Assembly: GCA_029077825.1 (NCBI GenBank)
Contig: JAQNCT010000017.1
Coordinates: forward strand, 1 to 44,781
From: Acidocella sp.
GTDB lineage: Bacteria > Pseudomonadota > Alphaproteobacteria > Acetobacterales > Acetobacteraceae
DNA length: 44,781 nt
Direction: 5' to 3'
Within the stretch, counting starts at the first letter, position 1; each line of letters opens with the position of its first letter. Under the pieces are notes generated by a model. It saw nothing but the letters and a program-made list of their open reading frames with translations. It did not search any database and was not told the DNA's origin. Position numbers and translations under genes: made by a program. Positions 1 to 44,781 of this stretch are shown here, piece by piece.

Positions 1-272
1 AGTGATACCGTCCAACACCAAGCTCCTGGCCGCATAGCCAGGCATTATTAACCGGCGGGATTCTATCTTAACACCAGCCAGTTCCTGTCCAAGCTTCGGG
101 GACCACCTCAGACTCCCTCGCGGCCTGGAACGCGATGACGCCGAGCTCCAGCTGAGGCGGCGATATCCTTTCTAGAGATGAGTGCCCGGGGACATACGAC
201 GAGCCAGTGTGTCCGCACGATCGCAACATGATTGCCGAATCGCCTCGCCAGCATTTCCATGCGATGGGTATG
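1..272. other. Unassigned left-edge stretch
   Basis: I recognise no gene here. The minus strand is open over much of it (68-280), but the translation has no motif I know and starts inside the terminal repeat-like sequence of the neighbouring transposase remnant. It is probably the DNA into which that insertion sequence jumped, or decayed coding sequence. Confidence 0.3.
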
Positions 273-632
273 TGGTCCACCCCCTAGAACTGCTCCACCA
301 TTGTTGTAGTTTTTTAGTGGAGGTGGCAGATGCCGAGACGGCTTTACATGCCTGAGGAGATCATTGCGAAGCTTCGGCAGGTTGAGGTTTTAACCCCGCA
401 GGGCAAGTCGGCTGTTGATGCAATCCGGTCGATTGGGGTGACGGATGCGACGTATTACCGGTGGCGCCAGGAGTATGGTGGACTAAAGGTCGGCCAGGTG
501 AAGTGCATGAAGGAGCTGGTGGCTGAGAACGTTCGGTTGTGGCGTGCAGTTTCTGATTTGACGCTGGAGAAGTTGGTTCTGAAGGAAGTGTCTGCTTTCG
601 CGCAGTCGGCCAAGGACCGGGAGTGGCAATAA
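273..632 (+). mobile_element. Truncated IS3-family insertion sequence (orfA remnant)
   Basis: An ORF at 330-632 (100 codons, RBS GGAGG shortly before the ATG) encodes the small first protein of an IS3-family element, IS407-like group. The stretch EEIIAKLRQVEVL, the YYRWRQEYGGLK segment and the leucine-zipper-like tail AVSDLTLEKLVLKE are characteristic of OrfA, the helix-turn-helix DNA-binding half of the transposase. Homology ends near residue 85 and the last 15 residues look unrelated. The larger orfB with the DDE catalytic domain is absent. TGGTCCACCCCC at 273 looks like the left terminal repeat, and no matching right end is visible before the suf operon. The element is therefore a dead fragment lying just upstream of the Rrf2 gene. 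Confidence 0.75.
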
Positions 633-802
633 TGGTCGCTCTGCTGCGGCACAGGTCGATGCTGAACGTGGGCTCCTGAGGTCGCCTCCCAAGCCCCCCC
701 TAAGTTCAACCCCCCCAATCCCACCCAATCCACCCCACTTGACGGAACCAGAACCATGCCCCATTTCAATCAGTACCGTTCTGGTCCACAATTGGAGCCA
801 CC
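633..802 (+). promoter_or_regulatory. suf operon promoter region with an 8-bp inverted repeat
   Basis: This intergenic stretch separates the IS remnant from the first suf gene. TTGACG at 739-744 is a fair -35 box; the -10 is poor (around 762-770). ACCAGAAC at 747-754 and GTTCTGGT at 778-785 form a perfect inverted repeat 23 bases apart, spanning the likely RNA start. An Rrf2 dimer site or a leader hairpin are both possible. GGAG at 794-797 is the RBS for the ATG at 803. A run of C-rich sequence (about 685-740) precedes the promoter. Confidence 0.4.
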
Positions 803-1258
803 ATGCTGCGACTCTCGCGTTTAACCGACTATGCCGTTGTGGCGCTGGTGCGGCTGGGCCGTGCGGAAGCGGTTGAAACTTCGCCCGGCATTGCGGCGGC
901 CATTGGTTTGCCTGAGCCCACGGTGGCAAAAGTGCTCAAAGCGCTGGCCTGTAGCGGCCTGGTGGTAAGTCAGCGCGGTGCCCACGGCGGCTACCGGTTA
1001 AGCCGCCCGCTGCATGCAATCTCGGTGGCGGAGGTGATTTTGGCCATTGATGGGCCGATTGCGCTGGCCTCCTGCGTTGATGGCGCAGCCGGGTGTGAGA
1101 GCCAGTCACTCTGCCCGGTGGCCGGGCGGTGGGACCCGGTAAATGATGCCATCCGCGAGGCACTTACCGGCATTACTTTGGCAGACATGGAAGAAGCCGC
1201 TGTGCCGCGGGCCTTCCGTCTCCCGGCGGAGCTTTCCGCTGCAACTGCAGGCGAATGA
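803..1258 (+). CDS. Rrf2-family Fe-S cluster assembly regulator (SufR/IscR-like)
   Basis: A 151-residue cytoplasmic transcription factor of the Rrf2 family. The winged helix-turn-helix occupies roughly residues 1-65 (LTDYAVVALVRLG, then PEPTVAKVLKAL and RGAHGGYRL, the usual wing). Cys91, Cys98 and Cys104 match the three-cysteine ligand pattern by which IscR-type members hold an Fe-S cluster and sense cluster status. It is the first gene of the suf operon, ending 7 bases before sufB, which fits autoregulation of cluster assembly. The start is supported by GGAG five bases upstream. The close family match is the alphaproteobacterial SUF-associated regulator. Whether it represses or activates is not visible. 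Confidence 0.9.
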   Translation: MLRLSRLTDYAVVALVRLGRAEAVETSPGIAAAIGLPEPTVAKVLKALACSGLVVSQRGAHGGYRLSRPLHAISVAEVILAIDGPIALASCVDGAAGCESQSLCPVAGRWDPVNDAIREALTGITLADMEEAAVPRAFRLPAELSAATAGE

Positions 1259-1265
1259 GGATTAA

Positions 1266-2732
1266 ATGGCTGCTGTAATTGAAACTCTGGAAACCGTTGA
1301 TGCGCTGGCGGCGCAGAAATACAAATACGGTTTTGAGACCAACATTGCGATGGATGCGTTTCCCAAAGGGTTGAACGAAGACATTGTGCGGATGATCTCA
1401 GCCAAAAAAGACGAGCCGGCGTGGATGCTGGAATGGCGGCTGAAAGCCTATGCACGCTGGCGCACCATGGAAGAGCCAAACTGGGCACGCGTACAGCACC
1501 CACCAATTGATTATGAAAATTTATATTATTACGCAGCGCCTTCAGGGCCGGCCCCAAAGTCACTTGATGAGGTGGACCCTGAATTGCTGAAAATGTATGA
1601 CAAACTCGGCATACCGTTAAATGAGCGTGCTGCTTTAGCAGGGGTGGAATCACCCACCGTGGCGGTGGATGCGGTGTTTGACTCAGTTTCAGTTGCCACC
1701 ACCTTCCGCGAGACATTGGCGAAATCAGGCGTGATATTCTGCCCCATTTCAGAGGCGGTGCGAGAACACCCAGATTTGGTGAAGGAGTATTTAGGCAGCG
1801 TTATACCTGTGGCTGATAATTATTTTTCAGCGCTTAATTCCGCAGTGTTTTCGGATGGTAGTTTTGTTTACATTCCAAAAGGTGTGAAATGTCCGATGGA
1901 ACTTTCAACCTATTTCCGCATTAATGCCCGCAACACCGGGCAATTTGAACGCACGCTGATTATTGCTGCCGAGGGCGCCAGCGTTTCATACCTCGAAGGG
2001 TGCACAGCCCCCATGCGCGATGAAAACCAATTGCACGCGGCGGTGGTGGAATTGGTGGCGTTAGATGATGCCAAAATTAAATACAGCACTGTGCAAAACT
2101 GGTACCCCGGCGATGCCAATGGCAAGGGCGGAATTTATAATTTTGTCACCAAGCGTGGCGCCTGCCGTGGTAAAAATTCAAAAATCTCATGGACCCAGGT
2201 TGAAACTGGCTCAGCCATTACCTGGAAATATCCATCATGTATTTTGCAGGGGGATAATTCAGTGGGTGAGTTTTATTCGGTGGCTCTTACCCATAATTAT
2301 CAGCAGGCTGATACCGGCACCAAGATGATTCATATTGGTAAAAATACCTCCAGCACAATTATCTCAAAGGGTATTTCGGCGGGGCATTCCAACAATACTT
2401 ACCGCGGGCTGGTGAAAATTATGCCGGGTGCTACGGGTGCGCGCAATTTTACCCAGTGTGATAGTTTGCTGATTGGTGATGAATGTGGGGCACATACAGT
2501 GCCCTATATTGAAAGCCGTAATATGTCAGCCAAGGTGGAGCACGAAGCCACAACCTCTAAAATCGCGGAGGACCAGTTGTTTTATTGCCGCTCGCGCGGG
2601 CTTTCAGAAGAAGATGCGGTGGGGTTGATTGTGAATGGATTTTGTAAAGACGTGTTGAAGGAACTGCCGATGGAATTTGCTGTCGAAGCGCAGAAACTTC
2701 TCGCTGTCTCTCTGGAAGGCTCAGTAGGTTAA
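1266..2732 (+). CDS. sufB: Fe-S cluster assembly scaffold SufB
   Basis: SufB (488 residues, normal length) is the core of the SufBC2D scaffold on which nascent Fe-S clusters form in the cytoplasm. The central and C-terminal parts form the beta-helix scaffold fold, with family blocks such as [36 protein letters not shown] and [14 protein letters not shown]. Cys398 (NFTQCDS) and Cys407 (GDECGAH) lie in the conserved region facing SufD. The C-terminal SRGLSEEDA motif is the SufC docking segment. An A/G-rich stretch (GAGG, 1256-1259) precedes the ATG. sufC follows after a single base, so translation is likely coupled. The codon use is slightly more AT-rich than the flanking genes. Confidence 0.97.
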
Positions 2733-2733
2733 T

Positions 2734-3477
2734 ATGTTAGAGATTAAAAATTTATCGGCCAGTATTGGCGACAAGGAAATTTTGCGTGGCGTGAATCTGG
2801 TGGTGCCGGACGGTGAAATTCACGCCATCATGGGGCCGAATGGGGCTGGAAAATCGACTTTGTCCTACGTGCTCTCAGGCCGTGAGGGCTATGAGGTAAC
2901 CGGCGGTTCGGCGTTTTATAATGGCCAGGATTTATTGGCGATGGAACCTGAAGCGCGTGCCGCGGCTGGGGTGTTTTTGGCGTTTCAGTATCCGGTCGAA
3001 CTGCCGGGCGTGGGAAATGCGAATTTCATCCGCACCGCGTTGAACGCTGTGCGCCGTGCGCGTGGTGAAGGTGAACTGGATGCCGTGGCATTTTTAAAGC
3101 TGGCACGCACAGCCATTAAAAACCTTTCAATGCCTGATGATATGTTAAAGCGCAACGTGAATGTGGGTTTTTCAGGCGGTGAAAAAAAGCGCAACGAGGT
3201 GCTGCAAATGGCGCTTCTGCAGCCAGGACTTGCAATTCTTGACGAGACGGATTCCGGCCTTGATATCGATGCGTTGAAAATTGTATCCGAGGGTGTGAAT
3301 GCGTTGCGCGGGCCAAAATTTTCAGCCCTGATCATTACCCATTATCAGCGTCTGCTTGACCATATCGTGCCGGATTACGTGCATGTGCTGGCGGCGGGTA
3401 AAATTATCCGCTCCGGCGGCCCAGAATTGGCGCTGGAGCTGGAAGCGCATGGTTATGCCGGGCTGGAAGCCGCATAA
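2734..3477 (+). CDS. sufC: Fe-S assembly ATPase SufC
   Basis: SufC (247 residues) is the ABC-type ATPase that binds SufB and SufD and drives the conformational change needed for cluster assembly. It has no membrane partner. Walker A is GPNGAGKS at residues 34-41, the signature FSGGEKKR at 146-153, and Walker B LAILDE at 166-171, followed by the SufC-typical TDSGLDIDAL. The switch histidine is His203 in ITHYQRLL. It starts one base after sufB and sufD begins two bases after its stop, consistent with stoichiometric coupled synthesis. Confidence 0.97.
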   Translation: MLEIKNLSASIGDKEILRGVNLVVPDGEIHAIMGPNGAGKSTLSYVLSGREGYEVTGGSAFYNGQDLLAMEPEARAAAGVFLAFQYPVELPGVGNANFIRTALNAVRRARGEGELDAVAFLKLARTAIKNLSMPDDMLKRNVNVGFSGGEKKRNEVLQMALLQPGLAILDETDSGLDIDALKIVSEGVNALRGPKFSALIITHYQRLLDHIVPDYVHVLAAGKIIRSGGPELALELEAHGYAGLEAA

Positions 3478-3479
3478 AT

Positions 3480-4580
3480 ATGACAGCCCTTCCTACTCGT
3501 AAGCTTGAGGCTTGGCGCTACACGGATTTGAAAAATCTGGCGGCGATCAGCTTTGTTGAAGCAACGCCTACGAAAATTGTGGCTCCGTTACCCGACCTTG
3601 GAATTCCACGGATCGTGTTTGTGAATGGCACCTATAATGCTGCCCTTTCAACGCCGCCTGATTTCCTAAGCTCCTTTGCCAAAGTGGTTGATGAATCATC
3701 ATTGCCGTTGGTGCAAATCAATGCCGCCCATGCACATGACGGTGCCACCATTGACGTGCCGGCAAATATTGACGCCGGTGCTGTGATGCTTGTCTCCTAC
3801 GCGAATGCTGAGATGCCGATGGCGTTTCACCCCCGCCACCGTGTTGTGTTGGGCGAAGGTTCCAAGCTGACCATCATTGAAGTGGCGATAGGGCAGGGGG
3901 TTTATTGGCATAACCCGGTAACTGACATTATTTTGCATGAAGGTGCGGCGCTGAGCCATTACCGTTTACAGGATGAAGGTTTGGATGCGTTTCATCTCGC
4001 CACGATCAGGGCGCAGGTTGCTGAAAAGGCCGCTTATGAGAGCTTTTCTCTCGTGATTGGTGCCAAACTTTCGCGCGCGGAATTTCACGCTACACTCAGC
4101 GGTCCCAACGCTACCACGCATTTGAATGCGGCCCAGCTTTTACGTGGCCGCCAGCATGCTGATTTTACCTCGGTGGTCGCGCACAAGGCGCCTAACTGCG
4201 CCTCGCGTCAGACCGTGAAATCAGTGCTCTCTGACCATTCACGCGGGGTATTTCAGGGGCGGATTGAAGTGGCGCGCGTTGCCCAAAAGACCGATGGCTA
4301 CCAGATGAACCAAGCGTTGTTGCTCTCTCCGCATGCGGAAATTGACATCAAACCGGAGTTGGAAATTTTCGCCGATGATGTGAAATGCAGCCACGGTGCT
4401 ACTATTGGCGCGCTTGACCCTGAGCAGATTTTTTACTTGCGCAGCCGCGGTATTCCAGAAGACCAGGCCCGCGCCATGCTGATCCGCGCCTTTTTGACCG
4501 AAGCCTTGGAACCCGTCACGAATGAAGCTGCCCGGGTATTTTTGGAAGATACTATTGAGACTTGGTGGGCCCGCAAATGA
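3480..4580 (+). CDS. sufD: Fe-S assembly scaffold partner SufD
   Basis: SufD (366 residues) pairs with SufB in the SufBC2D complex and is implicated in iron entry. It is shorter than the E. coli protein (about 420), as is common in alphaproteobacteria. The start of the scaffold is seen in LEAWRYTDLKNL at the N-terminus. The C-terminal block CSHGATIGALDPEQIFYLRSRG carries His305, equivalent to the conserved SufD histidine at the SufB interface. The gene overlaps the likely ATG of sufS by four bases (ATGA), keeping the operon tightly coupled. Confidence 0.95.
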   Translation: MTALPTRKLEAWRYTDLKNLAAISFVEATPTKIVAPLPDLGIPRIVFVNGTYNAALSTPPDFLSSFAKVVDESSLPLVQINAAHAHDGATIDVPANIDAGAVMLVSYANAEMPMAFHPRHRVVLGEGSKLTIIEVAIGQGVYWHNPVTDIILHEGAALSHYRLQDEGLDAFHLATIRAQVAEKAAYESFSLVIGAKLSRAEFHATLSGPNATTHLNAAQLLRGRQHADFTSVVAHKAPNCASRQTVKSVLSDHSRGVFQGRIEVARVAQKTDGYQMNQALLLSPHAEIDIKPELEIFADDVKCSHGATIGALDPEQIFYLRSRGIPEDQARAMLIRAFLTEALEPVTNEAARVFLEDTIETWWARK

Positions 4581-5821
4581 GTGCTGCATTGAAAACCGAC
4601 AGCTTTGATGTTGCCGCCATCCGCAACGATTTCCCTATCCTGTCACAGACGGTACACGGCAAAAAATTCGTCTATCTCGATAGCGGTGCCTCAGCCCAAA
4701 AGCCGCGTGCGGTGATTGATGCGATGGTGCATGTGATGGAAGCGCAATATGCCAATGTGCACCGTGGACTGCATTGGATGTCTGAACGTACGTCTGATGC
4801 TTATGAGGCGGTGCGCGATAAAACGGCTAAGTTTTTGAATGCCGCAGGACGGGATGAAATTATTTTTACCCGCAATGCCACAGAATCAATCAACCTCATT
4901 GCCTACACCTATGGCCGCGCAAGTTTGCAGCCCGGTGATGCGATTGTGGTTTCTGAGATGGAACATCATGCCAATATTGTGCCTTGGCAGATGCTGCGAG
5001 ATTCCCATGGTGTTGAGCTACGCATTGTAAAAATTACAGATGCGGGGGAGGTCGATTTTGCCTCTCTCGAAGAGAAATTCGCCGATGGCAAAGTAAAGCT
5101 GCTCGCCGTTACCCATATGTCAAACGTGCTTGGCACCTATACGCCGGTTGAGCGTTTGGCAAAATTTGCGCATCAGCGTGGTGCTAAAATTCTGCTTGAT
5201 GGTTGCCAGGCGGTGGTGCACCGGCAGGTTGATGTGCAGGCGATTGATGCGGATTTTTATGTTTTTTCGGGTCATAAACTCTACGGCCCCACAGGAATTG
5301 GCGTGCTCTATGCCAAACGCGAAATTCTTGAAGCGATGCCACCCTTTCTTGGCGGTGGAGACATGATATCCTCAGTAACATATGAGCGCTCAAGCTGGGC
5401 AAAACCGCCTTACCGTTTTGAAGCCGGTACCCCAGCGATTATTGAAACCATCGGCCTGGGTGCTGCGATTGATTATGTCGAGGCGATTGGGTTTCCAGCT
5501 ATTGCCGTGCATGAACGCGCTTTGACTGACCACGCACTTGCCGTGCTCTCCAACATCGGTGGCTTACATATTCTGGGCAGTGCGCAGGACCGCGGTGGTG
5601 TGATTTCCTTCACGATGGATGATGTGCACGCCCATGATATCGCGACATTACTGGACCGTCAGGGAATTGCCGTGCGGGCCGGGCACCATTGTGCCGAGCC
5701 GCTGATGGGCCGCTTGGGCGTTACCAGCACCGCGCGTGCTAGCTTTGGCGTTTATACCACCATGGAAGACATTGATGCGCTGGCTGCTGGCTTGCTTCGT
5801 GTCAAGCAGGTGTTTGCGTAA
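4577..5821 (+). CDS. sufS: Cysteine desulfurase SufS
   Basis: SufS (414 residues from the ATG at 4577) is a PLP-dependent type II cysteine desulfurase. It takes sulphur from cysteine as a persulfide and passes it to the scaffold through a carrier. Lys234 in SGHKLYGP forms the PLP aldimine. Cys372 in RAGHHCAEP is the persulfide cysteine, and the RxGHHCA context is the SufS subgroup signature. His130 and Asp208 contact the cofactor. An in-frame TTG at 4562 would add five residues, but the ATG forming an ATGA overlap with the sufD stop is preferred. No sufE lies nearby; the next gene supplies the sulphur acceptor. Confidence 0.95.
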   Translation: MSAALKTDSFDVAAIRNDFPILSQTVHGKKFVYLDSGASAQKPRAVIDAMVHVMEAQYANVHRGLHWMSERTSDAYEAVRDKTAKFLNAAGRDEIIFTRNATESINLIAYTYGRASLQPGDAIVVSEMEHHANIVPWQMLRDSHGVELRIVKITDAGEVDFASLEEKFADGKVKLLAVTHMSNVLGTYTPVERLAKFAHQRGAKILLDGCQAVVHRQVDVQAIDADFYVFSGHKLYGPTGIGVLYAKREILEAMPPFLGGGDMISSVTYERSSWAKPPYRFEAGTPAIIETIGLGAAIDYVEAIGFPAIAVHERALTDHALAVLSNIGGLHILGSAQDRGGVISFTMDDVHAHDIATLLDRQGIAVRAGHHCAEPLMGRLGVTSTARASFGVYTTMEDIDALAAGLLRVKQVFA

Positions 5822-6234
5822 TGTCAGAAACCGCAGAGCTTTATCAGACCATCATCATGGACCGGACCAAAAACCCACGCCACGCCGGCAAGCCTGCTAA
5901 GTTCAACCATGAAGGTCATGGTGATAACCCGATGTGCGGTGATCGTATTCACGTCTATGTGGCCGATGACGGTACCCAGGTAAATCATGAGTCGCGCGGC
6001 TGCGCCATCATGATTGCCAGCGCTGAGCTAATGGCTGATGCGGTAGCTGGTCTGACATTTGATGAAGTGGTTGAGTCCCGCCGGGCGTTTGAAGCCATGA
6101 TAAATTCTGGCACACCCAATCCGGTTTTGGGTGATCTCAATGCTCTATCCGGTGTTTCAGAATATCGCTCGCGCATTCGATGCGCCACATTACCATGGTC
6201 TGCTTTGGCTGATGCTTTAGAAGGTGCAAAATAA
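5821..6234 (+). CDS. sufU: SufU-type sulphur-transfer/scaffold protein
   Basis: A 137-residue NifU-N/IscU-fold protein. The three conserved cysteines are Cys39 (NPMCGDR), Cys61 (SRGCAIM) and Cys121 (RIRCATLPW), with Asp41 next to the first. The 60-residue gap between the second and third cysteines is longer than in IscU (about 43), and the His before the last Cys is replaced by Arg. Both are SufU traits, and SufU in Firmicutes acts as a zinc-dependent persulfide acceptor for SufS. This fits the absence of sufE. The start overlaps the sufS stop by one base (TAATG). Confidence 0.9.
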   Translation: MSETAELYQTIIMDRTKNPRHAGKPAKFNHEGHGDNPMCGDRIHVYVADDGTQVNHESRGCAIMIASAELMADAVAGLTFDEVVESRRAFEAMINSGTPNPVLGDLNALSGVSEYRSRIRCATLPWSALADALEGAK

Positions 6235-6596
6235 TGGATGAGCAAAAAATGGTGCCGCTCACCACCTGGACCCCCGAGGGTGAAACCAAACCGGCGCTGA
6301 CTGAAGATGCCATCATCGGTGCCATTTGCACGGTGTATGACCCGGAAATTCCGGTGAATATTTATGAGCTTGGCTTAATTTACGCGATTGAAATTGCCCC
6401 CTCCGGTGATGTGAAAGTGGAGATGACACTTACCGCTCCCGCTTGTGCTTCAGCGCAGGAATTGCCCATTATGGTGCGCGATGCGATTGCAAAACTTGAC
6501 GGTGTGGGCGAGGTGGAAGTTGAAACCGTGTGGGAGCCAGCCTGGGAGCCAAGCCGGATGAGCGATGAAGCCCGCTTGTCGCTGAACATGTTCTAA
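6234..6596 (+). CDS. sufT: SufT, DUF59/MIP18-family Fe-S maturation factor
   Basis: A 120-residue protein of the DUF59 (MIP18) family, linked to maturation or delivery of Fe-S clusters in bacteria. The core is residues 22-100: EDAIIGAICTVYDPEIPVNI, then the LGLIYAIEI strand and the block MTLTAPACASAQELP, whose single cysteine is the conserved one of the family. The C-terminal WEPAWEPSRMSDEAR is also typical. The start overlaps the sufU stop by one base. Its place between the scaffold genes and sufA fits a late-acting role. Confidence 0.92.
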   Translation: MDEQKMVPLTTWTPEGETKPALTEDAIIGAICTVYDPEIPVNIYELGLIYAIEIAPSGDVKVEMTLTAPACASAQELPIMVRDAIAKLDGVGEVEVETVWEPAWEPSRMSDEARLSLNMF

Positions 6597-6607
6597 GGAG
6601 CCATTGC

Positions 6608-6976
6608 ATGAGCACCACCACAACCCCCACCAAACCACGCCGCGCGTTGCCGCCGCTGATGCAACTCACCGATGCCGCCGCCGAGCGGCTGCGGAGTTTG
6701 TATGCCGGTGGTGAAGCCGGTAAATTGCTACGTATCGCGGTTTCCACCAAAGGCTGCTCCGGCATGTCGTATGAAATGAACTGGGTTGATGCTGCGACAC
6801 CGCAGGATGAGGTCGTAACCAGCCAAGGTCTCACCGTGCTGGTGGACCGCAAGGCCTCGTTGTTCCTGATTGGCACGACGATGGATTATAAAGTCGATAA
6901 ACTCACCGCAGGGTTCACCTTCGAGAATCCCAATGAAAAAGGCCGTTGCGGATGCGGCGAAAGCTTTCATATCTAA
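6608..6976 (+). CDS. sufA: A-type Fe-S carrier SufA/IscA
   Basis: A 122-residue HesB/IscA-family carrier that takes newly made clusters from the scaffold to target apoproteins. The three ligand cysteines are Cys50 (TKGCSGM) and the C-terminal pair Cys114 and Cys116 (GRCGCGESF), in exactly the A-type arrangement. A short, Thr- and Pro-rich N-terminal extension of about 15 residues precedes the domain. AAGGAG at 6594-6599 is a strong RBS. It is the last gene of the suf operon; the hsp20 promoter begins within 20 bases of its stop. Confidence 0.95.
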   Translation: MSTTTTPTKPRRALPPLMQLTDAAAERLRSLYAGGEAGKLLRIAVSTKGCSGMSYEMNWVDAATPQDEVVTSQGLTVLVDRKASLFLIGTTMDYKVDKLTAGFTFENPNEKGRCGCGESFHI

Positions 6977-6993
6977 GCTGGTCGTAAAAAACT

Positions 6994-7022
6994 CTTGAAG
7001 CCGGAAAAAAATTTCATATAAT
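6994..7022 (+). promoter_or_regulatory. Sigma32 (RpoH)-like heat-shock promoter for hsp20
   Basis: CTTGAA at 6994-6999 followed after 15 bases by CATATAAT at 7015-7022 resembles the RpoH promoter pattern (CTTGAA, then a CCCAT-like -10). It lies directly upstream of the hsp20 leader, the expected place. The -10 lacks the full C run, so the match is partial. Confidence 0.6.
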
Positions 7023-7025
7023 AGG

Positions 7026-7128
7026 ACTTGTTCGGAATGCCTCAGAGAGGGTTTCGGGCAATCGCCTACCGAGCCAGCCGCACGGTGGTTCGTTTATTTT
7101 TGACCTTGCTTTTTCAGGAGGTTTATCA
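7026..7128 (+). promoter_or_regulatory. ROSE-like RNA thermometer in the hsp20 leader
   Basis: The 5' leader can fold so that the Shine-Dalgarno AGGAGGT (7116-7122) pairs with ACCTTGCT (7103-7110) across a TTTTC loop, leaving one bulged G. This TTGCT-against-AGGAGG pairing is the defining core of ROSE elements that control small heat-shock genes in rhizobia and other proteobacteria. A second stem just upstream pairs CGAGCCA (7070-7076) with TGGTTCG (7086-7092). Melting at high temperature would expose the RBS of the ATG at 7129. Confidence 0.75.
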
Positions 7129-7596
7129 ATGACTTACGATCTGTCGCCTTTATTTCGTACTGCCATCGGGTTTGACCGTTTGGCCCGTCTGGCGGACACG
7201 CTGCCACAGGATGCTGTGGCGTATCCGCCTTATAATATTGAAAAACTTGCCGATGATGCCTACCGGTTGCAGCTTGCGGTCGCCGGTTTTTCAGCTGACG
7301 ACATTGAGCTGACTGTGAAGGATAATGCCCTTATCGTGGCTGGCCGCGTGGCTGAGGAACCCGCCAAAGGTGAATTCTTACACCGTGGCATTGCAGCGCG
7401 GGCGTTTACCCGCCGGTTTGCGCTGGCTGACCATATGGTTGTGGAAAATGCTGATATTTCTAATGGTTTATTAAATATCAACATCCGCCGCTTGGTGCCT
7501 GAGGCTTTGAAGCCGCGTAAGATTACCATTAACACCACGCCCGCAAAAACCATTGCGGGTTCAGCTGAAGCTTCGCAGTTTTCACAGGCTGCGTAA
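7129..7596 (+). CDS. Small heat-shock protein, Hsp20/IbpA type
   Basis: A 155-residue alpha-crystallin-domain chaperone that holds unfolding proteins in the cytoplasm without ATP. The N-terminus (MTYDLSPLFRTAIGFDRL) is the IbpA class A form. The alpha-crystallin domain spans about residues 35-125, including YRLQLAVAGFSADDIEL, GEFLHRGIAARAFTRRF, and the NGLLNINIRR strand with PRKITIN, the usual end of the class. It is a single-gene unit with its own heat-shock promoter, thermometer leader and terminator. Confidence 0.95.
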   Translation: MTYDLSPLFRTAIGFDRLARLADTLPQDAVAYPPYNIEKLADDAYRLQLAVAGFSADDIELTVKDNALIVAGRVAEEPAKGEFLHRGIAARAFTRRFALADHMVVENADISNGLLNINIRRLVPEALKPRKITINTTPAKTIAGSAEASQFSQAA

Positions 7597-7604
7597 TGCC
7601 AACG

Positions 7605-7629
7605 GGGGCGGGGTTATACCCGCCCCTTT
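7605..7629 (+). terminator. hsp20 intrinsic terminator
   Basis: GGGGCGGG (7605-7612) and CCCGCCCC (7619-7626) form a perfect 8-bp GC stem with a 6-base loop, followed by TTT. The T run is short. It sits nine bases after the hsp20 stop and touches the stop codon of the convergent SDR gene, so it probably separates the two transcripts. Confidence 0.7.
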
Positions 7630-8399
7630 CAGGGTTTCATAATTTTATAGGCTAATTCAGCATTCATGCTGCGCGGGGAAAGCCGCGTGCTGAGTGCCAT
7701 GAGTGTGTTTGCTAACCCGGCGACCACGCTGGTTTTGTTGCGCGCCATCGCATCAACGCCAATTTTGGCAACGGCAGCGCTCGTCATCATGGATTTTTCG
7801 ACCATGTATGATTTTTTATGGTTTGCTACTTCAAAAAATTCGCTGGCGGTGGTGCCGGGGCACAAGGCAGTAAAGCGCACGTCGCGGGATTTATATTCAA
7901 CATTCAGCGCCTCACTGAGTGAGAGCACATAGGCCTTGGTGGCAGCATAGGCGGCATATAATGGCACCGGCTGGAAGGCAGCGGTCGAGGCCACCATCAT
8001 CACCCGCCCATAGCCGCGCGCGGCCATTGGTTTTGCGAATAAATGTGTCAGATGCGTCAGTGCGGTGATGTTGACGTTCAGCATATTGTTCAAATCGTCC
8101 CAGGCGGCATCAGCGAACATGCCAAACACGCCAAGCCCGGCGTTATTGATCAGAATATCCACGTCTGGGTGCGCCGCCGCCAAGGCAATTCGTGCCGCTG
8201 GGTCCGAGAGGTCACACGGTACGGCGCTGGCGGTTATGCCGGTTTGGGCAAGCTCAGCGGCCAGGGCTTCCAACCGCTCCGTGCGCCTGGCTGCCAGCAG
8301 AACATTGGCACCATTTTTGGCCAATTCACGGGCGATGTCAGCGCCAATGCCGCTGGAGGCGCCGGTGATCAGGGCGGTTCGTCCGGTAAATACAGCCAT
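7629..8399 (-). CDS. Short-chain dehydrogenase/reductase (classical SDR)
   Basis: A 256-residue NAD(P)-dependent oxidoreductase of the classical SDR family. The cofactor motif TGASSGIG is at residues 12-19, NNAG at 85-88, and the catalytic residues are Ser138, Tyr151 and Lys155 (YAATK). AARRTERL after the second beta strand, with its Arg pair, suggests NADP preference. It most resembles the DltE/YqjQ-like subgroup whose substrates are mostly unknown, so no reaction is assigned. The ATG at 8397-8399 has a strong RBS (GGAGG). The gene follows the glycosyltransferase at 8416 with 16 bases between them, suggesting one transcript. Confidence 0.85.
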   Translation of the reverse strand: MAVFTGRTALITGASSGIGADIARELAKNGANVLLAARRTERLEALAAELAQTGITASAVPCDLSDPAARIALAAAHPDVDILINNAGLGVFGMFADAAWDDLNNMLNVNITALTHLTHLFAKPMAARGYGRVMMVASTAAFQPVPLYAAYAATKAYVLSLSEALNVEYKSRDVRFTALCPGTTASEFFEVANHKKSYMVEKSMMTSAAVAKIGVDAMARNKTSVVAGLANTLMALSTRLSPRSMNAELAYKIMKP

Positions 8400-8415
8400 G
8401 TTAGCCTCCGATAAG

Positions 8416-9888
8416 TTAATTGGGTGGAACTGCGAGCATATCTTTACCTAGTAGTGCTGGAATCACCAGCAAGACCGCACCATGAAATGTCACGTTTAAC
8501 GCCGGGGCTGGGGAGAGGCTTTTGAAGTACGGGGCATATTGGCGGGTAATGGCGCTGACATCGCCCGGCATGGCGAGCAAAAGCACGTTTTTACCAAGCA
8601 GCGATAACGGTGGTGTGGAATCGCCAAACTCATGGGGCTCCGGCCCGAATACCGTAACCGGCAAGGTGCCGCGTAAAGCATAGGCAATTTTTCCGGCATC
8701 ATACCAGCGTAAGGTGGCAACCGCTTGCACGTCGCGGTGCAAAATATCGGCTCGCAGGGAATCCCAGTTCACCGCCTGCAACAACGGGGATTTTCCGGGG
8801 GCAAAAACGCGGTCTAGGTTAGGGATAAATCCCAAACTTGTCTCGGCGGCAATCAGGCAGGCGGCACTTGCCAGCAATGTGGCGCTAACAATGGCGATGT
8901 TGTTGCGCCACGCCGGCCGCCAGCCGGCCGCCCAGTTCCCCAGCATCGGCAGTAGCAGCAAATACCCAGGGGTTGCCCAATGGTAGAGAATGCGGGTGGC
9001 CGACCAAATGCCGACCACCGAGAACAGCACGATCGGGATAATGCCCAGCATTGCCAGTAGCCAGCCCCGCCGTTCAACCGGTCCGCGTCGTAATGCGCCC
9101 ACCAATAATGCCACCATCGGCAACCAAAGCCAGGGGAGCAGAAACAGCGCCTCACCAGCCCAGATGGTGAAAGGGGCCAGCAGATGCAACCGCAACCCCA
9201 CCGCCCGGCCAGATTGATAGTTGAACGATTGCCAGTGGTGGGTGGCGTTCCAGAACACAACCGGCGAGAATATCGCTACCGCCAGCCCCCCTGCCGCCCA
9301 GGGCCACCAACGCCGCAATTGCGGACGGGCCGCGGGGTCAGTGATGAGCAACAATACCGCGCCCGCCAAAACCAAGGCGGCGCTGTATTTTGAAAGCAGT
9401 GCCAACCCCGCGAAGGTACCAGCACCCAGCCACCATCCAGGCTCGGGCTTGGCTGGTTGCTCCGCAATGCCCAAGGCGCGGCTCAGCGCATAGGCGGCGG
9501 CCAGCAGAGCGGCATCAAGCGGGCCATCGGGGAGCACCCAACAGCCAAATGCCAGCGAGAACACCGGCGATATACTGTAAGCCACCACTGCCCAAAATGC
9601 TGCGTTGCGGCCATAAAGCCGGTTGGTCAGGGCATACAGCAACCAGGATGACACGGCTGAGATTGCCACAAACGGCAGGCGTACCACCAGCGGGCTTTCG
9701 CTGCCAAATAACCATCGGCTGGCGAGTTCTAACCACCAGGAGGCGAGCGGGTGGTCAAAATATGAGGCGTGAAACTGGCTGGAAGCACCCACCATATAGC
9801 TCTCATCAATGCCAAGCCCGGTAAAATCGGCAAACAGCAACCGCAACACCACCGCCACCAACACCACATAAACCGCCGGATTTTTCAT
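8416..9888 (-). CDS. GT39/ArnT-like membrane glycosyltransferase
   Basis: A polytopic inner-membrane protein of about 490 residues in the PMT/ArnT (GT39, GT-C) superfamily. These enzymes transfer a sugar from a polyprenyl-phosphate donor to an acceptor on the outer face of the membrane. The first periplasmic loop has the acidic pair Asp28-Glu29 (GLGIDESY), and FDHPLASWWLE is the family block. About ten hydrophobic segments follow, and a soluble C-terminal region of about 120 residues is predicted outside. I prefer the ATG at 9888; an in-frame TTG at 9915 would start inside a tandem repeat. Neither has a clear RBS. The substrate is unknown. Confidence 0.8.
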   Translation of the reverse strand: MKNPAVYVVLVAVVLRLLFADFTGLGIDESYMVGASSQFHASYFDHPLASWWLELASRWLFGSESPLVVRLPFVAISAVSSWLLYALTNRLYGRNAAFWAVVAYSISPVFSLAFGCWVLPDGPLDAALLAAAYALSRALGIAEQPAKPEPGWWLGAGTFAGLALLSKYSAALVLAGAVLLLITDPAARPQLRRWWPWAAGGLAVAIFSPVVFWNATHHWQSFNYQSGRAVGLRLHLLAPFTIWAGEALFLLPWLWLPMVALLVGALRRGPVERRGWLLAMLGIIPIVLFSVVGIWSATRILYHWATPGYLLLLPMLGNWAAGWRPAWRNNIAIVSATLLASAACLIAAETSLGFIPNLDRVFAPGKSPLLQAVNWDSLRADILHRDVQAVATLRWYDAGKIAYALRGTLPVTVFGPEPHEFGDSTPPLSLLGKNVLLLAMPGDVSAITRQYAPYFKSLSPAPALNVTFHGAVLLVIPALLGKDMLAVPPN

Positions 9889-9901
9889 AGGGGGTGCATG
9901 G

Positions 9902-9963
9902 CGCGGCTGCGCCAATTATGCAATTCGCGGCTGCGCCAATTATGCAATTCGCGGCTGCGCCAA
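9902..9963. repeat. 24-bp tandem repeat, about 2.6 copies
   Basis: The unit CGCGGCTGCGCCAATTATGC followed by AATT occurs at 9902-9925 and 9926-9949, with a partial third copy at 9950-9963. Copies are identical over their length. The array fills the gap between the DUF1223 stop (9968) and the glycosyltransferase start (9888). It is too short to say whether it is regulatory or a slippage product. Confidence 0.9.
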
Positions 9964-9967
9964 ATAA

Positions 9968-10651
9968 TTAGTTTGCGGCTGCCCCCAGGATTTGGCCATT
10001 ATCAGCTTGCAACACCACGGCCACCTGCGCGCCGGCTGGGTGGGGTATGGTGTAGTCCATCATCGCGCCGCTCCAGGTGCCAAGCGATGTGATGCTGCGC
10101 ACCACATTCACCTCATGCAGGGTTGCGCCGCCATTTTCACCACCGCCAATTTTTGTGGTGTGGTCAGGGTCGAACCCGAACAGCCAGATTTTAGACCCTG
10201 CGCCGCTCCCTTGCGGGATATGAATGGTAATCATGGTGCCACCGGTAATACTTAACGGCACTTCGGGTGCCGCCGCTTTTGCCGTTGCAATTGCCGTAAT
10301 CACTTCGTCGCGGTGCGACCCCACCATCTGGGCGGTACCGTCCACCACCGCCTCTGGGGTATAAACCTCATCACTATGATGCAATTGCGCGTACCAGCTT
10401 TGGCGGGTGGTGGCACCGCTGAGGGAAAAGGCATCACGCCAGGCTGGGCCGTTCCAATAGGTCACATGAAAACTAAGTGGCAGAATATCGGGGTCAGATT
10501 TTTTAAGCTGGCTAAGCAGCGCTTCCGCCGGCGGGCAGGATGAACAGGCTTCCGATGTAAACAGCTCCACCACCACCGGCCGCGCCTGTGCGGGGGCAAT
10601 GGCCAATAACCCTGATGCCAGCAGGGTGATGTATCCTGTAAGAATTTTCAT
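9968..10651 (-). CDS. Secreted DUF1223 thioredoxin-like protein
   Basis: A 227-residue exported protein of the DUF1223 family, which has a thioredoxin-like fold. A Sec signal peptide covers about residues 1-24 (MKILTGYITLLASGL, cleavage near AQA). The Cys36-Ser-Ser-Cys39 motif in SEACSSCPPAE follows the first strand as in thioredoxins, so a periplasmic disulfide or redox role is likely. The partner is unknown. The ATG at 10651 overlaps the stop of the upstream molybdoenzyme by four bases (ATGA); a TTG at 10666 is in frame but less likely. The operon position suggests a role alongside the molybdoenzyme, perhaps in electron supply or thiol maintenance. Confidence 0.85.
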   Translation of the reverse strand: MKILTGYITLLASGLLAIAPAQARPVVVELFTSEACSSCPPAEALLSQLKKSDPDILPLSFHVTYWNGPAWRDAFSLSGATTRQSWYAQLHHSDEVYTPEAVVDGTAQMVGSHRDEVITAIATAKAAAPEVPLSITGGTMITIHIPQGSGAGSKIWLFGFDPDHTTKIGGGENGGATLHEVNVVRSITSLGTWSGAMMDYTIPHPAGAQVAVVLQADNGQILGAAAN

Positions 10652-11370
10652 GAGCCGCTGAACCAATCATAACCTTGGTCTTCCCAATAGCCGCCCGGAT
10701 AGGTGTTGGTAACCGCCAGTTGCATGATTGATTTGGGGTTTTTGAAGCCTAATTTCACGGGGACTCGCAGCCGCACAGGTGCGCCAAACGGTGCGGTCAA
10801 CGGCGCATTGAGAAAATCCAGCGCGAGAATGGTTTGTGGATGCAAAGCAGAAGCCATGTCGATGCTGGAATAATAGCCATCAGCGCATTTGAACGAGACA
10901 TATTTGCAACTGGTGTCGGCACCGATCCGGCGCAGGAAATACCCCAGCGGCACGCCGCTCCATTGGCCGATAACGCGCCAGCCTTCCACACACACGAACC
11001 GGGTAATCTGGCCTTCCTGCGGCAATGCTCGCAAGGCCGCCAAGGTCCAGGATTGTTTGTCCTGAATTTGTCCACCGAGTTCGAGCTGGTATGATGCCGG
11101 GTCCACCACCGGGGCCTGCGCCATACCGTAAAAAGCATTAAAGCGCGGTGGGTTGGTGACCATGCTGGCCGGGAAGGTCGGCGCCAGCGTGCGCGGGTTA
11201 AATAACAATGCCTGCATCTCATCATTAAAGGCCAGCATGGTGCGCAAAACATGGTCGGCCAGATCAGGGTGGGTTAAATCCTCAAAGTCGCAACCGGGCA
11301 GGGTGGTAATAGCCCCAAGTGCTAACGCCCGGCTGAGCAGTTTGCGGCGGCCCAAATCAAGCTTGTTCAT
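10648..11370 (-). CDS. YedY/MsrP-like sulfite-oxidase-fold molybdoenzyme
   Basis: A 240-residue exported protein of the sulfite-oxidase molybdopterin fold. An N-terminal RRKLLSRALALGA resembles a twin-arginine signal, and LPGC at residues 24-27 is lipobox-like, so it may be a Tat-exported lipoprotein. Cys127 in RFVCVEGW is the molybdenum ligand. GAPVRLRVPVKLGFKNPKSI is the family's C-terminal block. YedY/MsrP enzymes reduce methionine sulfoxide in the periplasm using electrons from a membrane haem protein. The upstream cytochrome b561 gene overlaps by four bases and fits that partner. It is shorter than E. coli YedY (about 330), in line with the small bacterial subgroup. The true substrate cannot be read from sequence. 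Confidence 0.85.
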   Translation of the reverse strand: MNKLDLGRRKLLSRALALGAITTLPGCDFEDLTHPDLADHVLRTMLAFNDEMQALLFNPRTLAPTFPASMVTNPPRFNAFYGMAQAPVVDPASYQLELGGQIQDKQSWTLAALRALPQEGQITRFVCVEGWRVIGQWSGVPLGYFLRRIGADTSCKYVSFKCADGYYSSIDMASALHPQTILALDFLNAPLTAPFGAPVRLRVPVKLGFKNPKSIMQLAVTNTYPGGYWEDQGYDWFSGS

Positions 11371-11993
11371 GATTGCACCTCAGGCAATTTGCCGCCGGTT
11401 ATCATGGCCGGCAACACGCGCGGAACCATGAGTACCAGCACGATATGGATGAAAAGAAACGCCACGATGCAAGCCATGGCGGTAAAATGCACGTAGCGGG
11501 CAATATAATATCCACCGCATAAATCAGTGAAAAACCAAAGCTGCACCGGCTTCCAGATCGCCAGCCCGGAGATAACCATGGTGATACCAGCAAATATCAC
11601 CCCCACATAAAGTGCTCGCTGCACCGCGTTATAAACGCCGCTCTGGTGCGGCAGTTTGAAGCGCAGGGCAGCGCCCAAATCCCGCAACACCGCTTTAGGA
11701 GACAGCGGCCAGAGTTTTTGTTTGAAATGTCCGCTCAAAAACCCCCAGAGCAAATAGCTCAGCCCGTTGAGCATCAGCAGCCAGATGAAGGCCAGATGCC
11801 AGGCGATGCCAGCACCCAGCCACGCACCAATGGTGAAAGTCTCGGGGAAGGTGAAGTTAAATAGCGGTGCGGCGTTGTAAATCTGCCAGCCGCTGCCGAT
11901 CAGCATCACGATGGCAAAGGCGTTCAGCCAGTGCATGAGGCGCAGTGGCCACGGATGGACGGGCCTGGGCTTGTGATATGTTGATCGTCCCAT
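11367..11993 (-). CDS. Cytochrome b561-type membrane subunit
   Basis: A 208-residue four-helix di-haem cytochrome b of the bacterial b561/thiosulfate-reductase family. Candidate haem ligands are in LMHWLNAFAI, AWHLAFIWLL, YVHFTAMAC and FLFIHIVLVL, one or two per helix. Such proteins take electrons from quinol and pass them to a periplasmic partner. The next gene, a YedY-like enzyme, overlaps its stop by four bases, so it is very probably the electron donor (the role YedZ/MsrQ plays elsewhere). I start at the ATG at 11993, which has AAGGAAG just upstream; an in-frame start at 12044 would run through the operator-like palindrome region. Confidence 0.85.
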   Translation of the reverse strand: MGRSTYHKPRPVHPWPLRLMHWLNAFAIVMLIGSGWQIYNAAPLFNFTFPETFTIGAWLGAGIAWHLAFIWLLMLNGLSYLLWGFLSGHFKQKLWPLSPKAVLRDLGAALRFKLPHQSGVYNAVQRALYVGVIFAGITMVISGLAIWKPVQLWFFTDLCGGYYIARYVHFTAMACIVAFLFIHIVLVLMVPRVLPAMITGGKLPEVQS

Positions 11994-12008
11994 AATGATC
12001 TTCCTTGT

Positions 12009-12067
12009 TTTGATACCGCTCACGCTGCCTGCTGGCGCCAGCATCGTCTAGGTATCAAATTGATGCC
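12009..12067. promoter_or_regulatory. Divergent control region with GGTATCAA dyads and a palindrome
   Basis: Between the divergent starts at 11993 and 12150 there is a 17-bp near-palindrome GGTATCAAATTGATGCC (12051-12067, one mismatch). A second half-site TTTGATACC at 12009-12017 is the exact inverse of 12051-12059. Between them lies the perfect 14-bp palindrome TGCTGGCGCCAGCA (12030-12043). In minus-strand RNA the two 9-base arms could close a large stem just before the RBS of the cytochrome gene. A protein operator and an RNA structure are both possible. Confidence 0.5.
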
Positions 12068-12149
12068 CAAACGGCATTGGCCGCCGCCGCCAATTTCCGG
12101 GAGTTTACCTCAGCCGGGCTCAGCCGGTGATCAATTTATGGAGTGTAGC

Positions 12150-12455
12150 ATGTCACGTATTATTTTCAGCGCCGTCCTTAGCCTTGGCCTGCTTGGGTCA
12201 GCCGCTGCCCAGGCGCAATCAACCTCGTCGATGAGCAACAACACCATGGCGCCCGCAAGCAGCATGAGCAATGGCAGCACGGACCATGATACCATGGGCA
12301 ATGGCAGCATGAGCAACAGCACTGACACCAAGAAGCAGGCTGACGGCTCAACCTCCGGGGCAATGGGTAATGCCGCCGCTGGCGCCATGAGCAATGGAAC
12401 CATGAGCAACGGCAGCATGAGCAACGGCAGCATGAGCAACAACAGCAGCAAGTAA
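12150..12455 (+). CDS. Secreted methionine-rich pentapeptide-repeat peptide (MrpX-like)
   Basis: A 101-residue exported protein. A signal peptide covers about residues 1-22 (SRIIFSAVLSLGLLG, cleavage near AQA). The mature part has about 79 residues, mostly Ser, Asn, Gly, Thr and Met, and no cysteine. It holds ten methionines, seven in MSN and two in MGN, and ends in tandem MSNGT, MSNGS, MSNGS, MSNNS units. This resembles the MXKDX-repeat proteins and MrpX, the methionine-rich peptide that YedY1 repairs in Azospira after hypochlorite oxidation. It is divergent from a YedY-like gene, supporting a sacrificial oxidant-scavenger role. Metal binding by the Met-rich part is an alternative. The ATG has GGAG at 12140-12143. 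Confidence 0.8.
   Translation: MSRIIFSAVLSLGLLGSAAAQAQSTSSMSNNTMAPASSMSNGSTDHDTMGNGSMSNSTDTKKQADGSTSGAMGNAAAGAMSNGTMSNGSMSNGSMSNNSSK
12387..12446 (+). repeat. 15-bp tandem coding repeat (four units)
   Basis: Four units of the pattern ATGAGCAACGGCAGC lie at 12387, 12402, 12417 and 12432, each encoding MSN plus two residues. Units two and three are identical; the first and last differ by a few bases. Such an array can change copy number by slippage, which would change the number of methionines in the peptide. Confidence 0.95.
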
Positions 12456-12463
12456 CTCTCGCT

Positions 12464-12492
12464 CCCCGGCGCGTCATGCGGGCGCGCCGGGG
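12464..12492 (+). terminator. GC-rich hairpin after the Met-rich peptide gene
   Basis: CCCCGGCGCG (12464-12473) and CGCGCCGGGG (12483-12492) form a perfect 10-bp stem with a 9-base loop, eight bases after the stop codon. No T run follows, so it may be a weak terminator or an mRNA-stabilising structure. Confidence 0.55.
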
Positions 12493-12498
12493 CTCAGC

Positions 12499-13200
12499 TT
12501 GAATTTTGATGCTGCCCGTTTGATACTTCCCCTATCAAGCCAGGAAGCTACCGTCATCGAAACTCTGCAATCCAAACTCGATGCGCTCCGTGTCAGCCGG
12601 TGTGAACGGCTGGCCTGGAGCGAATCCTATGAGGAAATGCTCTCCCAGCTTGGCCAGAGCGGGTTTCTGGAGCAGGTGATCAAACCCGGTGAATATTTCC
12701 CAGATTTCATGCTGCCGAGCGCTGAGGGGCAGCTGCTTTCGTTGGCGGCGTTTTTGGCACACGGGCCCGTGATCATCTCGTTTTTTCGCGGCGAGTGGTG
12801 CCCGTTCTGCCGGTTGATGCTGGCAGCGCTCACCGAGGCCCTGCCGCAAATCTCTGCCGCCGGCGCCACCCTTCTGGCGCTCACGCCTGAAACCGGCGGG
12901 CTGGCGCTGAAGATGAAAACCTACCATGGCGCACCGTTTGAAATTCTGGCGGATGTTGATTGCGGTATCGGCCTGGCCGCCGGGGTGGTGTTTAAAATTC
13001 CGCCAAAATACCGGGCGTTGCTCGGCCCCAATTTTCCGGATCGACACGGCAATTCCGGTTGGTATCTGCCGATTCCCGCCAGTTTTATTCTGTCCCAGGA
13101 TGGCCGCATCGCTTGGCGGTTCGCCGATGTTGATTTTTCTCATCGGCCTGAACCGGCTGATATTATCCGCGCGGTTGCGAACATGAATGGAAAGCTCTGA
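12499..13200 (+). CDS. AhpC/TSA-type peroxiredoxin-like protein
   Basis: A thioredoxin-fold protein of the AhpC/TSA group, up to 233 residues. The strand VIISFFRGEWCPFC carries Cys101 and Cys104 as a CPFC pair, where classical peroxiredoxins have PxxxTxxC; this is the peroxiredoxin-like subgroup usually annotated as AhpC/TSA. It probably reduces peroxides or works as a thiol oxidoreductase in the cytoplasm; no signal peptide is seen. The start is uncertain. The only upstream option is TTG at 12499, but a TTGATA dyad at 12520-12538 and a good RBS (AGGAAG, 12542-12547) suggest translation may begin near residue 20, where no ATG or GTG exists. The LysR gene overlaps its stop by one base. Confidence 0.8.
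   Translation: MNFDAARLILPLSSQEATVIETLQSKLDALRVSRCERLAWSESYEEMLSQLGQSGFLEQVIKPGEYFPDFMLPSAEGQLLSLAAFLAHGPVIISFFRGEWCPFCRLMLAALTEALPQISAAGATLLALTPETGGLALKMKTYHGAPFEILADVDCGIGLAAGVVFKIPPKYRALLGPNFPDRHGNSGWYLPIPASFILSQDGRIAWRFADVDFSHRPEPADIIRAVANMNGKL
12520..12538. promoter_or_regulatory. TTGATA-N7-TATCAA dyad
   Basis: TTGATA at 12520-12525 and TATCAA at 12533-12538 make a perfect 6-bp inverted repeat with a 7-base spacer, the spacing typical of LysR-family sites such as OxyR. The half-site matches those in the divergent region 450 bases upstream. It lies inside the extended reading frame of the peroxiredoxin, so it would act as an operator only if the real start is further downstream. Confidence 0.4.
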
Positions 13201-14069
13201 TGGAACTCTCGCAGGTCCGCTATTTCATTGCGTTATGTAAAACCCTGAATTTCACCAGGGCGGCGGATAGCTGCAATGTCACGCAACCAGCGTTCACGCG
13301 GGCGATTCAAAAACTTGAAATGGAATTTGGCGGCGCGTTAATTTTCCGCGAGCGCAATCTCACCCAGTTGACTGAGCTTGGTCGGGCTGTGCGTCCGCAC
13401 CTGGAAGCCATGATCGAAGCGGCCGAGGCCGCCACCGCACTGGCCAACGCCAAAATGGGCCGCACCACCAGCAGCTTGAAAATTGGTCTCGGGCCGGGCA
13501 TTGGCGCGGTTAGTATCGCCAGTGCGGTGCGTGAAGTCACCAGCAAATTACCTGACGTCACCATCCATTTCGAAGAAGCCGGCCCCGCCGCGCTGATCGA
13601 AGCCATGCTGATGGACAGCCTCGACTGCGCACTGCTGCCGGAGACAACCGAACTGCCGGAGCGTCTGAACCGTTGGCCCCTATATACCGACCGTGCATTG
13701 GCCGTGTTGCCACCCAACCATGGTCTCATCCAAAAAAACGCGGTGAACGCAGCGGATGTTGTGGCCGAGCCGATTTTGATGGGTGAAAATTGCGGCGGTT
13801 TCGCTAAGCAACTGGCCGATGCCACGGGGTTTTCTCTGCAACTGCAACGCTGCAACGGGGCTGCCACACAACTGCTGGAGTTGGTTGCCGCCGGGCTTGG
13901 CATGGCCTTGATGTCAGAGCGTTTGCGCTACGCGGCACCGCTCACCACCAGGCCATTCCATGAACCCGAACTGAACCGCCGAATTTTCCTCACCTCAGTC
14001 GCCGGGCGCCCGCTCAATCTCGCCGCCGCCAGTTTTGTAAAGCTCTGCCGGGTCAAGGATTTTTCCTAA
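13200..14069 (+). CDS. LysR-family transcriptional regulator
   Basis: A 289-residue LysR-type regulator. The winged HTH is at residues 1-60 (MELSQVRYFIALCKTLNFTR, then CNVTQPAFTRAIQKLE), and the effector-binding domain runs from about 90 to the end. The ATG overlaps the stop of the peroxiredoxin gene (TGATG), so both are on one message. That pairing resembles OxyR-peroxiredoxin modules. The effector domain has Cys residues (DCALLPE, NCGGFAK, RCNGAAT), but I cannot show that two of them match the OxyR redox pair. The TTGATA dyads nearby are candidate binding sites. Confidence 0.9.
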   Translation: MELSQVRYFIALCKTLNFTRAADSCNVTQPAFTRAIQKLEMEFGGALIFRERNLTQLTELGRAVRPHLEAMIEAAEAATALANAKMGRTTSSLKIGLGPGIGAVSIASAVREVTSKLPDVTIHFEEAGPAALIEAMLMDSLDCALLPETTELPERLNRWPLYTDRALAVLPPNHGLIQKNAVNAADVVAEPILMGENCGGFAKQLADATGFSLQLQRCNGAATQLLELVAAGLGMALMSERLRYAAPLTTRPFHEPELNRRIFLTSVAGRPLNLAAASFVKLCRVKDFS

Positions 14070-14110
14070 ATTAAAAGCTACCATAATTTCATCTGATGGC
14101 TGCTCGTATC

Positions 14111-14162
14111 GGAACGCAAACTGATTACCTCTACATCGGATGATGCGTTCCGCATCAGGAGG
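14111..14162 (+). promoter_or_regulatory. Leader with two mutually exclusive hairpins
   Basis: GGAACGCA (14111-14118) can pair with TGCGTTCC (14144-14151), giving an 8-bp long-range stem. Alternatively TGATGCG (14141-14147) pairs with CGCATCA (14151-14157) around TTC, giving a 7-bp hairpin that ends in the first base of the RBS AGGAGG (14157-14162). The two cannot form together because they share 14144-14151. This is the layout of a switching leader. Confidence 0.45.
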
Positions 14163-14169
14163 TTGCCCG

Positions 14170-14490
14170 ATGACCAACCGTCTCGCCGTTTTGGCTTTTT
14201 CTCTTGCTCTGGGCGGCACTGCTCTGGCGCAAACTGGCAATGATGTTAACACCGGTGTCGGCTCGAATGCAGGCGCGATGTCGGGTCCGAATATTAATGT
14301 GGTCAACGGCACCAACGCCAATGGCACGCCGCGCCAGCAATCGCCAGGAAGTTCTATGACCGTGGGCGCAGGCAATAGCACCATGCTGCCGGGGATCACT
14401 GGTGGCGCTTCGGCCAAAGCCAAGGTGCCGCTACCCACCGTGACAACCGGTTCCACCTCCGGCACCATTCAAACCAAACCTGCGCCGTAA
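14170..14490 (+). CDS. Small secreted protein of unknown function
   Basis: A 106-residue protein I do not recognise. A signal peptide covers about residues 1-20 (TNRLAVLAFSLALGG, cleavage near ALA). The mature part is rich in Gly, Asn, Thr, Ser and Pro, with no cysteine, three methionines after the signal, and repeats of the NG/GN kind (GSNAGAMSGPN, NGTNANGT). It is likely disordered or a surface or periplasmic peptide. ATG at 14170 has a strong AGGAGG eight bases upstream. Its leader may switch between two hairpins. It follows the LysR gene and resembles in style, though not in repeat unit, the Met-rich peptide at 12150. Confidence 0.75.
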   Translation: MTNRLAVLAFSLALGGTALAQTGNDVNTGVGSNAGAMSGPNINVVNGTNANGTPRQQSPGSSMTVGAGNSTMLPGITGGASAKAKVPLPTVTTGSTSGTIQTKPAP

Positions 14491-14491
14491 T

Positions 14492-16858
14492 TCAGCCGCG
14501 CAATAGCGCGTCGGCGCAGGCATCGAGAATTGCAGCGGCGTCGATTTCGTATTCGGCATATAAAGCCGCTACATCACCGGACTGGCCAAAATGGTCCGGC
14601 CCCAGGGCCATGACAATTTGACCTCGCACCCCACCAAGCCAGGCATGGGCGGCGGGATGCCCGTCAAGCACGCTGATTATGGCGGCGTCACGCGCGAGGG
14701 GGGATAATATGTCTTCGATATGTGAAGTGGCAGCCATATCGCCCAACCGACGTGCGCGTTGGGCTGCGCGCCAGCCGGCGTAAAGCCGGTCTGGGCTGGT
14801 AATGGCCAATAATCCTGCCCCTGGTGCATCTTCCAGCAATTGCGCAAAAGCCTGCTCGGCTTCACCGGCAACCGCACCCTGGTAGGCGATAATAATTTTG
14901 GCACCAGGGGCTGGTGGCACCACCCAATGGGCACCTGCGATCACATGCGCTTTGTTCAAATTGCGTGATGGCTGGGTTAAAATCATGGTTGAGAGCCGCA
15001 ACCACACCGCCGAGCCTTCCGGTTGTTGCATCCAGTCAAAAGCGTGGCGCAATAATATCGCTAGCTCGTCACAATAGGCCGGCTCAAAGCTCGCCAGACG
15101 GTCCTGCACGATGGCAAGCAACGGGGTGTTGGTGGATTGATGCTGCCCACCCTCGGGTGCCAGCGTGATGCCTGATGGCGTGCCCACCAATAAAAACCGC
15201 GCATCCTGGTAGCAGGCGTAAAACAGCGCATCATGACCGCGGTTCACAAATGGGTCATACACCGTGCCAATCGGCAGCAGCCTAGCACCGTTCAGGTCAT
15301 GGCTCATGCCAGCCGCGCCAAGCAGTAAAAACAGGTTCTGCTCGGCGATGCCAAGTTCAATATGCTGGCCGGTCGGGTTGGTGCCCCAGCGCTGCGCGCT
15401 GGCCAGCTTGCCGTCGCGGAACACATCATCACGGGTGTGCCGGTCAAACACCCCGCGCCGGTTTATCCAGGGTCCAAGGTTGGTGGACACCGCCACATCC
15501 GGGCTCATGGTAACAATGCGCTTGGCCATGGCGGCGCTCTCGCCTTGCCCGCGACCAATTTCCGATAAAATCTCGCCAAACCCGGCCTGCGTACTCATCC
15601 GCCGACCCGTAAATTTTGGCTGCGGCAAAATCTCGGGCACCGGAATCATAGCGGCGTCCATCCGCCTTCCGTGCGTGGTCAGCGGGGTGGCAAATGGCAC
15701 GCCTGCCACAAACCGCGCCACAGCTTGCGGCTGCGCTATGCCTTCCCAGGGCTCCCACTCGTGCCCTGGGCGCACGTTCATCTCGGTTCGAAATTCACTC
15801 ATCTGGTCAACCGTCATCATCCCGGCGTGGTTGTCCTTATGCCCGGCGAATGGCAGCCCCATGCCCTTGATGGTGTAGGATAAAAAGCAGGTGGGCTGGT
15901 CGCTTGTCGCAGCCGCCCTGAATGCCTCGGTCAATGAAGCCAGGTCATGCCCGGCCAGATTGGTCATTAGTTTGCCCAACGCGGCATCGCTCAGCGGGTC
16001 AATAATGGCGCGCACGCCGCGCGATTTCGCCATATCCGCTAAAATGGCCTGCCGCCAGGCCGCCCCACCCTGGAAGGTGAGCGCTGAGTAGGTGGAATTG
16101 GGGCATTCATCGATCCAGCCGCGCAGTGATGAGCCACCTGGTTTGGCGAACGCCGCTTCCAGCTGCTTGCCATACTTCAACTGGACGACGCGCCAGCCCA
16201 TATCCTTGAAAAGCCCCTCGAACCGGCCAAACAGCCGGTCAGGCATCACGCTGTCCAGGCTTTGGCGGTTATAATCCACCACCCACCAGACATCCCGCAC
16301 ATCGTGCTTCCAGCCCTCCAGCAGGGCCTCATAAATATTGCCCTCATCAAGCTCCGCATCACCGGCGATGGCAATATGTCTGGCGCGGGGGCTGGCTGGG
16401 TCCACCATGCCATGCGCCCGTACGTAATCTTGCATCATGGAGGCAAAGCTGGTGAGCGCGACCCCCAACCCGACCGAGCCGGTGGAAAAATCAATCTCGG
16501 CGCCATCCTTGGCGCGGGACGGATACGCCTGCGCACCACCGAACTGGCGTAACCCGGCCATTTTTTCCAGGCTCTGGCGGCCCAAAAGGTAATTGATGGC
16601 ATGCAGCACAGGCCCGGCATGGGGTTTTACCGCCACCCGGTCCTGTGGCCGCAATGTGTCAAAGTACAAAGCTGTCATGATCGAGGTGACAGATGCACAA
16701 GATGCCTGGTGCCCGCCAACCTTCATGCCATCCCGGTTGGGGCGCAGATGGTTGGCGTTATGGATCATCCAGGCAGACAGCCAGAGCAATTTACGCTCAA
16801 CCGCCGCCATCGCCGCCAACGTATCAAGCTCAGATTTTATCGGACGGATCTCGTTCAT
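14492..16858 (-). CDS. Transketolase/AceE-like ThDP-dependent enzyme
   Basis: A 788-residue thiamin-diphosphate enzyme that joins the PP, Pyr and C-terminal domains in one chain, like transketolase and homodimeric pyruvate dehydrogenase E1. The ThDP-metal motif runs from GDAELDEGN (166-174) to Asn197 in VVDYNRQSLD. It is shorter than AceE (about 890) and has AceE-like rather than transketolase-like sequences around the cofactor. No E2 or E3 gene is adjacent, so I do not assign it to a pyruvate dehydrogenase complex. It may use a sugar phosphate or an alpha-keto acid. A 9-bp hairpin lies immediately before the ATG. It is a single-gene unit, convergent with the small secreted protein and divergent from the Rieske gene. 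Confidence 0.75.
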   Translation of the reverse strand: MNEIRPIKSELDTLAAMAAVERKLLWLSAWMIHNANHLRPNRDGMKVGGHQASCASVTSIMTALYFDTLRPQDRVAVKPHAGPVLHAINYLLGRQSLEKMAGLRQFGGAQAYPSRAKDGAEIDFSTGSVGLGVALTSFASMMQDYVRAHGMVDPASPRARHIAIAGDAELDEGNIYEALLEGWKHDVRDVWWVVDYNRQSLDSVMPDRLFGRFEGLFKDMGWRVVQLKYGKQLEAAFAKPGGSSLRGWIDECPNSTYSALTFQGGAAWRQAILADMAKSRGVRAIIDPLSDAALGKLMTNLAGHDLASLTEAFRAAATSDQPTCFLSYTIKGMGLPFAGHKDNHAGMMTVDQMSEFRTEMNVRPGHEWEPWEGIAQPQAVARFVAGVPFATPLTTHGRRMDAAMIPVPEILPQPKFTGRRMSTQAGFGEILSEIGRGQGESAAMAKRIVTMSPDVAVSTNLGPWINRRGVFDRHTRDDVFRDGKLASAQRWGTNPTGQHIELGIAEQNLFLLLGAAGMSHDLNGARLLPIGTVYDPFVNRGHDALFYACYQDARFLLVGTPSGITLAPEGGQHQSTNTPLLAIVQDRLASFEPAYCDELAILLRHAFDWMQQPEGSAVWLRLSTMILTQPSRNLNKAHVIAGAHWVVPPAPGAKIIIAYQGAVAGEAEQAFAQLLEDAPGAGLLAITSPDRLYAGWRAAQRARRLGDMAATSHIEDILSPLARDAAIISVLDGHPAAHAWLGGVRGQIVMALGPDHFGQSGDVAALYAEYEIDAAAILDACADALLRG

Positions 16859-17153
16859 GGCCGGAACTTAGCAAGGTTCCGGCCAAAATGGCAGGGCTAA
16901 CAGGCGCCGCCTGCCAGCGCTTCATTTGCGCGATTTCCTTGTATTGTCCGGCAATGATCTCACGCGACAAAGCCAGTCATTCCGGGTTTTGTAATAAACC
17001 GCTGCAAACAGGGGCCACCTCAGCAATCGGTTACGATTTTGCTCAAAATGGCGGAAGTTTCAGTCCGCATTCTGACCGCACCTTAATATAAGTACCATGT
17101 TCAAATGCTTCCCATGCTGCCAAGATCGAAGAAATGCCACTTGAAAGACCCAC
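16859..17153. promoter_or_regulatory. Divergent intergenic region with a start-adjacent hairpin
   Basis: The gap between the divergent transketolase-like and Rieske genes has no ORF I can support. GGCCGGAAC (16859-16867) and GTTCCGGCC (16876-16884) form a perfect 9-bp stem with an 8-base loop, placed so that the stem ends at the minus-strand ATG (16858). No ordinary RBS is visible between them. CAGGCGCCGCCTG at 16900-16912 is a short perfect dyad. The rest shows no recognisable promoter. Confidence 0.5.
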
Positions 17154-18245
17154 ATGGATTCGATTGTTTTTAATACGGACGATACTGCCGAAGTTCCCCC
17201 GCCGGTCTCAGCGATGGATATCGATACCAGGAAGGTCAAAATCCACCCTGACCATTGGTATCCGGTTGCATGGTCGCGTGAGGTTAAGGCTGGCAAAACC
17301 CATGCGGTAAAATTTGCCGGCAGCCCCATTGTGTTGGTCCGCCCGAAGGAGGGCGCTGTGTTTGCTCTGGCAAATCGTTGTGCCCACCGGCAGGTGCCAT
17401 TGGATGCCGGGGTGGTTTCAGGGTGCGCGGTACGTTGTGGCTACCATGGCTGGACTTATGATAGCTCTGGCAAATGCATTGATGTGCCGTATCTGGGCAA
17501 AGGTAAAATGCCAAATGGTGTGCGTGCCTACCCATGCCGTGAGGAAGCCGGGTTGGTTTTTATTTTTCCCGGCAACCCTGAACTTGCCGAAGCCTCATTT
17601 CCTATTCTGGGTGGTGCCATAAACCCAGACTATAAAACCCGTCGCTTTGGCCGTGAGGTAGCTTGCCACTACAGCTTCATGCATGAGAATTTGATGGACA
17701 TGAACCATCAGTTTTTGCATCGCAAACAAATGGGGCAGATCCGGCCACGCTATTTGGGCCGCCGTATGGGTGAAAATTGGCTGGAGGTGCAATATACCTT
17801 CGCTCGTACCGGCGGAAAGCAGCCGCTGGGCGAAGCTGCCGTGTTTGGGGGCCGCCGCGGTGATGGGAATGATAAAGATGTCATGACCATTCGCACTGAA
17901 TACCCTTACCAAACCCTTAAAATTCTGCCCGCAGGTGATGCAGAGCCGGTAATGGATTTATGGATTGTTTATGTGCCGCTTGATGCTGAGCAGCGCACCA
18001 TTCGCACCTTTGGCTTGCTTTCCATTCATAAACCTAAAGGCCTGCTGGGCAAATCCCTGCTGAACATCGGTTGGCCTTTCCTGATCCGTTTTACTGAAAA
18101 TATTTTCCGCGAAGACCGTGAAATTGTTGAAGCTGAGCAAGCCGCGCATGACGCCCAGGGCATGAATCTTAACCAGGAAGTTTTCCCGGTTATCCGGGAA
18201 CTCACGGGTCTGCTAGGCCGTTGCGGCGATGGTGAAGTGAGCTAA
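17154..18245 (+). CDS. Rieske-type [2Fe-2S] non-haem iron oxygenase
   Basis: A 363-residue Rieske oxygenase of the VanA/PaO-like single-component-oxygenase group. The Rieske centre ligands are Cys76, His78 (NRCAHRQVPL), Cys95 and His98 (CGYHGWTYD). The mononuclear iron site is expected in the segment ENLMDMNHQFLHR, with Asp182, His185 and His189 as candidates. Such enzymes hydroxylate or demethylate aromatic or polycyclic substrates with electrons from a separate reductase. No reductase gene is nearby, so the partner and substrate are unknown. The stop overlaps the convergent nnrDE gene by 44 bases. Confidence 0.85.
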   Translation: MDSIVFNTDDTAEVPPPVSAMDIDTRKVKIHPDHWYPVAWSREVKAGKTHAVKFAGSPIVLVRPKEGAVFALANRCAHRQVPLDAGVVSGCAVRCGYHGWTYDSSGKCIDVPYLGKGKMPNGVRAYPCREEAGLVFIFPGNPELAEASFPILGGAINPDYKTRRFGREVACHYSFMHENLMDMNHQFLHRKQMGQIRPRYLGRRMGENWLEVQYTFARTGGKQPLGEAAVFGGRRGDGNDKDVMTIRTEYPYQTLKILPAGDAEPVMDLWIVYVPLDAEQRTIRTFGLLSIHKPKGLLGKSLLNIGWPFLIRFTENIFREDREIVEAEQAAHDAQGMNLNQEVFPVIRELTGLLGRCGDGEVS

Positions 18246-19557
18246 CTTGCGGATACATCACGCCCGGCAGCAACAAGGCAAGGTCTTCAGCGATCATGCC
18301 GGGGCCAGCTTTTATGGCGGCTTGCCCGTGTAACCAGACGGCTGCGCAACTCGCCTCGAAGGCAGGCATATTTTGGGCTAATAGGGCGGCGATGATCCCG
18401 GCCAGTACGTCGCCGGTGCCGCCGGTGGCGAGCCAGGGCGGGGCGTTGGCGTTGATGCTGGCGCGTCCATCAGGTGCGGCAATGACCGTATCAGGGCCTT
18501 TGAGGATCGTGACTGCGTTGATCAGGCGGGCGGCAGCGCGGGCGGCGGTTAGTTTGTCATTTTTAATGGGGCCAAAGACCTGGGTGAATTCGCCCATATG
18601 CGGGGTTATGACGCTGACGCCGCGCAACTGTTCCGGCGCGCTGGCGCAAGCGGTCAGGGCATCGGCATCGGCGACAATGGTTTTACCCGCAGCGATCAAC
18701 AAGCTCAGCTTGCCCCCTGCCTGCGCCACACCCAGGCCAGGGCCGCAAACCCAAACCTTGCGGCGTACATCGGCTGTCAGAGCTTCGAGCGGGTCGCTGC
18801 GTACAATCAATCCGGCTTCGGGCGGAATGAATGCGGCGTCGGCGTGCAGCGTGACCATACCCGCGCCTGCCCGGCGGGCCGCGGCACATGCCAGCCGTGC
18901 CGCACCTGGCATGGTTCCACTCAGAACGGTAACGTCGCCAGAGGTATATTTATGGCCGGTGGCGGTGCGGGCGGGCAGGGACCAGAGGGCCGGATTATTC
19001 CGCCAGGTTTGCGGCTGGACATCGGTTAGTACCGCCACCGGCATGCCGATATCGCGCAGCAAAACTTCACCGCACAGGCCGCGCCCCGGATAGAGCAGAT
19101 GTCCCGGTTTGAGACGAAAGAAGGTCACTGTCAGTTCCGCTTGCGGCGCGTAGCCGCGCACCGCGCCGGTGGCGCCATCCACGCCGCTTGGGACGTCTAT
19201 CGCCACAATCCGCTTGGCCGCCTGCAATAAATCAGCAATCGGCCCGGCCACGTCGCGTGACAGGCCGGCGCCAAACACCGCATCGATCACCAGCTCCGCC
19301 TTCGCCACCTCATCGGGCCTGGCGGTTGCGACTGGCAGGATACGCACCGGCCAGCCGAGATTTTCCAAATAGGCGCCTGCCACCCGGCCATCGCCGCCAT
19401 TATTGCCGGGCCCACACAACACCGCCACGCGGCAAGGCGCATAGCGGCGGATGATGGCGCGTGCCACTGCCCGCCCGGCGGCGGCCATTAAAGCAGATTC
19501 GTCATTGGCCAGCCGGTCAGCCTGGGCCATCTCAAGCGGGGTTAAAACTTCGTCCAT
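18202..19557 (-). CDS. nnr: Bifunctional NAD(P)HX epimerase/dehydratase
   Basis: A 451-residue fusion that repairs hydrated NAD(P)H. The N-terminal half is the YjeF/NnrE epimerase domain, with the GPGNNGGDGRVAGAYL loop near residue 60. The C-terminal half is the ADP-dependent dehydratase NnrD with the HMGEFTQVFG segment and the P-loop-like GTGDVLAGIIAALL. Fusion of the two is usual in bacteria. I start at the ATG at 19557; a TTG at 19575 is in frame. The upstream region carries no strong RBS. The gene overlaps the Rieske gene at its 3' end and is divergent from the ParA gene. Confidence 0.92.
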   Translation of the reverse strand: MDEVLTPLEMAQADRLANDESALMAAAGRAVARAIIRRYAPCRVAVLCGPGNNGGDGRVAGAYLENLGWPVRILPVATARPDEVAKAELVIDAVFGAGLSRDVAGPIADLLQAAKRIVAIDVPSGVDGATGAVRGYAPQAELTVTFFRLKPGHLLYPGRGLCGEVLLRDIGMPVAVLTDVQPQTWRNNPALWSLPARTATGHKYTSGDVTVLSGTMPGAARLACAAARRAGAGMVTLHADAAFIPPEAGLIVRSDPLEALTADVRRKVWVCGPGLGVAQAGGKLSLLIAAGKTIVADADALTACASAPEQLRGVSVITPHMGEFTQVFGPIKNDKLTAARAAARLINAVTILKGPDTVIAAPDGRASINANAPPWLATGGTGDVLAGIIAALLAQNMPAFEASCAAVWLHGQAAIKAGPGMIAEDLALLLPGVMYPQVSSLHHRRNGLADP

Positions 19558-19620
19558 AGAAAAAACTTTGCACAATCCATGCGTTGCCGCCTAATTGTCA
19601 TCGAATCGGGAGTTTTGAAC

Positions 19621-20262
19621 ATGGGTAAGGTCATCGCGGTAGCTCAACAAAAAGGTGGGGCCGGCAAAACCATGCTCACGGCTCAGCTGGCGGTCGCGCT
19701 GGCAGTTGCGCTTTCACCAAATTCCAAGATAGCGGTGCTGGATATCGACCCGCAGGGTAGCCTGACAATTTGGGGTAAATTACGCGCCAACGCTGCCAAG
19801 GCCGCCGTTCCCATCGCCTCTCATACGGTCTCGGGCTGGCGCCTTGGCAGTGAGCTTGAGAAGCTGAAAGCGGCCTATGACATTGTTCTCATCGACACTC
19901 CGCCGGTTATTGACAGTGATGCCAGGCGGGCGATTCGGGCAGCTGACCTGGTGATTATCCCACTCAACCCATCGCCGCCGGACCTTTGGGCGGCGGAAGG
20001 AACTTTGAAGCTGGCGGCGGAGGAGAAGCGCAAAGTGGCATTGGTGTTCAACCGCGCCCCCGCGGCCTCCCGCCTGCGCAAGCGTCTGGAAGCCGAAATC
20101 TCGGCGCGCGGCTTGAAGCTGTTCAACAACGCGCTGGCCAACCGCGCCGGCTATGCCAACGCCTTTGCTGATGGGCTTGGCGTGTCGGAGATCAGCGCCA
20201 CCACCCCGGCTAGCCTTGAGCTATGTGCTCTGGCCGAAGAGGTCAAAAATTTCCTTTTGTAG
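19621..20262 (+). CDS. Orphan ParA-family ATPase
   Basis: A 213-residue ATPase of the ParA/MinD superfamily. The deviant Walker A KGGAGKT is at residues 11-17 (Lys11 and Lys16), Walker A' is VLDIDPQGS, and Walker B is IVLIDTPP. It has no N-terminal DNA-binding domain, so it belongs with the short chromosomal ParA proteins that position plasmids, chemotaxis clusters, carboxysomes or other cargo. No parB, or other cargo partner, lies alongside, and the target cannot be read. I start at the ATG at 19621 (GGGAG 11 bases upstream); an in-frame upstream start at 19579 has no RBS. Confidence 0.85.
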   Translation: MGKVIAVAQQKGGAGKTMLTAQLAVALAVALSPNSKIAVLDIDPQGSLTIWGKLRANAAKAAVPIASHTVSGWRLGSELEKLKAAYDIVLIDTPPVIDSDARRAIRAADLVIIPLNPSPPDLWAAEGTLKLAAEEKRKVALVFNRAPAASRLRKRLEAEISARGLKLFNNALANRAGYANAFADGLGVSEISATTPASLELCALAEEVKNFLL

Positions 20263-20517
20263 TAATATTTTATAACAAAATACCGTCGTTTCTTCATAAA
20301 AACTTCAGGTTGCCGTTAATTTTTATGATTTTAAAGCTTAAAAAGCCTAAAAAACACGCATCACACGCTTGCGTGATCGCCTTTTTTCCGCCACAAACTG
20401 CCCCAGTGGTTCACAGTGCACATGAATTTTTGATGAAGCATTGGACTTGCCGCCAAGTTTAGGGAGCTTCTAAAAAGACACCGAATGGTGTGGCCGGTCA
20501 TAAGACCGGCCTTTTTT
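20263..20517. other. Intergenic stretch with opposed terminators
   Basis: The stretch is AT-rich and carries no gene I can support. A short hairpin (CACGC/GCGTG at 20364-20375) is followed at some distance by a T run and could end the parA transcript. The only reading frame, a 45-codon ATG at 20325, has no RBS and low-quality sequence. Two strong terminators at the right end, one for each strand, suggest that a plus-strand transcript, possibly a small RNA, runs through here. Confidence 0.4.
20472..20491 (-). terminator. Intrinsic terminator for the yciI transcript
   Basis: On the minus strand ACACC (20491-20487) and GGTGT (20482-20478) form a 5-bp stem with an ATTC loop, followed by C and five Ts (20476-20472). 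It lies 27 bases after the yciI stop. Confidence 0.6.
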
Positions 20518-20519
20518 TT
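20492..20519 (+). terminator. Strong plus-strand intrinsic terminator
   Basis: GGCCGGTC (20492-20499), ATAA loop and GACCGGCC (20504-20511) make a perfect 8-bp stem, followed by eight Ts. It is 230 bases after the parA stop, so it ends either a long parA 3' UTR or a separate short transcript. Confidence 0.85.
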
Positions 20520-20808
20520 AGCCTTTTCGGCGATGGAACCTCTGGACATTTACCACGCCCCAAATTTCATGAACCGCATAAGGGTCGGCATTCATGAACG
20601 CCTGCACCGCCTCCAGGCTGTCGCCTTCGATCAGAAACAGTGAGCCGATCATGGTCTCGCCATCAGGCGTTTGCAGCGGGCCGGAGAGGACGACGTTGAC
20701 GCCAAAAGGCTCGCTAGTCTCGATAAATGCCCGGTGAGCCGTGTAATGTTGCAGCCGCGATGCCAGGGCATTTGGGCGATCAAGCGCGTGGACGGCAAAT
20801 AACGGCAT
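20518..20808 (-). CDS. YciI-family protein
   Basis: A 96-residue protein of the YciI family (dimeric alpha-beta barrel, ferredoxin-like). Key family residues are seen as HALDRP (His7, Asp10), RLQHYTAHRAF (His21, His25), the LSGPL turn and the DPYAVHEIW motif near the end. The family is thought to include small enzymes acting on chlorinated or cyclic compounds, but most members are uncharacterised. The ATG at 20808 has a weak RBS. It is transcribed divergently from the FAH-family gene. Confidence 0.85.
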   Translation of the reverse strand: MPLFAVHALDRPNALASRLQHYTAHRAFIETSEPFGVNVVLSGPLQTPDGETMIGSLFLIEGDSLEAVQAFMNADPYAVHEIWGVVNVQRFHRRKG

Positions 20809-20928
20809 CTTGCTTGAATCTTTCTATGTGCCGAAGCACATGTAGTCGGATTGCAAAAGTTAGATATGGTCTGGCACGCCACCCAGCTTTGAGCCAGTCG
20901 CGGGCAGTTTTTAGATAAGGAATTTAAT

Positions 20929-21774
20929 ATGAAATTATTGCGCTATGGCGATGAAGGGCAGGAACAATGGGGTTTGCTCGATGATGAGGGCAAAATTCGC
21001 AGCCTCTCAGATGCGCTGGTGGGGTTTGCCAGTGATGCGCTGAGCCCGGCCTGGATTGAGCATTTATCCAAGCTGCCGCCGCACACGCTGCCATTTTTAA
21101 AGGCGGAACACCGGATTGCCGCACCAATCCCCTTGCCGCGGAATTTCGTCTGCATCGGGTTAAACTATGCTGATCATGCGGCGGAAACCGGCGGGAAAAT
21201 CCCGAAAGAGCCGATTATTTTCCTCAAATCGCTCTCAGCTTTCAGCGGGCCTTATGATGATATCAAAATCCCTCGCGGTTCAGAAAAAACTGACTGGGAG
21301 GTTGAGCTTGGCGTGGTAATAGGCACCAAGGCCAGTTACGTGAGCGAGGCTGACGCACTGGATTATGTGGCCGGTTATTGCACCGTGAATGATGTTTCAG
21401 AGCGCGCCTATCAAATGGAGCGCTCCGGTACCTGGGATAAAGGCAAAGGCTGTGACAGTTTTGGCCCGGTGGGGCCTTACCTGGTTACCAAGGATGAGGT
21501 GCCGGACCCGCAGAATTTGAACCTTTGGACTGAGGTGGATGGCATCCGCCGCCAGGATGGCAACACCAAAACCATGGTGTTCGGGGTGGCGATGCTGGTG
21601 AGCTATGTCTCACAGTTTATCACTTTATATCCCGGCGACATTATTGCCACCGGCACCCCGCCGGGTGTTGGGCTAGGCATCAAACCAGAGCCGGTGTTCC
21701 TCAAGGTTGGGCAAAAGCTCAAAATTGGCGTGCAGGGCCTGGGTGAGCAGACTTACAAAACCATCGCCGCTTGA
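20929..21774 (+). CDS. Fumarylacetoacetate hydrolase (FAH) family enzyme
   Basis: A 281-residue cytoplasmic enzyme with the FAH fold at about residues 70-278. The block ICIGLNYADHAAE-like (CIGLNYADHAAETG), then EPIIFLKSLSAFSGPYDDI and TDWEVELGVVIG with the metal-binding glutamates, followed by GTPPGVGLGIKP, is diagnostic. FAH-family members hydrolyse C-C bonds of acylpyruvates, or hydrate or decarboxylate sugar acids; the class with this length often acts on acylpyruvate or ureidoglycolate. I do not assign one substrate. The ATG follows AAGGAA. The next gene, an ABM-domain protein, starts 16 bases after the stop and is likely cotranscribed. Confidence 0.85.
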   Translation: MKLLRYGDEGQEQWGLLDDEGKIRSLSDALVGFASDALSPAWIEHLSKLPPHTLPFLKAEHRIAAPIPLPRNFVCIGLNYADHAAETGGKIPKEPIIFLKSLSAFSGPYDDIKIPRGSEKTDWEVELGVVIGTKASYVSEADALDYVAGYCTVNDVSERAYQMERSGTWDKGKGCDSFGPVGPYLVTKDEVPDPQNLNLWTEVDGIRRQDGNTKTMVFGVAMLVSYVSQFITLYPGDIIATGTPPGVGLGIKPEPVFLKVGQKLKIGVQGLGEQTYKTIAA

Positions 21775-21790
21775 TGCCAGGAGCCAGAGT

Positions 21791-22084
21791 ATGATCACTG
21801 AAATCGCCGAAATCATTGTCAAACCCGGCATGGAGCATGAATTTCAGGCCGGGGTGGCCACGTGCCAGCCGGTGTTTGCCAGGGCCGTTGGCTGTCACGG
21901 ACTGGAATTGCACCACTGCATTGAAAACCCGCAGCATTTTATCCTGATGGTAAAGTGGGAAAGCGTTGCTCACCACATGGAGATCTTTCGTACCTCACCG
22001 GATTTTCAAATCTGGCGGGGCGCGGTAGGGGCCTGTTTTGCCGAGCCGCCCAAGGTGTATCACACCAAAACCACCATCCGCTGA
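21791..22084 (+). CDS. Antibiotic-biosynthesis-monooxygenase (ABM) domain protein
   Basis: A 97-residue ABM/YgiN-type protein with a dimeric ferredoxin-like fold. IAEIIVKPGMEHEFQAG, then GCHGLELHHCIENPQHFILMVKWES and the C-terminal FQIWRGAV are the typical strands and helices. Members act as quinol or haem monooxygenases or as structural dimers, so only the fold is assigned. An in-frame start at 21707 would overlap the upstream gene by 68 bases. The ATG at 21791 with CCAGG/GAGCC-like upstream sequence is preferred. Confidence 0.8.
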   Translation: MITEIAEIIVKPGMEHEFQAGVATCQPVFARAVGCHGLELHHCIENPQHFILMVKWESVAHHMEIFRTSPDFQIWRGAVGACFAEPPKVYHTKTTIR

Positions 22085-22120
22085 TTGGCTTTTTAGCGGC
22101 GGAATTGGTAGGGGAGCCGG

Positions 22121-23686
22121 ATGGACCAGGCTCTCCCCCTCATTGAATCCGTAACCAGCATTCCGCGTCGCACCTTTGCCATCATCTCGCACCCGGACGC
22201 TGGTAAAACCACGCTGACGGAAAAACTACTGCTGTTCGGCGGCGCCATCCGCGAGGCCGGCATGGTTAAGGCCCGCCAGGACCGCCGCCAGACGCGCTCT
22301 GACTGGATGAAAATTGAACGCCAGCGCGGTATTTCAGTAACCTCATCAGTCATGACGTTTGAATTTGGCGGGGCGGTGTTTAATTTGCTTGATACCCCAG
22401 GCCATGAGGATTTCTCAGAGGATACCTACCGGACACTTACCGCCGTTGATAGCGCGGTGATGGTGATTGATGCTGCCAAAGGTATTGAGTTGCAAACCAA
22501 AAAATTATTTGAGGTTTGCCGCTTACGCAACATTCCCATCACCACCTTTATTAATAAAGTGGACCGAGAAGGGCAGAACCCGTTTGAGCTGCTGGATGAG
22601 ATTTCCAGCACGCTGGCGTTGGATATTTGCCCGATGGTCTGGCCGATCGGCACGGGCGGGCTGTTTCGTGGGTGTTTTGATATTCGCAACAACCGGCTGG
22701 TTTCAGCGGTGAAGCCGGGGGATACCAAGACCGAGCAGAAATTCGCCATCCCGGCTGACCAGAAGGCGCAGTTGGATGAGGATATTGAACTGATACATGC
22801 GGCGTTCCCGCCGTTTGATTTGCAGTCATTCTCTGAAGGGCATTTAACCCCGGTTTATTTTGGCTCCGCGCTGAAGGATTATTCAGTGCGCGAATTGCTG
22901 GAAGGGCTGGTGGCCAACGCCCCGCCGCCGCAGCCGCGCGCCTCTGATACCCGCGTGGTGGCACCAAATGAGGCGCCTGTCACCGGCTTTGTGTTCAAAG
23001 TGCAGGCTAATATGGACCCGCAGCACCGCGACCGCATTGCTTTTACCCGCATTTGTTCCGGCAAATTCACCCGTGGCATGAAATTGATCCATTCGCGCAC
23101 CAAAAAGCCGATGGCGATTCAGGCGCCAATTTTTTTCTTTGCCCAGGACCGTTCCTTGGCCGAGGAAGCTTATCCGGGTGATATCATCGGTATTCCCAAC
23201 CATGGTACGCTCAGGGTGGGCGATACGCTGACCGAGGGTGAGGTGTTGCGCTTTACCGGTATTCCAGATTTTGCCCCTGAAATTTTGCGCCGCGTGCGCC
23301 TGGCTGACCCCATGAAGGCCAAGCAGTTGCGCAAAGCGCTGGAGGATTTAGCCGAAGAAGGTGTAACGCAAGTTTTTCGCCCGATGACCGGTTCAGACTG
23401 GATTGTGGGCGTGGTCGGGGCGTTGCAGTTGGATGTACTCTCCAGCCGTATCGAGCAGGAATACTCAGTGCCGGTGGCATTTGAGCCGGCACCGTTTGAT
23501 ACGGCGCGCTGGATATTCTCTGAAGACGCGGCGCGGTTAAAAACCTTCATCGAACTGAACCGCAGTGCCATGAGCGAGGACCGCGAGGGCGCGCCGGTTT
23601 ATCTGGTGCGTAATAATTGGGAGCTGAACCGGATGCGCGAAAATTTCCCGGAGATTACCTTCTCGGCGACAAGGGAGAGACGATAG
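22121..23686 (+). CDS. prfC: Peptide chain release factor 3
   Basis: RF3 (521 residues, normal length) is the translational GTPase that removes RF1 and RF2 from the ribosome after termination. G1 is SHPDAGKT around residues 24-31, G3 DTPGH at 91-95 and G4 NKVD at 145-148. The switch I region KIERQRGISVTSS is typical of RF3. Domain II and the C-terminal domain (about 300-521, ending near ITFSATRER) are intact. The ATG has GGGGAGCC upstream. It stands alone, followed by the convergent decarboxylase gene. Confidence 0.96.
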   Translation: MDQALPLIESVTSIPRRTFAIISHPDAGKTTLTEKLLLFGGAIREAGMVKARQDRRQTRSDWMKIERQRGISVTSSVMTFEFGGAVFNLLDTPGHEDFSEDTYRTLTAVDSAVMVIDAAKGIELQTKKLFEVCRLRNIPITTFINKVDREGQNPFELLDEISSTLALDICPMVWPIGTGGLFRGCFDIRNNRLVSAVKPGDTKTEQKFAIPADQKAQLDEDIELIHAAFPPFDLQSFSEGHLTPVYFGSALKDYSVRELLEGLVANAPPPQPRASDTRVVAPNEAPVTGFVFKVQANMDPQHRDRIAFTRICSGKFTRGMKLIHSRTKKPMAIQAPIFFFAQDRSLAEEAYPGDIIGIPNHGTLRVGDTLTEGEVLRFTGIPDFAPEILRRVRLADPMKAKQLRKALEDLAEEGVTQVFRPMTGSDWIVGVVGALQLDVLSSRIEQEYSVPVAFEPAPFDTARWIFSEDAARLKTFIELNRSAMSEDREGAPVYLVRNNWELNRMRENFPEITFSATRERR

Positions 23687-23731
23687 CTATTTTTTAAAGC
23701 CTCATTGTGCCCCTTGCGAAAGCGCTGGGGG

Positions 23732-24679
23732 TTAACCCAACACGCTCTCAAAATACTTAATCGTCTTTCCTAACCCCTCATCCAGCCCCACCTTTGGCTC
23801 CCAGTCCAGCATCGCCTTGGCTTTTGATATATCCGGGCAGCGCTGCATCGGGTCGTCAACGGGCAGGGGGCGGAATACCAGTTTGGATTTAGCGCCGGTC
23901 AGGGCGATGACGCGCTCGGCCAGTTGCAGCATCGGCAGTTCCACCGGGTTGCCGAGGTTGACCGGGCCGGTGATATCATCGCCCGTCGCCATCAGCCGCA
24001 TAAAACCTTCGATCAGATCATCCACATAGCAAAAGGCGCGGGTCTGCATGCCGTCACCGAAGATGGTGATATCCTCACCACGCAGCGCCTGCACAATGAA
24101 GTTGGAGACCACCCTGCCATCGTTGGGGTGCATGCGCGGGCCGTAAGTGTTGAATATCCGCGCCACTTTGATGCGCAGGTTATGCTGGCGGCGATAGTCA
24201 AAAAACAGCGTCTCGGCACAGCGCTTGCCTTCATCGTAGCAGGCGCGCGGGCCAATAGGGTTCACGCTGCCGCGGTAATCCTCGGTCTGCGGGTGCACGG
24301 TCGGGTCGCCATACACCTCGGAGGTGGAAGCTTGGAACACCTTGGCCTTCACCCGTTTGGCCAGGCCCAGCATGTTGATGGCGCCCACCACGCTCACCTT
24401 GGCGGTTTGCACCGGGTCAAACTGATAATGCACCGGCGAGGCTGGGCAGGCGAGGTTATAAATCTCGTCCACCTCCACATACAGCGGGAACGTTACATCA
24501 TGGCGCATGATCTCGAAGCTGGGGTGGTCCAGCAGATGTGCCACATTGTCACGCCGGCCTGTGAAGTAGTTATCCACGGCCAGCACATCATGCCCCGCCG
24601 CCAGCAGCTTTTCGCAGAGATGAGAGCCGAGGAAGCCAGCACCACCGGTGACAAGAATACGTTTTTTTGTGTAGCTCAA
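23732..24679 (-). CDS. UDP-glucuronate decarboxylase (UDP-xylose synthase)
   Basis: A 315-residue extended SDR that oxidises and decarboxylates UDP-glucuronate to UDP-xylose with bound NAD. The Rossmann motif GGAGFLGSH is at residues 12-20, the catalytic Tyr148 and Lys152 are in [11 protein letters not shown], and STSEVYG (118-124) supplies the nearby Ser/Glu. [16 protein letters not shown] is diagnostic of Uxs. UDP-xylose would feed a surface glycan. The start is a TTG at 24679 supported by AGGAAGG at the right distance; no ATG or GTG is in frame nearby. It faces the SDR and glycan genes beginning at 24726. Confidence 0.92.
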
Positions 24680-24725
24680 TGAATGGACCTTCCTGTGTCG
24701 CCGGCCTGCCTAACATGAAAAGGTA

Positions 24726-25475
24726 ATGATGATGAAATCAGTTTTGATCACCGGCGCCAGCCGCGGCATTGGCCGCGCCACCGCCATAATGGCGGGTGGC
24801 AAGGGCTGGTCGGTGGGGGTGAATTACACGGCCAATCTCCCCGCCGCCGAGGCCACGGCGAGTGCTGTGCGGCAGGCCGGCGGGCAGGCTGTAATCATCA
24901 AGGGGGATGTCTCGGTTGAGGCGGATGTGGTGGCTATGTTTGATGCCACGGCGGCGGCGTTTGGCGGCATTGACGGGGTGGTGATCAACGCCGGCATCAT
25001 CGCGCCCAGCCTGCCATTGGCTGAAATCTCCACCGAGCGGCTGCGCCGGATGTTCGACACCAACATTCTGGGTGCCTATTTCGTCGCCCGCGAGGCGGCC
25101 CGCCGGATGCCCCTGGACAAAGGCGGGCAGGGGGGCGCGGTGGTGCTGCTATCCTCGATTGCCGCCAAATTAGGCTCGCCGTTTGATTTTGTGGATTATG
25201 CGGGGTCCAAGGGTGCGGTTGATAGCCTGACCGTGGGACTGGCAAAGGAGTTGGGCAAGCAGGGTGTGCGGGTAAACGCCATCCGCCCTGGGTTGATCGA
25301 CACCGATATCCAGGCGGTCTCGGGTGACCCTGACCGCGCCAATCGGCTTGGCCCCAGCACCCCCATCGGGCGGGCTGGGCAACCGGTGGAAATCGCCGAG
25401 GCGATCATGTTTTTGCTTAGTGACGCGGCTTCATATATCACGGGGGCAATTCTGGACGTCGCGGGCGGGCGGTAA
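24726..25475 (+). CDS. Classical SDR oxidoreductase (FabG-like)
   Basis: A 249-residue NAD(P)-dependent oxidoreductase. TGASRGIG is at residues 9-16, NAG at 88-90, and the catalytic Ser144, Tyr158 and Lys162 (YAGSK) are intact. The C-terminal YITGAILDVAGGR is the usual FabG-type ending. The fatty-acid, polyol and sugar members of this class are not separable by sequence here. Three ATGs stand in a row at 24726; any may be used, with AAAGGT just upstream. It is divergent from the UDP-glucuronate decarboxylase, with the start codons 46 bases apart. Confidence 0.85.
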   Translation: MMMKSVLITGASRGIGRATAIMAGGKGWSVGVNYTANLPAAEATASAVRQAGGQAVIIKGDVSVEADVVAMFDATAAAFGGIDGVVINAGIIAPSLPLAEISTERLRRMFDTNILGAYFVAREAARRMPLDKGGQGGAVVLLSSIAAKLGSPFDFVDYAGSKGAVDSLTVGLAKELGKQGVRVNAIRPGLIDTDIQAVSGDPDRANRLGPSTPIGRAGQPVEIAEAIMFLLSDAASYITGAILDVAGGR

Positions 25476-25518
25476 CGGAGTGTGCGCTGCTGCTGTTCTG
25501 CCCGTGGAGAGTGTGTGA

Positions 25519-26148
25519 ATGGTTTATGATTTTACCAATAACTGGTTCGACCAATATGCTAAAAATGTTTGGAATAATTTGGTCCCCCAAGCTAAGCCCC
25601 AAAAAATTCTTGAAGTAGGTTCTTATGAAGGGGCAAGTGCTTGCTTCCTGATTGAAGCATTAAGTAACGAAAATGAAATAGAGATCCATTGTGTTGACAC
25701 CTGGGAAGGTTCGATTGAAAACTTTCCCGATGGTGTGCCAAATGTTAACATGAGGAATGTTGAATCGCGTTTTGATCATAACGTTAAATTAGCAATTTCC
25801 AAAGTTGAAAAACCCGTCAATCTTGTTAAGCACAAATCATTTTCTGATGTTTCGCTCTCAAAAATGATTGGGGACGGCAAAAAACAATATTTTGACTTTG
25901 TTTACATCGATGGCTCCCACCAGGCCCCGGATGTTTTGTGTGACGCTGTGTTAGCTTTTCGCTTGCTCAAAACAGGCGGAATTATGGTATTTGATGATTA
26001 TCTATGGGCTGAGAATTTGCCCTACGGCTTTGATCCCATTCGCTGTCCAAAACTGGCGATTGATTCATTTGTAAATATTTATTTTCGGAAATTGAAAGTG
26101 TTGCAGGCCCCGCTTTACCAGCTTTATATCCAGAAAATTTCAGACTAA
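25519..26148 (+). CDS. TylF/CmcI-like SAM-dependent methyltransferase
   Basis: A 209-residue class I methyltransferase. The SAM loop is ILEVGSYEGASACFL near residues 30-44, with VDTWEG after strand 2 and FVYIDGSHQAPDV at strand 4. GGIMVFDDYLW closes the fold. The Asp-rich, His-containing pattern (IDGSH and FDDY) resembles the metal-dependent O-methyltransferases TylF and CmcI that act on sugars or antibiotics. The coding sequence is markedly more AT-rich than the genes on both sides, suggesting recent transfer. It precedes the WbsX-type gene by eight bases, so a role in decorating the same glycan is likely. Confidence 0.8.
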   Translation: MVYDFTNNWFDQYAKNVWNNLVPQAKPQKILEVGSYEGASACFLIEALSNENEIEIHCVDTWEGSIENFPDGVPNVNMRNVESRFDHNVKLAISKVEKPVNLVKHKSFSDVSLSKMIGDGKKQYFDFVYIDGSHQAPDVLCDAVLAFRLLKTGGIMVFDDYLWAENLPYGFDPIRCPKLAIDSFVNIYFRKLKVLQAPLYQLYIQKISD

Positions 26149-26156
26149 GCCACACT

Positions 26157-27194
26157 ATGACCAGAGCCATTGCTTTTCATCTGCCGCAGTTTCACCCCAT
26201 TCCGCAGAACGATGAATGGTGGGGCAAAGGCTTTACGGAGTGGACCAACACAGCCAAAGCAAAGCCATTGTTTGAGGGTCATTATCAGCCCCATGTTCCA
26301 GCCGATTTAGGTTTTTATGACTTGCGGCTGCCGGAAGCTCGGCAAGACCAGGCGGATTTGGCTAAAAAATATGGCATAGAAGGGTTTTGTTATTATCATT
26401 ATTGGTTCGGCCATGGGCAGCGAATTTTAGAGCGGCCATTTGAAGAAATTCTGGCCAGCGGCGAGCCTGATTTTCCGTTTTGCTTGTGTTGGGCCAACCA
26501 TAGCTGGACAGGGGTGTGGCACGGCGTGCCTGACCGGCTGTTAATCGCGCAAACTTACCCAGGCCCGGCTGATAATGAAGCCCATTTCAACAGCCTGCTG
26601 CCTGCTTTTCAGGACCCGCGATATATAAAGGTGGATGGGAACCCGGTTTTTTTGGTGTTTGACCCCTACGGCCTGCCAGATGCCAGAGCCTTTGCTGCGC
26701 AGTGGCATGAAATGGCGCTAAAAGCCGGGCTGCCGGGGCTACATTTGCTGGCCATTCGTCATAACGGGCAAAATTGGAATCCGCATGATGGCGGATTTGA
26801 TGGCGCGATTGATATGCGGATTCCATTTTTTTCCAAGGAATGGAGCGAAGGTACCCGCGAAACCCTTATTTTGGACCATCGTCAAGTTACCGCTCATGAG
26901 GTGGCAGAGCCAGAACCTGGTATTACAACCTATCCCTGCATTGGACCCAGTTGGGATAATACACCAAGGTTGGGCCGCCGGGGCATTATTTACGTAAATT
27001 CTCACCCGGATTTGTTCCGCGAAACGGTGCGCCGCGCGGTTGGTGTACTTGCGCAGCGGCCGGCAGAAAACCAGCTGATGTTCTTGAAAGCCTGGAATGA
27101 ATGGGCAGAAGGCAACCACCTGGAACCAGACCTGAAATTTGGCCACGGCTGGCTGGAGGCGCTACGCCAAGGTATGGCATGCCTCACCAGCTAA
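26157..27194 (+). CDS. WbsX-family glycan-associated protein
   Basis: A 345-residue protein of the WbsX (GH99-like) family, often found in O-antigen and capsule loci as a glycosyltransferase or glycosidase-like enzyme. The diagnostic run is at the N-terminus: AFHLPQFHPIPQNDEWWGKG, followed by FTEWTNTAKAKPLF. YYHYWFGHGQRILERP and CWANHSWTG follow, and MFLKAWNEWAEGNHLEPD near the C-terminus completes the pattern. There is no signal peptide, so it probably acts in the cytoplasm on a nucleotide- or lipid-linked glycan. It is likely in one operon with the methyltransferase. Confidence 0.85.
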   Translation: MTRAIAFHLPQFHPIPQNDEWWGKGFTEWTNTAKAKPLFEGHYQPHVPADLGFYDLRLPEARQDQADLAKKYGIEGFCYYHYWFGHGQRILERPFEEILASGEPDFPFCLCWANHSWTGVWHGVPDRLLIAQTYPGPADNEAHFNSLLPAFQDPRYIKVDGNPVFLVFDPYGLPDARAFAAQWHEMALKAGLPGLHLLAIRHNGQNWNPHDGGFDGAIDMRIPFFSKEWSEGTRETLILDHRQVTAHEVAEPEPGITTYPCIGPSWDNTPRLGRRGIIYVNSHPDLFRETVRRAVGVLAQRPAENQLMFLKAWNEWAEGNHLEPDLKFGHGWLEALRQGMACLTS

Positions 27195-27253
27195 ACCACC
27201 TATTGCGCGGCACCCCGGCCCCCCTTACTAAGAGCCGCCAAGGTTTCCACTGA

Positions 27254-28759
<1,506 letters not shown>

Positions 28760-28771
28760 TCAGGACATACC

Positions 28772-30052
28772 ATGACCCCCGCTGGGCAACTTGCCGCCGC
28801 CATTGATTTACTGGCGGATATTGAAGCCGATGCCCGCCCGGGTGACGCTGTAGCCAATTCGTTTTTCCGCAACCGCCGCTTTATTGGGGCAGGGGACCGC
28901 CGTGAGGTAAGCACACTTGTGTGGGGGGTGTTGCGGGCGCGCCGGCATTTGGGCTGGTGGCTGGAGAAATTCGGTGCTGCGCCAACGCCGCGTTTGTTGT
29001 TGGGTGCGCAGGCAATTTTTACCGGCATGACCGTCAACAAAATCGCTCTGGCTTTCACGGCTGGGCGTTACGGCCCACCGCCGTTGACCGAGCTTGAAAC
29101 CATTGTGCTGGAAAAATTTGCAGGGCACACGCTAGAACATCCCAATATGCCGGACGCCGTGAAGTACGAGGTGCCGGACTGGATTATGCCGCATCTGGCA
29201 GCGCAGTTTGGCCCGACGTTGAAAGCCGAGATGGACGCATTAGCGCTTCCGGCACCGTTGGACTTGCGGGTGAACGCCCTAAAGGCCACCCGCGACCAAG
29301 CGATACTGGCTTTGGCGGCGGAACAACTGGATGCCCGCCCCACCGCCTACAGCCCGTGGGGCTTGCGCCTCGCCGGGCGGCAGTCAATCACGCAAGGCAA
29401 AGCGTTCCAGGACGGCATTGTTGAAATCCAGGATGAAGGTAGCCAGCTGGTGGCCCTGCTGGTTGATGCCAAACCCGGCATGCGGGTGGTGGATTTTTGC
29501 GCCGGTGCGGGTGGCAAAACGCTGGCAATTGCAATGACCATGGAAAATAAGGGTCATATCGTGGCGTGTGATGTTTCAGCCTCACGTCTCGAGGGTGCTA
29601 TCAAACGCCTGCGCCGCGCTGGGGTGCATAATGCCGAGCGGCATTTGCTGGAGCCGGGTGATAAATGGGTAAAGCGGCAAGAGAAAAAATTTGACCGTGT
29701 GTTAATTGATGCGCCGTGCACCGGCACCGGCACCTGGCGGCGTAACCCGGATGCGCGGTTGCGCCTGAAGGAAAACGACTTGGCGGAAATTCTGCCCAAA
29801 CAGGCCATGATCCTTGACCAAGCGCAAAGATTGCTCAAAATCGGCGGCCGGTTGGTTTACGCAACCTGTTCGCTATTGCAGGAAGAAAATGAAATGCAGG
29901 TGAGGGCGTTTTTGCAACGCCACCCGAATTTCAGCCGCGTGCCACTGACCAACCCGCTACCCGAAGCCTTGCACGGCCCGGCCTTGCGCCTAACGCCACG
30001 GGCCAATGGCACTGATGGATTTTTCGGGGTGGTGCTGGAGCGTACGGCATGA
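28772..30052 (+). CDS. RsmB-type RNA cytosine methyltransferase
   Basis: A 426-residue NOL1/NOP2/Sun-family m5C methyltransferase. The SAM motif is VVDFCAGAGGKTLAIAM around residues 235-250. The two conserved cysteines are in DAPCTGTGTWRRNPD and YATCSLLQEENE, the latter being the catalytic one. An N-terminal NusB-like region of about 130 residues precedes the domain, which supports RsmB (16S rRNA C967) over the smaller RlmI group. The ATG follows CAGGA. The GNAT gene overlaps its stop by four bases. Confidence 0.9.
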   Translation: MTPAGQLAAAIDLLADIEADARPGDAVANSFFRNRRFIGAGDRREVSTLVWGVLRARRHLGWWLEKFGAAPTPRLLLGAQAIFTGMTVNKIALAFTAGRYGPPPLTELETIVLEKFAGHTLEHPNMPDAVKYEVPDWIMPHLAAQFGPTLKAEMDALALPAPLDLRVNALKATRDQAILALAAEQLDARPTAYSPWGLRLAGRQSITQGKAFQDGIVEIQDEGSQLVALLVDAKPGMRVVDFCAGAGGKTLAIAMTMENKGHIVACDVSASRLEGAIKRLRRAGVHNAERHLLEPGDKWVKRQEKKFDRVLIDAPCTGTGTWRRNPDARLRLKENDLAEILPKQAMILDQAQRLLKIGGRLVYATCSLLQEENEMQVRAFLQRHPNFSRVPLTNPLPEALHGPALRLTPRANGTDGFFGVVLERTA

Positions 30053-30567
30053 GCGAAGTGCGTTTTGCCACCCCGGCGGATGCTTCTGATATTGGCGCTG
30101 TGCATGTCTCAGCTTGGCGCAGCGCGTATCCGGGGTTGCTGCCGGATCAGTATCTGGCCAAGCTCTCGGCATCCCGGCAGGCGGCGTTTTACGAACGTGC
30201 CATCCGCATGGGTGCCGGTGTGCATGTGTTAACACAAAACCAGCATGTGGTAGGGTTTTCCACCGCCCGGCGGACGCGTGGCAATCCGCTGGGCGACGGC
30301 GAAATTGAAACGTTGTACGTGCTTGATGATTACCAGGGCAACGGCTTTGGCCGGAATTTGTTGCAAGCCTCAGCGGGCTATCTGGCGGAACTGGGTTGTG
30401 CGTCAGTGTTTGTGTGGGTGCTGCGTGATAACCAGGCGAGTTTTTTTTATGAGCATCTGGGCGGTAAACGCATTGCCAGCAGCTTCACCCGCGTTGGCGG
30501 TAATCAAACACCCCAGACAGCCTTTGGCTGGAACCCTATCGACGGGCTGCTGGGCGGCCAAGAGTAA
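30049..30567 (+). CDS. GNAT-family N-acetyltransferase
   Basis: A 172-residue acetyltransferase of the GNAT family. The acetyl-CoA motif A is VLDDYQGNGFGRNLLQAS (Q-G-N-G-F-G), after a strand ETLYVLD. The motif B region is VFVWVLRDNQASFFYEHLGG. The amine substrate is unknown; ribosomal protein, polyamine and toxin-like members share this pattern. The start overlaps the upstream methyltransferase stop (ATGA), so the two are cotranslated. Confidence 0.85.
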   Translation: MSEVRFATPADASDIGAVHVSAWRSAYPGLLPDQYLAKLSASRQAAFYERAIRMGAGVHVLTQNQHVVGFSTARRTRGNPLGDGEIETLYVLDDYQGNGFGRNLLQASAGYLAELGCASVFVWVLRDNQASFFYEHLGGKRIASSFTRVGGNQTPQTAFGWNPIDGLLGGQE

Positions 30568-30645
30568 CATGGCGGTGCTGATGGCGCCTAGACAGCCCGC
30601 ACCCAGGATCAGCCAGATGGGGTTAGATTTGAAGCGGTAGACGAC
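30568..30645 (-). pseudogene. 3' remnant resembling a chromate transporter (ChrA)
   Basis: The minus-strand reading frame here encodes VVYRFKSNPIWLILGAGCLG, which resembles the last transmembrane helix region of ChrA-family chromate transporters (the RxNPxWLI-LGA pattern). No start and no proper stop are present, and the sequence runs into the GNAT gene. It is a decayed end fragment. Confidence 0.4.
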
Positions 30646-30783
30646 CCATGCTGCGATCTGATTCGGGTGAACATCATAAGCTTGCGCCAATTCGGCCAGC
30701 GTCTTCTCGCCCTTCAAGGCGGCCAAATCCTCCTTGGCCTTGAAAGCCAGGGTATGGTTTCACCGGGTACGCCTCGCCATCAT
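30646..30783 (-). pseudogene. IS3-family transposase orfA remnant
   Basis: On the minus strand from ATG 30783 or 30780 the frame reads MARRTR, then a TGA stop, then NHTLAFKAKEDLAALKGEKT and LAELAQAYDVHPNQIAAW. This is the N-terminal helix-turn-helix of an IS3-family OrfA, broken by the TGA and cut off after about 45 codons, where the chrA-like frame begins. It is a second, different IS3 remnant in this window. Confidence 0.75.
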
Positions 30784-30813
30784 TTATCCTGTTCCCCGAT
30801 ACCATCGCCGCGT

Positions 30814-32031
30814 TCAGGCAGATTTTCCATTTATCCCGCTGTACAAATTTGGCCAGCCACCTCTAGTTCGATAGGTCTGCAGTATCAGTTGGGTCGCTAA
30901 TGCAAGAAGAAGAAATATACTAAACCAATAAAGCACGATGCCACCACGGAGGCCACCGACCAGCGCAAAGGTAAGGCATCCACCCAATATAATTCGTCTG
31001 AACCATTTCCTTCCGGGCCATTTTACCTTTTCGAACGACATCGCGATCACGGCTAGGCCGAAGGGGAGCGTGTATTCGTCGTAATCCAGTAAGCGCGGAT
31101 AGAGCAGTAGGCAGACTGATATCCCAAGAACAATGCTGCTTTCCGGCGAAAGTTCCGCATAGCGAATTATCGCCAAGCCGGCAAAAAGCATTGCCGCTGC
31201 AAAAGGAATATACAGCATCATTTCGGCTTTGGGATTATGGATTCCGAACATCTCGACCGAGGCAAGAAAACCGTGACCTTGGACGAAATCAGAATACGTA
31301 TTAACGGAATGAAGCCTGACAAGCCACTGCATAAATTCGGTTGGGTCGACGTAGAACGTCCACCCAAGAGCAAGACCGATTGCTAGTATAGATGAACAGC
31401 TAAGTAAAAGTCGGTGCATTATGTGAAGGTTCCGTTGGAACAAGAACACGCAACTATATACAACAAAGGTTGGCTTGATGATGCCCGCTATAACGATTGT
31501 AAACCACAAAAGAAGCGGCCATGCTACTGAGCTGATCGCGACAAAAAACAGTAGGCCATGAAATATTGTTGATATGTTGCCTGATAAAAAATCGCTCGCA
31601 GAAAAACAAAGAAGGAATGGTGCTCGCCAATATAGCAGGTGATCTTTCTGCAGGGCAGCGCGCATGATAGCAAGAAATATTGTAAAATAGATGAAGCCAT
31701 AAATCACAACGATGCCAGTCGAGCCGATGTGAGACTGAATAATAGATTCAATCCTGGCAGTGATCGGCGGATATACAAAACGGGCAGGTATCATCCTGCC
31801 ACAATTAATGGCGGGCGCATATGGTGAGACATGAGCCAGAACATTTTGGCCTGCGCAGACGATCGCTTCAGTATCAATAAATTCGCGAATATTTTTCGTA
31901 TATTCAACGAAAATACCGCTTATGAACGGAAGAATGCAAATTATCGGCAATATCGATATGGAAAAGTTACGCTGATTGACAAAAAATAATTTTTTTATAA
32001 AAAAACAAATTTGATGATATGTTTGGCCCAA
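30814..32031 (-). CDS. GT87-like polytopic membrane protein
   Basis: A 405-residue integral membrane protein with about ten hydrophobic segments. The first periplasmic loop has NVLAHVSPYAPAINCG, like the GxxPY block of DUF2029/GT87 mannosyltransferases, and a KPTFVVY segment follows mid-protein. A lipid-linked sugar transferase of the GT-C type is likely but not certain. The gene is clearly more AT-rich than its neighbours and lies next to transposase debris, so it was probably acquired. The start is a TTG at 32031; no ATG is in frame at the N-terminus, so the start is uncertain. Confidence 0.65.
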   Translation of the reverse strand: MGQTYHQICFFIKKLFFVNQRNFSISILPIICILPFISGIFVEYTKNIREFIDTEAIVCAGQNVLAHVSPYAPAINCGRMIPARFVYPPITARIESIIQSHIGSTGIVVIYGFIYFTIFLAIMRAALQKDHLLYWRAPFLLCFSASDFLSGNISTIFHGLLFFVAISSVAWPLLLWFTIVIAGIIKPTFVVYSCVFLFQRNLHIMHRLLLSCSSILAIGLALGWTFYVDPTEFMQWLVRLHSVNTYSDFVQGHGFLASVEMFGIHNPKAEMMLYIPFAAAMLFAGLAIIRYAELSPESSIVLGISVCLLLYPRLLDYDEYTLPFGLAVIAMSFEKVKWPGRKWFRRIILGGCLTFALVGGLRGGIVLYWFSIFLLLALATQLILQTYRTRGGWPNLYSGINGKSA

Positions 32032-32246
32032 GTGTAATTCCAGTAACCTGTTGGGTTTAAAGTGCGTAAAGTTATCTGATGAATCGTCTGACCATTTTCT
32101 CAGTTTTCAGATCTATCATTACGTAATTTTTAATACCCTGATACTTTAATTACAAGAGTAGCTAAGCGTTAGCCAGTAACTGTATCGACTTAACCGCGGT
32201 TTGCTTCCTGCTGATTCCATCACACAGCTCCATTTTTCTAGAAAAT
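32032..32246. other. AT-rich intergenic sequence without a gene
   Basis: No gene or RNA is recognised. Two short perfect dyads are visible: ATTACGTAAT at 32118-32127 and GCTAAGCGTTAGC at 32161-32173. The stretch may contain the promoter of the GT87-like gene. Confidence 0.35.
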
Positions 32247-32414
32247 TTAAACTTGTTGAACTGTAACCTGGTAGCGCCAGATGCCGAACAGCGAGCTGTC
32301 TTGTGCGTAAACGGGCATTGTTACGGCTCCCAGGATGTGGGTGCCAATTAGTTTGCCGCGAATGGTTTTTATTGATCTGCCCTTTGGGTTGGTAACGTTT
32401 CCGGCCAATGACAG
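32247..32414 (-). pseudogene. Short orphan reading frame, probably a gene fragment
   Basis: A 55-codon minus-strand frame without ATG or RBS encodes AGNVTNPKGRSIKTIRGKLI and ends FGIWRYQVTVQQV. The peptide looks like real protein (beta-rich, no odd composition), but a stop precedes it and it resembles no family I can name. It may be the C-terminal end of a decayed gene. Confidence 0.25.
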
Positions 32415-32437
32415 CTAAAATTACCTTGCACCGCCAA

Positions 32438-33124
32438 TTATGGCTCAGCCAGACGGTAGCCTATCCCAGGTTCTGTAATGATCATGGCGGCGGTTTTGGG
32501 CCCAAGTTTTTTGCGGATTTGGCCAATATATACGCGTAGATAGGCAACGTCTTCGGTATGAGAGGCACCCCAGATGGCGGTTAAAATTTGCCGGTGGGTT
32601 AATACCCGGCCTTGATTGCGTGCCAGTAGCAGGAGTAGCGCATGTTCACGTTTGGTGAGCGCCAGCGGGACGCTGTTTAAGGCAATTTTATGCAACAGCG
32701 GGTCGATGACCAAGTCTCCGATAATGACCGGCTTCTCGGCGTTATCCTTGCGAAGATGATGCCGCAATGCGGTACGAAGCCGGGCCAATAATTCGCCTAG
32801 CGCAAAGGGTTTTTCCACGTAATCATCGGCACCACCATCGAGCGCGGCAATTTTTTCAGCCTCGCGATCGCGCGCCGATAAAATAATGACGGGCACATCG
32901 GAAAATTCCCGCAGCCGCTTTAAAACTTCATGGCCATCCATGTCGGGCAATCCGAGATCGAGTAAAATCGCATCGGGCGCGCGCGATGCCGCTAGTCGTA
33001 AAGCCTCATCGCCACGCTCGGCTCGCAGATACTCATAATTCGAGGCGCTCAAAGCCGGGTTGAGAAACCGGTGAATTTGCAGCTCATCATCCACCACCAA
33101 AATTCTGCCCTGCGTTGGTGTCAT
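32438..33124 (-). CDS. kdpE: KdpE response regulator
   Basis: A 228-residue OmpR/PhoB-type response regulator. The phosphorylated aspartate is Asp56 (AILLDLGLPDMDGHE); the acidic pocket is VDDE at 11-14. The winged-helix output domain covers about 130-228, with LTKREHALLLLLARNQGRVL and the final GIGYRLAEP. It overlaps the kdpD stop by four bases, and its phosphorylation by KdpD turns on kdp transcription under potassium limitation. A candidate site lies upstream of the operon at 40388-40404. Confidence 0.95.
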   Translation of the reverse strand: MTPTQGRILVVDDELQIHRFLNPALSASNYEYLRAERGDEALRLAASRAPDAILLDLGLPDMDGHEVLKRLREFSDVPVIILSARDREAEKIAALDGGADDYVEKPFALGELLARLRTALRHHLRKDNAEKPVIIGDLVIDPLLHKIALNSVPLALTKREHALLLLLARNQGRVLTHRQILTAIWGASHTEDVAYLRVYIGQIRKKLGPKTAAMIITEPGIGYRLAEP

Positions 33125-35754
33125 CCGGCGGGCAGTTCAATGGAAATGATGGTACCGGGCAAGCCGTCCGCTGGTAAGTCGAGCCGTGGGCTGCGGGCGG
33201 AAATTTTACCGCCCATCGCTTCCGTGAAGGCTTTAGCGATGGCAAGGCCAAGCCCGGTGCCAGGGGCAATCCGGTCGCCGCGGGTGGCGCGGAAAAAACT
33301 GTCGAAAATATGCGGCAAATCCGGCGCGGGAATCCCAACACCTTCATCAGAGATGGCGATGGTTATTTTATCAGCATGGCGTAGCGTTGAAATGGCGATG
33401 CGGCTGTCCGGTGGGGCGTATTTCACGGCATTATCCAGGCAATTAACAATAATCTGCTCCAGTAATGCGGAATCGGCAATCACATGAGTGGCATTATCGG
33501 TGATATATACGCCGGTATAAATGGCGCCTGAAACGCGGGCGATGGCACCTTCAAAAACATCGGCAAGTTGCAGGCGGTCCTTGCGGGCATTGATTTCACC
33601 GGTTTCCACCCGCGCCATTTCGGTAATGTTGGAGAGGAATTTTGCCATGCGTTCGGTGTTTTGCGCGATGCTGTCTAACAAATCGGCTCGCGTGGCGTCA
33701 TCTAGCGCGTCACCCGCGCTGGAGAGTGTTTCTGACGCACCACGGATGGCGGTAAGCGGAGTACGTAAATCATGTGAGAGCGAGGATAGCAACGCGGTGC
33801 GCAGTTTCTGGCTGCCCTCTCGCGCCTCGGTTTGCGCGGCGGCCACCGTTAGGCGGACTCTCTCAAGCGCCATCGCCGCCTGATTCGCCAAGGCAGCCAG
33901 GGTCTGCGTCAGCGGTTCGGGCGGCATGGTGCTGGGCAGGGCACCGAGGATGCCGATTGAAACATTGTCAGAGCGTAGCGGGATAAACCGCCACGGCACA
34001 GTGGGCAACGTGGCGGTGCCAATGCCAGTTTCGATGTTGTTTTTGAATGCCCAATTGGCGGCGGCAAAGGCGGCGGCGTCTAAGGTAATCCCATCAGGCA
34101 CCGCAACCGGCGTGGTGAGAGCGGCATTATCGGCCAGCATCACAATGCCGGCGGTGGTGATGCTGGCGGCTTGGGTTGCAGTCTCAAGCAGCAGATCAGC
34201 TTGCGTGGTGACGAGCGAAAAACGTTGGCCAAACCTTGAAATTCTCCGTAAAGCCTCAACCCGTGCACTGGCGGTCTGGGCTTCCAGGCGTACCCGGCCG
34301 GCGAGCGTGCCGGTAACGATACCGACAATCAGGAAAACGATGAGCGCCACAACATCGCGCGGATCAGAGACCGAAAACGTATAAGTCGGTGGCAAGAAAA
34401 AGAAATTCCATAGTAAAAACCCCGCACTGGCGGTGGCGAGCCCGACATTGCGGCCATAGATACTCGCAGCACCGGCGATGACCGCGGTAAAAATCAACCC
34501 CATAGCTTCCTGCGGAACCAGGCCACGCAGGCTCATGCCCGCTAAGGTTACGGCACTGAGAATTGCCACCATGATGACATAGGGATGCAATTTTATCGTT
34601 GGTGCGGCGGGCTTGGGTCGCATCGGCAGCGCCGCGGGCACCGGAACGAAATGCAAGGTGAAAGCACTGGCCTGGTTGCTCAACACCTCGCCCAACCGCC
34701 ACCGCCCAATGCGCCGCCACCAAGGCCGCGTGGTGGTGCGGCCCACCACAATATGGGTGATATTATTTTTGGCGGCGTAATCAAGTACCGTGCCGACGAT
34801 ATCTGACATCGTGGTGGTTTCAACAGCGGCACCCAACTGTGCGGCTAAATCCAGCGCATGCTGGGCATCGCCATGTTCGTCGGACCGCTCTGCATGAAAT
34901 GCCACCAGCGGTGCGTGCAGAGTGTCAGCCAGGCGGGCTGCGTGCCGCACCACATTATCAGCCGATGCATCCGGGCCAATCAGCGCCATAACTTTTTCGC
35001 TGGCAGGCCAGGGGCCGGGAATGGCCCGCGCGCGCATGTAGGAGGTAACATCCTTATCCACCCGCTGTGCCACGCGCCGGAGCGCCATTTCGCGCAGTGC
35101 CCCTAAATTACCTTCGCGGAAGAATCCCTCCAACGCCCGGTTTGCTACGTCCGACCGGTAGATTTTTCCATCCACCAGCCGGGTCCGCAGTTCAGCGGGC
35201 GTTAAGTCGATCAGCTCGATTTCATCGGCAAGGTCGAGCACGGTATCGGGGATGGTTTCCGCCACCCGCACGCCGGTAATCCGCGCCACCGGATCGTTGA
35301 GGCTTTCCAGATGCTGAACATTGAGCGTGGTCCAAACATCGATGCCGGCTTGTAGAATCTCCTGCACATCCTGCCAGCGTTTTTGGTGGCGCAGGCCCGG
35401 TGCATTGGTGTGCGCCAGCTCGTCCACCAACAGCAAAGCTGGACGGCGCTTTAACGCGCCATCCAGATCAAATTCTTCCAGCGTCTGGCCGCGGTAGGGC
35501 ACCCTAATGCGGGGCAATAACTCAAGGCTGGAAATTTCCTCAGCAGTGGCGGCACGTCCGTGGGTTTCAATCAGCCCGGCAACAACATCCATCCCGGCAT
35601 CGCGCTTATGGTTGGCCGCCACCAGCATTTCCCAGGTTTTGCCAACGCCGGGCGCGGCGCCCAAGAATATTTTGAGCCGGCCGCGCTGCGCCCGATGGAT
35701 ATCCGCGAGCAGCGCATCCGGGTCTGGTCGGGACTCGTATTTATCAACCGCCAT
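33121..35754 (-). CDS. kdpD: KdpD sensor histidine kinase
   Basis: KdpD (877 residues) senses low potassium or turgor and phosphorylates KdpE. The N-terminal KdpD domain has Walker A GAAPGVGKT at 32-40 and a USP-like region (IGPDASADNVVRHAARL) at about 250-370. A membrane part with four short helices lies near 395-500, then a GAF-like region to about 640. The HisKA site is His661 in SSLSHDLRTPLTAI, and the ATPase lid region includes GVGIPAPDLPHIFDSF and GTGLGLAIAKAF. All parts are intact. The start lies nine bases after the kdpC stop. Confidence 0.95.
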   Translation of the reverse strand: MAVDKYESRPDPDALLADIHRAQRGRLKIFLGAAPGVGKTWEMLVAANHKRDAGMDVVAGLIETHGRAATAEEISSLELLPRIRVPYRGQTLEEFDLDGALKRRPALLLVDELAHTNAPGLRHQKRWQDVQEILQAGIDVWTTLNVQHLESLNDPVARITGVRVAETIPDTVLDLADEIELIDLTPAELRTRLVDGKIYRSDVANRALEGFFREGNLGALREMALRRVAQRVDKDVTSYMRARAIPGPWPASEKVMALIGPDASADNVVRHAARLADTLHAPLVAFHAERSDEHGDAQHALDLAAQLGAAVETTTMSDIVGTVLDYAAKNNITHIVVGRTTTRPWWRRIGRWRLGEVLSNQASAFTLHFVPVPAALPMRPKPAAPTIKLHPYVIMVAILSAVTLAGMSLRGLVPQEAMGLIFTAVIAGAASIYGRNVGLATASAGFLLWNFFFLPPTYTFSVSDPRDVVALIVFLIVGIVTGTLAGRVRLEAQTASARVEALRRISRFGQRFSLVTTQADLLLETATQAASITTAGIVMLADNAALTTPVAVPDGITLDAAAFAAANWAFKNNIETGIGTATLPTVPWRFIPLRSDNVSIGILGALPSTMPPEPLTQTLAALANQAAMALERVRLTVAAAQTEAREGSQKLRTALLSSLSHDLRTPLTAIRGASETLSSAGDALDDATRADLLDSIAQNTERMAKFLSNITEMARVETGEINARKDRLQLADVFEGAIARVSGAIYTGVYITDNATHVIADSALLEQIIVNCLDNAVKYAPPDSRIAISTLRHADKITIAISDEGVGIPAPDLPHIFDSFFRATRGDRIAPGTGLGLAIAKAFTEAMGGKISARSPRLDLPADGLPGTIISIELPAG

Positions 35755-35763
35755 ACCTGAAGT

Positions 35764-36369
35764 TTATGGCGCGCCCAGGCGGTCCATAGCAAGGTTCAGT
35801 TGCAGCACATTCACATGCTGGGTGCCAACAATCGCTAGAAACGATTCATGCGCCATCTGGTTGACCAATAAAGTCACCTTGGCAGCATCCAAATGCCGTG
35901 CCGAAGCCACGGCAGGGGCTTGGCGCAGGGCGTTGGCAAGTGAAATGTCGGGGTCGATACCAGAGCCTGACGCCGTAACGGCATCAGCCGGAACCGGGCC
36001 GGGGCCGAACGCTTTCCGATAAGCCACCACCCTTTGTTGGACCGATTGCAGCAAGGACGCACTGGCCGGAGCAAGGTTCGAGGCACCGGATTCACTCGCG
36101 TCATAGGGAGTGCTGATAGGATTACCTTTGGCGTCGGTGCCGCTGAGGGCTGACGGCCTGGGCTGGAAATATTTTGCCGAGGTGAAATTCTGGCCGATCA
36201 GCGCAGAGCCGACCACTTGGCCATTAACAGTTAGCAGGCTGCCATTGGCCTGGAACGGCAACGCCAGCTGCATGGCGCCAGTAAATGCCTCCGGCAATAT
36301 AAACCCGGTGAGGATGGTGAAGAGCACCACCAGCGATAAAGCGGGGCGTAGTTCGCGGCTGATAGACAT
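35764..36369 (-). CDS. kdpC: KdpC potassium-ATPase subunit
   Basis: KdpC (201 residues from the ATG at 36369) is the small subunit that stabilises the KdpFABC complex and may affect ATP affinity. One N-terminal transmembrane helix (PALSLVVLFTILTGFILPE) is followed by a periplasmic domain. GSALIGQNFTSAKYFQPRPSA is the family block, and DPDISLANALRQAP and the C-terminal LNLAMDRL are also conserved. An in-frame TTG at 36384 would add five residues; the ATG with a GGAA upstream is preferred. It follows kdpB by 11 bases. Confidence 0.95.
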   Translation of the reverse strand: MSISRELRPALSLVVLFTILTGFILPEAFTGAMQLALPFQANGSLLTVNGQVVGSALIGQNFTSAKYFQPRPSALSGTDAKGNPISTPYDASESGASNLAPASASLLQSVQQRVVAYRKAFGPGPVPADAVTASGSGIDPDISLANALRQAPAVASARHLDAAKVTLLVNQMAHESFLAIVGTQHVNVLQLNLAMDRLGAP

Positions 36370-36380
36370 GATTGTTCCGA

Positions 36381-38420
36381 TCAAGAGAAAATATGGAAAA
36401 TGCCAAGGACCATATCGATGGCCTTGATGCCGATGAAGGGTGCCACGATGCCGCCGACGCCATAAATCAGTAGGTTACGCCGCAACAAAGAGGCTGCACC
36501 GATCGGGCGGAACTGCACGCCGCGCAGCGCCAGCGGCACCAGCACCACGATGATCAGCGCATTGAAAATCACCGCTGAAAGAATGGCGCTCTCGGGTGTT
36601 TTCAGTTGCATGATGTTCAGGGCCTCCAACTGCGGATAGGTGGCCACGAAAATCGCCGGCAGAATGGCAAAATACTTCGAGATGTCGTTGGCGATCGAGA
36701 AGGTGGTGAGGGCGCCACGGGTAATTAGAAGCTGCTTGCCGATCTCGACAATCTCGATCAGCTTGGTGGGGTCACTATCGAGGTCCACCATATTACCCGC
36801 TTCACGCGCTGCCTGGGTGCCGGTTTGCATCGCCACACCCACATCGGCTTGCGCCAAGGCCGGGGCATCGTTGGTGCCGTCACCGCACATCGCCACCAGG
36901 CGGCCATCAGCTTGCACCTTGCGGATATAGTCAAGTTTATCTTGCGGCGTGGCCTCCGCAATGAAATCATCAACCCCGGCCTCTGCCGCAATCGCCGCAG
37001 CCGTGACGCGGTTGTCGCCGGTCACCATCACAGTGCGAATGCCCATTTGTCGCAGTGCCGCAAAGCGCTCACGGATGCCTGGCTTCACAATATCCTTCAA
37101 CTCGATCACGCCCAGCAACCGGCTATTGGCGGTTACCGCTAGCGGTGTGGAACCGGCACGACCAATCCGATTCACCGCTTCATCAAACGCCGCATCGGTT
37201 GTCAGCCCATAGGTTTTCAACACGGAGTCTACGGCACCTTTACGATACTGCTGGTCAGCAAAATCCAGCCCCGACATCCGCGTATTGGCGCTGAAGGGAA
37301 TGAACTGCGCATCTGCGGCCCTGGCAGGCGATATCTGATAGCGGTCGCGCGCCAGGGCGATGATCGAGCGGCCTTCCGGCGTGTCGTCACCCAGGCTGGC
37401 GATGGCACAGGCTTCGGCGAGCGCGCGTTCTGGCACGCCAGCTACCGGGTAAAAGCCCGTGGCCATCCGGTTGCCAAACGTGATGGTGCCGGTTTTATCC
37501 AGCAGCAGCGCGTCAACATCGCCCGCGGCCTCCACAGCGCGGCCAGAGGTAGCAACCACGTTGAAGCGGATCAGCCGGTCCATACCCGCAATGCCGATGG
37601 CTGAAAGCAAGCCGCCGATGGTGGTAGGGATGAGGCAGACCAACAAGGCAGCGAGTACAGGAATGGAGAAGTTGGTTTGCGAATAGTAGCCGAACCCAAC
37701 CAGCGTGACGACCGCCAGCAGAAAGATCAGCGTTAGCCCGGCAAGTAAAATATTTAACGCGATTTCGTTCGGCGTTTTGCGGCGTTCAGTGCCTTCGACC
37801 AGCGCGATCATACGGTCAAGGAAGGTAGCACCCGGGTTGGCAGTAATACGCACCACCAGCCAGTCCGATACTATCTGCGTCCCGCCAGTAACGGCAGAGC
37901 GGTCACCACCAGCCTCGCGCACCACCGGTGCCGATTCACCGGTGATGGCGCTTTCATTCACGCTGGCAATGCCTTCGATAATTTCACCGTCGGATGGCAT
38001 GATGTCGCCGGATTCCACCAGTACCAAGTCGCCCGTACGCAAATCCGGTGCTGGTGTGGGCTTGAAGATATTGCGCTCGCGCGGGTCCAGGATCAGCTTC
38101 GCCATGGTGTCCGAACGCGCCCGCTTCATGCTTTCAGCCCGTGCGCGCCCACGGCCTTCGGCCACCGCTTCGGCGAAAGTGGCAAATAAAACCGTTAGCC
38201 ACAACCAGAGCGCAATCACGATCGGGAAGGCGGCGGGTTTGCCGGTGAACAAATCCTCCCCACCCACCACGTTGGTCATCATCGCCACCACTTCAGTAAC
38301 GAAAATAACCGGATTACGGGCCAGCGTAACGGGGTTGAGTTTGACGAAAGAATCAAAGGCAGCGCGGGAAATGATCCGTTTGTCAAACAGCGAGATTATT
38401 TCGGCATTAGCGGTTGTCAT
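36381..38420 (-). CDS. kdpB: KdpB potassium-transporting P-type ATPase subunit
   Basis: KdpB (679 residues) is the P-type ATPase that drives potassium import through KdpA. The phosphorylation motif DKTGT is at 308-312 (Asp308). TGES in the actuator domain is at 160-163, where the serine is the inhibitory phosphorylation site in E. coli. The nucleotide-binding and hinge regions ([35 protein letters not shown]) are intact. Seven hydrophobic segments are expected. It lies 12 bases after the kdpA stop. Confidence 0.97.
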
Positions 38421-38432
38421 ATCAGCGTTTCC

Positions 38433-40130
38433 TTAAAAAGTTTTGCCGGCGGCGAGCAGATACTGGTCGGCCAGTGGCCCCAGCGTGTCGGCGGGCAGAT
38501 ATTGCAGGCCGCCCAGGATGATGATCACGCCGATCAAAAGTCCGATGAACAGCGGCCCCGTGGTTGGAAACGTTCCAGAGCTGGCACTAAGTTTTGGCTT
38601 GGCGGCCAGTGAGCCGGCGATGGCGAGTACGGGAATGAGAAAGGCGAACCGGCCGAATAACATGGCCGAGCCAAGCCCATAATCAAGCAGCGGCGTATCG
38701 GCGGAAATACCGGCAAATGCGCTACCGTTATTTTCGGTCGCCGAAGACCAAGCGTATAGCATCTCGGTCAAACCATGCGGCCCTGCATTGGCAAGCGAGC
38801 CGAAGCCTGACTTGGTCATCAGCGAGAAACCAGCGCCCGCCAGGATGAATATGGTCAGGATCAGCACGCCCAGCATGGCGAGCTTGATCTCCTTGGCCTG
38901 CACCTTTTTGCCGAGATATTCCGGTGTTCGTCCCACCATCAACCCGGCCACAAACACTGAGAGTAACGCGAACACGATGATGGTATAGAAGCCCGACCCG
39001 ACACCACCAGGCGTGACTTCACCAAGCTGCATCAAAAACAGCGGGATAGCACCGCCGAGCGGCATGTAGCTGTCGGTAAAGCTGTCGACCGCACCTGTGG
39101 ATGTACCGGTTGCGGCGACATTGAAGGTGGTCGAGCCTACGATGCCAAACCGTACTTCCTTGCCTTCCATGTTGCCGCCGGAGGCGGAAACGCCAGCCGC
39201 AATGTGCAGCGGGTTGCCGGCCGCTTCAGCGGCATAGCTGCCGATACATCCCAGCGAAAGAATAATCGCCATCGCAAACATCAGGGCGCGGCCCTGCGCT
39301 TTGTCTTTCAGCATGATACCGAAGGCAATTGGCAGACCGAACCCGATCACCAGGTCCAACCAGTTTTCCAGCAGGTTGGTCCAGGCATCAGGATTTTCGA
39401 ACGGGTGCCCGGAATTGGCATTAAAAAAGCCGCCGCCATTGGTGCCTAGTTCCTTAATCGCCTCCTGAAATGCTACTGGCCCGATGGCAATGGTCTGCGA
39501 CCCTGCGTCCAACGTATGGGCGGTAAACGTTTGCGCAAAAGTTTGTGGCGATCCCGCAACAACCAGTATCGTCGCTGCAATGATGGAGACCGGTAGCAAC
39601 AGATATAAAGTGATCCGCGTCAGATCGGCATAGAAATTGCCCAAGCTTTGTAATCCACCGGTCGTAAAGGCGCGCATTACCGCTGCGGCCACTGCAATGC
39701 CGGCGGCGGCAGAGATGAACATATGTACCACTAGCCCAAACACCTGCGCACCATTAGAGATTTGTGATTCCGGTGCGTAAGCTTGCCAGTTGGTATTGGT
39801 ACTGAAACTGGCAGCGGTATTAAACGCCAGTCGTGGCGACATACCTGCAATATGCAGCGGATTCATCGGCAGATAGTATTGCAGCCGTAAAATCGCATAC
39901 AGCAGCAAAAAATGGATCACGCTGAGCAACAGTAGCGTTGTGGCATAATCTGTCCAGCGCATCGCTCGCTTCGGGTCCACGCCCGCCAATTTATAAAAAC
40001 CATTTTCCACCGGGGCCAGGTAATTCACCCGCTCTTCAAAAATTGCCGCCATATAGCTTCCCATCGGGAAGGCGCAGCCCAGCACCAGCGCAAAAACCAG
40101 CGCGATGTAAAGCATCCCTTGCATTGTCAT
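38433..40130 (-). CDS. kdpA: KdpA potassium channel-like subunit
   Basis: KdpA (565 residues) is the ion-conducting subunit of KdpFABC, related to the Trk/Ktr/HKT family, with about ten transmembrane segments and four pore loops. Filter-like loops include LGTNGGGFFNANSGHPFENP, which is the strongest match. The N-terminus MQGMLYIALVFALVLGCAF is typical. It starts 11 bases after kdpF on the same message. Confidence 0.97.
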   Translation of the reverse strand: MTMQGMLYIALVFALVLGCAFPMGSYMAAIFEERVNYLAPVENGFYKLAGVDPKRAMRWTDYATTLLLLSVIHFLLLYAILRLQYYLPMNPLHIAGMSPRLAFNTAASFSTNTNWQAYAPESQISNGAQVFGLVVHMFISAAAGIAVAAAVMRAFTTGGLQSLGNFYADLTRITLYLLLPVSIIAATILVVAGSPQTFAQTFTAHTLDAGSQTIAIGPVAFQEAIKELGTNGGGFFNANSGHPFENPDAWTNLLENWLDLVIGFGLPIAFGIMLKDKAQGRALMFAMAIILSLGCIGSYAAEAAGNPLHIAAGVSASGGNMEGKEVRFGIVGSTTFNVAATGTSTGAVDSFTDSYMPLGGAIPLFLMQLGEVTPGGVGSGFYTIIVFALLSVFVAGLMVGRTPEYLGKKVQAKEIKLAMLGVLILTIFILAGAGFSLMTKSGFGSLANAGPHGLTEMLYAWSSATENNGSAFAGISADTPLLDYGLGSAMLFGRFAFLIPVLAIAGSLAAKPKLSASSGTFPTTGPLFIGLLIGVIIILGGLQYLPADTLGPLADQYLLAAGKTF

Positions 40131-40141
40131 TGTTTCAGCCT

Positions 40142-40228
40142 TCAGAAATCTTCAGGGCGTAGCATCGCCCACACGAGATAAACCAGCAGCGCAGCAGAGA
40201 TGCCGCCTGCGAAAATTAGGTCGAACAT
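40142..40228 (-). CDS. kdpF: KdpF small membrane subunit
   Basis: A 28-residue single-helix protein, MFDLIFAGGISAALLVYLVW then AMLRPEDF. It matches KdpF (29 residues in E. coli), a lipid-like stabiliser of the KdpABC complex, including the final LxxxEDF/EAF-type tail. ATG at 40228 is preceded by AAGG and GAGAG. It lies 11 bases before kdpA and three bases after the upstream 27-codon ORF. Confidence 0.9.
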   Translation of the reverse strand: MFDLIFAGGISAALLVYLVWAMLRPEDF

Positions 40229-40231
40229 CTC

Positions 40232-40315
40232 TCACACCTTCTCGCAGCCAAAGACGTAGGCCATCAGCAGTATAAACACGAAAATTCCATAACCAACGGC
40301 AACCAGATCGCCCAT
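40232..40315 (-). CDS. 27-residue membrane peptide upstream of kdpF
   Basis: A 27-codon ORF beginning MGDLVAVGYGIFVFILLMAY and ending VFGCEKV. It has one predicted transmembrane helix of about 17 residues, a Gly-Tyr near the start and a charged CEKV tail. It is not KdpF, which follows three bases after its stop, but has its size and design. AAAGGCGG lies about six bases before the ATG. It is probably the first gene of the kdp message and may be an extra regulatory or structural peptide of the Kdp complex. No family is recognised with certainty. Confidence 0.65.
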   Translation of the reverse strand: MGDLVAVGYGIFVFILLMAYVFGCEKV

Positions 40316-40387
40316 CGCGCACCGCCTTTCATGAGGCGGGTTTGCGCGTAACCGCATAAGGCCGCGAGACGAATTCAGGGGGCAAAA

Positions 40388-40404
40388 AATAAAGGGCGCA
40401 TAAA
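40388..40404 (-). promoter_or_regulatory. Candidate KdpE-binding site upstream of kdp
   Basis: On the minus strand this reads TTTATG, five bases, TTTATT, close in pattern and spacing to the 17-bp E. coli KdpE site (TTTATA, five bases, TTTACA). It lies 73 bases before the first ORF of the operon. No convincing -35/-10 pair was found downstream. Confidence 0.4.
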
Positions 40405-40431
40405 GATTTCCGGTGGGCGAGGGTTGAATCC

Positions 40432-40467
40432 GAGGCGCCGTTTTAGGTTGTGTCGGCGCCTTTTTTG
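40432..40467 (+). terminator. Plus-strand terminator opposite the kdp promoter region
   Basis: AGGCGCCG (40433-40440) and CGGCGCCT (40454-40461) form an 8-bp stem with a 13-base loop, followed by Ts. The strand is opposite to kdp and no plus-strand gene precedes it. It may end a small antisense or stand-alone RNA made from about 40320-40460, or be a leftover element. Confidence 0.55.
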
Positions 40468-40620
40468 ACGTGGATCAATGCTATGAAATTCATATCGGGT
40501 TATTGAGCTTGTTTGTTTTATTGGGTTTAGCTGGTTTCACGAGATATGCTTTCGCTGAGCCTGGTTGCTGTGCAACCACTTTGACTTGACTGACCTTGTT
40601 TGAGGTTAACCGATTAATGC
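40468..40620. other. Intergenic stretch between tRNA-Leu and kdp
   Basis: No gene is visible. GGTTGC and GCAACC around 40562-40576 form a 6-bp hairpin with a TGT loop that may follow the tRNA transcript. The stretch is AT-rich, and read-through from the tRNA promoter toward kdp cannot be excluded. Confidence 0.3.
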
Positions 40621-40707
40621 TGGTGCGGGTGGGGGGAGTTGAACCCCCACGGGCCTAGGGCCCAACGGATTTTAAGTCCGGTGCGTCTACCATTCCGCCA
40701 CACCCGC
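40621..40707 (-). tRNA. tRNA-Leu (UAA)
   Basis: A leucine tRNA on the minus strand. The acceptor stem pairs GCGGGTG with CACCCGC (7 bp). The anticodon stem CGGA/TCCG encloses loop CTTAAAA, giving anticodon TAA (40674-40672). A long variable arm (GGGCCCTAGGCCC) and the TTCAACTC T-loop identify leucine. The CCA end is encoded in the gene (40623-40621). Confidence 0.95.
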
Positions 40708-40719
40708 ATTCTTGGCCGT

Positions 40720-40747
40720 CTATAACGGCTCACCCCAACCAAGCCAA
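40720..40747 (-). promoter_or_regulatory. Promoter of tRNA-Leu
   Basis: On the minus strand TTGGCT (40747-40742) and TTATAG (40725-40720) are 16 bases apart, giving -35 and -10 boxes just upstream of the tRNA 5' end. Confidence 0.5.
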
Positions 40748-40804
40748 GTTGGCGGCAAAATCAGCCTTATAACGATCATTTGACCCGGCGCGGCGGGTTT
40801 TCCT

Positions 40805-42634
40805 ATGGCTCGAGTTTCAATGGCACGCCCAAAAACCTCTTCCGCTAAAGCAGCGCCGCCCAAGCAGGTGCCTCCGAAATCCGTGTTGCCGCGTAAAACG
40901 GTACGCCGTGCGGGGTTTGCTCTGCGTTATGCCACCATCGCTGCCATCTGGGCTGCCGCACTCGGGTCATTGGTGCTGCTGTGGTTCACCTGGGACCTCC
41001 CCAACCCAGCCAGCGCCATCACCCAGCCGCGCCGTCCCGCGATTATGCTGCTGGACCCCGCCGGACACCTTGTGGCGCGATTCGGCGATATTGCCGGCAA
41101 GGTCGAACTTCCCGCCCAGTTGCCCCCGTATGTGGCGGACGCGTTCATTGCCATTGAAGATAAACGCTTTGAAAACCACGGCGCGTTTGATGCTTTTGGC
41201 ATGTTGCGCGCCGCCATTTTGGACATTGCACATCGTCAGGTCGTGCAGGGCGGCTCCACACTCACCCAGCAAACCGCCAAAACATTGTTCCTCACCAACC
41301 AGCGTAGCCTGCGCCGCAAAGTTCAAGAAGCTGTTTTGAGCCTGTGGTTATGGCGGCATTATTCGCGGGCTGATATTTTGGGAATTTACCTCAACCGTGT
41401 GTATCTGGGGGCAGGGGCCTACGGGGTGGATGCCGCTGCCAGGCTGTATTTTGGCATTCCCGCCACTCAACTCACCTTGGCGCAAGCCGCCATTTTGGCG
41501 GGTTTGCCAAAAGCCCCGTCATCCTTGAACCCGCTGGCCAATCCGCAGGCGGCACAAAACCGTGCCTTGCAGGTGCTTGATGCCATGCTGGCCAACGGCG
41601 CCATCACGCAAGATCAGGACACCGCCGCTGCGGCCGAATTGGCGGATGCAGCCTCGCCCAGTTCGCATTCCTCTTGGTTTGCCCTTTGGGCCATGCAACA
41701 GGCTGGGGCGCTGATCCCTGAGGGGGTTGATGCCACGCTCGCCACCACCATGCATGCTGGCGTGCAGACAGCTGCTGAATCAGCGCTAAACACCGCAATC
41801 TCGGCGCAGGGCAGCGCGCTTAACATGCATCAGGGCGCGGTGGTGGTGCTGGATGCCAAAACCGGCGCGGTGCGCGCTTTGGTCGGCGGCGTGGGCGACC
41901 GCGAAGGCTATGACCGCGCCGTGTTGGCCCGCCGCCAAACCGGCTCAGCCATTAAACCGGTTGTCTGGCTGGCTGGCCTGCAAGCCGGCATGACCCCAGA
42001 TGACACCGTGCTTGACGCGCCACTTTCTCTGGCGGGCTATCACCCGAAGGATTACGAGCGCAGTTACCGTGGTGAGGTTTCAATGCGTGAAGCCCTGGCG
42101 GATTCTATGAACACCGCCGCGATTCGTATTTTGTTGCGTGCCGGCGGAGCGCGCCGGGTTATTGCGGTGGCGCGCAGTTTGGGGCTGGATGATCATTTGC
42201 CTGATAACGCCTCACTGGCTTTGGGCACAGGCTCGATCGGCGTGATGCAGTTGGCCGGTGCTTACGCCGCATTTTTTAATGGCGGCAACCGGGTAACACC
42301 CCATGGTCTTACCGCCATCAACGGTACGCCGGTCGCCGTTACCCCGCCTCAGATGGTTGTTTCCTCAGTGCTTGCCGGTGAGATGCGTGACATGCTGCGC
42401 GGCGTGGTCACCGGCGGCACGGGCACCGCTGCTTACATGCCCGCGATGTTTACCGCTGGCAAAACCGGCACCACCCAGAATTACCGCGATGCCTGGTTTG
42501 TGGGCTTTGCGGGAGGCGATATTATCGCCGTGTGGGTTGGTAATGATGATAATGCCCCGATGAACAATGTCACCGGCGGCACGGTGCCCGCGCAAATATT
42601 CAAACAGGTGGCGGCAGCGGTAGGCGGCGGCTAA
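40805..42634 (+). CDS. Class A penicillin-binding protein (PBP1A family)
   Basis: A 609-residue bifunctional peptidoglycan synthase. A short basic cytoplasmic tail (1-40) precedes one transmembrane helix (about 41-62). The GT51 transglycosylase domain covers about 75-250, with catalytic Glu118 (AIEDKRFENH) and GGSTLTQQTAK and LGIYLNRVYLGAGAYG. The transpeptidase domain has Ser381-x-x-Lys384 (TGSAIKP), Ser434-x-Asn436 (DSMNTAA) and Lys553-Thr-Gly (KTGTT). It is shorter than most PBP1A proteins (about 750-850), lacking the long insert between the two domains. The ATG at 40805 has no good RBS; MARPKTS at 40820 is an alternative start. Confidence 0.92.
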   Translation: MARVSMARPKTSSAKAAPPKQVPPKSVLPRKTVRRAGFALRYATIAAIWAAALGSLVLLWFTWDLPNPASAITQPRRPAIMLLDPAGHLVARFGDIAGKVELPAQLPPYVADAFIAIEDKRFENHGAFDAFGMLRAAILDIAHRQVVQGGSTLTQQTAKTLFLTNQRSLRRKVQEAVLSLWLWRHYSRADILGIYLNRVYLGAGAYGVDAAARLYFGIPATQLTLAQAAILAGLPKAPSSLNPLANPQAAQNRALQVLDAMLANGAITQDQDTAAAAELADAASPSSHSSWFALWAMQQAGALIPEGVDATLATTMHAGVQTAAESALNTAISAQGSALNMHQGAVVVLDAKTGAVRALVGGVGDREGYDRAVLARRQTGSAIKPVVWLAGLQAGMTPDDTVLDAPLSLAGYHPKDYERSYRGEVSMREALADSMNTAAIRILLRAGGARRVIAVARSLGLDDHLPDNASLALGTGSIGVMQLAGAYAAFFNGGNRVTPHGLTAINGTPVAVTPPQMVVSSVLAGEMRDMLRGVVTGGTGTAAYMPAMFTAGKTGTTQNYRDAWFVGFAGGDIIAVWVGNDDNAPMNNVTGGTVPAQIFKQVAAAVGGG

Positions 42635-42682
42635 GCGCTGCTGTATGTTGCGTCTAACTATGAACAAATTTGGAAGTCATTT

Positions 42683-43798
42683 ATGAGCAAACTTTTTGAG
42701 CCGTTGAACATCGGTACGCTTACCTTGCGCAACCGGATTGTTATCGCGCCGATGTGCCAATACTCAGCGGTTGATGGTTCAGCCAGCGCCTGGCACGGTA
42801 TTCACTTAGGTGGCCTCGCACTTTCCGGGGCCGGGTTATTGATTATTGAGGCGACCGGCGTTTCCGCCGAGGCCCGTATTTCCCCCGGGGATCTTGGCTT
42901 GTATTGCGATGCCAATGAGGCCGCTTTGGCCCAGATACTAAGTGCCATACGGCTTTACAGTGATATGCCGGTTGCCATTCAGCTTGGTCATGCGGGGCGC
43001 AAAGCCTCATCGCAAGCACCGTGGGAGGGTGGCCAGCAAATAGCGCCAGATGCCCCCACCGGCTGGCAGGCGCTGGCACCCTCAGCCATTGCGCACAACC
43101 CGCATGAACAACCACCAGTGGCGTTGGATGCGGCAGGTTTGGCGAAAATTAAGGCTGATTTTGTAGCCAGCGCTAAGCGGGCTGAGCGGCTGGGGCTGGC
43201 GGGCATTGAGCTGCATGCGGCGCATGGTTATTTATTGCATCAGTTCCTCTCACCGCTGGCCAACCAGCGCAATGATGAGTACGGCGGCAGCCTTGAAAAC
43301 CGGATGCGTTTTCCGCTAGAAATTTTCGCCTCGGTGCGGGCAGCGGTTGCTGATACCATGCCGGTCTGGGTGCGGGTTTCAGCCTCTGATTGGGTAGAAA
43401 GCGGTTGGGATATTGCTGGCACCATAGAATTTGCCAAAGCGCTGGAGGCCGCAGGATGTGCCGCCATTCATGTCAGTTCGGGCGGGGTCTCACCATTGCA
43501 GAAAATACCGTTGTCTGATGGCTACCAGGTGCCGTTTGCCGCACAAGTGAAAGCCCAAGTAGGCATTCCGGTGATGGCGGTAGGCTTGATTACTGACCCG
43601 GTGCATGCCGAGGCGATTATCGCTGAAGGCAAAGCTGATGCGGTGGCTCTGGCGCGCGGCATTTTATACGACCCGCATTGGCCTTGGCACGCCGCTGCCA
43701 AATTGGGTGCCAAAGTGGTGGCTCCTAAGCAATATTGGCGCAGCCAACCGCGCCAGTTCAAGGATTTGTTTGAGGCCGCCAGCTTCGGCCAGCGCTGA
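42683..43798 (+). CDS. Old Yellow Enzyme-family NADH:flavin oxidoreductase (YqjM-like)
   Basis: A 371-residue FMN-dependent TIM-barrel enzyme of the OYE family, YqjM-like branch. The N-terminal LFEPLNIGTLTLRNRIVIAP, MCQYSAVDG, QLGHAGRKAS and the FMN and substrate block ELHAAHGYLLHQFLSPLANQ, then RNDEYGGSLENRMRF, are all diagnostic. It reduces activated alkenes such as enones with NAD(P)H; a 2,4-dienoyl-CoA role is not supported because no Fe-S domain is present. The gene starts 48 bases after the PBP gene and is probably a separate unit. Confidence 0.92.
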   Translation: MSKLFEPLNIGTLTLRNRIVIAPMCQYSAVDGSASAWHGIHLGGLALSGAGLLIIEATGVSAEARISPGDLGLYCDANEAALAQILSAIRLYSDMPVAIQLGHAGRKASSQAPWEGGQQIAPDAPTGWQALAPSAIAHNPHEQPPVALDAAGLAKIKADFVASAKRAERLGLAGIELHAAHGYLLHQFLSPLANQRNDEYGGSLENRMRFPLEIFASVRAAVADTMPVWVRVSASDWVESGWDIAGTIEFAKALEAAGCAAIHVSSGGVSPLQKIPLSDGYQVPFAAQVKAQVGIPVMAVGLITDPVHAEAIIAEGKADAVALARGILYDPHWPWHAAAKLGAKVVAPKQYWRSQPRQFKDLFEAASFGQR

Positions 43799-43800
43799 AA

Positions 43801-44574
43801 TTATTGGTTGTTAAAAACTGCCGGGCGTTTTTGCAGGGCGGCAGCGAGGCCCTCCTGCAAATCGGCACTGGCGAAGGCTGCCTCAGCGCGGGCGGTGAAG
43901 CGCGCTTCGTCCCAGCTGCCGCAAGCCAGCTCGTTCAGCGCCAGCTTGACGCCCTGAACCGCCATTGGTGCGTTAGCGGCCAGGGTGGCGGCAAGGGTGG
44001 TGATGGTTTCATCAAAATATTGCGCTGGTGCGAGCTGCGTCAAAAAGCCGATTCGCAGCAGCTCATCGGCAAAAATCCGCTCAGCGGTCAGGAACATCCG
44101 TTTGGCGTTGTCCACCCCTAACCGGCTGGCGTAGCGCAAAATGCCAGTTTTATAATAATGCAAGCCAATTTTGGCAGCGGGCATGGCAGCGGCCATGCCC
44201 GCAATGCCAACCCTAAAATCGCAGGCCAGTGCCATATCAGTGGCACCGCCATACACACTGCCGTTCAGCCGGGCGATGGTGGCTTGGGGCAGTTGCTCTA
44301 GTAAATCCACCATGGCGCCAAAGCCACCGGGGCCAGCCTGGGCATTGCCCACATTCCCGGCGGCCAGCGCGTTGAGGTCAAACCCGGCGCTGAAATGATC
44401 GCCAGCTCCGGTGATAATAACCACCCGCACGGCCCGATTTGCGGCTAATTGTCTGAAAATATCGGATAAAGCTGCTAAATCCTCCGGTTGCAGGCGGTTT
44501 TTATGGGTGGGTCGGTTCAACGTTATGGTGGCTATGGCCGCTGATATAGCCAGAATTGGTGCGCCGGGTGCCAT
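43801..44574 (-). CDS. Atypical enoyl-CoA hydratase/isomerase-family (crotonase) protein
   Basis: A 257-residue crotonase-fold protein. The oxyanion-hole strand FSAGFDLNAL and the second block SVYGGATDMALACDF are clear. The glutamates of crotonase (Glu144 and Glu164) align here with Asp in GATDMAL and Ala in PAAKIGL, so classical hydratase chemistry is doubtful. An isomerase, hydrolase or other acyl-CoA function is more likely. The ATG at 44574 with AGGGAGG upstream is preferred over 44646. It converges on the OYE gene with two bases between their stops. Confidence 0.85.
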   Translation of the reverse strand: MAPGAPILAISAAIATITLNRPTHKNRLQPEDLAALSDIFRQLAANRAVRVVIITGAGDHFSAGFDLNALAAGNVGNAQAGPGGFGAMVDLLEQLPQATIARLNGSVYGGATDMALACDFRVGIAGMAAAMPAAKIGLHYYKTGILRYASRLGVDNAKRMFLTAERIFADELLRIGFLTQLAPAQYFDETITTLAATLAANAPMAVQGVKLALNELACGSWDEARFTARAEAAFASADLQEGLAAALQKRPAVFNNQ

Positions 44575-44714
44575 GCAAATCCTCCCTGTGGTGTTATTGG
44601 CCAGTTTCTTGTATTTGTATGCGGCGCGCCAGGGTGGCGTGTTCATGCGCCGAAAATGGGTTTGGGGTATGGTGATTTAAGTTAAGCGGCAAGCTCGGGG
44701 CGCAGGAACGCTCA

Positions 44715-44781
44715 GTGGCCGCGCTTATCAACCGTCGGGCAAGGTATTTGTACCACGGCGTTTCCGGCCACATGGTCCGTG
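44715..44781 (+). CDS. Possible start of a gene cut by the window edge
   Basis: A GTG at 44715 with AGGAA upstream begins an open frame (VAALINRRARYLYHGVSGHM) that continues past the window. It would be divergent from the crotonase gene. Only 22 codons are visible, so it may be chance; a minus-strand frame ending at about 44730 is an equally short alternative. Confidence 0.25.
   Translation, partial: MAALINRRARYLYHGVSGHMVR

Follow-up and report, generated by a model that had tools for sequence, protein, structure and literature searches.

A conserved methionine-rich peptide system of the MrpX/YedY1 kind beside a peroxiredoxin–LysR pair in Acidocella, with a candidate 30 bp operator and a further predicted sponge

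The window, that is, the whole stretch of DNA analysed here (44,781 nucleotides from an Acidocella sp.; contig C74 of a draft genome of 2.55 Mb), carries a methionine-rich peptide system that is real, well conserved and of a known kind; its regulator and its layout are new, and it comes with a candidate operator and what is predicted to be a second sponge. The assignment to the MrpX/YedY1 type, made in an earlier note from the sequence of the window, was supported by comparison with relatives, as was its view that the system is a distinct variant. The locus is interpreted as a periplasmic methionine-oxidation buffer under the control of an OxyR-like LysR protein, and this model, taken with all of its steps, is considered probable. 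In the open-access literature, no description was found of an MrpX system controlled by a LysR–peroxiredoxin pair, or of an MrpX system in Acidocella. The features of the locus are as follows:

9968–10651, minus strand: exported CxxC protein of the DUF1223 type, a facultative member (PF06764, 184.2 bits)
10648–11370, minus strand: YedY-like molybdopterin enzyme (PF00174, 92.1 bits)
11367–11993, minus strand: cytochrome b561 (PF01292, 83.7 bits)
12051–12080, plus strand: conserved operator-like motif GGTATCAAATTGATGCCCAAACGGCATTGG in the shared promoter region (alignment of relatives, genome searches)
12150–12455, plus strand: methionine-rich exported peptide of 101 aa in the MrpX-type slot, with M-[SG]-N-x-[ST] units
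12499–13200, plus strand: peroxiredoxin-like protein of the AhpC/TSA type (no signal peptide recognised by eye; start codon uncertain)
13200–14069, plus strand: LysR-type regulator, OxyR-like (profile and structure comparison)
14140–14490, plus strand: P0007, a second small exported Ser/Gly/Asn-rich peptide (start probably 14170)

The peptide had been described as secreted, with ten methionines in about 79 mature residues, mostly in MSN or MGN units. This was confirmed: seven methionines stand in MSN, two in MGN and one in MAP (nine of ten in such units), behind a Sec-type signal that was called by eye and leaves a mature part of about 79 residues. Methionine is enriched over chance (binomial P 2e-5, calculated with an assumed background of 2.4%), and the distance between successive methionines is exactly five residues in 5/9 intervals (permutation P 0.00027); the five-residue periodicity of the exported peptide is partial rather than strict. 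At the DNA level the units are built on 15 bp repeats, and rapid drift of the array is therefore possible. The peptide ORF (12150–12455) is enclosed by a longer TTG-start ORF (12060–12455).

Membership of the curated MXKDX family (TIGR02953, cut-off 41 bits) was assessed across relatives. The highest scores were obtained for peptides from Pseudomonas (L120, 103.3 bits) and Methylobacterium (L096, 72.8 bits), and the syntenic peptides of A. iwatense (L036, 48.9 bits) and A. facilis (L032, 44.0 bits) also pass; L038 (40.2 bits), the window (23.8 bits, E 3.1e-5) and L034 (23.1 bits) fall below the cut-off. Because it occupies the same slot as peptides that pass, the window peptide is, judged by synteny, of the MrpX/MXKDX kind but diverged. 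A genome-wide search with this model, which did not list the window peptide itself, gave no other member above the cut-off in the window's genome and one weak match on contig C78 (E 0.14). The remark that Ser/Asn/Gly repeats stand in place of Lys/Asp holds for the window; they are not a separate invention, since MSNGS lies at the far end of a gradient within the clade (MKHDT, MSHDS, MGNNA, MSNGS).

On the minus strand, the starts of the b561, YedY-like and DUF1223 genes each overlap the preceding stop. The b561 protein, in which five histidines are invariant in 131/131 aligned sequences, is the probable electron donor from quinol to the enzyme. The YedY-like enzyme has a twin arginine followed by a lipobox-like cysteine (Cys27), and its Cys127 aligns with the cysteine of E. 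coli YedY. A twin arginine and then a lipobox-like L-x-[AGS]-C were present in all 137 of the YedY relatives checked (137/137), which suggests that the protein would be a Tat-exported lipoprotein; E. coli MsrP is soluble. The nearest solved structure is that of E. coli YedY (1xdq/1xdy); the structure model of the window enzyme has a mean pLDDT of 71. Canonical MsrP identity was rejected: the protein scores 84.7 bits, far below the MsrP cut-off of 207 bits (NF003767). The MXKDX-linked YedY proteins of L096 (89.0 bits) and L120 (82.9 bits) fail the same cut-off by a similar margin, and for this reason the window type looks like a sister subfamily to MsrP.

Matches to YedY were found in 163/200 genomes of the family, weak relatives counted, and 60 YedY loci with wide flanks were taken from the upper part of this match list. 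An exported methionine-rich peptide was detected in 20 of the 60 neighbourhoods (581 kb); 19 are convincing and one (L047) was judged spurious by eye. Control DNA (400 kb from ten of the same genomes) gave one match, likewise spurious, and the detector misses the peptide of L039, plain though it is. In a tree of 138 YedY proteins the window lies inside a clade of 21 rows (SH-aLRT 100). The divergent position of the peptide gene relative to b561 and the YedY-like gene, noted earlier for the window, recurs in these relatives, and the expectation set beforehand, that the peptide be conserved beside the molybdoenzyme, was borne out: a methionine-rich peptide linked to YedY-like and b-type cytochrome genes is kept among them. 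The divergent layout with motif, slot peptide, peroxiredoxin and LysR is complete in 13/21 clade members (the window, L032, L036, L038, L039, L040, L042, L043, L044, L045, L101, L105 and L106). In L041 motif and peptide run up to a contig end, and the peroxiredoxin–LysR pair lies near another contig end of the same genome; L037 and L099 are cut by contig ends. L034 and L035 have peptide, MsrB, MsrA, b561 and YedY in line, and the motif was not found there. Among the complete loci, the slot peptide is short, methionine-rich and of the window's general type in 11/13; the slot of L045 holds a different methionine-rich protein and that of L106 a homolog of P0007 with few methionines.

The DUF1223 protein had been thought to replace the sigma/anti-sigma partners of the Azospira system. 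The comparison did not support this: it adjoins YedY in 7/21 clade members (the window and six other loci) and is thus facultative; the peroxiredoxin and LysR genes are present in 13/21. This pair, on the peptide side of the locus, was missing from the earlier reading.

Alignment of 11 shared promoter regions left a single block of conservation between the starts of b561 and the peptide, a 30 bp motif with the approximate consensus GGYATCRAnnnnATgCCnnnnCGGCATTGG. An inverted repeat (GCATCG-AAA-CGATGC kind) comes first and then GGCATTGG; in L104 and L105 the final part differs. The motif is present at the shared promoter in 17/21 clade members, two of the other four being cut by contig ends, and among the loci compared it is confined to clade members; the reversed pattern gave 0 matches in 1.54 Mb. 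Because the same clade loci served both to derive the pattern and to count it, only the genome-wide searches are independent. A wider pattern gave 31 matches in 23 of the 200 family genomes, 15 of them, in 13 genomes, with at most one mismatch. Twelve of these 15 sites lie at the b561–peptide junction; of the remaining three, one is a further site in the window's genome and two belong to G130, an Acidisoma, where they lie near genes for a transaldolase, a transketolase and another molybdenum enzyme. The 16 sites with two mismatches, of which the two in G130 were examined, may otherwise be chance matches, though the reversed pattern gave none. When 289 genomes of the class were searched, 285 of them from outside the family, matches at one mismatch or fewer were confined to the window's genome.

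A narrower pattern had given one copy in the window's genome; the wider one revealed a second, at C42:6439–6468 with one mismatch, the sole other copy at this threshold. It stands directly upstream of a gene for a small exported protein with nine methionines in 70 mature residues, which has no pentapeptide order and no Pfam match and is unrelated to the window peptide. Its sole other homolog at E 0.001 among the 200 family genomes is in G023 (41% identity, E 3.3e-6), where it fills the MrpX slot behind the same motif, beside peroxiredoxin and LysR. The G023 motif helped to define the pattern; the slot protein and its methionine content did not, and the match is therefore independent support for the operator and for a shared purpose of unrelated methionine-rich proteins. 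The C42 protein is predicted from this to be a second sponge. The correspondence between C42 and G023 is a single case.

Among solved relatives of the LysR protein, OxyR (4x6g) ranks first by sequence and by Foldseek E-value; by TM-score, other LysR proteins equal or exceed it, and the protein is below the NCBIfam OxyR cut-off (PRK11151; 83.4 vs 329 bits). The structure model has a mean pLDDT of 77, with the DNA-binding half mostly <60. Four cysteines (Cys25, Cys143, Cys198 and Cys283) are invariant in 13 aligned sequences, the window included. The redox-active cysteine of OxyR lies near position 199, with Cys208 as its partner. Cys198 of the window protein lies within two columns of residue 199 in the structure of C199D OxyR, and at the position of Cys208 no cysteine was seen by eye; a redox switch is accordingly plausible.

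The published systems are compared here as described in excerpts of the papers cited. In Azospira, mrpX is described as part of a periplasmic methionine-cycling defence against hypochlorite (PMC4623255), and the mrpX-yedYZ locus with sigF/nrsF likewise combines an exported methionine-rich peptide with YedY-like and YedZ-type genes (PMC4623255, PMC8315932). Set against these descriptions of Azospira, the window has LysR and peroxiredoxin rather than NrsF, its peptide stands in a divergent operon, and Ser/Asn/Gly replace Lys/Asp. NrsF (PF06532) was searched for throughout the draft genome and gave no match at E 0.001; a Caulobacter control genome was positive. The bcrXQP operon of Brucella also encodes an MXKDX peptide with MsrQ/MsrP homologs and is induced by HOCl, but it forms one operon under ECF sigma/anti-sigma control (PMC8315932). 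According to the same source, its deletion lowered survival of HOCl and left that of H2O2 unchanged, the latter an observation that counts against the buffer reading (PMC8315932). E. coli c3566-c3568 comprises a small methionine-rich peptide and distant MsrQ/MsrP homologs (23.1% and 27.6% identical); it differs in its two-component control and in its reported protection against peroxides (PMC8550376).

Closer likenesses are found in Pseudomonas L120 and Methylobacterium L096, which have a b561-type cytochrome, an MXKDX peptide over the cut-off and YedY proteins 55–56% identical to that of the window. In L120, however, the peptide gene is co-directional and downstream, and in L096 it is upstream, together with sigma/NrsF/MsrBA. 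L096, on a plasmid (NZ_CP099614), has MXKDX, sigma-70, NrsF, MsrB, MsrA, b561 and YedY in a row; its YedY and b561 are 55% and 52% identical to those of the window, and the window enzyme pair and the sigma/NrsF-linked pair look like one subfamily, as far as this one locus allows the comparison. Among the best 80 of 580 confirmed relatives, none is named as Azospira. Asaia belongs to the same family as the window's host. An MXKDX protein is among the released proteins of Asaia in the part of PMC12502724 consulted, and MsrP/MsrQ are mentioned for an Acidiphilium in that of PMC7142476.

By analogy with MrpX, an oxidant (of the HOCl type, peroxide or another) would oxidise methionine side chains of the exported peptide. 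Electrons would pass from the quinone pool through b561 to the YedY-like molybdenum enzyme, and this would reduce methionine sulfoxide back to methionine; both steps follow family and precedent, and the linkage of the genes is observed. The cytosolic OxyR-like LysR protein, encoded with the peroxiredoxin downstream of the peptide, would bind the 30 bp motif in response to a signal and activate the two divergent operons as well as one or more further methionine-rich exported proteins elsewhere in the genome. Acidocella is unlikely to encounter HOCl from phagocytes, so under natural conditions peroxide or metal-driven oxidation may be what it faces. The buffer is supported by b561/YedY pairs beside MXKDX peptides elsewhere, by the peptide in line with MsrB and MsrA, and by the effects reported for the homologous systems of Brucella (HOCl) and E. 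coli (peroxides); the proposed control is supported by the distribution of the motif, its second site and the likeness of the LysR protein to OxyR. The sequence of the peptide seems free to change as long as it is exported, disordered and methionine-rich. More tentatively, as a possibility that we would not yet favour over its negation, one 30 bp operator and an OxyR-like cytosolic sensor would control interchangeable, unrelated methionine-rich sponges together with the membrane machinery that recharges them; selection would keep methionine number and export, not sequence, and the peroxiredoxin would be the cytosolic arm.

Several observations count against the buffer reading. The window peptide and the YedY-like enzyme score below the MXKDX and MsrP cut-offs, and the slot peptide of L106 is poor in methionine. 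The motif stands beside b561 in L033, L098 and L104, but the stretches fetched there contain neither the peptide nor peroxiredoxin or LysR; the slot peptide of L042 shows the five-residue spacing in 1/8 intervals; the L042 and L101 peptides give no match to the MXKDX model; G139 has the LysR without the motif; and a scan of 11900–12520 gave no sigma-70-like promoter. Behind the motif of L098 come a truncated peptide start and an acyltransferase-like stretch (by eye), and the next gene is 84% identical to the window ORF 14492–16858, as if the block had been lost.

The peptide might instead bind copper or silver in the periplasm, as a protein of the Met/His-rich type, with the redox genes as neighbours that answer the same stress. 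The peptides are indeed methionine-rich, those of many clade members are rich in histidine as well (MKHDT, MGHDS), and a Rhizobium b561/YedY pair adjoins a two-component system annotated as heavy-metal responsive. The window peptide, however, has a single histidine over its whole length and neither MxM nor MxxM, three annotated plasmid regions name no copper gene, and the linkage to MsrA (16/145 loci) and MsrB (14/145; L034 and L035 included, with eight repeats among the 145) points to methionine sulfoxide; metal binding is improbable. Hardly less so is the idea that YedY/b561 serve general envelope repair and that the peptide, an exported protein of low complexity, has a different function (surface, acid or osmotic protection) and merely shares a stress promoter. 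No peptide was detected in 90/138 tree rows by a strict detector that also misses real ones such as that of L035, and the YedY-like enzyme therefore probably has other substrates; the few methionines of the Ser/Gly-rich L106 slot peptide likewise fit separate roles. Such roles fit poorly with peptides whose high methionine content persists as Lys, Asp, His and, here and there, the spacing change, with a second motif-marked protein (C42) that is again methionine-rich, and with the peptide genes in line with MsrB and MsrA in L034 and L035.

Compatible with the buffer reading of the peptide, and unlikely rather than improbable, is that the 30 bp motif is the target of a regulator other than the adjacent LysR. 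G068 keeps the motif, although a search of that genome at E 1e-20 gave no LysR relative, and L104 and L098 keep it with no LysR in the fetched stretch. Across the 200 family genomes, however, LysR orthologs (E <= 1e-60) were found in 13, and the motif with at most one mismatch is present in 11 of these 13 versus 2/187 others. One of those two, G130, has a related peroxiredoxin–LysR pair with a two-mismatch site about 230 nt upstream; this pair, the transaldolase and the transketolase were confirmed with Pfam.

Taken as a methionine-oxidation buffer, the locus suggests at least three kinds of wiring for the methionine-sponge strategy: to sigma/anti-sigma pairs in Azospira and Brucella, to a two-component system in E. 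coli, and here to a LysR–peroxiredoxin pair with a candidate operator. This candidate operator offers a sequence handle on further sponge proteins beyond the reach of homology searches. As the slot switches among pentapeptide, C42 and P0007 types, it becomes testable whether methionine count alone matters.

An RR pair and a lipobox-like Cys were found in all 137 checked relatives of the window's YedY-like molybdopterin enzyme (10648-11370, minus strand) that belong to its subfamily, which suggests, from these sequence signals, that the enzymes of this subfamily are Tat-exported lipoproteins. Two more MsrP-like matches in the window's genome (G000:C11:3383-3817 and G000:C42:61575-61892) scored under the 207-bit profile cut-off of the curated MsrP family.

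Two further small peptides were noted:
14140-14490 of the window, P0007, small exported peptide rich in Ser/Gly/Asn
7120-7422 of locus L125 (Roseiarcus fermentans), Met-rich exported peptide of 100 aa, 27 Met in the mature part

Among the 145 loci searched, a segment 55% identical to P0007 was found in L106 only, in the slot that holds the Met-rich exported peptide gene (MrpX slot); two more exported Ser/Gly-rich peptides, one with MSNGS, are encoded downstream of LysR there. The L125 peptide gene has b561-YedY nearby and, on the opposite side, a distant peroxiredoxin and LysR; it is perhaps an independent case. In L098 (bog MAG; from 5325, minus strand) the 30-bp operator-like motif is present, the peptide gene is truncated, and peroxiredoxin and LysR are absent from the fetched stretch; the peptide-peroxiredoxin-LysR block has apparently been lost.

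At G000:C42:6090-6468 (about 3588-3969 of locus L215), a second operator-like site is followed by the gene for an exported protein, rich in Met and containing two Cys, whose sole other homologue found in the 200 family genomes searched occupies the MrpX slot of G023. The contig that encodes a distant (47%) YedY relative in G081 also has, some 1.5 kb upstream of that gene, a two-mismatch motif match (G081:C140:4974-5003), which may be due to chance. In Acidisoma (G130; loci L216, L217 and L218), operator-like sites were located close to transaldolase, transketolase and one more Oxidored_molyb gene, a hint of a broader oxidative-stress regulon.
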